39,464 nt of DNA from a virus: positions 1 to 39,464 of the IMG/VR virus record IMGVR_UViG_3300042691_032303. The stretch is one strand, 5' to 3'. The notes beneath the pieces are model-generated. The model was given only the letters and a program-made list of their open reading frames with translations. It had not been told where the DNA came from and searched no databases. A program made the position numbers and the translations under genes. Shown here piece by piece: positions 1 through 39,464 of the stretch (positions within the stretch are counted from its first letter, which is position 1; the number at the start of each line of letters is the position of its first letter).

Positions 1-49
1 TAGGACTAGGACTCGGGCTAGGACTCGGGCTAGGACTATGATAACTCAT
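1..49 (-). CDS. 5' end of a Ser-Pro-repeat protein (partial, leaves left edge)
   Basis: Seen: an ATG at 49-47 overlaps the TGA stop of the fibre-like gene (ATGA junction) and opens a frame reading MSYH followed by six Ser-Pro pairs up to the edge of the window. The Ser-Pro stretch is encoded by a 12-nt tandem repeat. Only 16 codons are visible, so the product cannot be named. Position next to fibre-type genes suggests a short structural or fibre-linked protein. The other frames of this strand meet TAG stops inside the repeat or lack a start. It probably belongs to the same late operon by translational coupling. Confidence 0.6.
   Translation of the reverse strand, partial: MSYHSPSPSPSPSPSP
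2..37. repeat. 12-nt tandem repeat (AGGACTCGGGCT) encoding Ser-Pro
   Basis: Two perfect copies of AGGACTCGGGCT occupy 8-19 and 20-31. A half copy AGGACT precedes them (2-7) and another follows (32-37). On the minus strand the repeat reads AGT CCT AGC CCG, that is Ser-Pro-Ser-Pro. It may continue beyond the left edge. Confidence 0.85.
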
Positions 50-1650
50 ATTTCAATTCTTAAAAATTTACTATTTAAATCTATTATCATTTTGCCATCG
101 GTTGATCTTATTACTCCCGATGTAATAGTTCCTGCGTTTTGAGATAAATCAGATAATGCGTTAGCACTAACAGATGAAACATCTATAGCCCCGCTTGACA
201 ATTCTCTTGATGTTATAGAATTAACTTGAATCTTACTTCCGGGAATTGAATTTCCTGCAATTTCTCTTTCTGTTATAGATCCTACTTGTATTTTTGAAGA
301 CGTAATACTATTGTCTGCAAGTTTTACTGAAGTAACAGAACCTGTAGATAATTCTCTTGTTGTAATTGTATTACTTACTAATATCGAACCAATTATAGTA
401 TTTGCAATAAACTTGTTTAAAGTAATAGAAGAATTTGCTAACTCTCTAGTTCCAACTTGTGCAGCATTTAATGCAATATTTTGAGCAGTTGTATTAGCTC
501 CGGGTGAGAATATCTGCCATTGAGATTTGTCTGGACTCAATATGTAAGTTACATTGCCTGTAATAATTAAATCGCCACCATTATAATAAGTAACATCCAT
601 TGGTAAGGATGATACTGTGTTTATTCTTGCAGTACCAGTGTTGCCTGCATATTGAGGAATGGTTTTCCATCCACCATCATAAATGTATAATCCTGCATCT
701 GTTCCCGTTTTTCTATAAAGTTCGCCTACATTTGCAGATGCGGGCAATGTATCACTAAAATTAATTCCTGTACCTGATCCTGAACTTGAAATATAATTTG
801 ATAATAATTCCCACGCTCCACTTATAAAAATATATACAGTGGATCCTACAACAACGGTTCTTCCTGAATAATTATTAGGATCTCCTACAGCAGGTAGCGA
901 TACTAATACATCCAGTCCAGAAGGAGCATTTGATGTAATTAAGCTAGACAATGTTTTCCATTGTCCGGACAAATACATGTATATTACTGCATTTGCCGTT
1001 TCATAGAAAGTGGTTCCTTCAGGGGCAACTGCTGGTCTTACAATACCGATTGATACTGCTTGATCTCCCCGGAATCTTACCCATCTTGAATCTGATCCAA
1101 CTGCTCTTGCAATTGTAGAATCTGCAGCCAATCCTGTTCCGTTTCCTACAGGATAACTAGAGTATATCCAAACATCTCCGTTATAGAATACAATTCTTCC
1201 TTGCGAATTTCCAATTGTAGGTAAAGCGGCAACTACAGGAATACCATTAACTGTAACAGTGGTATTTCCCGATCCAGTAGTTACAACAATATTTGCTGCA
1301 GACAAACCACCGGTAAAACTTGACAACTGCGCTAAAACATAATTTTCAGTAGATAGCTCTTCACCAAACCAAGTTAAAGAACCATTATCATTTAATATAA
1401 GAGAATCTTGATTGTTTAAACTAAATCCAATCTTCCCTGCATCATATCGATACATTCCGGTGTCTTTATCATTCGCCCAAGAATACCCGGGATTTAGTTT
1501 TGAGTCATCTCCTGGGGCATTATATTGTCCGCCTGTGTATAAAGAATTAAAATTATCATTTACTTTGATAAATGCGTCTCGTAATACATCCCCATCTCCA
1601 CCATTAGGAGTTCCAAGATTTACGTTTGATAAATTTTTATTTGTTGGCAT
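46..1650 (-). CDS. Fibre-type virion structural protein (534 aa)
   Basis: Probably a distal tail or baseplate fibre/whisker subunit. The N-terminal stretch around residues 25-40 (DAFIKVNDNFNSLY) is a motif I associate with structural proteins of marine T4-like phages. The middle (about 150-390) holds degenerate repeats of about 50-60 residues with a pattern of LP, Y, G, VY and I/Y-x-G-x-W. The C-terminal part (about 395-500) has short Ser/Ile-rich repeats such as NSIT-SSKIQVGSIT and REL, resembling trimeric beta fibre shafts. No enzymatic motif is visible. It starts 5 nt after the stop of the 67-aa gene and its stop overlaps the next start. It sits where T4 has genes 9-12 but does not look like any of them. 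The exact role is unknown. Confidence 0.7.
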   Translation of the reverse strand: MPTNKNLSNVNLGTPNGGDGDVLRDAFIKVNDNFNSLYTGGQYNAPGDDSKLNPGYSWANDKDTGMYRYDAGKIGFSLNNQDSLILNDNGSLTWFGEELSTENYVLAQLSSFTGGLSAANIVVTTGSGNTTVTVNGIPVVAALPTIGNSQGRIVFYNGDVWIYSSYPVGNGTGLAADSTIARAVGSDSRWVRFRGDQAVSIGIVRPAVAPEGTTFYETANAVIYMYLSGQWKTLSSLITSNAPSGLDVLVSLPAVGDPNNYSGRTVVVGSTVYIFISGAWELLSNYISSSGSGTGINFSDTLPASANVGELYRKTGTDAGLYIYDGGWKTIPQYAGNTGTARINTVSSLPMDVTYYNGGDLIITGNVTYILSPDKSQWQIFSPGANTTAQNIALNAAQVGTRELANSSITLNKFIANTIIGSILVSNTITTRELSTGSVTSVKLADNSITSSKIQVGSITEREIAGNSIPGSKIQVNSITSRELSSGAIDVSSVSANALSDLSQNAGTITSGVIRSTDGKMIIDLNSKFLRIEI

Positions 1651-1655
1651 GATTC

Positions 1656-1859
1656 TTAACTTACCTTAAGATGGGTTTTAATTGCTTCTATCTCAGCTCT
1701 TAACATATTTATTTCGTCTTGCATTGACTGAATTTGTTTGGTTTGTTTCTTTTTTTGTTTATATTCTCGTAATGCAGCTAAATCCGTATTTAATATCGCA
1801 GAAGATATTGCATCCTTCACAAACCCAGGTTCATTTTCAATAGGAATATATGTATTCAT
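1656..1859 (-). CDS. Small coiled-coil virion-operon protein (67 aa)
   Basis: Not recognised by name. The N-terminal 30 residues are polar (MNTYIPIENEPGF). The C-terminal half (about 30-65) is a clear amphipathic, charged coiled coil ending near EIEAIKTHLKVS. The start codon overlaps the stop of the upstream 568-aa gene (TAATG), and the next gene begins 5 nt after its stop, so it is translationally coupled inside the late tail operon. A small helical connector or fibre chaperone is possible, but that is inference. The frame is strongly supported by the tight packing with its neighbours. Confidence 0.7.
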   Translation of the reverse strand: MNTYIPIENEPGFVKDAISSAILNTDLAALREYKQKKKQTKQIQSMQDEINMLRAEIEAIKTHLKVS

Positions 1860-3565
1860 TAAATTAAAGATACTGCAGATAAAGATTGTAATTTTGCTTG
1901 ATAAACAGGATCGTTTGAATAAAATACAACTTTAACTTGATATGTTGCAAAATCTTCAAATTTAGCAACAGTAGTTCCGTCGTTTACTGTATATCCTAAG
2001 TCTGGTTCAAGAATTCTATAAATCTCTTCACTATAAACTTCTTCCACTCCCGCAAAAGTTTTTACGTCGGGATCAACTAATGGCATTTTTACCCAATATT
2101 TATCATATATTCCATTGGTTACAGATTTATCATTTTTAGATAATACTCGACAAAATACTTCAACGTCTGTTCCAACCTGTCGGCTTACGTTAATTTTAAC
2201 TTCTAATCCTGTAGAATCAAATCCATTTGCCAATGCTACAGGTTTACTAATATATCTAGCAGCGGCTAATCCTCCGGATGGTTTTAATTCACTTGCTGAA
2301 ATATCTTCAGTAAATTCTTCAATAAATGTTTTAAATACTTGTGCATGTAATAATTGTTTATCTATCATTGGACTAACATCTCTAGATTTTGATGTAATTT
2401 CAATTTCTAAATTAACATCTCCTTCTTCTTTTATTACTTGTCTTCCCGTTAAATCTGCATTTAGTCCCGGCTGTATTTCTTGAACTAAAGATTTATTTCT
2501 AGATCCCGCAGATGTTGTTTGTAGTCTATATTTAACTGATGCAGTATCTGCAAAATCTATTGCAGTAGATAACAATCGTAATCTATTATATTCTATAGTT
2601 GAATCTGTTAATGGTAAAGATTTTGCTTCAACTATAACCGTTCCCGTTTCAAAAACTGCTTTTCTAAGGATAAAGGTTAAATCTTCGTTATCTGTTCCTA
2701 CCCAATTTCCCGTATTTTGTGCTTTAAATAATCTACCGGCAAAAGATTGTTTTACTGTTTTACCATTTCCGTTAGTTGCACTTAATAAACTATATCTTCC
2801 AGATTTCGTTAAGACGCAAAATGCCCATTCGCCTGGTCTTAAGTATATAGCATGTTGAAACGTAAAATTTGTAGCGGGTGCTTTACCCGAAACTGGGTCA
2901 AATACACCTATGTCTGAAGAATCTAATAAAGTGAAACTTCCTGATAATACTTCAGTTGTAGATGGAGTTCCATTTATAACTTGTCTCAACTCTACTGCCA
3001 ATGGATACACAGGATCTTTTTCATATACAAACAAAGTTACGCCCGTTAGATATAGACCAAGAGGATATTTAACAGGATCAACGATAAAAGTTTGAGCTAA
3101 AGGATCTAATCTTAATTGAGTTGTATTAACTTCTAAAGTATTTCCGAGCGGACTTGTTTTTATTTTTTCTGTAGTTCTTAGAGAAATTGTTCCTGCAACT
3201 TCTGTATTTACAAGATTTAATCCATGGTTATAGAAAGTTGCTTCAGACATATATTTAGAATTTTCAACTCCAGTTGAACTGTCAGAAAAAGTTAATATTA
3301 TTTCACCAACTAAAAATTTGTATCTACCATCTGAGCTTGGAATATACAACCAACCTAAAGCATTTCCTAATTGATTTGTTACAATCGGATCTCCTATATT
3401 TGCATTTGCAATCGCAGGTGCACAAAATGATGTAATATCGACACCATTACAATAAATATAAATTCTTGTATTTGGAGGCATTTGAGTTACTGCGAACCGC
3501 ATCAACTCTTCCCCCGCATACATTTGATTTAATTTAGATGTTTCTCCAGTTAAATTGGTAGCCAT
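1859..3565 (-). CDS. Baseplate/fibre structural protein (568 aa)
   Basis: A large beta-rich protein without enzyme motifs, in the late tail operon between the DUF4815/S74 protein and the small coiled-coil protein. The N-terminus (MATNLTGETSKLNQMYAGEE) and the segments LAQTFIVDP (about 155) and LRPGEWAFCVLTKSGRYSL (about 245) resemble conserved structural proteins of cyanophages and pelagiphages. I know of no solved function for that group. It starts 5 nt after the upstream stop. By position it could replace T4 gp10/gp11, a baseplate part that anchors short fibres. That assignment is inference. Confidence 0.7.
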   Translation of the reverse strand: MATNLTGETSKLNQMYAGEELMRFAVTQMPPNTRIYIYCNGVDITSFCAPAIANANIGDPIVTNQLGNALGWLYIPSSDGRYKFLVGEIILTFSDSSTGVENSKYMSEATFYNHGLNLVNTEVAGTISLRTTEKIKTSPLGNTLEVNTTQLRLDPLAQTFIVDPVKYPLGLYLTGVTLFVYEKDPVYPLAVELRQVINGTPSTTEVLSGSFTLLDSSDIGVFDPVSGKAPATNFTFQHAIYLRPGEWAFCVLTKSGRYSLLSATNGNGKTVKQSFAGRLFKAQNTGNWVGTDNEDLTFILRKAVFETGTVIVEAKSLPLTDSTIEYNRLRLLSTAIDFADTASVKYRLQTTSAGSRNKSLVQEIQPGLNADLTGRQVIKEEGDVNLEIEITSKSRDVSPMIDKQLLHAQVFKTFIEEFTEDISASELKPSGGLAAARYISKPVALANGFDSTGLEVKINVSRQVGTDVEVFCRVLSKNDKSVTNGIYDKYWVKMPLVDPDVKTFAGVEEVYSEEIYRILEPDLGYTVNDGTTVAKFEDFATYQVKVVFYSNDPVYQAKLQSLSAVSLI

Positions 3566-3570
3566 TTATT

Positions 3571-6500
3571 TTAATTCCTGTTAATTCCGATTAGTGAATA
3601 ATTTACCACTTTATATCCGTTTTCCATACTAATTGCATTTGGATATACTTTTTCAACTTCGTGGGCCAATACGCCATGGAATACTCCATGTCCTGCCATA
3701 GGAAGATCTTTAAATTCTTTCTTATATTCAAATTTATATATGTTAATTCCTGAATGTAATTTTGCTACAAACACTATGTTTTCTTTCATAGTAGCATCTG
3801 AGAACCATTTCTTAAGTGTGTTGCCTACATTTTTTACAGTATTCGTTACAACATTAACAACACCTTTAACAGCTCCTGTAACAACATTAACAGCTCCTTT
3901 AACAACATCGCCAACAAATTTAGTCACACCTGGGGCAATGGCATCTACAACATAATAAATTGCAATTGCAGCAGCCACGTATGGTATAGCTCCTGCCAGT
4001 GTGGTTACACTACTTGCACCTATCCATCCTGCAACTGCGTTGGATGCACCTACAATGACACCCGCAACTGCCCCCGCAACGGTACCTACAGCAGTGGCTA
4101 TCGCCCCTCCTACGGTTACAAGTGCAGCTTTTGCCGATGCAAGAATTACCCCTTGTACTCCTGCAACCCCCGCAAAGTAGTTAAAGACTGTCAATCCTGC
4201 TACTGCCAATCCTGCAGCTATAAGACCAAATTGCCATGCATTTATTTTAAAACTATTTCTTTTACTAATAGTAGCTCTACCCCGTCTGTCATCAATTCCG
4301 CCAGGATTTGGATTTATAAAACCATTTGCTTCAGTTTGGTTAATAAAAACTTCCTCTGTATATTTTGCAGTAATTAAATCATTAAATAAACTATAATTAG
4401 ATGCGGATGTTAGTTTTAATTCTATTTGATATGCTGCATATAAAGCATAACAAGAACCTTCTGTTGTAGATATTGCTATATTAAAGTTAGGATTTTCCAA
4501 ATCTGCTTTACTAAAATCATTAAAGTTTTCTACGAGTATGCCGGATTTTAATAAAGTATCCCCATTGTCGTTAACAATTTGTGCTTTTAGATTTGCGATT
4601 TCTACGGATTGAATTCTAATAGCTTTATCTAAAGCGATAGTTGTTTTTTCAATTTTAGCAATATCTCTCATAGTAAAACGTTTATTATCTTCATATTCTA
4701 TATTAACCTCAAATGCAGATGAAGCGTATGGAGGAACAGTCAATGTTGCGATTGCTAGTCTAGTCTTATCTTCCACTTCATTTTTTGTATCTGGAGTATT
4801 TTGTTCCACTCCAGTTTCTACATATAATTTATTATATGGAGAATCAAAGTTTACAGCATCTCTTGATATGAAAAGTCTATCTATTCTACCCAAATAATAT
4901 GTTACATCTGCTTCCGTGTTTATGAAAGATGTTGGAAATATGGCGGTTTCAAAATTTAAATAATCACTGCCATTAATTCTTTTTGGTCTAAAATCTAAAC
5001 AATCTCTTAAAACATATTCTTTAGAATCAATTACAGATTTATACGTACCTATACTTGAATAATATTCTGACGGATATGAATCTACAGTACAAGGACCATC
5101 TCCATTGTGTGTAAAGTAATCATATGTTACCAATACATTTCCTGGGATCGATGCAGTTGATCCAATATACTTTATATATCCATGATCATACCAACCATCT
5201 TTTTGCCCATCTGATATTACAAAACTGGTATCAATTGTAGAATTTACTCTTGCCCATACATTAGTATTTAGAATTGAAGTATTAGACGAAGGCGCAATTG
5301 CAAGATATAATAACCCGTTATCTATCACATAGTTATTGTAATTATATGATAAATTAGATTGCCATTTTCCTAAGAAATTACTTGTATTTGCTAGTTTATA
5401 AATTCCGTGAAAGGTAGATACATCTGAAATTTTTAAACTATAATCTATTTCCGGTGTAGTTACATTTACAAACTGGTATGCATCTGTTATAAGAGTTTTT
5501 ACTCTAGGAGTTAAATTATCAGATTCAACTAAAAATTCTATATCCGCTAATCCCGTAAAAGAAGAATCTCCTAAATTAATAGATGCAATAGTAGAATCTG
5601 CAGAAATAGTAACAGACCCCTGTTCAAAATTAAATATTCCGTATTTGACTGCGCTTGTTGCCCCAGATTTTACAGAAACAATAAAGTTTGTTCTTGCCGT
5701 ACTTGCAACAATCGAACCATCTCCTAAAGGAAAAGATTCAGGATAAGACAATGTCTTTGTATATATTCCGGAATTAAATATTGCATTTCTAATAACTCTA
5801 GAATAAGTTGTTTTTAAGGTTTTTACATTTTTTAAATATTTTTTAGTTCCTATTGGAAATATTAAAGCATCAGATGGTCTAGGATCTACTACAAGAAGAT
5901 TTTGAGAATCATCTAATCCTTGGGAAGACACATTTGCGTAAAAGAAAGGAGCAGCATATGTTGCTGAAGTATAATGAGAAGTTGAATAATTATTAACTCC
6001 TATGATACTTTTAACTTTTCTTACGTTCAATAATCCATCTGAAAAAGGACTTCCATTTATAACTTCATAAAACGCTTTGGTGGTTGATAATAATCTAGTA
6101 TAATCCGAAGAACCACTATTACTTAATATACTTTCTGCAAATCTCTTTTTAGTTTTTGATATATCTTTTCCGTCAATTATTGCCCATTGTTTATACCAAT
6201 ATGCAACTTCATCTACACCTGGTTCTCTGTATAAAGCATATGTTGGAGTATTTGCAACCCCATAATTTCCTAAAAAAGTATTTGCTGCAGGTGAAGAATA
6301 AAATATACTTGCAATATATTGTCCATCTGCTGAAGGGATACCATATTTTACACTCCATGCTTCCCAACTTGCAGGGGCTTCTCTAACTAATGAAAAATTG
6401 TGATAAAATAATTTAAGTTGTGTTACTGCATTTCCTAAAGAACTATCATATTCTAAATTTTTAAATACTAATGTTCCTATTTTTGTATTTGCAGCATTCG

Positions 6501-7950
6501 CAGCAGTAGGGTTTGTTACATTGTGCATTTCTAAATAGATTTCACCCTGCGTCAATGTTTCAGGTTTTGGTATAATCATATTACCACCTTGAATATTGAC
6601 ATCCGTTATTCTAAGATAATTTCCCTGAGTTGTTGTAATATTATAATTAGTTTTTGTTTCTGTAGTTATTGGTTTTGGAATTTCTATTTCTGTTGAAGAG
6701 GTTGTTGTGACTTCCTTACCACCAATATAAGCTTTACCGCCAGACACACTAAATCTAAGTGAAGGATCATTATCATACGTAGAAATGGGAGATATAATAA
6801 AATCTTTAACTACATAGTTTCCAGATTCATCATACGTTCTTGATTCTAATTCTTTTCTAATTTCTGTGGAAGTATTAATGTCTGCAACATATTCAATCTG
6901 ACCTTTTTTGAATGTAAGCAATGGAATAATATTTTCTGTAGTATCTGCTTTACTTTCTGTAGTTAAATCAAAACTTGCTAAAGATAAATTTATTTTTAAT
7001 CTATCTGCACCTGGGGCAAAATAGTTAGAACTTCCTATTGCAGGATCAAGTAATGAGGAATCATCTGCACTAGTAACAACTGATTCTGTTACAAATAAAC
7101 CTATAGCTTTTGAAGGACTTCCTGTATTTTTATCTGGTACTATTTTTTCTAGATTTGTACGAACCAAATATCCATTTTTATAAAAATACGCAATGTCTTG
7201 AATAACGATTAAAGTCGGACACGTTGAATCTTTTGAGTATTGAATATTTTCGTTAGCTATAGATACTCCTGGTGCAACATCTATTTCAATTTCTACAGGA
7301 CTTATAACAGCAGTCACGTATATATTTTTAGATATTGCAGGATGTATTAGACGATCTCCTACTTCTATTAGTGTGGTAGGATTGGATAATGAAATTACTT
7401 TAGAAAATGAACTAGTGCTAGAACTTGCATTTTTTATTATATTCAATTCTACAGATGCTGTAAGAGTAGTTCCGCTATTATTCAAAGCTTCTGTAAAAGT
7501 GTCATAAAAATATAACGTATCTTTTTCTGGAAATATACCATTATTGGCATCATTAAATCTTTTTAAACTAATAACAATAGATGGTAAATCCCCAATATCA
7601 GGATCGTTTTTTTCAAAAACAAATTCTACAAGACCAACAATATCTGTATTTTCACTAGTAACGTATTTATCTTTAAATAAAGACAAGTTTATAGTAGCAC
7701 CCGTTATATCTTTTTCGTTTAGTCTTATAGTTCTTGCATCAAGATTAACACTTGGTTTAGCGCCCGTTACTTTTTGTCCGTCCGTATATAAGTAGTCCCC
7801 AATCCTTTTAATTTGATTTTGAAAGATTGTTTGTGTTTGGTTTAATTCTCGGGATTGTATAGCAACACCGGGTTTATATAAAACTTTATAATAGTTTTTG
7901 TCCTCAGTGTAATCATCAAAATATGGTGATATGCTTGTGTCGATTGCCAT
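3571..7950 (-). CDS. Giant DUF4815 tail protein with C-terminal S74 chaperone (1459 aa)
   Basis: The N-terminus (residues 1-65: ISPYFDDY, YKPGVAIQSRELNQTQTIFQNQIKRIGD) is the hallmark of the DUF4815 phage tail family. A long beta-rich body follows. Residues about 1236-1383 form an unusual Ala/Gly/Val-rich hydrophobic region with glycine-zipper character, ending in three 11-residue amphipathic repeats (VKGAVNVV, VKGVVNVV, VKNVGNTL). From S1384 the sequence SDATMKENI begins a peptidase S74 intramolecular chaperone domain, and LAHEVEKVYPNAI is its conserved second motif. In this family a Ser with a Lys five residues later does autocleavage after trimerisation, and S1384/K1389 fit. It is likely a trimeric fibre or spike in the place of T4 gp10/gp12. 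Confidence 0.8.
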   Translation of the reverse strand: MAIDTSISPYFDDYTEDKNYYKVLYKPGVAIQSRELNQTQTIFQNQIKRIGDYLYTDGQKVTGAKPSVNLDARTIRLNEKDITGATINLSLFKDKYVTSENTDIVGLVEFVFEKNDPDIGDLPSIVISLKRFNDANNGIFPEKDTLYFYDTFTEALNNSGTTLTASVELNIIKNASSSTSSFSKVISLSNPTTLIEVGDRLIHPAISKNIYVTAVISPVEIEIDVAPGVSIANENIQYSKDSTCPTLIVIQDIAYFYKNGYLVRTNLEKIVPDKNTGSPSKAIGLFVTESVVTSADDSSLLDPAIGSSNYFAPGADRLKINLSLASFDLTTESKADTTENIIPLLTFKKGQIEYVADINTSTEIRKELESRTYDESGNYVVKDFIISPISTYDNDPSLRFSVSGGKAYIGGKEVTTTSSTEIEIPKPITTETKTNYNITTTQGNYLRITDVNIQGGNMIIPKPETLTQGEIYLEMHNVTNPTAANAANTKIGTLVFKNLEYDSSLGNAVTQLKLFYHNFSLVREAPASWEAWSVKYGIPSADGQYIASIFYSSPAANTFLGNYGVANTPTYALYREPGVDEVAYWYKQWAIIDGKDISKTKKRFAESILSNSGSSDYTRLLSTTKAFYEVINGSPFSDGLLNVRKVKSIIGVNNYSTSHYTSATYAAPFFYANVSSQGLDDSQNLLVVDPRPSDALIFPIGTKKYLKNVKTLKTTYSRVIRNAIFNSGIYTKTLSYPESFPLGDGSIVASTARTNFIVSVKSGATSAVKYGIFNFEQGSVTISADSTIASINLGDSSFTGLADIEFLVESDNLTPRVKTLITDAYQFVNVTTPEIDYSLKISDVSTFHGIYKLANTSNFLGKWQSNLSYNYNNYVIDNGLLYLAIAPSSNTSILNTNVWARVNSTIDTSFVISDGQKDGWYDHGYIKYIGSTASIPGNVLVTYDYFTHNGDGPCTVDSYPSEYYSSIGTYKSVIDSKEYVLRDCLDFRPKRINGSDYLNFETAIFPTSFINTEADVTYYLGRIDRLFISRDAVNFDSPYNKLYVETGVEQNTPDTKNEVEDKTRLAIATLTVPPYASSAFEVNIEYEDNKRFTMRDIAKIEKTTIALDKAIRIQSVEIANLKAQIVNDNGDTLLKSGILVENFNDFSKADLENPNFNIAISTTEGSCYALYAAYQIELKLTSASNYSLFNDLITAKYTEEVFINQTEANGFINPNPGGIDDRRGRATISKRNSFKINAWQFGLIAAGLAVAGLTVFNYFAGVAGVQGVILASAKAALVTVGGAIATAVGTVAGAVAGVIVGASNAVAGWIGASSVTTLAGAIPYVAAAIAIYYVVDAIAPGVTKFVGDVVKGAVNVVTGAVKGVVNVVTNTVKNVGNTLKKWFSDATMKENIVFVAKLHSGINIYKFEYKKEFKDLPMAGHGVFHGVLAHEVEKVYPNAISMENGYKVVNYSLIGINRN

Positions 7951-7959
7951 TCTTTTTCC

Positions 7960-9258
7960 TTAAAATTCTATTACAAGGTGTAAATTATCTGTTTGATTTG
8001 TTGATCTAACAACAGGCGTTCTATTCTCAATATAATAAATGTCGCCTTGCCCGGCAATAACTTCAGATTGTAATGGAGATACAACTTGCCCCGTCGCACC
8101 CGATTTTTTACCGATTACAAACTCATTTGTATTAAACTTAGTGTAGTTTTCAGTTAAATCAAAAGATCTAATAAATTTAATATATCCATTGCCCGATGTT
8201 ATATTAGAAGTAACAATATATGCATTTGCTAAACTTGTACTACCCTCAATAAATTCATTTTGTAAAAAGGTACCGTTAACATTACTTAAATATATACCCG
8301 ACAAGGAGTTTAACGTTGCGGCATTTGCTATGTTATTATATACATCTATTGGGTTGCGAATTATTCCTATTTTTCTATATGAGAAACTTCCTGGGAAATC
8401 TCCAAATCCCTCATTATATTCTGTTTTTGTATTAATCATTAATCTATGAGAACCAAGCTCAGATATTGAATCATATCCATGTCCATTAATGGGACTAACT
8501 ATAACTTCAATGTTTGCATACTTGCCAGTTCCTATATTATCTAGGATTTTTGCTTTTGCATATCTATAATTTTTGCCTATATTAGTATAGTTAAAATCAT
8601 ATAATACTCCTAAATTGAACTTAGGATTTATTAATGCATTTGCTCCATCTCCTTGTATTTCTATGGTAGTGGATGTAGGATAATCTATGCCACCATTTAA
8701 AATTTTAATTTGTTCAATTGCCCCACCTTTAGCACTAAGATACACATCTAAATCTGTCAAAACTGGCATCCAATTATTTGTTAAAAATTTTAGTCTGAAG
8801 CCGGTAGTAATATTATAAAGAAACTTCCATCTGTAATTATCGGAAAGTGTTATAATATCTAAACTTCTTCCCGTTGGTTCAGCTATAGATGGTGCCCGAT
8901 TATTATTGCTAATACACTTATAGACATTTAATTCCGAAGTTAAAACATAAAAAGATTTATTATAAAGATTTTCATCTTTATTATTGTATTCCTCGTATGT
9001 TGTACCATATGTCCAATCAATTCTTTTAACAACGTGAACAATATTTTCAGGAAGTATTCTTTTTAAACTAATCATTTCATCCCAAATTTTTGTAATGTTT
9101 TCTTGGCTGTCTACGGGCTCTGGAATATTTGTATCATCTGCCCAATCGTTGGGTCTTGCCAAAAACATATACAAAGAATTTCCGCTAGATAGGGAAATAC
9201 TATCTATAAAATTTTTGGAATTGTTTATCTTTAATTGATTAGTTACTATATTAGGCAT
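7960..9258 (-). CDS. 8: Baseplate wedge protein gp8
   Basis: A homologue of T4 gp8, a dimeric component of the baseplate wedge that binds gp7 and gp10. Seen: the C-terminus IYYIENRTPVVRSTNQTDNLHL matches the T4 gp8 ending IYMENRPPIIMAMDQTEE. The N-terminal region keeps the gp8 pattern of SGNSLYMFLARPNDWADD, then a W-D-E-M segment, LPENIVHVVKRIDW and Y-R-W-K-F-L-Y. The IGIIRNPIDVY stretch matches ISIITNPLEA of T4. It is longer than T4 gp8 (432 versus 334 aa), with extra beta-rich sequence around residues 180-270. It directly follows the two gp7-like genes, as in T4 (6-7-8). Confidence 0.85.
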   Translation of the reverse strand: MPNIVTNQLKINNSKNFIDSISLSSGNSLYMFLARPNDWADDTNIPEPVDSQENITKIWDEMISLKRILPENIVHVVKRIDWTYGTTYEEYNNKDENLYNKSFYVLTSELNVYKCISNNNRAPSIAEPTGRSLDIITLSDNYRWKFLYNITTGFRLKFLTNNWMPVLTDLDVYLSAKGGAIEQIKILNGGIDYPTSTTIEIQGDGANALINPKFNLGVLYDFNYTNIGKNYRYAKAKILDNIGTGKYANIEVIVSPINGHGYDSISELGSHRLMINTKTEYNEGFGDFPGSFSYRKIGIIRNPIDVYNNIANAATLNSLSGIYLSNVNGTFLQNEFIEGSTSLANAYIVTSNITSGNGYIKFIRSFDLTENYTKFNTNEFVIGKKSGATGQVVSPLQSEVIAGQGDIYYIENRTPVVRSTNQTDNLHLVIEF

Positions 9259-9267
9259 ATTAATTAT

Positions 9268-10782
9268 TTATTGCGGATTGGTTTCTAAAAATTCAGTATC
9301 TACAGTTAAATTTACACTACTTACATTTAAGGCATTTTTTTCGCTGTCTATACTTAAAGGATAGTATGTAAAAATATCGCAATCATCATTCGATTTGATA
9401 CTTGCATAATTTACTTTTTCTGGTGAGGTCTCATTATTTATTTCACTAAAAATGGCAAATCCTGCAGGGTGTAATACATTTTTAACAGAGGTTAACCAAT
9501 CTTCTATTGATTTGGAAGATCTCAAAACATAAGAAAAAGGTTGATAGTAAATATCCGAAGATTCTGATGAATACGGAGGATTTCCTTGTATAACCATATC
9601 GTTTGATATTTGCCCATATGCATCTTCCCACTCACCAGCTTTAAATGTTGATCCGCCCACAACTGCAGTTAAAATTGCTGTTTCTAAAAATGATACAATT
9701 GCATTACCCGAAAAACTGGAAAAACTATTAAGGTATGTATTTCCTGAATCTAATATTCCTACTATACCGGACCCTGTAGATAACCCATTTCCAGTATAAA
9801 CTCCTAAATAAAAATACTCAGTTTGTTCAAAAATATAATCATCAACCGTTGTGAATGTTATTGCAGTTGTATTTGTAGTTGCGTTTGCGAATGGTTCAGA
9901 AAGAGCAGGAAAATTTCCATATAACTCAGTTAATCCAACGAAATCATTTGCACTCAGAGACGTTGCAGGAAACAACTCTGTAGGAGCATCCCAGCTTGTC
10001 CACGGTACTATATTATAGTACACATTTGTACCTGCAGGAACATTAATCGCGGATACTGTAAAAGTTATATTTCCGCCTTCCGTTACCTTTTGTTTATCTG
10101 AAGAAACAAGTAAAGATGCAGAAGATGTTGTTGTAGTGTCTATAACTTGAGTAGTTCCACTCAGTTGCAAAGAATATGCAAATGTAGGATATATCAACAT
10201 TACTATATTTTCTAATCCTTCAACTAGATTATCTTCTAATAATGTTAATCTTACATTTGCAGTTGTATCATATGTACTATTAGCTGCAAAAATTAGATTT
10301 CCAGAAAGAGGAACATTAAATATATCAGCAGCTTGTATTCCTGTTATTATATACGGTACCGTTGTTCCAACAGGAACATTTACTGCAGATACATTGAATG
10401 TTACCGTTTCTCCCTCATAAATAGATTCTCTGTCTGGTTTTAAATAAAATTCTGCAACACTAACTTGTGTTTGAGAGGTATCTAATACTGTTATTCCTAT
10501 ATTCTCTGTCCTACCTGGGCCTGTTAAACGAAGAACAAAACTTTCTGTTCCTTCAGTATTCAAATCGTTAGTAATATTTAATCTTACACTACTTGTATTA
10601 TTTAGTATAACAAAATTGCCAGATAAACTAGAAATATTTGTAAAATCTAAAACGCTAACACCTACTCCAGATATTGTAAATGGTACTAATGTTCCGTTTG
10701 GAACTCCTGTTGTGGTAAGAGTTATAATTACGGAATCCCCCTCTGAAAGAGTAGATCTACTATAAGTTAAGGTATATGCCAT
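9268..10782 (-). CDS. 7: Calx-beta protein carrying the C-terminal part of gp7
   Basis: Three tandem Calx-beta-like domains occupy residues about 1-105, 112-215 and 225-345. Each begins with an S/Y/T-x-EG-D/E/G motif and ends in E-x-x-E-x-F/N-like acidic strands. Calx-beta folds often bind Ca2+ at such sites. The last 110 residues differ: YVLRSSKSIEDWLTSVKNVL and HPAGFAIFSEI correspond to the C-terminal region of T4 gp7, which I recall as YYVMKIKSN followed by HPVGFGFIAI. Together with the upstream gene this looks like one T4 gp7 split in two, with adhesion-type domains added. The start is 2 nt after the stop of gp7a. It probably sits in the wedge periphery. Confidence 0.7.
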   Translation of the reverse strand: MAYTLTYSRSTLSEGDSVIITLTTTGVPNGTLVPFTISGVGVSVLDFTNISSLSGNFVILNNTSSVRLNITNDLNTEGTESFVLRLTGPGRTENIGITVLDTSQTQVSVAEFYLKPDRESIYEGETVTFNVSAVNVPVGTTVPYIITGIQAADIFNVPLSGNLIFAANSTYDTTANVRLTLLEDNLVEGLENIVMLIYPTFAYSLQLSGTTQVIDTTTTSSASLLVSSDKQKVTEGGNITFTVSAINVPAGTNVYYNIVPWTSWDAPTELFPATSLSANDFVGLTELYGNFPALSEPFANATTNTTAITFTTVDDYIFEQTEYFYLGVYTGNGLSTGSGIVGILDSGNTYLNSFSSFSGNAIVSFLETAILTAVVGGSTFKAGEWEDAYGQISNDMVIQGNPPYSSESSDIYYQPFSYVLRSSKSIEDWLTSVKNVLHPAGFAIFSEINNETSPEKVNYASIKSNDDCDIFTYYPLSIDSEKNALNVSSVNLTVDTEFLETNPQ

Positions 10783-10784
10783 TT

Positions 10785-12167
10785 TTAAAATCCAGGATAC
10801 TTAAAACGAATTGATCTGATATTTGGAACAGTTTCAACTTTTATTCTGTGGGAAGTGCCATTTACTGGACTTAATATATTTCCGACATATCCTATATTTA
10901 ATAATGTGCCCTTTTTAATTCCATGTTCTTTAGGAAAGGTTATAGTTACTATGCCATTTTTTATACTATACGTACCTGAAATACTTGCAGTAGGCAGTCC
11001 TGGATTTACTATAATATTACTACTATAGTTAATTCCCGAATTTAATACTTCGACACTTACAATACTACCGACACTATTTACACTTGAAATTCTTGCTTTA
11101 GCAAAATTACCAGTACCTCTATTATCTTGAATTGAAACTATATCTTGCCCAACAGTATATCCTAATTTACCGTCAACTACATTTATCTTAGATACTACTG
11201 AATATAAAGTTGCTTGTAAATTAGATAAATCTAACGAATTATTTAGTAATACAGATTTAACTGCAGTAATAACTTCGCCACCTTCAAAAAATCCTTTAGT
11301 TTTATTACTATCCAAAATTAATTCATATACGTCATACCCTCCCAAATCTATTTTTTGTACAGTTGCAACAGTTGCAGTAGCTTTGGATGCACTACCTATA
11401 ATTTCAGTATCTTTAAATTCAAAAATATTTTGTCTAATATCTGTTTGCTTGACTCTCAATGCTGAGTATTCTCCCCATCTACCCGAAGAAGCTTTTAAAA
11501 CAACATCATATGGATAGAAGAAATCTATAGTTTCTTTGTATAAAATATTAAAAAGAATTCTATATGCATCTTCTGTTCCTTTTCTGTTATAAATTTCTCT
11601 TATTCGTTTTACTAAAAATTTATTATCTGAAATATCGGAAGATGATATATCGTTTGCGTAATTTGCTAAAAATTTACTAATCATATCTTCAGATGTTTCA
11701 TCTATATCTGCATATTTAGTAATATCTTGCAACAATTCTTGCGCTTGATTATTTTGTTCTAAAAATTCATAGTACGCTTTTATAAACGTAATAAACATTT
11801 CGTAATCTGTTTGTATAAATTCTGGCAATTGATTTTCTATTAATACTGATAATCTATTTTGTATTCTTGAAAATGGATTTTCTGCTCCTTTGCCAGTATG
11901 TAAAGTGTATATTAAAGGATCTTTTAAACTACCAAATACCCCATAATTATTTGCAACGTAAAATTCTCCATCCACGTCATAAAAAGTAATTACTGTATAT
12001 ATGCCTTTACCGCCTCTATCAATATCTTCTTGTATTGCTTCTTTTCTAGTTAAAAATAACGGGTAGAACCAACCAGTCAAATCTCCATTGACTTGATTTG
12101 GTTTTGATGTGCCATATATTTTTAATGGCCCATATAATTCAATTGGCTCAAATACGTTGCTTATCAT
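10785..12167 (-). CDS. 7: Baseplate wedge protein, N-terminal piece of split gp7
   Basis: Residues about 105-200 hold LPEFIQTDYEMFITFIKAYYEFLEQ-like sequence, then DIDETSEDMISKFLANYAN and RIREIYNRKGTEDAYRILFNILY. This is the family signature found in marine myovirus wedge proteins, and it corresponds to SDGYGTQYNNL through STKGIEASYKFLFKVLYNEE in T4 gp7. T4 gp7 is 1032 aa and initiates wedge assembly with gp10 and gp53/gp6. Here the gene is only 460 aa, lacks the long N-terminal propeller-like half, and stops before the HPVGF region, which lies in the next gene. Its place between gp6 and gp8 matches T4. The gp7 assignment rests on motif order and synteny. Confidence 0.7.
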   Translation of the reverse strand: MISNVFEPIELYGPLKIYGTSKPNQVNGDLTGWFYPLFLTRKEAIQEDIDRGGKGIYTVITFYDVDGEFYVANNYGVFGSLKDPLIYTLHTGKGAENPFSRIQNRLSVLIENQLPEFIQTDYEMFITFIKAYYEFLEQNNQAQELLQDITKYADIDETSEDMISKFLANYANDISSSDISDNKFLVKRIREIYNRKGTEDAYRILFNILYKETIDFFYPYDVVLKASSGRWGEYSALRVKQTDIRQNIFEFKDTEIIGSASKATATVATVQKIDLGGYDVYELILDSNKTKGFFEGGEVITAVKSVLLNNSLDLSNLQATLYSVVSKINVVDGKLGYTVGQDIVSIQDNRGTGNFAKARISSVNSVGSIVSVEVLNSGINYSSNIIVNPGLPTASISGTYSIKNGIVTITFPKEHGIKKGTLLNIGYVGNILSPVNGTSHRIKVETVPNIRSIRFKYPGF

Positions 12168-12168
12168 T

Positions 12169-14013
12169 TTAATTGTTTATCATGGTTATTGTTAAACCAT
12201 TTAATCTTTTAGTTATGGTATCAGATTTGCCGTCATCTAAAATAAGTATTGTATCTTTAGTTGTAACTATGTCTAACGCATCTATTTTAGAATATATTCT
12301 AATATCATTTACATTCTCAATATACCCGGTTGGATTTAAACTAACAAAAGAAATTTCCCCCGTCGCATAATCTACACTACCTAACCCTGAAACTATTGTA
12401 GCATTTGTATAAAAATCTAATAGATTAATAATTCCTGTATTTTCGTTTGTTAGTTCATCTTGTAAAAATGCAGTATAAAGAACATTGTTTACTGTATAAT
12501 AAAATGCAGAAGAAGAAATACTACCAGATAATAATTTATTTGAAAATTTTATTATACTATCCCCTGCATATCCATTTTGTGCGCCTATTATTGGAACTAT
12601 TCTTTTATGCACTCTTATGTTGGTAACATTTCCTATTATTGAAGAATCTACCGCATCTATAATTTTAGATAATTTAGAATATACAAAAGTCTTATTAAAT
12701 TTTTGTAATTCTAGTTTAAAGTAGTCTTCAATTGATGTTTTTACAAATATTTCTAGCTGGGGCAAGGTATATCTAGAATTTTTTGTCTGTACCTTTACTG
12801 AGGTATCTATTGTAATGTATATATAGTTAGGATCTACAAATTCCGGAATAATAGACATTACTTTTTTATTTGCAAGAATATTATTTTGAATATTGTTTTT
12901 AACTGCATCGCTAATAGTATACCCACCATATGGTTTTAATGATATAATTACCTTGCCATATTTTGGAGGATCATTGTCTTCTCCTCCCCAAACAGCAATA
13001 GATTCCACTAAAGGATAGTTGGCTTCGATTATTGCTTTATAATCATCTGCAGTAACCGCTCTATTATATGATGATATAAATCTAGGCGCTTTAAATTTTA
13101 TTTCATCTAAAGTATCTGCAACATCCCCACCTGTTGAATTTTGTGTTGCTAGTATACTACTGTCTAAAGTGACACCACCTATTAGAATACCTAAAGAGAA
13201 TGCCTGTTCTATATTACCAGAAACATTTGCAGCTTCTCCTGAACTTACTAAATATTCAATCTTAACTATATTTCCTGGATTTAATTTTTTACCCAAAACA
13301 CCGTCACCAAAAAATATTTCATAAAATCCAGATGGATTTTCTTCTAAGTAATATACAATAGATGTTGGTTTTGTTTCTGCTAAATTTTCTGCTAATGTAT
13401 ATTCCTGTATTGTTAAGTCTGTATACGAATTTTGCACAGTAACTCTTAAAGTGCTAGTATCAATATTTCTATTAGGTATTGTATATTTTTCTGAAGGTCC
13501 CGATACATCTACTCTATACGAATATACTAAAGGTTGGCCTTCTATAATTTCTACATCTTCAAACAAATAGTCTCCGTCTTGAGGATAAATTGTCACAGGA
13601 TCCAAATTTACAAATGTAAATTCTGTTCCGTTTATATTTGTTGTAAATGAAGAATATTTTGGCAAGGTTAATGATGTTGGTAATCCTATAGGATCTGGTA
13701 CTGAAAAAGATACTTTTGCTCTAGCACTTCTATAAGATAAAGGAGTATACCCTAGATGTTTTGCAATAGAAACTGCAGATTGTCTCTTAACTGCAGAATC
13801 TAAAAACATTTCATTTGCAACCATATTTGCTAGATATGCGTTATAATGGGTGTTGTATGCCAACAAATCTAACAATATATTAAGACTAGATGCTTCAAAA
13901 TCATAATCTTTAAAAATAAGATTATTATCTTTGTCTCTGTAGTTTGTTAAAAATTGTTTTAGATTATTTTTGATTGGATCAAAATCTAATTCCGCTAGTC
14001 TGTAATTTGCCAT
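12169..14013 (-). CDS. 6: Baseplate wedge protein gp6 (baseplate J-like)
   Basis: T4 gp6 forms the inner ring of wedge dimers that clamps the baseplate and drives the dome-to-star switch. Seen: the N-terminal signature FLTNYRDKDNNLIFKDYDFEA, LLDLLAYNTHYNAYLANMVA, NEMFLDSAVKRQSAVSIAKHLGY typifies gp6/J-like proteins, and GDVADTLDEIKFKAPRFISS plus NRAVTADDYKAIIEANYP in the middle is the conserved J-like core. At 614 aa it is close to T4 gp6 (660). Its start overlaps the gp25 stop by one base (TAATG). It is followed at once by gp7a, as in T4. Confidence 0.92.
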   Translation of the reverse strand: MANYRLAELDFDPIKNNLKQFLTNYRDKDNNLIFKDYDFEASSLNILLDLLAYNTHYNAYLANMVANEMFLDSAVKRQSAVSIAKHLGYTPLSYRSARAKVSFSVPDPIGLPTSLTLPKYSSFTTNINGTEFTFVNLDPVTIYPQDGDYLFEDVEIIEGQPLVYSYRVDVSGPSEKYTIPNRNIDTSTLRVTVQNSYTDLTIQEYTLAENLAETKPTSIVYYLEENPSGFYEIFFGDGVLGKKLNPGNIVKIEYLVSSGEAANVSGNIEQAFSLGILIGGVTLDSSILATQNSTGGDVADTLDEIKFKAPRFISSYNRAVTADDYKAIIEANYPLVESIAVWGGEDNDPPKYGKVIISLKPYGGYTISDAVKNNIQNNILANKKVMSIIPEFVDPNYIYITIDTSVKVQTKNSRYTLPQLEIFVKTSIEDYFKLELQKFNKTFVYSKLSKIIDAVDSSIIGNVTNIRVHKRIVPIIGAQNGYAGDSIIKFSNKLLSGSISSSAFYYTVNNVLYTAFLQDELTNENTGIINLLDFYTNATIVSGLGSVDYATGEISFVSLNPTGYIENVNDIRIYSKIDALDIVTTKDTILILDDGKSDTITKRLNGLTITMINN

Positions 14014-14411
14014 TATCTTACTCTGCTTATTGATGTTGTTATTGTTATCGGAGTACTAGCATTTTTTAAAGTAAAAATAATATCAATATCCAAATCATTT
14101 TTATCTTCAGATTCGTTTATAGATACTTCTATTAATCTTACTCTTGGTTCAAATTTTTCTATAGATTCCTGAATGGTTCTTTCCATTGCAATTTTAACTG
14201 CAGATGAAAAATGTTCAAACATTAAAGATCGTATTTGTGTTCCTATTTCAGGATGAAACGGTCTTTCAAAATTATTTGTTCTTAATAAATGTTTTATAGA
14301 AGTTTTAACAGCATCTTCATCCGTTTTTAGATAAAGATCTTTAGTAAAAGGATTGACCTTAAAGGAAAGGTCTAAATCTACAAATTGTCTTGTATTTATT
14401 TCTGTTGCCAT
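14013..14411 (-). CDS. 25: Baseplate wedge protein gp25
   Basis: gp25 has a lysozyme-like fold but acts structurally, joining the wedge core (gp6-gp7-gp25-gp53) to the sheath. At 132 aa it equals T4 gp25 length. Seen: DLDLSFKVNPFTKDLYLKTD, then IKHLLRTNNFERPFHPEIG, RSLMFE and the conserved FEPRVRL segment (the EPR motif of the GPW/gp25 family) at about residues 91-97. It overlaps the start of gp6 (TAATG) and follows the M15 peptidase gene by 12 nt. Confidence 0.93.
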   Translation of the reverse strand: MATEINTRQFVDLDLSFKVNPFTKDLYLKTDEDAVKTSIKHLLRTNNFERPFHPEIGTQIRSLMFEHFSSAVKIAMERTIQESIEKFEPRVRLIEVSINESEDKNDLDIDIIFTLKNASTPITITTSISRVR

Positions 14412-14423
14412 ATTTGTTATTTA

Positions 14424-15161
14424 TTATGCCAAAGCTACAAAAGCTAAACGGCCGTCGGCCGCGACTGAACGATTCCAAAATGTACCAAAAGGCAATGCCG
14501 ATTTAATTACTTTACCATCGACTTGAGCATATGCAATATGTATCCAAATTGCTGTTCTAATATACACCCCCTTATCATACTTTTCTTCAAATTCTAATAA
14601 TAATTGTTTGAACGGTATATTATTTTTTATCCAAGTTACTATACTTACCCATTCTTCCGTGCCATTTTTGACGTTAAAATGTAGATCTACTGCGGCGCCT
14701 ACTCCATGATCTGTAGTTTCAGATTCGCCTGCTACTTCTCCGGTTAATCTAAATCCACTATTAATTTTCATACTTGGAAATTTTTTCTTTATTGGATCCA
14801 AACAAGTGGTTGCTAAATTTCTTAAATTTTGTACTATCTGTTGTTCGGTTAATCCCCGTTGTGCTCGTAAAGATGATTTGACCACGTCTTTTAATGTAAA
14901 TGATTTTGGGGCGGATGTTAGTTTAAAAGATAATGGAAAGTCTAAAGTACTCGCTATTTCAGTATCCAATGCTGGTACAAGATTAGATTTTGCACCCTCT
15001 ATATCCCAGCTTTGTACGTTTTTTTCTGGATAATCTTTTTTTGCTCGAGAAACTATAAGTCTGCCTGCGGCATCTCGATTAGCTAATACTTTTGCAGGTA
15101 CATCAGTATACGGTTTCTGCGAATTATCAGTAAAATTAACAAGTACGGTTTTAACTGTCAT
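14424..15161 (-). CDS. M15-type peptidoglycan peptidase associated with the baseplate
   Basis: The C-terminal half (about residues 130-215) carries the M15/VanY-like zinc peptidase pattern: SGFR, then TTDHGVGAAVDLHF with H152 and D159 as first ligands, and IWIHIAY with H208 as third. E190 in LLLEFE could be the general base. Such enzymes cut peptide crosslinks of peptidoglycan. The N-terminal 130 residues look like a separate docking region. The gene lies between gp5 and gp25, 6 nt downstream of gp5, so I infer that it travels on the baseplate or tail tip and opens the wall at infection, in place of the T4 gp5 lysozyme domain. A separate GH19 endolysin elsewhere would serve host lysis. Confidence 0.75.
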   Translation of the reverse strand: MTVKTVLVNFTDNSQKPYTDVPAKVLANRDAAGRLIVSRAKKDYPEKNVQSWDIEGAKSNLVPALDTEIASTLDFPLSFKLTSAPKSFTLKDVVKSSLRAQRGLTEQQIVQNLRNLATTCLDPIKKKFPSMKINSGFRLTGEVAGESETTDHGVGAAVDLHFNVKNGTEEWVSIVTWIKNNIPFKQLLLEFEEKYDKGVYIRTAIWIHIAYAQVDGKVIKSALPFGTFWNRSVAADGRLAFVALA

Positions 15162-15167
15162 ACAAAT

Positions 15168-17588
15168 TTACCATTTTGATGGGGGTAAAAGATTTTTAAT
15201 TGCCGCGATACCTTTGCTTATATTTTTAGCAGCAGCATCGACCGTATCCGTTGTAAAGGTTGCTATTTGTTGTGCTGCCGCTTCCGCTCCTCCCACTATT
15301 ATTTGAGAAATAGTTGGTTGTTTTATTCCTGCATTTGCTAACGCTTCTTGAGTTTTTGGACCTATAACTCCGTCTACTTTTAATCCTCTAGATTCTTGAA
15401 ATGCTCGTACCTCTGCATCTGTTGTAGGATATGTTGTTATATTTTTTATCTTATTTGTTTGATTTGGATTAACTGTTGTTGTAGTTGTTGTAACAGTATT
15501 TGCTACTTTATTTGTTGTTGTAGTAGTAGTAACCGTGGCGTCGGGAGTAATTGTTGTAACTGCTTTTACCTCTGGCTCGGACACTGCAGGAGATACTGGG
15601 GTAGTTTCTATTATTGTAGGAACAACATTATTATTTATTACTCCTTCTTGTGCTCTAACTTTAGCTAGATCTGCTGAATCCGGTTCACCTCCATCTGCAA
15701 AATAAGAAGATTCAGGAACAACATGTCGTTCTAGTAGTGGAATTGGTGTGTTGTCTACAGTCTTTGTTTCAGGTAAAGGAAGTGCTCCAAATGCTATTCC
15801 TCTTATAGAATTAGCTCCCATTTTTGTCTTAACTATAGCTGCATCCATTAACAACGATTGCCCACCTTTAATACTAAAAGTATTTGAAGTACCAGACTCC
15901 ATTGAAAAATCTTGCGTTGCTTTTTCTGATATAGATCCGCCTTTGGCATATAAATTAATATTTTTTCCTTGTAAATTTACTGAACCTTCGGTTATTAAGT
16001 TTAAACTTTCTGTACTAGATACATTAATATTTTTTCCAACAATAGTTGCAGTGCCAGCTGTTTCTATAGAGGTATCTTTGTGGCTTGTTACTGCTAAATT
16101 ACCTTCTACTACAATTTGAGCACTATTTTTAACTAACATATTCATCTTACCTTCAACAGTTAGAGAATGAGATCCTCTAACGTATGTAAGATTATTCCGA
16201 TCTATTACTTCATAATTATCACCTATGACTTTTCTAACCATGGAACCATTAACGTCTATTTCAATGTAAGCACCGGACTTATGAAACACATGAATTCTTT
16301 CAGCTCCAGGTGTATTATCTAGTTCAATCACATGTCCTGCTTCTGTTTCAGTAACTTGATTATATGGGTAAGATGCACCATACTGTGCTGGAGGTTCGGA
16401 CCAAGTTTGTGTAGTATTTGGTAAAGGTATTTGTGTTACTCTTTTATTACTTTTTACTGTAAAAGAATTATGTGTCATATCACCCAACGCCAATTTATTC
16501 ACATCAGGGAGACCCAAATACTCATATTTTGGATATTCTTTATTTGGATCCGTAAATCCTCTACGTTTTAGTAATTCTTTGTTATTTACTATACCTTGAT
16601 TGTTTGCATTTACATCTGCCAAGTATGTTAATGTGCTTTCTATATCAGTACTAAAATCATCAGAAGAACCTCCTAGTGCAGAATTAACGGCAACAAAATA
16701 ATCTTTTACTAATAAACCGCTTTCAATTTTTTTATTTAATTTGTCGGAGTTACCCACACCTATAACTAATGAGGTTCCTAATAAGGCTCCTATAATTTTT
16801 GGATCATCTTGTTGTGTAATTTTGCCCGATAATAATAACGACTTATAATTAGATTCGCTTGCAGATAGCATAGAGTTATATTGAGCAGATTCTGATTTTA
16901 AAAACTCAGCTTTAGATGTAATCCCATCTTTGCCCGTCCAATTAGAATTAACGTCCGTCCATGCAGTAAGAGCGAAGTCATTTGCAGGCCTTTTTACATA
17001 ACCAAGAGAAACTAATGTTTGCACACTTAATTGATATTTACCTAATCTACCATCCATGCTTTCTTTTGATATATCATTACCCGATGCTTTTTCTGAAATG
17101 GTTGAAAAAATATTTTTTAGATCTGTAGCAGTTAAAGGATATAGATCATCTTCTCTATTCACTTTGCCCGCAGTAGTTACAGGTTTATTATTCTGATCTA
17201 CAACAGGACTACCGTCGCTGCTTCGGACAACATTTTTTGCAGCTTTTTTTGTTTCTTGTACTTGTTTTTTAATTGCCTCTGGTTGCTTTTCTGGTCTACC
17301 CGCAATCGTTCCTATAATCAAAGGTCTTTGAGCTTCTTCGCCATCTAAGAACCAACCAACAACCCAACTACCATTAACTATACCAACGGGGGCATGTCCT
17401 ACGCCAGATGTAGCAGCAGATGTTATAGGTTGTAGGGGTATAGCCCATGGCAAATCTCTTGTTGGTAATAAAGTTACATCGTCGGTATGAAATCCAAATA
17501 TTCTAACTCTACATCGACCTAATTGTTCTGGGTCATTTCTATCCTCAACAACCCCTGTCCACCATACAAATTTATTTCCAAATATCAT
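15168..17588 (-). CDS. 5: gp5-like baseplate hub / tail needle with peptidoglycan-binding domain
   Basis: The N-terminus (1-100: VWWTGVVEDRNDPEQLGRCRVRI, PLQPITS, GVGHAPVGIVNGSWVVGWFLDG) is the gp5/VgrG OB-fold. Residues about 150-320 contain a helical domain (RLGKYQLSVQTLVSLGY, GITSKAEFLK) that might be a degenerate lysozyme/transglycosylase-like fold. Residues about 410-620 are a repetitive beta-helix needle (GKINVSS-, GSVNLQGKNINLYAKGGSI-type repeats). A Thr-rich linker follows. Then comes a PG_binding_1 domain (VRAFQESRGLKVDGVIGPKT, about 715-755) and a hydrophobic tail. T4 gp5 carries an active lysozyme; none with clear catalytic residues is seen here. The start overlaps the gp27 stop (ATGA). 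Confidence 0.82.
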   Translation of the reverse strand: MIFGNKFVWWTGVVEDRNDPEQLGRCRVRIFGFHTDDVTLLPTRDLPWAIPLQPITSAATSGVGHAPVGIVNGSWVVGWFLDGEEAQRPLIIGTIAGRPEKQPEAIKKQVQETKKAAKNVVRSSDGSPVVDQNNKPVTTAGKVNREDDLYPLTATDLKNIFSTISEKASGNDISKESMDGRLGKYQLSVQTLVSLGYVKRPANDFALTAWTDVNSNWTGKDGITSKAEFLKSESAQYNSMLSASESNYKSLLLSGKITQQDDPKIIGALLGTSLVIGVGNSDKLNKKIESGLLVKDYFVAVNSALGGSSDDFSTDIESTLTYLADVNANNQGIVNNKELLKRRGFTDPNKEYPKYEYLGLPDVNKLALGDMTHNSFTVKSNKRVTQIPLPNTTQTWSEPPAQYGASYPYNQVTETEAGHVIELDNTPGAERIHVFHKSGAYIEIDVNGSMVRKVIGDNYEVIDRNNLTYVRGSHSLTVEGKMNMLVKNSAQIVVEGNLAVTSHKDTSIETAGTATIVGKNINVSSTESLNLITEGSVNLQGKNINLYAKGGSISEKATQDFSMESGTSNTFSIKGGQSLLMDAAIVKTKMGANSIRGIAFGALPLPETKTVDNTPIPLLERHVVPESSYFADGGEPDSADLAKVRAQEGVINNNVVPTIIETTPVSPAVSEPEVKAVTTITPDATVTTTTTTNKVANTVTTTTTTVNPNQTNKIKNITTYPTTDAEVRAFQESRGLKVDGVIGPKTQEALANAGIKQPTISQIIVGGAEAAAQQIATFTTDTVDAAAKNISKGIAAIKNLLPPSKW
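15474..15540. repeat. Triplet-repeat tract encoding a Thr-rich linker in gp5
   Basis: Runs of GTT/GTA triplets on the plus strand (ACA/AAC/ACT on the coding strand) encode two Thr6 blocks in the linker between the beta-helix and the peptidoglycan-binding domain. In-frame expansion or contraction would change linker length without breaking the gene. Confidence 0.7.
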
Positions 17589-18943
17589 TTTAATGCCTTA
17601 TAATATTCTGTTTTAGGAAAAGAGTCTTTAACTACGTTCATAGTTATATAATGTGTTTTTGGATTTATTTTGTGAGATAAATTTGTGATTAAATAATATC
17701 CTGTATATAGTTGATCGTTTACCCTAGACGATTTTTCGTCTGAACTTATAGCTCCAGGAGATCCTTTCGGAAATATTATTTTTATAACATTTCCTGCTTC
17801 GAGGTCTGTTCTTCCAGGAACAACCATTTGCATTTTAAAATTATTTAATTCTAACATATTAGATCTTCGATTTCCGTGCATAAATTTAGATATTTCGTCA
17901 AAATTAGTTTCAAGGTTATTATGTAATTTTGGTAAACTATAATTAATTTCTATATATCCTGCAGGATTTCTTGAAGTATTGATATCAAATAACGGCACAG
18001 TATTTTTTTCGTCTAAATGAGGATACGCAAGAAATTTATTTGCATGATCATAAACAATGTTTTTAAAAGTTTTATTATACAAATTTACATCTATTAACAT
18101 GCTAGAAAGATATCCCGTTCTAGTATTATCCAATTGGTCTAATGTCTTTTCTACACTCAAAGATTTTATAGAATACATAGCCTTAGATTTTTCATCAGGG
18201 CCCAATGTATTAATAAAAGATTCTGAATAAACATATGTGCCGTTTATCGCATCTTTTAGGTTTCTAAAAATTTTGTCTGTGCTGCCAAAATAAAAGCCTT
18301 TGGTTGTTTCCCAAAATAAATAGTTTGCTGCTTTATCTTTTCCCGGCAAAGATTTACTAGCAATCCAATTTATACATTGTATCGGCGTCCATCCTGGACT
18401 AACAAATTTTATTTTATTTATAGGACTATCTAAAAATGTCAATGTGGTTTTATCAACCTCATTAGTATTTTTTGAAAGCTTAGATAATGGCAAATTTCTA
18501 ACACCTTGTAAATAATTCACAAAAATGTTATTAATAATTTCTTCAGGTGTTCCTTGAAATGCTTTAAAAATAGGATTTAAAGTATCATTAAATGCTTCAG
18601 TCGAAACAATATTTAATTCGTATATAATGGTGCTTCCGTCTTTTGCATATGCTTTATTTGCTATAGAATATACTTTAAATGTTTTAAATATTCTTTGGCC
18701 ATCGTTTAAACTAGGAGTAACTACATTTATAAAAATAAATTCTTCTCCTATTAAAGGAAATAAAGATAATAAATTTGTACTATCAGACAGCGTCAATGTT
18801 CCCGAAACTACAGGATTAAACATGCTTTCATAAAGGTTAAGTTCAATTAGAAAATCTATTAAATCTAAACGTTTGCTTGCAGAAAACAATATTAGTTCAG
18901 ATATATTTACTTGTCCTGGGGATTGTAATAATTCTTCAGCCAT
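17585..18943 (-). CDS. 27: Baseplate hub protein gp27-like
   Basis: Seen: the N-terminal stretch SASKRLDLIDFLIELNLYESMF, GTLTLSDSTNLLSLFPLIGEE and IFKTFKVYSI resembles the first tube-like domain of gp27 hub proteins. WTPIQCINWIASKS (about 195) and VPGRTDLEAGNVIKIIFP near the C-terminus (about 385) match the hub-protein pattern. gp27 trimers adapt the six-fold tail tube to the three-fold gp5 needle, and gp5 follows directly with an ATGA overlap, which fits a hub pair made together. The length of 452 aa is somewhat above T4 gp27 (391). Confidence 0.75.
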   Translation of the reverse strand: MAEELLQSPGQVNISELILFSASKRLDLIDFLIELNLYESMFNPVVSGTLTLSDSTNLLSLFPLIGEEFIFINVVTPSLNDGQRIFKTFKVYSIANKAYAKDGSTIIYELNIVSTEAFNDTLNPIFKAFQGTPEEIINNIFVNYLQGVRNLPLSKLSKNTNEVDKTTLTFLDSPINKIKFVSPGWTPIQCINWIASKSLPGKDKAANYLFWETTKGFYFGSTDKIFRNLKDAINGTYVYSESFINTLGPDEKSKAMYSIKSLSVEKTLDQLDNTRTGYLSSMLIDVNLYNKTFKNIVYDHANKFLAYPHLDEKNTVPLFDINTSRNPAGYIEINYSLPKLHNNLETNFDEISKFMHGNRRSNMLELNNFKMQMVVPGRTDLEAGNVIKIIFPKGSPGAISSDEKSSRVNDQLYTGYYLITNLSHKINPKTHYITMNVVKDSFPKTEYYKALK

Positions 18944-18945
18944 TA

Positions 18946-19551
18946 TTAATTAATTGCTTTTGCATAAGTATCTATTACTTCCTGCACTATAATAGGTTTT
19001 AGTAATCGTATTCTTCGGTTAATTTCATTCTTGGTAACTTCAACCTCATAATTACTTTGAAAGTCTGTTCCTATTTCCGAATCTTGATATGATAAAGGGA
19101 TATTAATTTGTTCTGTATCTGGCAAATCCACTAATATTCTTTTTGGATTTTTGTGCGTCGAATCTTCAGTTAAAAGAAAAAATGTTTCAACTTGATATCC
19201 TTTTGTATTTACTGCTCTATTAACAGTAAATACATCTTTTTCTGTACCATATTTACTAACAACTTGTTTGTATAAGTCGGCACTTGATAATGGCCATTCA
19301 AATCTGGGATCTTGTATATTGTTTACTAGTAATACCAACCAATGTAAATCTTGATTGCCATAGTATCTATATGCCAATTCTTCCGGTGTTTCTCCATCGT
19401 AAATATCATATAATTCAAAATAAGAATTATTCTCCAAAAATTCTTTTGATATTATTGCTCTTCTAAATATGTCCTTGACAACTTGTTCAGTGTCTCCGTC
19501 ATCTAAGGTATATGTTATTAACGGAAACGCTTCAAAAAAATCAGTAGCCAT
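18946..19551 (-). CDS. 53: Baseplate wedge protein gp53
   Basis: gp53 joins the wedge core and has a LysM-like fold. Seen: FPLITYTLDDGDTEQVVKDIFRR at the N-terminus, then YDIYDGETPEELAYRYYGNQDLHWLVLLVNNI (about 47-78), the LysM-like signature of this family, and DPRFEWPL. The length of 201 aa matches T4 gp53 (196). It overlaps the end of the gp48/54 gene by 11 nt and is followed by gp27 after 2 nt. Confidence 0.9.
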   Translation of the reverse strand: MATDFFEAFPLITYTLDDGDTEQVVKDIFRRAIISKEFLENNSYFELYDIYDGETPEELAYRYYGNQDLHWLVLLVNNIQDPRFEWPLSSADLYKQVVSKYGTEKDVFTVNRAVNTKGYQVETFFLLTEDSTHKNPKRILVDLPDTEQINIPLSYQDSEIGTDFQSNYEVEVTKNEINRRIRLLKPIIVQEVIDTYAKAIN

Positions 19552-20698
19552 TCATTTGTACTCCTTCAGATGTCATCTGTTCTAATTCTTGGAAGGTCAA
19601 AGTCATACCAATTTCTACAGGAGAACCATCTTGAAACGTAACAAATTGTTCTCCGCCATATTCAACAGACATATCTGTCAATGCACATCTTGCAAACTTG
19701 TGTAGATAATCGTTTGGAGAATCTTTATAAAAATATTGTATATCAAATTCAGAAGGATATACATAAAACATTTTATCACTTGTCAATTCAGGATGCATGT
19801 GTTCTTTAAATATTTTAATTATTTTTTGTATTTTTTGCGTCTCTGAATCATTTTTAGGAAAAAATCTATAAGAAAATTGAAATGTTCTATAATCTACAGA
19901 CTCAAATAAAACTTCTCTAAATGGATTTACTTTTTGTCTAGTATTCAATTCGATCATATCAGATATAAGCCCACCACCTTGTTTAAGTGAAGGTATCTTA
20001 GTTAATTCTGTTAATAGTCTTGCTTGTACTTCTGGGCTATCTAGTAAAGCATTTTTTAAACTACCTCCAGCAGTTCCCTGTACTAAAAGACCGGTTAATA
20101 ACCCCATATCTTTGTTGGTATAGTTAACTCCATATTTTACAGCTGGTCTTTCTGACACATGTAAAGTTACTACTTGTTTTAATCTAGAAGTTTTACCTGA
20201 GGTAAAAGAAGGACTTTTTGATAACTTATCAACTATGTGATCTACAACAAGCCCCGTTGCAAGGCCTGCAGCACCTCCAAGTAAAGCTGATTTGGCAAGA
20301 TCTCTCAAATTGGAGTTTTTACCTAACATTGCCCCCGTCAACCCGCCGGCAGTTATTGCGCCTAATACAGTACCTGCATTTGTTCTAAGAAATTCCCCGC
20401 CGGCCGCTATATCGTCTTGTTCAAAATTAGATCTTCGTATTGAATCTATTCTTCTTTGCTCCTGGTCGCTTACAAAAAAATCGTCATTAAAATTTTTTGT
20501 TTTACCTTTTCTACTTTTGTCGCGAACATTGATATAAAAAGCAACATAGTGTTGCATATCTGGTTTCTGTCTTAAACCATCAGGAAACTCCAAGGTACCA
20601 ATGGAATATCCCATTTTTTGGTCTTGATTTATGTATTTTCCCTCGCCTAAATTTACACGACGTTGATCTACAGTATCTGTTGGGTTACGAAGAGTCAT
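19541..20698 (-). CDS. 48: Baseplate tail-tube cap/initiator protein (gp48/gp54 family)
   Basis: A 385-aa protein with a tail-tube-type C-terminal domain: EVLFESVDYRTFQFSYRFFP (about 260), HMHPELTSDKMFYVYPSEFDI and FARCALTDMSVEYGGEQFVT followed by PVEIGMTLTFQELEQMT. This is the usual gp48/gp54 arrangement in marine T4-like phages. Residues about 105-155 form a Gly/Ala-rich hydrophobic stretch (TVLGAITAGGLTGAMLG, LLGGAAGLATGLVVDHI). T4 gp48 and gp54 are paralogues that cap the hub and start tube polymerisation; I prefer gp48. It is the first gene of the leftward late operon, with a TATAAATA box 34-41 nt upstream of its ATG. Confidence 0.75.
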   Translation of the reverse strand: MTLRNPTDTVDQRRVNLGEGKYINQDQKMGYSIGTLEFPDGLRQKPDMQHYVAFYINVRDKSRKGKTKNFNDDFFVSDQEQRRIDSIRRSNFEQDDIAAGGEFLRTNAGTVLGAITAGGLTGAMLGKNSNLRDLAKSALLGGAAGLATGLVVDHIVDKLSKSPSFTSGKTSRLKQVVTLHVSERPAVKYGVNYTNKDMGLLTGLLVQGTAGGSLKNALLDSPEVQARLLTELTKIPSLKQGGGLISDMIELNTRQKVNPFREVLFESVDYRTFQFSYRFFPKNDSETQKIQKIIKIFKEHMHPELTSDKMFYVYPSEFDIQYFYKDSPNDYLHKFARCALTDMSVEYGGEQFVTFQDGSPVEIGMTLTFQELEQMTSEGVQMNGY

Positions 20699-20708
20699 TC
20701 TTTTTCTT

Positions 20709-20716
20709 TATAAATA
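20709..20716 (+). promoter_or_regulatory. T4 late promoter -10 box (TATAAATA), rightward
   Basis: A perfect match to the T4 late consensus TATAAATA, 26 nt before the ATG of gp4. Late promoters need no -35 element; they are read by host RNA polymerase with gp55, gp33 and the sliding clamp. A start site near 20722 would give a leader of about 20 nt. Confidence 0.8.
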
Positions 20717-20731
20717 TTGTTGAATATTAAT

Positions 20732-20739
20732 TATTTATA
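20732..20739 (-). promoter_or_regulatory. T4 late promoter -10 box (TATAAATA), leftward
   Basis: On the minus strand this is a second perfect TATAAATA, serving the baseplate operon that begins at 20698. It lies downstream of the rightward box, so the two promoters point at each other across 15 bp and each would be transcribed through by the other. Confidence 0.8.
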
Positions 20740-20742
20740 TAG

Positions 20743-21201
20743 ATGTTATACACCAAAACATATAAGGGCAAATTTAGAGCCAAGAATCCCGGAAAATATA
20801 GAGGCGATATCAACAATATTGTCTATAGGTCCTTATGGGAATTGCGGTTTATGAAGTGGTGCGATCTGAATGATTCAGTACAGGAGTGGGGGTCTGAGAC
20901 TGTAATTGTTCCTTACATTTCTCCGATTGATAGGAAAATACATAGATATTTTGTGGACTTTTATATTAAGGTCAAGAACAAAACGGGCAGTATGCAAAAA
21001 TATTTAATAGAGATCAAACCCGAGAGATTCACTAAACCTCCAGAAATCCCTCAGAGAAAAACTAAAAAGTTTATAGATGAGGTATTTCAGTATGGCGTAA
21101 ATGAAGCAAAATGGAAAGCAGCATTTGAATTTTGTCAGGATAGAAATATGAAGTTTATGGTTTTAACCGAAAAAGATTTAGGGATTATAGATGCAAAATA
21201 A
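20743..21201 (+). CDS. 4: Head completion protein gp4
   Basis: Seen: YKGKFRAKNPGKYRGDINNIVYRSLWELRFMKWCD, GSETVIVPYISPIDRKIHRYFVDFYI, then LIEIKPERFTKPP and YGVNEAKWKAAFEFCQDR. This is the conserved gp4 (T4 gp50/gp4) family, 152 aa like T4 gp4. The E-x-K arrangement (YLIEIKP) after a conserved D in YFVDF looks like a PD-(D/E)XK nuclease-type core. gp4 is added to filled heads before tail joining. It is the first gene of the rightward late operon, and no strong Shine-Dalgarno precedes the ATG. The next gene starts 11 nt inside its end. Confidence 0.92.
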   Translation: MLYTKTYKGKFRAKNPGKYRGDINNIVYRSLWELRFMKWCDLNDSVQEWGSETVIVPYISPIDRKIHRYFVDFYIKVKNKTGSMQKYLIEIKPERFTKPPEIPQRKTKKFIDEVFQYGVNEAKWKAAFEFCQDRNMKFMVLTEKDLGIIDAK

Positions 21202-21766
21202 TATATTCCAGCAAGTTAATATGAATGCCGGGGATGTCAGAAAATCCTATAACTGGTATCGAGAACAAGTATCCAATCTAGGTAAAAATGTATCTGGGAC
21301 ACAATTACTAAGAAATGAGAAACTAACATCTAGAATTGTTCCGGGCAATATGTACCTTTTCATGTACGATCCAAAATATAAACTTCAGTTGCCGTATTAT
21401 GATGCTGTTCCGTTGGTGTTGCCCTTTAAAATAGTTAAGGATGGATTTTTAGGAATAAATTTACATTATTTGCCTTACCTAGCTAGATTTAAATTATTGG
21501 GGGAATTAAATAAATTGACATTGGATAAAACAGTAAACGAAAATACAAGAATACAAATTTCTTGGCAGATATTAAATAGCTCATCCAAATATCTAGCAGC
21601 AACTGCTTGTGTAAAGCATTATTTAAATGATCATTTAAGATCAAGATTTTTGAAAATAAATTATGAGGATTGGATTACTGCATCTATGTTACCGGTTGAA
21701 AGTTTTAGAAAAGTTAAAAAAGAAAAAGTTTGGCAAGAAGTTAAACAAAAACACGGGTACTACTAA
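21191..21766 (+). CDS. Conserved T4-like morphogenesis protein, unknown role (191 aa)
   Basis: Not named with confidence. The centre holds VPGNMYLFMYDPKYKLQLPYYDAVPLVLPF (about 50-80) and GFLGINLHYLPYLARFKLLGEL (about 87-110). I associate this pattern with a conserved protein in marine T4-like phages, often encoded next to gp4. It is rich in aromatic residues and has a basic C-terminus (KVKKEKVWQEVKQKHGYY). There are no enzyme motifs or membrane segments. It overlaps gp4 by 11 nt and its stop overlaps the start of the tail-tube-like gene, so it is made with head-completion and tube-initiation proteins and is probably a late morphogenetic factor. Confidence 0.75.
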   Translation: MQNNIFQQVNMNAGDVRKSYNWYREQVSNLGKNVSGTQLLRNEKLTSRIVPGNMYLFMYDPKYKLQLPYYDAVPLVLPFKIVKDGFLGINLHYLPYLARFKLLGELNKLTLDKTVNENTRIQISWQILNSSSKYLAATACVKHYLNDHLRSRFLKINYEDWITASMLPVESFRKVKKEKVWQEVKQKHGYY

Positions 21767-22464
21767 TGGCAGAAACAAAAATACAATTTTCCCCTCAAAC
21801 TTTTATTTCAAATGTTAATAGGTTGGGATTATCAAAACCTAACAGGTTTGAGGTTCACATATTTTTTCCAAGAGGTATTGCTGCAGAAGCAGGCATACCA
21901 ACCGCAGGGGAAAATATTGTTAGCTTATTTTGCGAAAATGCAAATTTGCCTGTGCAAAACATAGCGGTTAAACAACAAAAAATTTATGGGCCAAATTATC
22001 AAAGGCCAATTAGTGTGGATTATGGCGGAGAAGGATTACCAATGACTTTTTTAGTTGATGGTAAAATGAATGTAAAATCTATATTTGATATTTGGATTAG
22101 TAAAATTGTAGATCCAATACAATATTTTGTATACCATCCTAGTTCGTATACCTCTCAGATAAAAATAATGCAATTAGATGAAGAAGATAATATAGTGTAT
22201 ACTGTAGTTCTAGAAGACGCATTCCCTAGAAATGTAGGAATGCTTGAATTAAATCAGTCTATACAAAATCAAGTACACAAGCTTAATGTAACTTTTGCAT
22301 ATAGACGTTGGTATCCAATACACAATTTAGCTAAAGATGTATCATATCCTAAACTAGATTTATTGGCAAAAATAAAAGATGAAAGAATTAGAATATCCCC
22401 TACTGCACGTAATACAATGAATGCATTAGAAAAACAGCTTGAAGCAAAAAGAAGAAATAGATAA
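21766..22464 (+). CDS. 54: Tail-tube-fold protein, probably baseplate tube initiator gp54
   Basis: Seen: LSKPNRFEVHIFFPRGIAAEAG, IVSLFCENANLPVQNIAVKQ, YGPNYQRPISVDYG-LPMTFLVDG, and AFPRNVGMLELN followed by VHKLNVTFAYRRWYP. This is the layout of the T4 gp19/gp54 tail-tube family. Because it sits among baseplate genes and away from the sheath gene, gp54 (tube initiator) is more likely than the main tube protein gp19. The C-terminal 40 residues are basic and helical (LEKQLEAKRRNR). Its ATG overlaps the preceding stop (TAATG). Confidence 0.7.
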   Translation: MAETKIQFSPQTFISNVNRLGLSKPNRFEVHIFFPRGIAAEAGIPTAGENIVSLFCENANLPVQNIAVKQQKIYGPNYQRPISVDYGGEGLPMTFLVDGKMNVKSIFDIWISKIVDPIQYFVYHPSSYTSQIKIMQLDEEDNIVYTVVLEDAFPRNVGMLELNQSIQNQVHKLNVTFAYRRWYPIHNLAKDVSYPKLDLLAKIKDERIRISPTARNTMNALEKQLEAKRRNR

Positions 22465-22481
22465 CCATTGAGGAACATAGT

Positions 22482-23174
22482 ATGTCTTTACCAAAATTAG
22501 AAACACCAATATATGAATTGACGTTACCTTCAACAGGTGAAAAGAAACAGTTTAGACCGTTTCTTGTTAAAGAGTATAAAATTTTATTGACAGCATTAGA
22601 ATCAGATGCTGAAGAAATTAGTAGAATAGTTACTGAATTAGTAGATGCTTGCACATTTAATAAACTGGATATAAACAGCCTTGCAAATTTTGATATTGAG
22701 TATATCTTTTTAAATATGAGGGCAAAATCCATTGGGGAAATTTCAAACCTAACCCTACAATGTAAAAATTGTGATAACAAAATACCAGTTCAAATGGATT
22801 TAACAAAAGCAACAATCCAAAAATCTGCAGAACATACATCTAAATTAAAGTTGACTGAAGAGATTATTTTAGAAATGCGATATCCGAAATTTGAAGAAAT
22901 GATTGATATCTATGAAAATTTTAAAACCGATAAGATTGTAAATCTACTAAGCGCCTGTATAAAATCGGTGTATACTAAAGACAAGTTATATGATGATTAT
23001 ACAGAAGAAGAATTGTTAGAATTTGTAAATTCTTTTTCAAAATCGCAGTTTGATATGATGGAAAGGTTCTTTCTAACCATGCCAAAATTAGTTCAACATA
23101 TAGAAAAAAATTGTGATATATGCGATACACATAATGAATTAAAAATAGAAGGTCTGCAAAATTTTTTCGTCTGA
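22482..23174 (+). CDS. 26: Baseplate hub assembly protein gp26 (tail assembly chaperone, zero-frame product)
   Basis: A member of the T4_baseplate (gp26) family: LPSTGEKKQFRPFLVKEYKILLTALES (about 15-42), FDIEYIFLNMRAKSIGE (about 67-83) and a paired-cysteine segment CKNCDN (about 90-95) with a second pair CDICD near the C-terminus (about 212-216). Together these look like a zinc-ribbon-like site. A GAGG Shine-Dalgarno lies about 8 nt before the ATG. The gene directly precedes the tape-measure-position gene, like lambda G and other tail assembly chaperones. Its last codons contain two overlapping -1 slippery heptamers, and the -1 frame continues into a conserved-looking extension. The normal product is 230 aa. 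Confidence 0.85.
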   Translation: MSLPKLETPIYELTLPSTGEKKQFRPFLVKEYKILLTALESDAEEISRIVTELVDACTFNKLDINSLANFDIEYIFLNMRAKSIGEISNLTLQCKNCDNKIPVQMDLTKATIQKSAEHTSKLKLTEEIILEMRYPKFEEMIDIYENFKTDKIVNLLSACIKSVYTKDKLYDDYTEEELLEFVNSFSKSQFDMMERFFLTMPKLVQHIEKNCDICDTHNELKIEGLQNFFV

Positions 23175-23362
23175 CCCTTTCCCATGAGGGGTTATACAAT
23201 TATTTTAAATTGAATTTTTCTTTAATGCATCACCATAAGTATTCATTAACAGAAATAGAAAATATGATGCCATGGGAAAGAGATACATACGTTGCTTTAC
23301 TTATAGCTAGTATAAATGAAGATAACGATAAAAGAAAACAAAAAAATCTAAGGAATAGTTAA
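23138..23362 (+). CDS. 51: gp51/GT-like extension in the -1 frame of gp26 (frameshift product)
   Basis: An open frame in phase -1 to gp26 runs from after a TGA at 23135-23137 to the TAA at 23360-23362. It includes LTLSHEGLYNYFKLNFSL, then KYSLTEIENMMPWERDTYVA and a basic end. This pattern resembles gp51-like or GT-type chaperone extensions. The only ATG (23225) lies after the first conserved-looking half and has no Shine-Dalgarno. Slipping at 23159-23168 would give a fusion of about 293 aa (229 from gp26, 64 from this frame). The stop overlaps the ATG of the next gene (TAATG), whose Shine-Dalgarno (AAGGA) lies within this frame. The frameshift is inference; the open frame and slippery sites are seen. 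Confidence 0.7.
   Translation: MKNRRSAKFFRLTLSHEGLYNYFKLNFSLMHHHKYSLTEIENMMPWERDTYVALLIASINEDNDKRKQKNLRNS
23159..23168 (+). promoter_or_regulatory. Candidate -1 programmed frameshift site (A AAT TTT / T TTT TTC)
   Basis: In gp26 codon phase the sequence reads CAA AAT TTT TTC GTC TGA. Both A-AAT-TTT and T-TTT-TTC fit the X-XXY-YYZ rule, and slipping on either puts the ribosome into the extension frame. Five bases later ACCC (23174-23177) can pair with GGGT (23189-23192), a weak possible stimulator. Confidence 0.65.
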
Positions 23363-25083
23363 TGTTACCTATTAACACTCAGGCACAAGCAAACAATGAT
23401 AAATTGATTTTAGACACCCTACAAAAACAGGGTGAAGAGCTTACTAGACAATCAAAGACTTTAGAAAAGCTTGTTAACGAATTATTCAAACAGACAAGAT
23501 CTAATGAAAAAGTTAGATCTAACGCAAAAGCTCAAGCTTCTACAGATGGTCAAGAACAAGGATTTTTTGAAAAACCTATGGCAGAGCTTATGAAAGATTT
23601 GCGTAGTATGTTTAAATTTGAATCTGGCGGCAAGGGCAATGGCAAGGAAATGTTTAAATTTGAATCCGGCGGAAAGAAAAAACAATCCAAAGGTTCAACC
23701 GAAGATACTTCGAACGAAAAAGGTAAAACAAAAGGTGAAGACCAAGAAATATTAAAAGATATACTTGATAAGTTTGTTCAAATGTCGGACTTTCAAAAGC
23801 AAATGACCGCACATACTGAAACTTTAAAAATGATATCTGATATAACCAAAACAAATATAGCTATAATGAAGGATGATTTTGCCTTTGTTAAAAAATCATA
23901 TGAGGATGGCGAAAGAGATAAAGACAGAGAATTACTTGCAGAACAAATCGCAGAAAAATTCGGAGTAGCTAAAGAATTAGAAGATAATCCAATTGACCCA
24001 AATAATAATGAACCTCAAGCAAAAGAAGATCAACAATCATTATCTAATAAAATGGGTAAAGCGGTAGCAGAAAATATATCAAAAGGATTTGGTACTTTAC
24101 TTACAACACAAGATTTTAAGACAGTTACAGAAAAACAAACAGATAGAGTAGTAGAAGCATTGCAAGAAATTAGTTCTGCAAGGGGCTTGGGCGGCAGCAA
24201 TGGCTTAGGCTTTGATATGGATTTACCGGATGGTAGAAGAAACAGTCGCGGTGTACCAGGAAACGGTTCAAGAAATCAACCTAAAGGTGGTCCTAAAGGG
24301 AAACCTGGGGGCAAGCCACCTACACCGAAAGGAAAAATACCGTTTGGTAAAATAGCATTGGGTGCTGTAGCTGGAGGAATACTTTTCGAAGGATTGACAT
24401 ATTCTGAAGAATTAAATAAAGAAGAAGAAGAAAAACTTCAACAATATAGAGAAGAAAATCCTGAGCAATTTAAAAATGATAAAGATATTTTAGATGATCC
24501 AACCTCAGATAAAGATGCAAAAAGAATTGCAGCTAAAAATATAAAAATGCAAGAGGATATTAAAAAATACGGAATAGATGAAGCAAAACGAAGAGCAGAA
24601 GCCAGAGATCGTATTGATGAAAGATTAAAACAGCGTAAAGATGAAAAACAAAAAGTTGAGTCTATAAAGAAAGAAAAATCAAATCAAGACAAAACAGGAA
24701 AACAATTAGATAAGCCAAAATTAAACATGGATGCAGGTCCTCAAGCCCCATTAGTAATTCCCGAGGATATGACTAACCTAAGCGATACTGGAAATATAAA
24801 CAACGATATTAGTAGTTTGGCACAAACAAATGCAGAAGACGTGAATTCATCGTTGACTCCCGTTGCAGCAAAAACACCAAAATTATTAGACATCGTCACC
24901 GAAGAAAAACAAGAAATGGCAGAAAGTAAAACCGTTACACCTGTAACCATAATAAACAACAATACAAATAATGTAGGTCAAGGTGGAGGTGGGCAGTCTA
25001 TGAATTTTGCTGCAGCAACCGCGGTAAATACTGACACATCAATAAATGACTTCTTTAGGTCGCATGGAAGAATATATGCATAA
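23362..25083 (+). CDS. 29: Probable tape-measure protein / baseplate hub subunit (gp29 position)
   Basis: The 573-aa length is close to T4 gp29 (590 aa), the tail length determinant. Seen: an N-terminal coiled coil (about 5-50, LQKQGEELTRQSKTLEKLVNE), long charged helical stretches, a Gly/Pro-rich hinge (about 280-325), one hydrophobic segment (about 326-350, FGKIALGAVAGGILFEGL), a very charged helix (about 355-450), and an Asn/Gly-rich C-terminus ending in NDFFRSHGRIYA. This is the composition of tape measures. It starts on the stop of the gp51-like frame, which fits translational coupling to its chaperones. The sequence itself is too divergent for me to recognise T4 gp29, so the call rests on position, length and composition. 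Confidence 0.65.
   Translation: MLPINTQAQANNDKLILDTLQKQGEELTRQSKTLEKLVNELFKQTRSNEKVRSNAKAQASTDGQEQGFFEKPMAELMKDLRSMFKFESGGKGNGKEMFKFESGGKKKQSKGSTEDTSNEKGKTKGEDQEILKDILDKFVQMSDFQKQMTAHTETLKMISDITKTNIAIMKDDFAFVKKSYEDGERDKDRELLAEQIAEKFGVAKELEDNPIDPNNNEPQAKEDQQSLSNKMGKAVAENISKGFGTLLTTQDFKTVTEKQTDRVVEALQEISSARGLGGSNGLGFDMDLPDGRRNSRGVPGNGSRNQPKGGPKGKPGGKPPTPKGKIPFGKIALGAVAGGILFEGLTYSEELNKEEEEKLQQYREENPEQFKNDKDILDDPTSDKDAKRIAAKNIKMQEDIKKYGIDEAKRRAEARDRIDERLKQRKDEKQKVESIKKEKSNQDKTGKQLDKPKLNMDAGPQAPLVIPEDMTNLSDTGNINNDISSLAQTNAEDVNSSLTPVAAKTPKLLDIVTEEKQEMAESKTVTPVTIINNNTNNVGQGGGGQSMNFAAATAVNTDTSINDFFRSHGRIYA
23608..23691 (+). repeat. 42-nt direct duplication in the tape-measure gene
   Basis: The 17-mer ATGTTTAAATTTGAATC occurs at 23608 and again at 23650, giving two copies of MFKFESGGK spaced by 14 residues. 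It is an in-frame tandem duplication with a few substitutions. Confidence 0.8.
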
Positions 25084-25091
25084 CGTGGAAA

Positions 25092-25126
25092 ACCCCGCAC
25101 AGGGCGGGGTCAACTACTAAGTAGTT
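25092..25126. terminator. Hairpin pair between convergent operons (bidirectional terminator)
   Basis: A 7-bp GC-rich stem ACCCCGC/GCGGGGT with a 5-nt loop (25092-25110) is followed on the minus strand by TTTT, the classic layout for ending the gp32 transcript. A second stem AACTAC/GTAGTT (25112-25126, loop TAA), followed by TT on the plus strand, may help stop the tape-measure transcript. The two operons converge here, between stops at 25083 and 25126. Confidence 0.8.
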
Positions 25127-26049
25127 TAATCTTCAGCTAATTTTGCGAAGTATGATAATGAATCTTCGTCATCATCAAAATCCACTTCTTTAGCAGGCAC
25201 CTTAACCGGTGCCTTTTCTGCCTTTTGTGTTACTCGTGCAGTAGGAACATCATCTAAGTCTACATCCGCCGCAGGTTTAACTGCCGCTGTAGATGCACCA
25301 TTTAGGCCCATAACCATTTCGAATTTTTTCTTCAATTCATCATATGACTTGAAGTGTTTTTCTTCTAAGAACTGAACCAACGAATGTTGTTTGCTCCAGA
25401 TTTTTTCAATCTCATCATCATTTTCAGAAATTGAGCTAACGCCATCAAATTCTGATTTATCGTAATTGCGATAACCCTCGACATTACGAATCTTCAATTT
25501 GAAGTTTGCGCCTTCCCAAAAATCGAATGGATTGATAGGTTTTTCATCTTCGAATTGAGGTTCAGCGATATCTTTAATTTTATCAAAGATTTTCTTACCG
25601 AACTTGTAAAGAAATACTTTACCTTCGTTCTCAGGATGTGCTGGGTCTTTAACAACTAGAATGTTAGTAACATAGCTAAGCTTACGCTTTTGTTTACGAG
25701 CAATTTCTTTATTTGCCTCAGATCCAGAGTTCCATAGTTCTGTGTTATATTCAGAAACAGGATCTGCTTTACCTAGAGTTGTAAGAGAATTCTCGATGTA
25801 CCATTTACCTGCAGGACCTTGGAATCCATGATTCCAAATTCTAACCCATGGTAACTCCTCGCCTTTAGGAGGAGCCAAGAAACGAATAACAGCATAGCCG
25901 TTGCCTGCTTTGTCAACTTCTGGTTGCCAATAGCGGTCATCTGCGCCACGAGATTCGGATTGGGGATTTGCGATCTTTTCAACCTCTTTCATTAAAGAGT
26001 CAAATCCGCCGCGGGATTTTCTAAGATCAGATAGTGATGTAAATGCCAT
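25126..26049 (-). CDS. 32: Single-stranded DNA-binding protein gp32
   Basis: gp32 coats ssDNA in replication, recombination and repair. Seen: the core AGNGYAVIRFLAPP, VRIWNHGFQG, KWYIEN, then KRKLSYVTNILVVKDPAHPENEGKVFLYKFGKKI and WEGANFKLKIRNVEGYRNYD. These match T4 gp32 block by block at 307 versus 301 aa. The C-terminus is acidic (VDFDDDEDSLSYFAKLAED), as needed to bind partner proteins. Odd: the protein contains no cysteine. The T4 zinc ligands Cys77, Cys87 and Cys90 correspond to S88, D96 and S99 here, while the His ligand is kept (H74). A good Shine-Dalgarno (GAAAGG) precedes the ATG. Confidence 0.95.
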   Translation of the reverse strand: MAFTSLSDLRKSRGGFDSLMKEVEKIANPQSESRGADDRYWQPEVDKAGNGYAVIRFLAPPKGEELPWVRIWNHGFQGPAGKWYIENSLTTLGKADPVSEYNTELWNSGSEANKEIARKQKRKLSYVTNILVVKDPAHPENEGKVFLYKFGKKIFDKIKDIAEPQFEDEKPINPFDFWEGANFKLKIRNVEGYRNYDKSEFDGVSSISENDDEIEKIWSKQHSLVQFLEEKHFKSYDELKKKFEMVMGLNGASTAAVKPAADVDLDDVPTARVTQKAEKAPVKVPAKEVDFDDDEDSLSYFAKLAED

Positions 26050-26093
26050 AATTTGCCTTTCGTATTAGCGGTGTATAAAAAGTATGTTTTGTA

Positions 26094-26285
26094 TTATCTT
26101 CGTTTGATTTTGAGTACTGTTGCGTAATCATAATCCAACTCTCCATTGTCATCATCCATCTTTTTAGATGATGCAATATTATATATAAGATTTCGGTGCT
26201 TGTCAATAGCACTTTTTTTCTTAATTGACCGAAACTTTCTTTCTTGTTCTCGATCCAAATCTAAATTTCTTTTCTTAATGCTCAT
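26094..26285 (-). CDS. Small basic protein of unknown function (63 aa)
   Basis: Not recognised. It is highly charged: the first 40 residues are rich in Lys and Arg (KKRNLDLDREQERKFRSIKKK), followed by an acidic patch DDDNGELDYDYATV and a basic end. An AGGAG lies about 18 nt upstream of the ATG, further than usual. It sits between the coiled-coil gene and gp32 on the same strand, with 44 nt to gp32. It fits the gp59-gp32 replication cluster, but no role can be given. An overlapping 61-aa frame (26027-26212) has no such start context and is probably a shadow. Confidence 0.6.
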   Translation of the reverse strand: MSIKKRNLDLDREQERKFRSIKKKSAIDKHRNLIYNIASSKKMDDDNGELDYDYATVLKIKRR

Positions 26286-26311
26286 TTTAAAATTTTAAAA
26301 ACTCCTAAAAA

Positions 26312-26524
26312 TCATTCATCTTTATCAGATACTGTAATAAATGGCCAGGTTGCAACTCTTTTAGTTATGTCTGCTTGTGTATATGCTAATTTCATAAGAT
26401 ATCTTTGTGTTTCTTTAAGTGATATAATAGTCTGCTCTAAAAGGTGCCTAGTTATATCTAACTCTTTTTCCAAGTTATTAATTTTCTGGGCTGTTACGTC
26501 CAACTCTTCGTCTAAGTATTTCAC
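26312..26524 (-). CDS. Small coiled-coil protein next to gp59 (about 70 aa)
   Basis: I place the start at the GTG at 26524, which has an AAGGA Shine-Dalgarno 6-7 nt upstream. A TTG at 26542 would extend it by six residues but lacks such a site. The product begins KYLDEELDVTAQKINNLEKELD and is a long charged coiled coil (about 1-45), followed by QRYLMKLAYTQADITKRVATWPF. I have seen similar small proteins beside gp59/gp32 in marine T4-like phages, but I know of no function. It overlaps the last 47 nt of gp59 in another frame. Confidence 0.65.
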   Translation of the reverse strand: MKYLDEELDVTAQKINNLEKELDITRHLLEQTIISLKETQRYLMKLAYTQADITKRVATWPFITVSDKDE

Positions 26525-27098
26525 TATACTTTTCCTTATCAAATCGTAAAAAAGGTTTATATTTTCTTATCAATCTGGAAATATCAGGCCACATAATATC
26601 GGTACTAAGATGAGTATCAAAGTCTTCCAAAAACGGATTAATCTTTTCCAGAATAACTAAAGTTTCTAGGGTAATTGTTTTCCTGAGAAATGCTTTAATT
26701 ATATATGGATGTTGATTTTTTGCAATCGCGAACGCATCCTCAAAAGTCTTATTTTCAGCTTCTAATTCTTCAAGTATTGCATCTAAATCATTACTAAAAA
26801 TATAAGATAAACTTTGTACTCGCTTCTGCCATTCCGTATATCGTTCGCTTGCTTCTGTATCAAATAATCCGCCCCAGCGATCTCCGGATGTAAAATTTGC
26901 AACTAGAAAATTTGCCACTTCCTCATCTGAATAAGTTTTAGATACTTTTCGTATAGAGAATATATCCTTTCGCTTAGCAAATGCTTGTCGGCTTGCTCTT
27001 ATCCTACCCTTTTGTTTAATTACATCATACTGATCTGTAGTAAAGTGTAATTTAAGAGCTAGGTACATTTTATATACTGAATATTCATCCATAGTCAC
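26478..27098 (-). CDS. 59: Helicase loader gp59
   Basis: gp59 loads the gp41 replicative helicase onto gp32-coated forks. Seen: the N-terminal pattern YSVYKMYLALKLHFTTDQYDVIKQKGRIRASRQAFAKRKD matches T4 gp59 (SVYKLYLMIKQHMNGKYDVIKYNWCMRVSDAAYQKRRD). VANFLVANF and LLRK-type helices follow, and the ending RKYKPFLRFDKEK matches the T4 end (KAYRKILNIDSQK). At 206 aa it is near T4 (217). A GTG start at 27098 overlaps the gp33 stop (GTGA); an ATG at 27092 is the alternative. The gene order 33-59-32 is as in T4. Confidence 0.88.
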   Translation of the reverse strand: MTMDEYSVYKMYLALKLHFTTDQYDVIKQKGRIRASRQAFAKRKDIFSIRKVSKTYSDEEVANFLVANFTSGDRWGGLFDTEASERYTEWQKRVQSLSYIFSNDLDAILEELEAENKTFEDAFAIAKNQHPYIIKAFLRKTITLETLVILEKINPFLEDFDTHLSTDIMWPDISRLIRKYKPFLRFDKEKYSEILRRRVGRNSPEN

Positions 27099-27364
27099 AG
27101 TGGTAATTTTCCTCTCTTTTTGAAGTAATTGCCTTCTTCTGCTTCTATCTGTACTCGTTCTTTTAAAGATTGATTTATTAATTTTGATATAGATTCAATA
27201 TCAATATCTACTTCTGAGCAATATTGTATAATTGCATCCATATAACCTATTTTTTCTCGTACAACTCGTTCCTCAATATAAAGAGAAAATTCATTAGGGG
27301 ATCTAAATTTCTTTGTTATTACTAAACTATCGGTTAAGACATACGGCTCTAATTCGTTATTCAT
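27095..27364 (-). CDS. 33: Late transcription coactivator gp33
   Basis: gp33 bridges RNA polymerase and the sliding clamp at late promoters. Seen: an 89-aa protein with FSLYIEERVVREKIGYMDAIIQYCSEVDIDIESISKLI in the centre, equivalent to the IEKMVEEFGMSYLEATTAFLEENSI part of T4 gp33. A hydrophobic C-terminal tail (KLPL) corresponds to the T4 clamp-binding end (DFLL). It lies directly upstream of gp59, as in T4. Its ATG overlaps the stop of the bilin reductase gene (ATGA). The presence of TATAAATA late promoters in the window supports the assignment. Confidence 0.8.
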   Translation of the reverse strand: MNNELEPYVLTDSLVITKKFRSPNEFSLYIEERVVREKIGYMDAIIQYCSEVDIDIESISKLINQSLKERVQIEAEEGNYFKKRGKLPL

Positions 27365-28035
27365 TTTTCTTCCGGGAAAAGAATCTCATCCATAAAATTC
27401 ATAAACACATTTTTATTTACCCCAATATTAACCATCATTGCTGGGGTGTGAGGATTCAATTTCTGATTCTTACAATATATGTTATGTTTATTCTTATAAT
27501 CTCTACCTGAGTAGACTACACCTATATTATATAAGTAATGATCTAAGTTGTCAATAACAGTGTTTGCCAATTGGTCGAATTCTTCTTGAGTTTGTATATT
27601 ACCTGCTGCTAGCATCTGAGGACTAAAAATTCGTTTAGCCCATTCTGGCAATTCTCTAGGTTTATTCCAAGAAATGTTTTCCATTTTATTTTGATACCAT
27701 TTATAAATGGGGGATTGATCTACATATGAAAAATCGTGAAAGGCCCCTGTAATTTTATTTTTCCCGCATACTATATCAAATCCAAATATTGGATCGGGTG
27801 AACTATAATGAGGAAATATGCACATATGCATAACCCACATCTTTTTATGCTTTGTGGCATCTACAATTTCTATATGTGCACGCCTAAATGCTGAGTCAGT
27901 CCATAGATAATTTTTCCATACAAAATCTGTAGTATGATGCTGGTATTTTTCGTCCGTTTCTACAACATCATATGTACCGAATTTAGAAATTATATTTTCA
28001 GCAAGTTTATTAGCCTGCGGCCAAATCTCAATCAT
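27361..28035 (-). CDS. pcyX: Ferredoxin-dependent bilin reductase, PcyX/PcyA-like
   Basis: A member of the FDBR family that reduces biliverdin with ferredoxin electrons. Seen: RRAHIEIV with E56, VMHMCIFPHYSSPDPIFGFDIV with H70 and D87, and TGAFHDFS. These correspond to Glu76, His88 and Asp105 of PcyA, residues that PebA/PebB-type enzymes do not all keep. Near the C-terminus the N-D-K-T of PcyA/PebS is N-P-H-T here (194-197), so the second Asp seems absent. The 224-aa length and pattern fit PcyX, known from uncultured marine viruses as a PcyA-like enzyme making phycoerythrobilin. The heme oxygenase gene overlaps it by 8 nt and gp33 by 4 nt. The exact product (PEB or PCB) is inference. Confidence 0.85.
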   Translation of the reverse strand: MIEIWPQANKLAENIISKFGTYDVVETDEKYQHHTTDFVWKNYLWTDSAFRRAHIEIVDATKHKKMWVMHMCIFPHYSSPDPIFGFDIVCGKNKITGAFHDFSYVDQSPIYKWYQNKMENISWNKPRELPEWAKRIFSPQMLAAGNIQTQEEFDQLANTVIDNLDHYLYNIGVVYSGRDYKNKHNIYCKNQKLNPHTPAMMVNIGVNKNVFMNFMDEILFPEEK

Positions 28036-28558
28036 TATAGACCTTTATCATATTAATATTATGATCAAAAGCAATATTCGCTTCTTTTGCAAGAGACACA
28101 TCAATTTTTTCTCTTATACCTTTTACCAGTGTTTGAATATTGTCAAACTTATAAAAATTATTACTACCTGGTAATAATTTAGCTAACATTTGTCCCCCAA
28201 ATAGATCGCCCATATGTCTAACATATACATGAGCCATTATCTTTTCAGGGGCATGCCTAATACTGTGAAGATAATTTATATAATTTTCGGTAGGTCTGTT
28301 TACCATATTACTAGGTCTGTCTCCTAATAATTCGATCCAATCCATTTCAATCTGCCTTGATCTTTTAATATCTTCAATACCTTCGAATAAGTTATGTGTA
28401 TCGGCATAAAATTCTAAGACTTGATATACATGAAGCAATTGAAACAAATAATCTGTATACTTAGGAACATCTACTTTACCTGCAAAAATAGATTTTAAAA
28501 ATGGTTGAGATTCTGCTTCTCGATGTTTATCCGCAGTTAATTCTTTTAATGACGACAT
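28028..28558 (-). CDS. ho1: Heme oxygenase
   Basis: Opens heme to biliverdin IX-alpha, CO and Fe2+ using ferredoxin electrons. Seen: the N-terminal LKELTADKHREAESQPF with H12 as proximal heme ligand, and the distal helix YVRHMGDLFGGQML (about 122-135) matching the G-D-L-x-GGQ motif of HO-1. At 176 aa it is shorter than cyanobacterial HO1 (about 240 aa), as typical for phage enzymes. It starts 1 nt after the 2OG oxygenase stop and overlaps the bilin reductase start, so the substrate-product pair is translated together. Confidence 0.92.
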   Translation of the reverse strand: MSSLKELTADKHREAESQPFLKSIFAGKVDVPKYTDYLFQLLHVYQVLEFYADTHNLFEGIEDIKRSRQIEMDWIELLGDRPSNMVNRPTENYINYLHSIRHAPEKIMAHVYVRHMGDLFGGQMLAKLLPGSNNFYKFDNIQTLVKGIREKIDVSLAKEANIAFDHNINMIKVYND

Positions 28559-28559
28559 A

Positions 28560-29153
28560 TTAACCTCTGCCTCTTGCAGGTAAGCCCAAAAACTGTCTAT
28601 GATCCCATTTATAGTCTCTATATTTACCTCGTTTGTCTACATAGTGCAAAAATGCCTGGTTTTGTCTTTTACCTTTATATGCAGTTCTCCAGTGTGGTAA
28701 TGTGTCGCCTTTATAAACTATCATATCACCGGGATATAAGTTAATTGCTTTTTGCTCACCTTGTAAAGTCTCAAACCAAATTTCCCATGGGTCAGGATCT
28801 ATAGTAATATTAATTGTCGTGGAATATTCACAACTTGGCCTATCTGTATGTCGTTCCATTGTTGCACCGGGATAATATATTCTAGCATATGTGTATGTAG
28901 GATATAAAGATTTGCCTGTAACTTCTTCTACTACAGGTTGTAGTTGCAAAGACAGTGCTTCGTAACATAATGCCGAATAGTGGGAATAACTATTCGTAAT
29001 TTGAGAATCATTGAAAGCAAACATATTGTCTTCAGATTGCCCGTTTGTCAAATATTGCAATTTTTTAACTAATTCAAATTCTAAATCTAAATGCGTGCAT
29101 AGTTCTTGAGAAACAGCTTCCTTTACTACTTCATATAAGTTATCTTTAAACAT
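28560..29153 (-). CDS. 2-oxoglutarate/Fe(II)-dependent oxygenase
   Basis: A prolyl-4-hydroxylase-type 2OG oxygenase. Seen: ATMERHTDRP with the H102-x-D104 iron pair, LYPGDMIVYKGDTLPHW with H154 as the third ligand, and R163 as the likely 2OG-binding Arg, all in a 197-aa double-stranded beta-helix protein. The target is unknown. It shares a start-stop junction with the PD-(D/E)XK nuclease gene (29153) and precedes heme oxygenase by 1 nt. Small 2OG oxygenases are frequent in marine T4-like phages. The pairing with an iron-releasing heme oxygenase is suggestive but unproven. Confidence 0.85.
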   Translation of the reverse strand: MFKDNLYEVVKEAVSQELCTHLDLEFELVKKLQYLTNGQSEDNMFAFNDSQITNSYSHYSALCYEALSLQLQPVVEEVTGKSLYPTYTYARIYYPGATMERHTDRPSCEYSTTINITIDPDPWEIWFETLQGEQKAINLYPGDMIVYKGDTLPHWRTAYKGKRQNQAFLHYVDKRGKYRDYKWDHRQFLGLPARGRG

Positions 29154-29806
29154 TATATTCCCTTTACTCTTTTGTATTCTAATCTAAGTGTTTTAAATTC
29201 TTCAATCCAATCATCTCGTCTTTCGTTAAAAACTAATGGTTTTTCATCATCTACTCCCATAAGAATGACTAATCTAGAAACAGGTATATTAGTCATTTCT
29301 TCAAATGCAACTGCATAAGCAGAACATTGTATAAAATAGTCATGAATATCATCTCTAGTTTTTAATCTTCTAGATGATTTAAAATCTATAACCGATAGCT
29401 TACCTTTATATTTGGCAATACAATCTACAGTACCTGCAACTTGTAGATGATTAGAAAATAAAGGTTGTTCTAAAGCATATATGTCGTCAATGTCATTTAG
29501 AAGAGGTTGTAATGAATTCCACATCTCATGATCAAACATTCCTAATGGCACTTCTTCATTTAGAAGATACTTTTCACACAGTGTATGAATTCTAGTACCA
29601 CGTTTTGCAGCAGTACTAGATATTTTGTTTGCTTCTTCTGCACCTACTTTATTTCGCCATGCTTGGATAATGTCTTTTTTAAGTAATCCTGTAACAGTAG
29701 TTACTGATGGATACTTATTACCCGTAGGAGTTTCATACACTCGAGTTCCGTCACTCGAAGTAACTCTTTTTAAAGTTGGGTATTCATGATGAATATGATT
29801 GAACAT
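29153..29806 (-). CDS. PD-(D/E)XK (RecB/Cas4-like) nuclease
   Basis: Seen: GNKYPSVTTVTGLL near the N-terminus, RGTRIHTLCEKYL with an H and E, then AGTVDCIAKYKGKLSVIDFKSS with D and D-x-K, and YFIQCSAYA with the motif Q. This is the usual phage RecB-like exonuclease arrangement. I start at ATG 29806, whose A overlaps the TGA of the upstream MazG-like gene (TGATG). A TTG 33 nt further upstream is possible but would overlap that gene. The product is about 217 aa. A role in DNA processing or host DNA degradation is likely. Confidence 0.8.
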   Translation of the reverse strand: MFNHIHHEYPTLKRVTSSDGTRVYETPTGNKYPSVTTVTGLLKKDIIQAWRNKVGAEEANKISSTAAKRGTRIHTLCEKYLLNEEVPLGMFDHEMWNSLQPLLNDIDDIYALEQPLFSNHLQVAGTVDCIAKYKGKLSVIDFKSSRRLKTRDDIHDYFIQCSAYAVAFEEMTNIPVSRLVILMGVDDEKPLVFNERRDDWIEEFKTLRLEYKRVKGI

Positions 29807-30156
29807 CAAACAAACTTGGTTAAATTTGGGGGTTTCCAACCTTCTGGTTTTAGAATTTTACCATCATCTCGACGAATAACTTTGCCTGTTTTAGAATCTA
29901 TCTTGCATAGATTACTTTTTGCGACTTCATCCCATCCACCTTTAATATCGAATTTTTTCATATGACAATAACCTAGAATAACCCAGATCATATCCATACA
30001 AGCATCGAGTTGCTCAACATCGTCTTCCATATTAAAAGCTTCAATGAATTCTGTAAATTCTTCAACTATTAAATCTTTATATAGTAGTGTATTCTCGACG
30101 CTTGGTTTTTGGTCGCAAGCGTCGAGAAATATTTTCACATCAATTCCCATACTCAT
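29806..30156 (-). CDS. MazG-like nucleotide pyrophosphohydrolase
   Basis: Seen: LIVEEFTEFIEAF with E32, E33 and E36 and EQLDACMDMIWVILGYC with D51 and D55. This is the EExxE...DxxxD metal-binding pattern of all-alpha NTP pyrophosphohydrolases. The C-terminal segment SNLCKIDSKTGKVIRRDDGKI then GWKPPNL is typical of the phage MazG-like/PRA-PH subgroup. These enzymes hydrolyse NTPs or ppGpp-type nucleotides to monophosphates. The start is preceded by an AAGGAAATTATATT leader identical to that of dsbA. Confidence 0.82.
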   Translation of the reverse strand: MSMGIDVKIFLDACDQKPSVENTLLYKDLIVEEFTEFIEAFNMEDDVEQLDACMDMIWVILGYCHMKKFDIKGGWDEVAKSNLCKIDSKTGKVIRRDDGKILKPEGWKPPNLTKFV

Positions 30157-30173
30157 AATATAATTTCCTTTTA
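30153..30173 (-). promoter_or_regulatory. Start-region cassette, identical copy before the MazG-like gene
   Basis: A 21-nt block (stop TAA of the upstream gene, AAGGAAATTATATT, then ATGA) is identical to 38257-38277 before dsbA. It combines an AAGG Shine-Dalgarno, an AT-rich spacer and the ATG. Confidence 0.7.
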
Positions 30174-30797
30174 GTGTGCGAGAACTTCTTTATTGTGTTC
30201 CCAATGCTTTTTACGATCCTCAAGTCCTATTGTACCACCGTTGATCTTCTTTGTCAATAGAACAATGTCATTTTTGTCAGCAATGGCATTCAATTTGTTC
30301 TTCTGCCAAAACCAACAGGCAGATTCAATTGCACCAGGCAAAGTTTCGCAATATGCAATAGCGTCTTCTAGCGATAGTCCAATAGAATTAGCAAATGCAG
30401 TATAATTTAATTTACCTGTTAATTGTATTGCTCCTCTACCTCTATGTGCATAACCGTCACCTGACGCTTCAGGTCCGTTACCCATTCTGTTTGCATAAAT
30501 TCTATTTGCAATCTTTTCTGGTTTACGCTCATACTCTTTTGCCAACGCTTCGTTTGGGAAATATTTCTTAAATAATCCCAGTAGACCCTTTGCCCCATAA
30601 TTTAAATTTTCTTGTAGAACAGTAAAGTCTAAAGACTCATGTCCACATTGTGCCAAAAATGCAGCAACTCTATCTACAGTTGTTATATCATATTTTGGCA
30701 GTACTTCTTCAAATGCCTCAAACAATGCAGGTATGTTTTTGTTTCTAGACAAACATTTTTTTAATTTTTCTTCCGTGAATTCGAATTCAAAGCTCAT
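30171..30797 (-). CDS. GH19 chitinase-like endolysin
   Basis: Seen: AAFLAQCGHESLDFTVLQENLNY with the two catalytic glutamates E54 and E63 of glycoside hydrolase 19, then ANRMGNG, YAHRGRGAIQLTGKLNY and ACWFWQKNKLN. At 208 aa it is a single-domain phage lysin that cleaves the glycan strand of peptidoglycan. It has no signal peptide or membrane helix, so a separate holin should exist outside the window. A strong AAGGAG Shine-Dalgarno precedes the ATG by 6-7 nt. Confidence 0.9.
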   Translation of the reverse strand: MSFEFEFTEEKLKKCLSRNKNIPALFEAFEEVLPKYDITTVDRVAAFLAQCGHESLDFTVLQENLNYGAKGLLGLFKKYFPNEALAKEYERKPEKIANRIYANRMGNGPEASGDGYAHRGRGAIQLTGKLNYTAFANSIGLSLEDAIAYCETLPGAIESACWFWQKNKLNAIADKNDIVLLTKKINGGTIGLEDRKKHWEHNKEVLAH

Positions 30798-30818
30798 ATT
30801 TACTCCTTATTATAGTTA

Positions 30819-31571
30819 TTATCCCATTTCATATTGGGTTTCGTATTTTAGCCTCGCTAATATATATTCCTTCACTATAGCAGATCTAACAATATCATCA
30901 ATTCCGAATTCAAAAGTTTTGAAATTTGGCATCATGTCTGCAATTGCCATAAATTTTTTCAAGCCAGACATATCCGTTTTCTTGTATAAATCTGTTTGTC
31001 TAAAGTCTCCGCAGAAAATGATTTTTGATCTTTGTCCAATACGAGTCATTATTGAGTTTAATTCCATATCCGTCATATTCTGACATTCATCTACAATAAT
31101 GATAGAATTGCTAAGGGTAATACCTCGAACAAACGATGTAATCATAAATTGAACACCTTTTTGTTCAACTAGTCTTTGATATGCATCTGGTCTATCAAAT
31201 AAATCCCTGCAAATTTCTACGTATGGTTCTGTGTATACTTCTGTTTTTTCTTTTTCATCTCCGGGTAAATGTCCAATCTCTCTACTGGGGACAGCGGATC
31301 TAACTATTACTACTTTTTGATATTGATTCGTTTTGTCTAAAACTTCTTCTAGTGCATGATAGAGTGCAATATATGTTTTACCTGTACCTGCAACACCGTG
31401 CAATAACATAATTTTGGATTTATCGTACGCATCAAAAAAACCTTTCTGATTATCGGTTAATGGCTTAATTGTTTTCATGTCCTCTAAACATAGTCTCAAC
31501 TTGTTATTTGCTAACGTTAATTGTGGAGTTTGGTTAGATTGAACTTGAAGATTTGTTTTAGTTTTTGCCAT
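30819..31571 (-). CDS. phoH: PhoH-like ATPase
   Basis: Seen: LTDNQKGFFDAY, Walker A HGVAGTGKTYIAL (about 58-70), RSAVPSREIGHLPGDEKEK, Walker B IIIVDECQNMT (about 157-167) and IIFCGDFRQTD. This is the full PhoH domain at 250 aa. Its cellular role is uncertain; it is a core gene of marine T4-like phages and may act on RNA. The Shine-Dalgarno GAGGAAGAG precedes the ATG. Confidence 0.93.
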   Translation of the reverse strand: MAKTKTNLQVQSNQTPQLTLANNKLRLCLEDMKTIKPLTDNQKGFFDAYDKSKIMLLHGVAGTGKTYIALYHALEEVLDKTNQYQKVVIVRSAVPSREIGHLPGDEKEKTEVYTEPYVEICRDLFDRPDAYQRLVEQKGVQFMITSFVRGITLSNSIIIVDECQNMTDMELNSIMTRIGQRSKIIFCGDFRQTDLYKKTDMSGLKKFMAIADMMPNFKTFEFGIDDIVRSAIVKEYILARLKYETQYEMG

Positions 31572-31619
31572 GGAGCTCTTCCTCTTTTTTTGTATAGTAA
31601 GAGAGGAGGCGACACTTAT

Positions 31620-31649
31620 GTATTAGCCCCCTCGGTTGAAAAAAGACAA
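31620..31649 (-). promoter_or_regulatory. Possible sigma70-type promoter before phoH (weak)
   Basis: On the minus strand TTGTCT (31649-31644) and TAATAC (31625-31620) are separated by 18 nt. They lie in the 89-nt gap between the FmdB-like gene and phoH. Both hexamers deviate from consensus. An imperfect stem GAGGAGGC/GCCCCCTC (31602-31634) overlaps the -10, without a T-tract. Confidence 0.3.
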
Positions 31650-31660
31650 ACTATCATGAT

Positions 31661-31918
31661 TTATTTCCTACTCAATTTATCTGTAAGATTGGCTTTTATA
31701 CCATTTGCATTACCAATCCTAGATAATACTTCTCGAAACCCATCATCGATCTTACGCACTCCAAGACGGATCGGATCACCTATCATCATTTGTGAATGGT
31801 GGGTTTCGCTTTTTGTTGATTTACAGGACGGACATTCTTGATTTTCCTTGTCGGAAAATTTGCAGAAAACCTCAAAGATAGTGTCGCAATCGGAACACTT
31901 TAGATCGTACATCGGCAT
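31661..31918 (-). CDS. FmdB-type zinc ribbon protein
   Basis: Seen: MPMYDLKCSDCDTIFEVFCK and ECPSCKS give four cysteines (C8, C11, C29, C32) in the FmdB_N zinc ribbon. The C-terminal half (IGDPIRLGVRKIDDGFREVLSRI) is helical and basic. The family is regulatory in name only; its function in phages is unknown. A good AGGAG Shine-Dalgarno precedes the ATG. A TATAAT-like sequence lies about 20 nt upstream without a convincing -35. Confidence 0.85.
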   Translation of the reverse strand: MPMYDLKCSDCDTIFEVFCKFSDKENQECPSCKSTKSETHHSQMMIGDPIRLGVRKIDDGFREVLSRIGNANGIKANLTDKLSRK

Positions 31919-31951
31919 TAATTAAACTCCTGATACATTATATATTACTAT

Positions 31952-32962
31952 TCATTTCTGAATCTCAATTTTATCCAAAATAGTTTCTAGTGATTCCTCA
32001 AAAGAATATTTAGGAGTCCATCCCAATATATTACTAATAGCATTTATACTAGGTACACGATTTGAGACATCTTGATATCCTGCCCCATAAAATTCATTAC
32101 TCGATTTAACCCGAATTTCTGCAAGTTCTGTAGTTAAATTGCGTTCTTTTAATTTAGTAATAATTTGTATAGCAACTTCTCTCACTGATAAATTATTCCA
32201 TGGATTACCAATATTAAAGATTTTGCCGTCGGTAAGTTTTTCATTTAGTATAATTAATTTCAATGCTTCTACACCATCTCGTACATCGGTAAAGCATCGT
32301 TTCTGATGACCACCATCGACTAATGTAACATGATTTTTGTAAATAGCATCATCTATTAATTGTGTAATTAATCTAGAAGATCCTTCAGATGAAGCTTCAA
32401 GCGAATCCAAATAAGGTCCTTCCCAATTAAATGGTCTGAATAATGTAAATCGCATACCTTCTTTTTGATTCAATGCAAAAATAACACGATCTAATAATTG
32501 TTTAGAACAAGCATAAATCCATCTAGAATATTTAATAGGGCCATATACCAAGTCTGTGTTCTCTTCATCAAAAGGCGCTTCGCCTTTGCCATATACTTCG
32601 GATGTTGACGGAAAAATAACTCGTTTGTTTAGCTTTTGTGCAAGTTTAATAATACGAAGGTTTTCCTCAAAATCTAATTCAAAAACTCGTAAAGGTTGTT
32701 CTACATATAACTTAGGTGTTGCAATAGCTACCAATGGCATTATAACATCACACTCTGACATTAGTTTATCAACAAGATCTCTATCCTTAATAATGTCTCC
32801 CTGATGGAAAGTAAACCTACTATCCGCAGGTATCATATTTGTTCTTGTTTTATATAAATCAACTCCGACAATACTAACATGGGCAAATCTACTATCTTGT
32901 AAAATAGATGATGTAAGATGATATCCAATAAATCCGTCAGATCCTAAAATTAAAATTTTCAT
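31952..32962 (-). CDS. ArnA-like NAD-dependent UDP-sugar dehydrogenase/decarboxylase (SDR)
   Basis: An extended SDR enzyme. Seen: GSDGFIGYHL (Rossmann GxxGxxG), PSTSEVYG, the catalytic Y-x-x-x-K in WIYACSKQLLDR, LFRPFNWEGP, and GGHQKRCFTDVRDGVEAL, which carries the Arg matching Arg619 of the ArnA dehydrogenase domain. The Ser-Glu pair in TSEVYG matches Ser433/Glu434 of ArnA. ArnA oxidatively decarboxylates UDP-glucuronate to UDP-4-keto-pentose. At 336 aa it is the dehydrogenase domain alone, without formyltransferase. Its ATG overlaps the stop of the Gfo/Idh/MocA-like gene (TAATG), so it belongs to the sugar cassette. Confidence 0.82.
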   Translation of the reverse strand: MKILILGSDGFIGYHLTSSILQDSRFAHVSIVGVDLYKTRTNMIPADSRFTFHQGDIIKDRDLVDKLMSECDVIMPLVAIATPKLYVEQPLRVFELDFEENLRIIKLAQKLNKRVIFPSTSEVYGKGEAPFDEENTDLVYGPIKYSRWIYACSKQLLDRVIFALNQKEGMRFTLFRPFNWEGPYLDSLEASSEGSSRLITQLIDDAIYKNHVTLVDGGHQKRCFTDVRDGVEALKLIILNEKLTDGKIFNIGNPWNNLSVREVAIQIITKLKERNLTTELAEIRVKSSNEFYGAGYQDVSNRVPSINAISNILGWTPKYSFEESLETILDKIEIQK

Positions 32963-33705
32963 TATAACCTCTCAAGTTTTGGTTTGCTGTTTGTTTCTAA
33001 AATATTATATATCATTTTTCCAACGGTATCTTCACCATATGTAGTCATGATAATTTTTTGTTCTGTTCCTCTAGGTATCATAACCATATTGTTATACTTA
33101 CCTATTTTAAATGTAGCATCATATAATGATGATTGTATGTGTATTTTAAAAAGTCTGTAAGGACTTTTGATTACATTATAACTAGAAATATCATCTATAT
33201 TAAATTTCCCATATTCACTATTATAAATTTCTACTTGCTTTCTTTTTATATATCCATCTATAGATGCCAGGTGATATAGGTAATCAGATACCATATCTCT
33301 TTCTATTTTCCATGTATATGTGCATTTAGTTATTTGATTAACATCTTGTGCACTCATAAAAGAATCAAAAATTGTCGAGTATCTATGCTGCGATAAAATA
33401 TAGGTTGGGATATCTCCCACAAGTTCTTTAGCTTGTTGTCTCTCGTCACTATTTGAAAATCCTTTTTCTACAAATATCTTGGATGGGTAGAGTGATAGAC
33501 ATTGTTTTAGATCTTCTAGGTGGGATTCAGTTGCAGATGATATAAAGACAGGCATATCCCGCCAAGGTAACTTTTGTATTTCTTGGCGGGATACTACTAT
33601 TGGCGAAACTTTGCTACCAACATAAATAGGAGTAATCTTTAGTTTTTCTAATTTAGAACCTATAAGATTTGCCCATTTACCTGTACCATATATTATTGCA
33701 TGCAG
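32962..33705 (-). CDS. Gfo/Idh/MocA-like sugar oxidoreductase, probable CTG start
   Basis: The first ATG (33555) would give a 197-aa protein lacking the NAD motif. Extending the same frame upstream restores HAIIYGTGKWANLIGSKL, a Rossmann GxGxxA, then a beta strand ITPIYVGSKV and IQKLPWRDMPVFISSA. The frame is open back to a TGA about 30 nt before 33705. An AGGAG Shine-Dalgarno sits 7 nt before a CTG at 33705-33703, and no ATG, GTG or TTG is in frame there. The domain also has FVEKGFS in the place of the family's EKP motif, followed by PTYILSQHRYS. The CTG start is inference. The resulting 247-aa protein overlaps the methyltransferase end by 13 nt. Confidence 0.65.
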   Translation of the reverse strand: MHAIIYGTGKWANLIGSKLEKLKITPIYVGSKVSPIVVSRQEIQKLPWRDMPVFISSATESHLEDLKQCLSLYPSKIFVEKGFSNSDERQQAKELVGDIPTYILSQHRYSTIFDSFMSAQDVNQITKCTYTWKIERDMVSDYLYHLASIDGYIKRKQVEIYNSEYGKFNIDDISSYNVIKSPYRLFKIHIQSSLYDATFKIGKYNNMVMIPRGTEQKIIMTTYGEDTVGKMIYNILETNSKPKLERL

Positions 33706-34847
33706 ATAATTTCTCCTATATGCCCGCGTTCAACCAATTTAGCTTTGATATCATCAAATACGTTCCATGCAGTTACTACAACCAACGCACTCTTATCTAA
33801 ATTTTCAGGATTAGTTATCATTATATCTGTTCCTGGAAAATAATAACCCTGTTTCAGTTCGTTATCGTCGACAACCCCAATTAGATTATTAGTCATACTT
33901 AACATATACATAGCTGTTACCGCTTTTGCTGCTGCACCATATGCAACAAATTCTCGGTCACCTATCAATGCTTTAATTTTCTTTTCTCTAGTGTCTATGA
34001 GAATCTCAATCTCTTTTCTGGATTTTTCCCAATCTATCTCAGGTTTTTCTAGAGGAATAGATACCGCAGATACTGTAGAATGTACTTTTTCTGCAACTAA
34101 TCTAAAACTCAAACCATGTGTATTTACGCTCTCAACACGTAGTACTCTTAGTCCCGCTCTTTGTAATAATTTAGCAAAGGAATAACTAGAATAGTAATCT
34201 ATATGTTCATGATATACATTGTCTAAGAATTTGCCATTAATAATACCTTCTTGGTCTCCACATTCTACTATTAGTTTCCCGCCCATGCGAAGAGAATTTG
34301 CAATACCTTTAACAACATCTAACATATCTGGAATATGTGCTAAAACATTGTTTGCACAAACATAATCAAAATGATTATTCCAATAAAACTTATCAACCAT
34401 TTCCGAAGTAAAGAAACCAATTACAACTGGGACTCCTTTATCATGATGTTCCACCATCATGAATTGTGATGGTTCCACCCCTATTACGGAGCAGCCTTTT
34501 TTCTTAAATTGCTCTAATAGATAACCATCGTTACTGCCAATTTCTAAAACAGAACTTGATTTACCGAATCCATATTTCTGAAGTATGTCTGCTGCATAAT
34601 TATCAAAGTGTTTTCTAAAAGATGCAGAAACTCCCGATTTGTATCTATAAGTCTCAAATACTGTATCTGGGTCTGGAGCGCCTGCTAACTGAAGATGACC
34701 ACACTCTAGACAATTATTGAGCTCTAAAGGATGTCTATGAAAATCTGGTTTGCTAAAAAGAGCATTTGCAACAGGTGAACTTGGTAATGCTAACCAAGGA
34801 GCTATATTTGTACTATCACAGGCTCTGCATCTATTATACTTCAACAT
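33693..34847 (-). CDS. SAM-dependent sugar C-methyltransferase (zinc-binding type)
   Basis: Seen: a zinc-binding N-terminus with CRAC and CLEC cysteine pairs, then VLEIGSNDGYLLEQF (SAM motif I), ANNVLAHIPDMLDVVKGI, LRMGGKLIVECGDQEG, and YHEHIDYYSSYSF, ending in a C-terminal Rossmann-like domain with VAYGAAAKAVTAMY and VVDDNELKQGYYFPGTDI. This three-part layout is that of deoxysugar C-methyltransferases such as TylC3/NovU. It acts on keto-deoxysugar nucleotides in that family. I prefer the ATG at 34847 (MLKYNRC); ATG 34856 and TTG 34868 are alternatives. It overlaps the cupin gene end by 14 nt. Confidence 0.85.
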   Translation of the reverse strand: MLKYNRCRACDSTNIAPWLALPSSPVANALFSKPDFHRHPLELNNCLECGHLQLAGAPDPDTVFETYRYKSGVSASFRKHFDNYAADILQKYGFGKSSSVLEIGSNDGYLLEQFKKKGCSVIGVEPSQFMMVEHHDKGVPVVIGFFTSEMVDKFYWNNHFDYVCANNVLAHIPDMLDVVKGIANSLRMGGKLIVECGDQEGIINGKFLDNVYHEHIDYYSSYSFAKLLQRAGLRVLRVESVNTHGLSFRLVAEKVHSTVSAVSIPLEKPEIDWEKSRKEIEILIDTREKKIKALIGDREFVAYGAAAKAVTAMYMLSMTNNLIGVVDDNELKQGYYFPGTDIMITNPENLDKSALVVVTAWNVFDDIKAKLVERGHIGEIICMQ

Positions 34848-35229
34848 ATTGTTCATGGAGAGGAGCAATTTTTACAATATCGTTATCATATGTGTCAGCA
34901 TCACGTTTGTGTTCTGAGATAACTACCATAATAGAGTCAGTTTCAAAAACCATCTCATGATCAATCATGGGACCTGTTTTAAACATATCACCTTGTTTAT
35001 AGTGTTCACGATGAATTTTAGTATCGCCATGATCACGCCAATAGAACATCATTTCTCCTGTTACTAAATAACAAGTGTGAGTATCAGTCTTATGATAATG
35101 ATTAGCTCTCAATGCTCCGGCTTTAGACCAGATCATTTGAACATTTGCTTCGCCGTGTGTTAGGGGAAGGATAGTACCGCGGTCATCATGAAATCCATTT
35201 TCAACCGACACTCGATGAGATTGTGACAT
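34834..35229 (-). CDS. Cupin protein, possible sugar isomerase/epimerase
   Basis: A single-domain cupin of 131 aa. Seen: GFHDDRGTILPLTHG, a metal-site-like NHYHKTDTHTCYLVTGEMMFYW and GDMFKTGPMIDHEMVFETD. It resembles WxcM/FdtA or RmlC-type sugar-nucleotide cupins, but no diagnostic catalytic pair is certain. I start at ATG 35229, which has an AAAAGGA Shine-Dalgarno 6-7 nt upstream, rather than at a longer form from 35283 that would overlap the previous gene. The sugar cassette context (C-methyltransferase, oxidoreductase, ArnA-like enzyme) supports a role in keto-sugar isomerisation. Confidence 0.75.
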   Translation of the reverse strand: MSQSHRVSVENGFHDDRGTILPLTHGEANVQMIWSKAGALRANHYHKTDTHTCYLVTGEMMFYWRDHGDTKIHREHYKQGDMFKTGPMIDHEMVFETDSIMVVISEHKRDADTYDNDIVKIAPLHEQYVEV

Positions 35230-35240
35230 ATTTTTCCTTT

Positions 35241-35786
35241 TCAAGTAGTTACATACCAAGATGGTATAGATCGTTTTTTCCAATTTGCTAAGTGCCGTTT
35301 AGCACCTAGGTAATAATTTATATATGCCTGTATAGAATTGCCTGGTACTTTATATTCATCAGGCATAGCAGGAGTAGGCTCTGTAAATGAGCCTGCAGGA
35401 ATTCCTAGGGGTGGGGAATATAGAGAATGTAATAATCCACTAGCTTCTACCTTATGAACCTTGTCATATCTGTAGGTATATTCTTTACATAGTTCAACTA
35501 ATAGTTTATGTAACCATTTATAATTTTCTTGGGATTGTCTTACCCAAATAGCAGAAGGGTGGTTGATATGAGTAGAAGCGTAAAGAATAGAGTTACGCTC
35601 ATCCATAAGAGCATATGTAGTTTTCTTACGTCCAGATGGTGAACTACCCACAGAAAGGATACCATCAAGATACCGATGAGCAGTGGAAAGTAATTGGGCA
35701 TATTCAAGTATCATCTTTACGACGTGTTTATCAGGGTGCATTTTAGCACATTCATGTTGATCATTATGTAGATAAAATATATTCAC
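35241..35786 (-). CDS. Conserved phage protein of unknown function (181 aa)
   Basis: Not assigned a function. Seen: MNIFYLHNDQHECAKMHPDKHVVKMILEYAQLLSTAHRYLDG, then HINHPSAIWVRQSQENYKWL, the acid-aromatic helix CKEYTYRYDKVH, and TPAMPDEYK followed by YINYYLGAKRHLANWKKR. I recognise this as a family found in many T4-like and other phages. The conserved His, Asp and Lys in DKHVVKMILE could be catalytic or nucleic-acid-binding. The start is a GTG overlapping the stop of the 89-aa gene (GTGA). Confidence 0.8.
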   Translation of the reverse strand: MNIFYLHNDQHECAKMHPDKHVVKMILEYAQLLSTAHRYLDGILSVGSSPSGRKKTTYALMDERNSILYASTHINHPSAIWVRQSQENYKWLHKLLVELCKEYTYRYDKVHKVEASGLLHSLYSPPLGIPAGSFTEPTPAMPDEYKVPGNSIQAYINYYLGAKRHLANWKKRSIPSWYVTT

Positions 35787-36052
35787 AGGGTTTCAATAGA
35801 TTTAAGTATATTAATTATAGATTGTTTTGCTTTTGCTGATAGGGCAAAACTCGACTTAGCTTCTACTAATGCTTTAATCACCTCAATAGGTTCATATGTT
35901 TCTAATGTATTCGGTGTTACATTTTCTTTCACACCGCCGAACATATTTAAAGCAAAAATAGTCAAAAAGATTTCCTCTTCTGTATAAAGAGGAATCTTGT
36001 AACCTTTATAATAGGTTCTTCTCTCAGGGAACTTGTAAATTGTAGCGGGCAT
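35783..36052 (-). CDS. Hypothetical protein (89 aa), first gene after a late promoter
   Basis: Not recognised. It begins MPATIYKFPERRTYYKGYKIPLY, has a hydrophobic helix (EEIFLTIFALNMFGGV, about 26-41) and a Lys/Ala-rich C-terminal helix. A TATAAATA box lies 22-29 nt upstream of the ATG. It overlaps the next gene by GTGA coupling. Confidence 0.7.
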   Translation of the reverse strand: MPATIYKFPERRTYYKGYKIPLYTEEEIFLTIFALNMFGGVKENVTPNTLETYEPIEVIKALVEAKSSFALSAKAKQSIINILKSIETL

Positions 36053-36073
36053 ATGAAAGTCTCATTTCCCGAA

Positions 36074-36081
36074 TATTTATA
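36074..36081 (-). promoter_or_regulatory. T4 late promoter -10 box (TATAAATA) before the sugar cassette
   Basis: A perfect TATAAATA on the minus strand lies between the ligase stop (36083) and the ATG of the 89-aa gene (36052). It would allow late expression of the downstream genes (89 aa, 181 aa, cupin, methyltransferase, oxidoreductase, ArnA-like) independently of ligase. Confidence 0.7.
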
Positions 36082-36082
36082 A

Positions 36083-37411
36083 TTACTTGATAGATTTGCT
36101 AGATTCCGCTTTATCTTTATCTTCACGAAGTTCAATAAACACGGGGAGGAACAAACTTTCAACCCCAGATTTATCTTTAATACGAGCATTATATTTGACT
36201 GTGACAATTTTTCCTATTACTTTTTTGGTATATTCATCTCTCTGTTCGTCCGAATAACCTGAACCCACATTAACACGAATTACACCGTCACTTGACTCGC
36301 ATACTAATGCTCCTAGGCGACCAATATTCTTACCTGTACCTTCTTCCCAATCAACGACCTTAAGCTCACATTCCAATTCACCTTTGAACTTAATTTGTTC
36401 TTTAGATCGTTTGTCTTCCCAAATACCTGTTTTGGATTTTAGAATAGTACCTTCTTGACCGTCAGCCAAGAACTTCTCAAAGATTTTCTGAGCATTGTGG
36501 ATATTATCTACTTCTTTGTTCCATACTAAACTAACATAATGTCTAAATTGAGTAAACTGATTGTTGACATGAGAAATAGCATTATTCAATTTGGCAAGTC
36601 TAACATTATATGGTTCTTTGTCAATGCCCTGCGTAAATGATTCAAACGAAATAGCATCCCATAGTGTTGCTCGAACGTTGTCGGCTTCTGTTTCAGACAT
36701 TGTACCTTTGATTGACTTGGACAAAATTCCATTACCTGTTTGTCGGTTAACGGGTTTACCTGCAAAGTCTGCAATTAGTAACTCACCATCGAACACCATA
36801 TCTGCTTTATAATGTTCTGCCATTTTAATGAATGGAATTGAGAATGATGGATTAGGAATATTTAATTCTTTACCATTACGAGACCTAAATTCTACCGTAG
36901 TACCTTTGACGATTGCGTTGAATCGCATTCCGTCGAGTTTAAGCTGTACGAATGCTGGGAATGAGATTTTGTCGATAAGCTTTTGGTCGTATCCAGAAGC
37001 CAACATAACTGGGTATGTCGAGATAGCTCCGGGCCAAATTTTATTAACGGTTGCTTCGGAGACTCCGCACCGCATGTCTTTTGCAATAATACGCTCAATG
37101 ATTTTTGCATTTTCTTTACTTACCGATCCTAAGACAAATTGTAAATGGTTAATTGCACTATTGCCCGTCATTACTCGATCAGACAATACACTAAGATTAT
37201 CCAGTGCAGACTCTAAAGAAACCTGATCTTTTTCAGCTCTAGTATCATAGCTCGGTATTTTTCTAATATAAAATTGAACAAAAGGATCTAATGCTAAATA
37301 AAATACTCGCTGAAGTGTAGCGTTATTTTTATTTTTTATAAGGATCGCTTCTTTTGACAACCGAGAATTGTCGGATGCCAATTGCTCAAAAATACTGAAG
37401 ATGTTGCTCAT
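36083..37411 (-). CDS. 30: ATP-dependent DNA ligase gp30
   Basis: Seen: motif I FVQLKLDGMRF with K158 as the adenylated lysine (Lys159 in T4), FRSRNGKEL (motif Ia/III region), VFDGELLI, DAISFESF, GQEGTILKSK and IKFKGELECELKVV. This is a complete nucleotidyltransferase plus OB domain at 442 aa, slightly shorter than T4 ligase (487). An N-terminal helical DNA-binding part (about 1-130) contains IERIIAKDMRCGVSEATVNKIWPG, usual for this family. It seals nicks in replication and repair. A strong AGGAG and a sigma70-type promoter precede it. Confidence 0.94.
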   Translation of the reverse strand: MSNIFSIFEQLASDNSRLSKEAILIKNKNNATLQRVFYLALDPFVQFYIRKIPSYDTRAEKDQVSLESALDNLSVLSDRVMTGNSAINHLQFVLGSVSKENAKIIERIIAKDMRCGVSEATVNKIWPGAISTYPVMLASGYDQKLIDKISFPAFVQLKLDGMRFNAIVKGTTVEFRSRNGKELNIPNPSFSIPFIKMAEHYKADMVFDGELLIADFAGKPVNRQTGNGILSKSIKGTMSETEADNVRATLWDAISFESFTQGIDKEPYNVRLAKLNNAISHVNNQFTQFRHYVSLVWNKEVDNIHNAQKIFEKFLADGQEGTILKSKTGIWEDKRSKEQIKFKGELECELKVVDWEEGTGKNIGRLGALVCESSDGVIRVNVGSGYSDEQRDEYTKKVIGKIVTVKYNARIKDKSGVESLFLPVFIELREDKDKAESSKSIK

Positions 37412-37431
37412 GTTTGCTCCTTTAATGTCTT

Positions 37432-37460
37432 ATTATAACACCGTTTGGAACAAAAGTCAA
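37432..37460 (-). promoter_or_regulatory. Sigma70-type promoter before DNA ligase
   Basis: On the minus strand TTGACT (37460-37455) and TATAAT (37437-37432) are spaced by exactly 17 nt, about 20 nt upstream of the ligase ATG. The -35 overlaps the last codon of the 65-aa gene. It is likely an early or host-polymerase promoter. Confidence 0.85.
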
Positions 37461-37654
37461 GCAACTGCATCTAAAAATGGATGAAATTGTGAAGTTATAG
37501 AAAATGTAACTTTATACTGTTTTTCATCAATAATTAGCTGCTCTTTAATTTTTTCCATAGCATTTAAATCTCGAAAAACACCAATAATAGTTTTGCGTTT
37601 TACCCGATTAATTTTATCAAGATATTTTGCTTCTAATATAAATTGATTATCCAT
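37457..37654 (-). CDS. Hypothetical protein (65 aa)
   Basis: Not recognised. It begins MDNQFILEAKYLDKINRVKRK and has alternating strands and a helix (RDLNAMEKIKEQLIID) that look like a small alpha/beta domain, ending SITSQFHPFLDAVA. It starts 2 nt after the stop of the 110-aa gene and is followed by the ligase promoter. The coupling to its neighbour supports it as a real gene. Confidence 0.65.
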   Translation of the reverse strand: MDNQFILEAKYLDKINRVKRKTIIGVFRDLNAMEKIKEQLIIDEKQYKVTFSITSQFHPFLDAVA

Positions 37655-37656
37655 TT

Positions 37657-37989
37657 TTAAAAATTCTCACTTTGAGCGGGCACACCTGGAATGGCGTTTG
37701 ATGAATAGTAATTAATTTTATAATCTTCTAGTGGAGCTTGCTTATAAAAATTATCTTTGGCGTAGAATGTGTAATCGTTACCAACATTAATCTCTTCTTC
37801 AACATCTGGCGTATATTGAGTTTCAAAATCATTTACTATAGCAAGTGATTCTTCGCCCTTAATTTGAAATCCACATCCTCGCAGAAACTCTGCGAAACGA
37901 TTAAGTACTTCATCGATATGATATTCTTCAATCTCCATAGTAATTTTATGGTTCGATCCTTGTTCGTGAGTGAATGTAAAATTAGGCAT
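37657..37989 (-). CDS. Conserved hypothetical protein (110 aa)
   Basis: Not assigned. Seen: a first strand FTFTHEQGSNHKITMEIEEYHIDEVLNRFAEFL, then CGFQIKGEE, and a Tyr/Asn-rich C-terminus. Similar small acidic proteins occur near dsbA or ligase in marine T4-like phages. It overlaps the end of dsbA by 8 nt, so it is probably translated with it. Confidence 0.68.
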   Translation of the reverse strand: MPNFTFTHEQGSNHKITMEIEEYHIDEVLNRFAEFLRGCGFQIKGEESLAIVNDFETQYTPDVEEEINVGNDYTFYAKDNFYKQAPLEDYKINYYSSNAIPGVPAQSENF

Positions 37990-38260
37990 TTTCTTTGCTC
38001 ATGGTTGTAGTTGCAGTAATTGTTTCGTACATTGTCTCAAACTCTTCATGCTCTTCGAGTTCAAGACTAAAGTTTTGTTTGTGATATACTTTAGCCATAC
38101 GACGGAATGTCTTTTTGGATAATTGATACTTTTCACAAATTTCTTTGATTGCTTCTCGAACAAATTCTCGTTCACCTTCGGTGCGAGTCATAGACGCACT
38201 AATTTCTTTCATGCATTCTAGAATTGCTTTACGATCTGTTGGACTTGACGGGATTGTCAT
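37982..38260 (-). CDS. dsbA: dsDNA-binding late transcription protein DsbA
   Basis: T4 DsbA binds dsDNA near late promoters. Seen: AIKEICEKYQLSKKTFRRMAKVYHKQNFSLELEEHEEFETMYETI, which matches RAKDELGVDGKMFNRLLALYHKDN and ETEEVVELYDTVF of T4 DsbA. It is 92 versus 89 aa. The ATG lies in a 21-nt start cassette shared with the MazG-like gene (AAGG Shine-Dalgarno). Confidence 0.85.
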   Translation of the reverse strand: MTIPSSPTDRKAILECMKEISASMTRTEGEREFVREAIKEICEKYQLSKKTFRRMAKVYHKQNFSLELEEHEEFETMYETITATTTMSKENA

Positions 38261-38277
38261 AATATAATTTCCTTTTA
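38257..38277 (-). promoter_or_regulatory. Start-region cassette, identical copy before dsbA
   Basis: Identical over 21 nt to 30153-30173: upstream stop TAA, AAGGAAATTATATT, then ATGA. It contains the Shine-Dalgarno and start of dsbA. Confidence 0.7.
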
Positions 38278-39060
38278 AATTTTACGTTCAATATCTTCTT
38301 CAACACACTTATCACCATATTGGATTTCTATAATCTTCAATGGAAAATTTGTTTCATTACACAATTTATGCCATTCCCCTTGTGCAATTCCAATAGGAGC
38401 AAATCTTTCATAACTACCCCTTTTAACAATTTCATTTGTTGTTGGATGTAATGTATATACAATTGCTTGGCCTTCTGCAACAAACCAATTTTCACTTCTG
38501 TGTTCATGCCGTTGCATACTTAGACATTTACCTGGTTCTACGGTTAATTCTTTAACTTTGATCTCTGCACCATCTTCATGCAATACTCGATAATATCCCC
38601 ATTGGCGTTCTGTTTTAGGTGCTTTCCATTCTTGAAGGATCCAAGAACTAGAATTCATCTTGTTCTCACCACCTACACCAAATGCAAATGACAATCTACC
38701 GCTATATCTTAGATCTTTCTCAAAATCCATTTCAGGAATATTGTCTTTGCCTCGGTCTCCACCGTTAGCAAAAATAATTTCATCATCTGGCCAAGTATCT
38801 AATGCCAGTTTAATTGCAGCTTTTGCTGAACCATCTGCATCATCAAAAATAATAGTATAATCTACCATCTTCAATGATTGAATAAGTCTAAGTCTTTCAT
38901 CCAACGGCATAAACGGCTGACCTTTTTTACGAGTCAACCATTCGTCAGAATTTACTCCAACCACTAGTGTATCGCCCATAGATTTTGCTGTTTTAAAATA
39001 TTGTAGATGACCACTATGTAAAGGATCAAATCCGCCTGTTACTAATACTACTTTTTTCAT
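38275..39060 (-). CDS. Cytidylyltransferase-cupin fusion, sugar-phosphate activation
   Basis: The N-terminal domain (1-140) has the nucleotidyltransferase signature TGGFDPLHSGHLQYF with H15-x-G-H18, GVNSDEWLTRKKG and ANGGDRGKDNIPE, as in glycerol-3-phosphate cytidylyltransferase or HldE/RfaE-type enzymes. The C-terminal domain (about 150-261) is a type II phosphomannose isomerase-like cupin: WGYYRVL, LTVEPGKCLSMQRHEHRSENWFVAEGQA, and IGIAQGEWHKLCN. That cupin occurs in mannose-1-phosphate guanylyltransferase/isomerase fusions, but pairing it with an HxGH transferase is unusual. The 261-aa protein starts on the stop of the upstream 126-aa gene (TAATG). It likely prepares a nucleotide sugar. 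Confidence 0.82.
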   Translation of the reverse strand: MKKVVLVTGGFDPLHSGHLQYFKTAKSMGDTLVVGVNSDEWLTRKKGQPFMPLDERLRLIQSLKMVDYTIIFDDADGSAKAAIKLALDTWPDDEIIFANGGDRGKDNIPEMDFEKDLRYSGRLSFAFGVGGENKMNSSSWILQEWKAPKTERQWGYYRVLHEDGAEIKVKELTVEPGKCLSMQRHEHRSENWFVAEGQAIVYTLHPTTNEIVKRGSYERFAPIGIAQGEWHKLCNETNFPLKIIEIQYGDKCVEEDIERKI

Positions 39061-39440
39061 TAACGCCTCATACTTGAAATTGATTTTGCTTCATCATCCG
39101 TAAAAATAGGTACAGCATTTGATTTGTGCATTGTACCAATGCCCAACATCTTTGTGCCAGTATACTGAGGAATAGCTTTACTTGCTACAGCACCAGTATG
39201 TCCTGTATCTAAACTTTTGATATGTGTGTTTGTTATTCTACCCGGAGGAGTAGTTAGAGAATAAGAAAGTTTCTCGACTTTTTGTTTTGTTTTTGAGGGG
39301 GAATCATATGTCTTCATCATTTTTTCCCACTCTGCTGTCAAAGCACGATGCCTTGCGGCTTCTTCCGCATTACGAAATTTTGTTTTGCCCTTTTTCTTAC
39401 CTAAAGAGGAAAGCCAAGGACCTTCAAGATGCATTGTCAT
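39060..39440 (-). CDS. Conserved phage protein of unknown function (126 aa)
   Basis: The last 20 residues, within MLGIGTMHKSNAVPIFTDDEA, are a motif I recognise as widespread among unrelated phages and of unknown function. The N-terminus MHLEGPWLSSLGKKKGKTKF is also typical. The middle is low in structure, with LTTPPGRITNTHIKSLDTG. No enzyme motif is seen. An ATG at 39434 is an alternative start to 39440. Only 24 nt remain upstream. Confidence 0.82.
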   Translation of the reverse strand: MTMHLEGPWLSSLGKKKGKTKFRNAEEAARHRALTAEWEKMMKTYDSPSKTKQKVEKLSYSLTTPPGRITNTHIKSLDTGHTGAVASKAIPQYTGTKMLGIGTMHKSNAVPIFTDDEAKSISSMRR

Positions 39441-39464
39441 ATAAACTTCTCACGATTAACATAA

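Follow-up and report, generated by a model that had tools for sequence, protein, structure and literature searches.

A conserved T-rich slippery site at the end of gene 26 very probably directs -1 frameshifting into a gp51-like tail chaperone extension in T4-like phages

The DNA analysed here, which we call the window, is the 39,464-nucleotide IMG/VR virus record IMGVR_UViG_3300042691_032303. Positions 22482..23174 (+) encode a 230-aa homologue of gp26, predicted from phrog_150, PF12322, hhalign and a fold match to be the short form of a tail assembly chaperone (TAC-N, lambda gpG-like). The gene ends CAA AAT TTT TTC GTC TGA, as a first-pass annotation made from the sequence had read it. Its frame-0 stop, the TGA at 23172..23174 (+), lies one codon past the slippery heptamer T_TTT_TTC (23162..23168, +), which places TTT in the P site and TTC in the A site, and a second X_XXY_YYZ heptamer, A_AAT_TTT (23159-23165), overlaps it. 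An open -1 frame spans 23138-23359 and ends with TAA at 23360-23362. Its portion from 23168 to 23362 (+; 64 codons and the TAA) encodes a predicted gp51 domain, a lambda T-like extension identified by phrog_634, hhalign and dN/dS. The first-pass annotation had proposed that the stop of this second frame overlaps the next ATG and that no canonical start codon reaches the frame. Both proposals proved right: the TAA overlaps the ATG at 23362 (TAATG), and the earliest possible starts, TTG 23209 and ATG 23227, are both inside the conserved domain.

The ATG at 23362 opens a 573-aa ORF (23362..25083, +) that we place at the tape-measure position by position and length only. A family search with this ORF gave no convincing match (a weak transglycosylase hit, E 5e-4), and comparison with the putative tape measure of HTVC008M gave no similarity. 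Elsewhere in the window, at 27361-28558 on the minus strand, a ferredoxin-dependent bilin reductase gene (PF05996, E 1e-18) adjoins a heme oxygenase gene (PF01126, E 1e-21), a pair whose sequence matches point to a cyanobacterial host.

Membership of the first gene in the gp26 family was clear from phrog_150 (E 7e-61) and from a full-length profile match to Pfam T4_baseplate PF12322 (E 3e-56). An AlphaFold2 model of gp26 (pLDDT 87.8) matched viral gp26 relatives, and its residues 1-93 had two clear matches among solved structures, set well apart from the others: 3fgx (Z 7.6), from Bacillus stearothermophilus and uncharacterised, and the HK97 tail assembly chaperone 2ob9 (Z 7.5). The 2ob9 match covered 83 residues within model residues 1-84 at an rmsd of 4.0, and the first unrelated match scored Z 2.8. 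The modelled N-terminal domain of gp26 thus appears to resemble the tail assembly chaperone fold, a likeness to be read with caution at a Z under 8. Foldseek alone found no significant match of the gp26 model in the PDB (E 2.1), and searching solved structures by sequence returned weak, chance-like matches only.

The -1 frame matched phrog_634 (baseplate hub assembly catalyst, gp51) from residue 6 onward (E 1e-27). A further match, to phrog_150 positions 229-276, suggests that the gp51 extension is part of certain phrog_150 proteins. In T4, genes 26 and 51 are separate and lie on opposite strands, in agreement with the first-pass view that T4 and its relatives make the two proteins from two genes. 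The gp26 family aligned to the very end of T4 gp26 (hhalign E 5e-21) and also matched T4 gp51 (E 1e-5), while the -1 frame domain matched the C-terminus of T4 gp51 (residues 200-244, hhalign E 4e-5). Since T4 gp51 matches both the gp26 family and the -1 domain, it is the long form, with N and C parts, and T4 gp26 the short one; on this homology, T4 retains the two-form logic through two genes. A separate long gp51 in addition to gp26 was found in T4, Moon, Aes012, CF1 and 44RR, and KPV15 had no annotated long gp51 within the stretch examined. In the record of Citrobacter phage Moon, T4 gp27/gp28-like genes are annotated as a GT-like frameshift fusion; by our analysis the chaperone homologues of this phage are gp26 and gp51.

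We compared this junction across relatives, an alignment that the first-pass annotation had named as a check. The set comprised 149 junctions, namely the window, 132 IMG/VR contigs (138 loci, retained where the junction was readable) and 16 named phages, which formed 61 clusters at 70% identity. Both the heptamer and the -1 frame were conserved. In every junction (149/149) the gp51-like frame lay at -1 relative to a gp26 read in frame 0, and none was fused in frame. Towards its 3' end, gp26 carried an in-phase T_TTT_TTN in 148 of the 149 junctions and in 60 of the 61 clusters. The named phages that carry it are P-SSM2, S-WAM1, S-CAM1, S-B68, HTVC008M, Mosig, phiM19, DLP6, ACP17, Milchi, S13, Aeh1, KVP40, 6E35-1b and RHph_N34; heptamer and -1 frame are kept across cyanophages, pelagiphages, rhizobial, Stenotrophomonas and Acidovorax phages and several Straboviridae. 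In 53 of 60 clusters the gp26 stop followed the A-site codon at a distance of 0-2 codons. At eight loci (L074, L088, L095, L111, L120, L122, L123 and L158) it lies about 8 codons beyond the heptamer, and both frames are translated across a short overlap. The first-pass annotation had described two overlapping slippery sites. Both are present in the window, but only T_TTT_TTN is conserved; A_AAT_TTT was found in 9 of 60 clusters, which rules it out as the main slip site.

A single heptamer means little by itself because in-phase X_XXY_YYZ sequences are frequent in the AT-rich window (~110 in 11,142 codons). In-phase T_TTT_TT is rare elsewhere in gp26 of the 61 clusters (10 of 14,479 codon positions). 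At the site itself, the codon for Phe228 was TTT in 60 of 60 clusters, whereas other conserved Phe columns of gp26 mix TTT and TTC (e.g., 29/25, 38/19 and 24/34). Residue 227 varies among Ser, Asn, Asp and Ala, and the third position of its codon was T without exception (60 clusters); the A-site codon, for residue 229, was TTC, TTT, TTA or TTG. Because residue 227 is variable yet its codon always ends in T, Phe228 is fixed as TTT and the A site is always TTN, it is the nucleotides and not the residues that are conserved. The joint synonymous probability of this pattern was ~1e-24 with clusters taken as independent, an optimistic figure since the clusters are related; synonymous sites between clusters are near saturation.

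Selection on the second frame was assessed in the window's clade (15 sequences). Over codons 0-15 past the heptamer, dN/dS was 0.09 for the -1 frame, whereas frame 0 gave 0.87 and frame +1 gave >2, and this segment was stop-free in the -1 frame only, frames 0 and +1 not being coding. Across the segments tested, stops were absent from the -1 frame in 46 of 46 clusters. Immediately after the heptamer, purifying selection in the window's clade therefore acts on the -1 frame only, and the beginning of this frame, which had been called conserved-looking, is under selection from its first codon past the heptamer. Because the selected segment begins at the heptamer, ahead of any start codon, the sole simple route into it is a change of frame, whether made during translation or already present in the mRNA.

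The best-surviving alternative is that gp51 is made as a separate small protein, by an independent start or by termination-reinitiation near the gp26 stop, with the T run being incidental. Many GenBank records do list gp51 as a gene of its own. In 15 of 60 clusters the -1 frame has an ATG or GTG close to the gp26 stop, and in KVP40, 6E35-1b and RHph_N34 an ATG overlaps that stop (TAATG or TGATG). A further case is a Vibrio lineage represented by phages D495, the sole one of the 149 junctions without the heptamer, and K369: here TAATG joins the gp26 stop to the ATG of the -1 frame, and both frames persist. The first-pass annotation had held that a normal start for the second frame, or loss of the heptamer with the frames kept separate, would refute a frameshift. 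Homologues of this kind occur in the D495/K369 lineage, which seems to have lost the frameshift; in the other junctions of the set the heptamer is conserved. Separate gp51 initiation is thus possible in some phages, but for the window it fails because there is no start codon. Indeed, codons 1-9 of the -1 frame hold no ATG, GTG or TTG in 45 of 60 clusters, so that the window and most of its relatives lack a start codon ahead of a domain that is selected from the codon right past the heptamer. The heptamer is retained even where an ATG is near (KVP40, 6E35-1b and RHph_N34 could produce the fusion as well as a separate gp51), and T4 gp51 combines the N and C parts in a single polypeptide. We therefore regard separate initiation as an improbable account of the locus. 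The records of S-WAM1, S-CAM1, Aeh1, ACP17 and S13 contain no annotated gene for the gp51 frame, and in that of HTVC008M gp51 is annotated from an internal ATG.

The surroundings of the heptamer contain two candidate stimulators. The first is a Shine-Dalgarno-like (SD-like) element, GAAGGT (23148..23153, +), 9 nt 5' of the heptamer. A GAR-GG sequence lies ~9 nt 5' of the heptamer in most lineages (GAG-GG in many relatives). Across 60 clusters, pairing with the anti-SD at the 16S 3' end peaked for 8-mers ending ~7-9 nt before the heptamer, with a mean of -6.7 kcal/mol at the peak and -2.0 kcal/mol over the rest of gp26 (p 4e-28). The Glu codon at this site was GAG in 25 of 38 cases, compared with 27% elsewhere. 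SD elements of this kind act as stimulators of -1 frameshifting at E. coli dnaX and, by estimate, at 56% of IS elements (PMC5009743). The second candidate is a hairpin that may be stimulatory, immediately 3' of the heptamer (23169..23197, +; up to -11.4 kcal/mol) and seen in folds of the window and its close relatives; many lineages are without it. RNA 3' of the heptamer was more folded than expected (mean z ~-1.4 at +6 and ~0 upstream; 60 clusters). A universal downstream stem-loop was rejected: RNAalifold found none across clusters, and a 5-bp stem was confined to the window's clade. SD strength and hairpin strength showed no trade-off (Spearman 0.06). Counting against a frameshift, the SD-like element of the window is weak (-4.5 kcal/mol) and the hairpin is patchy among relatives.

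Together, the evidence makes it very probable that programmed -1 ribosomal frameshifting at the end of gene 26 yields tail chaperones of 230 and 293 aa according to G/GT logic. The conservation of the heptamer and of the -1 frame, and the selection on the latter, support the first-pass proposal that such a shift joins gp26 to a gp51-like extension. The heptamer, the nucleotide-level constraint, the startless but selected -1 frame, the SD-like signal and the homology to T4 gp26 and gp51 are read from sequence; the slip, its rate and the chaperone roles are what we infer. Most ribosomes would terminate at the TGA at 23172 and release the 230-aa gp26 (TAC-N). Some ribosomes, holding Phe-tRNAs on TTT in the P site and TTC in the A site, would slip by -1 on T_TTT_TTC, aided by the upstream SD-like GARGG ~9 nt away and, in the window's lineage, by the downstream hairpin. 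Slipped ribosomes would then read the -1 frame to 23362 and produce a 293-aa gp26-gp51 fusion (TAC-NC), consisting of gp26 residues 1-229 followed by the -1 frame gp51 domain. The two sizes given in the first-pass annotation hold provided that both tRNAs slip at this heptamer. By analogy with lambda gpG and gpGT, the N part common to both products would coat the tape measure, whereas tail tube subunits would be recruited by the C extension.

A change of frame could also arise in the mRNA, if RNA polymerase slipped on the T run and added one U. Such transcriptional slippage would be consistent with a conserved homopolymer run and would make a nearly identical protein. However, the run is just 6 T in 53 of 60 clusters, compared with the 9 A or T of bacterial cases (PMC5009743), and its fixed codon phase and the SD-like element ~9 nt away suit a translational slip; we consider this explanation very unlikely, more so than separate initiation. 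A sequencing or assembly error that split one fused gene has practically no probability, since, error-prone as homopolymer runs are in general, the junction comparison ruled it out with a -1 relation in 149/149 and a T run in 148/149 junctions from many independent projects, phage isolate genomes included.

In T4 and its three Tevenvirinae relatives Moon, KPV15 and CF1, the residues GLKEFF are kept with the Phe-Phe pair written as TTC TTT, and no in-phase T_TTT_TT was found in gp26 of these four phages; in 44RR and Aes012 Phe-Phe is lost too. The contrast between these phages, of which T4, Moon and CF1 have a separate full-length gp51, and those with the heptamer counts in favour of frameshifting. 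We lean slightly towards a history in which T_TTT_TTN and an SD-like stimulator were ancestral in T4-like phages, Tevenvirinae moved to two genes and TTC TTT, one Vibrio lineage moved to a stop-start overlap, and recoding was thus lost at least twice by different routes.

The arrangement resembles lambda gpG/gpGT in its overlapping tail-region frames, in a -1 shift close to where the first frame ends and in short and long products with a common N part. The lambda heptamer is G_GGA_AAG. The present junction differs from lambda in its T_TTT_TTC site, in the common SD-like upstream element, in a larger gp26 with a second domain and in belonging to a contractile-tailed T4-like phage. T4 itself has proteins homologous to the window's gp26 and -1 domain, but encodes short and long forms in two opposite-strand genes with no slippery site. 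The E. coli dnaX cassette has the same elements in the same order (an SD-like element, a homopolymer heptamer and a downstream stem-loop); unlike the present site, it uses A_AAA_AAG, shifts at about 50% and yields a shorter product, whereas here the shift lengthens the protein. In lambda, gpG and gpGT are tail assembly chaperones made by a -1 shift (Levin 1993; Xu 2004; described in PMC5009743), with G acting on the tape measure and T recruiting tube subunits (PMC5009743). At the TAC locus of Vandenendeviridae and Andersonviridae (PMC12846349), TAC-N is likewise extended at -1 via a conserved T-rich site, although these are other families and their motif is GTTTTT rather than T_TTT_TTN.

Frameshifted T4-like chaperones have already been published, as two citing papers indicate. 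PRFect (PMC10885494) refers to Vladimirov, Gautam and Davidson 2022 (Virology 566:9-15) on T4-like phages whose short and long TAC forms are encoded by separate genes, and a 2025 paper (PMC12846349) credits that study with poly-T -1 signals in T4-like TAC-N genes. As described by these papers, the published systems share with ours the short and long TAC forms and the poly-T signals, and the window's phage is a further well-supported case. The SD-like element, the synonymous test, the TTC TTT recoding and the Vibrio loss are results of the present analysis, some or all of which Vladimirov 2022, known from the two citing papers, may have reported before.

T4-type phages, with their TTC TTT recoding, offer a natural control, and with it the role of the heptamer can readily be tested. 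Because the second frame has no start codon, its gp51 half is missing from the annotation of some public genomes, or is annotated from a position within the domain. Beyond the T4 subfamily, T4-like phages probably produce their tail chaperones through the ribosomal device that lambda uses.
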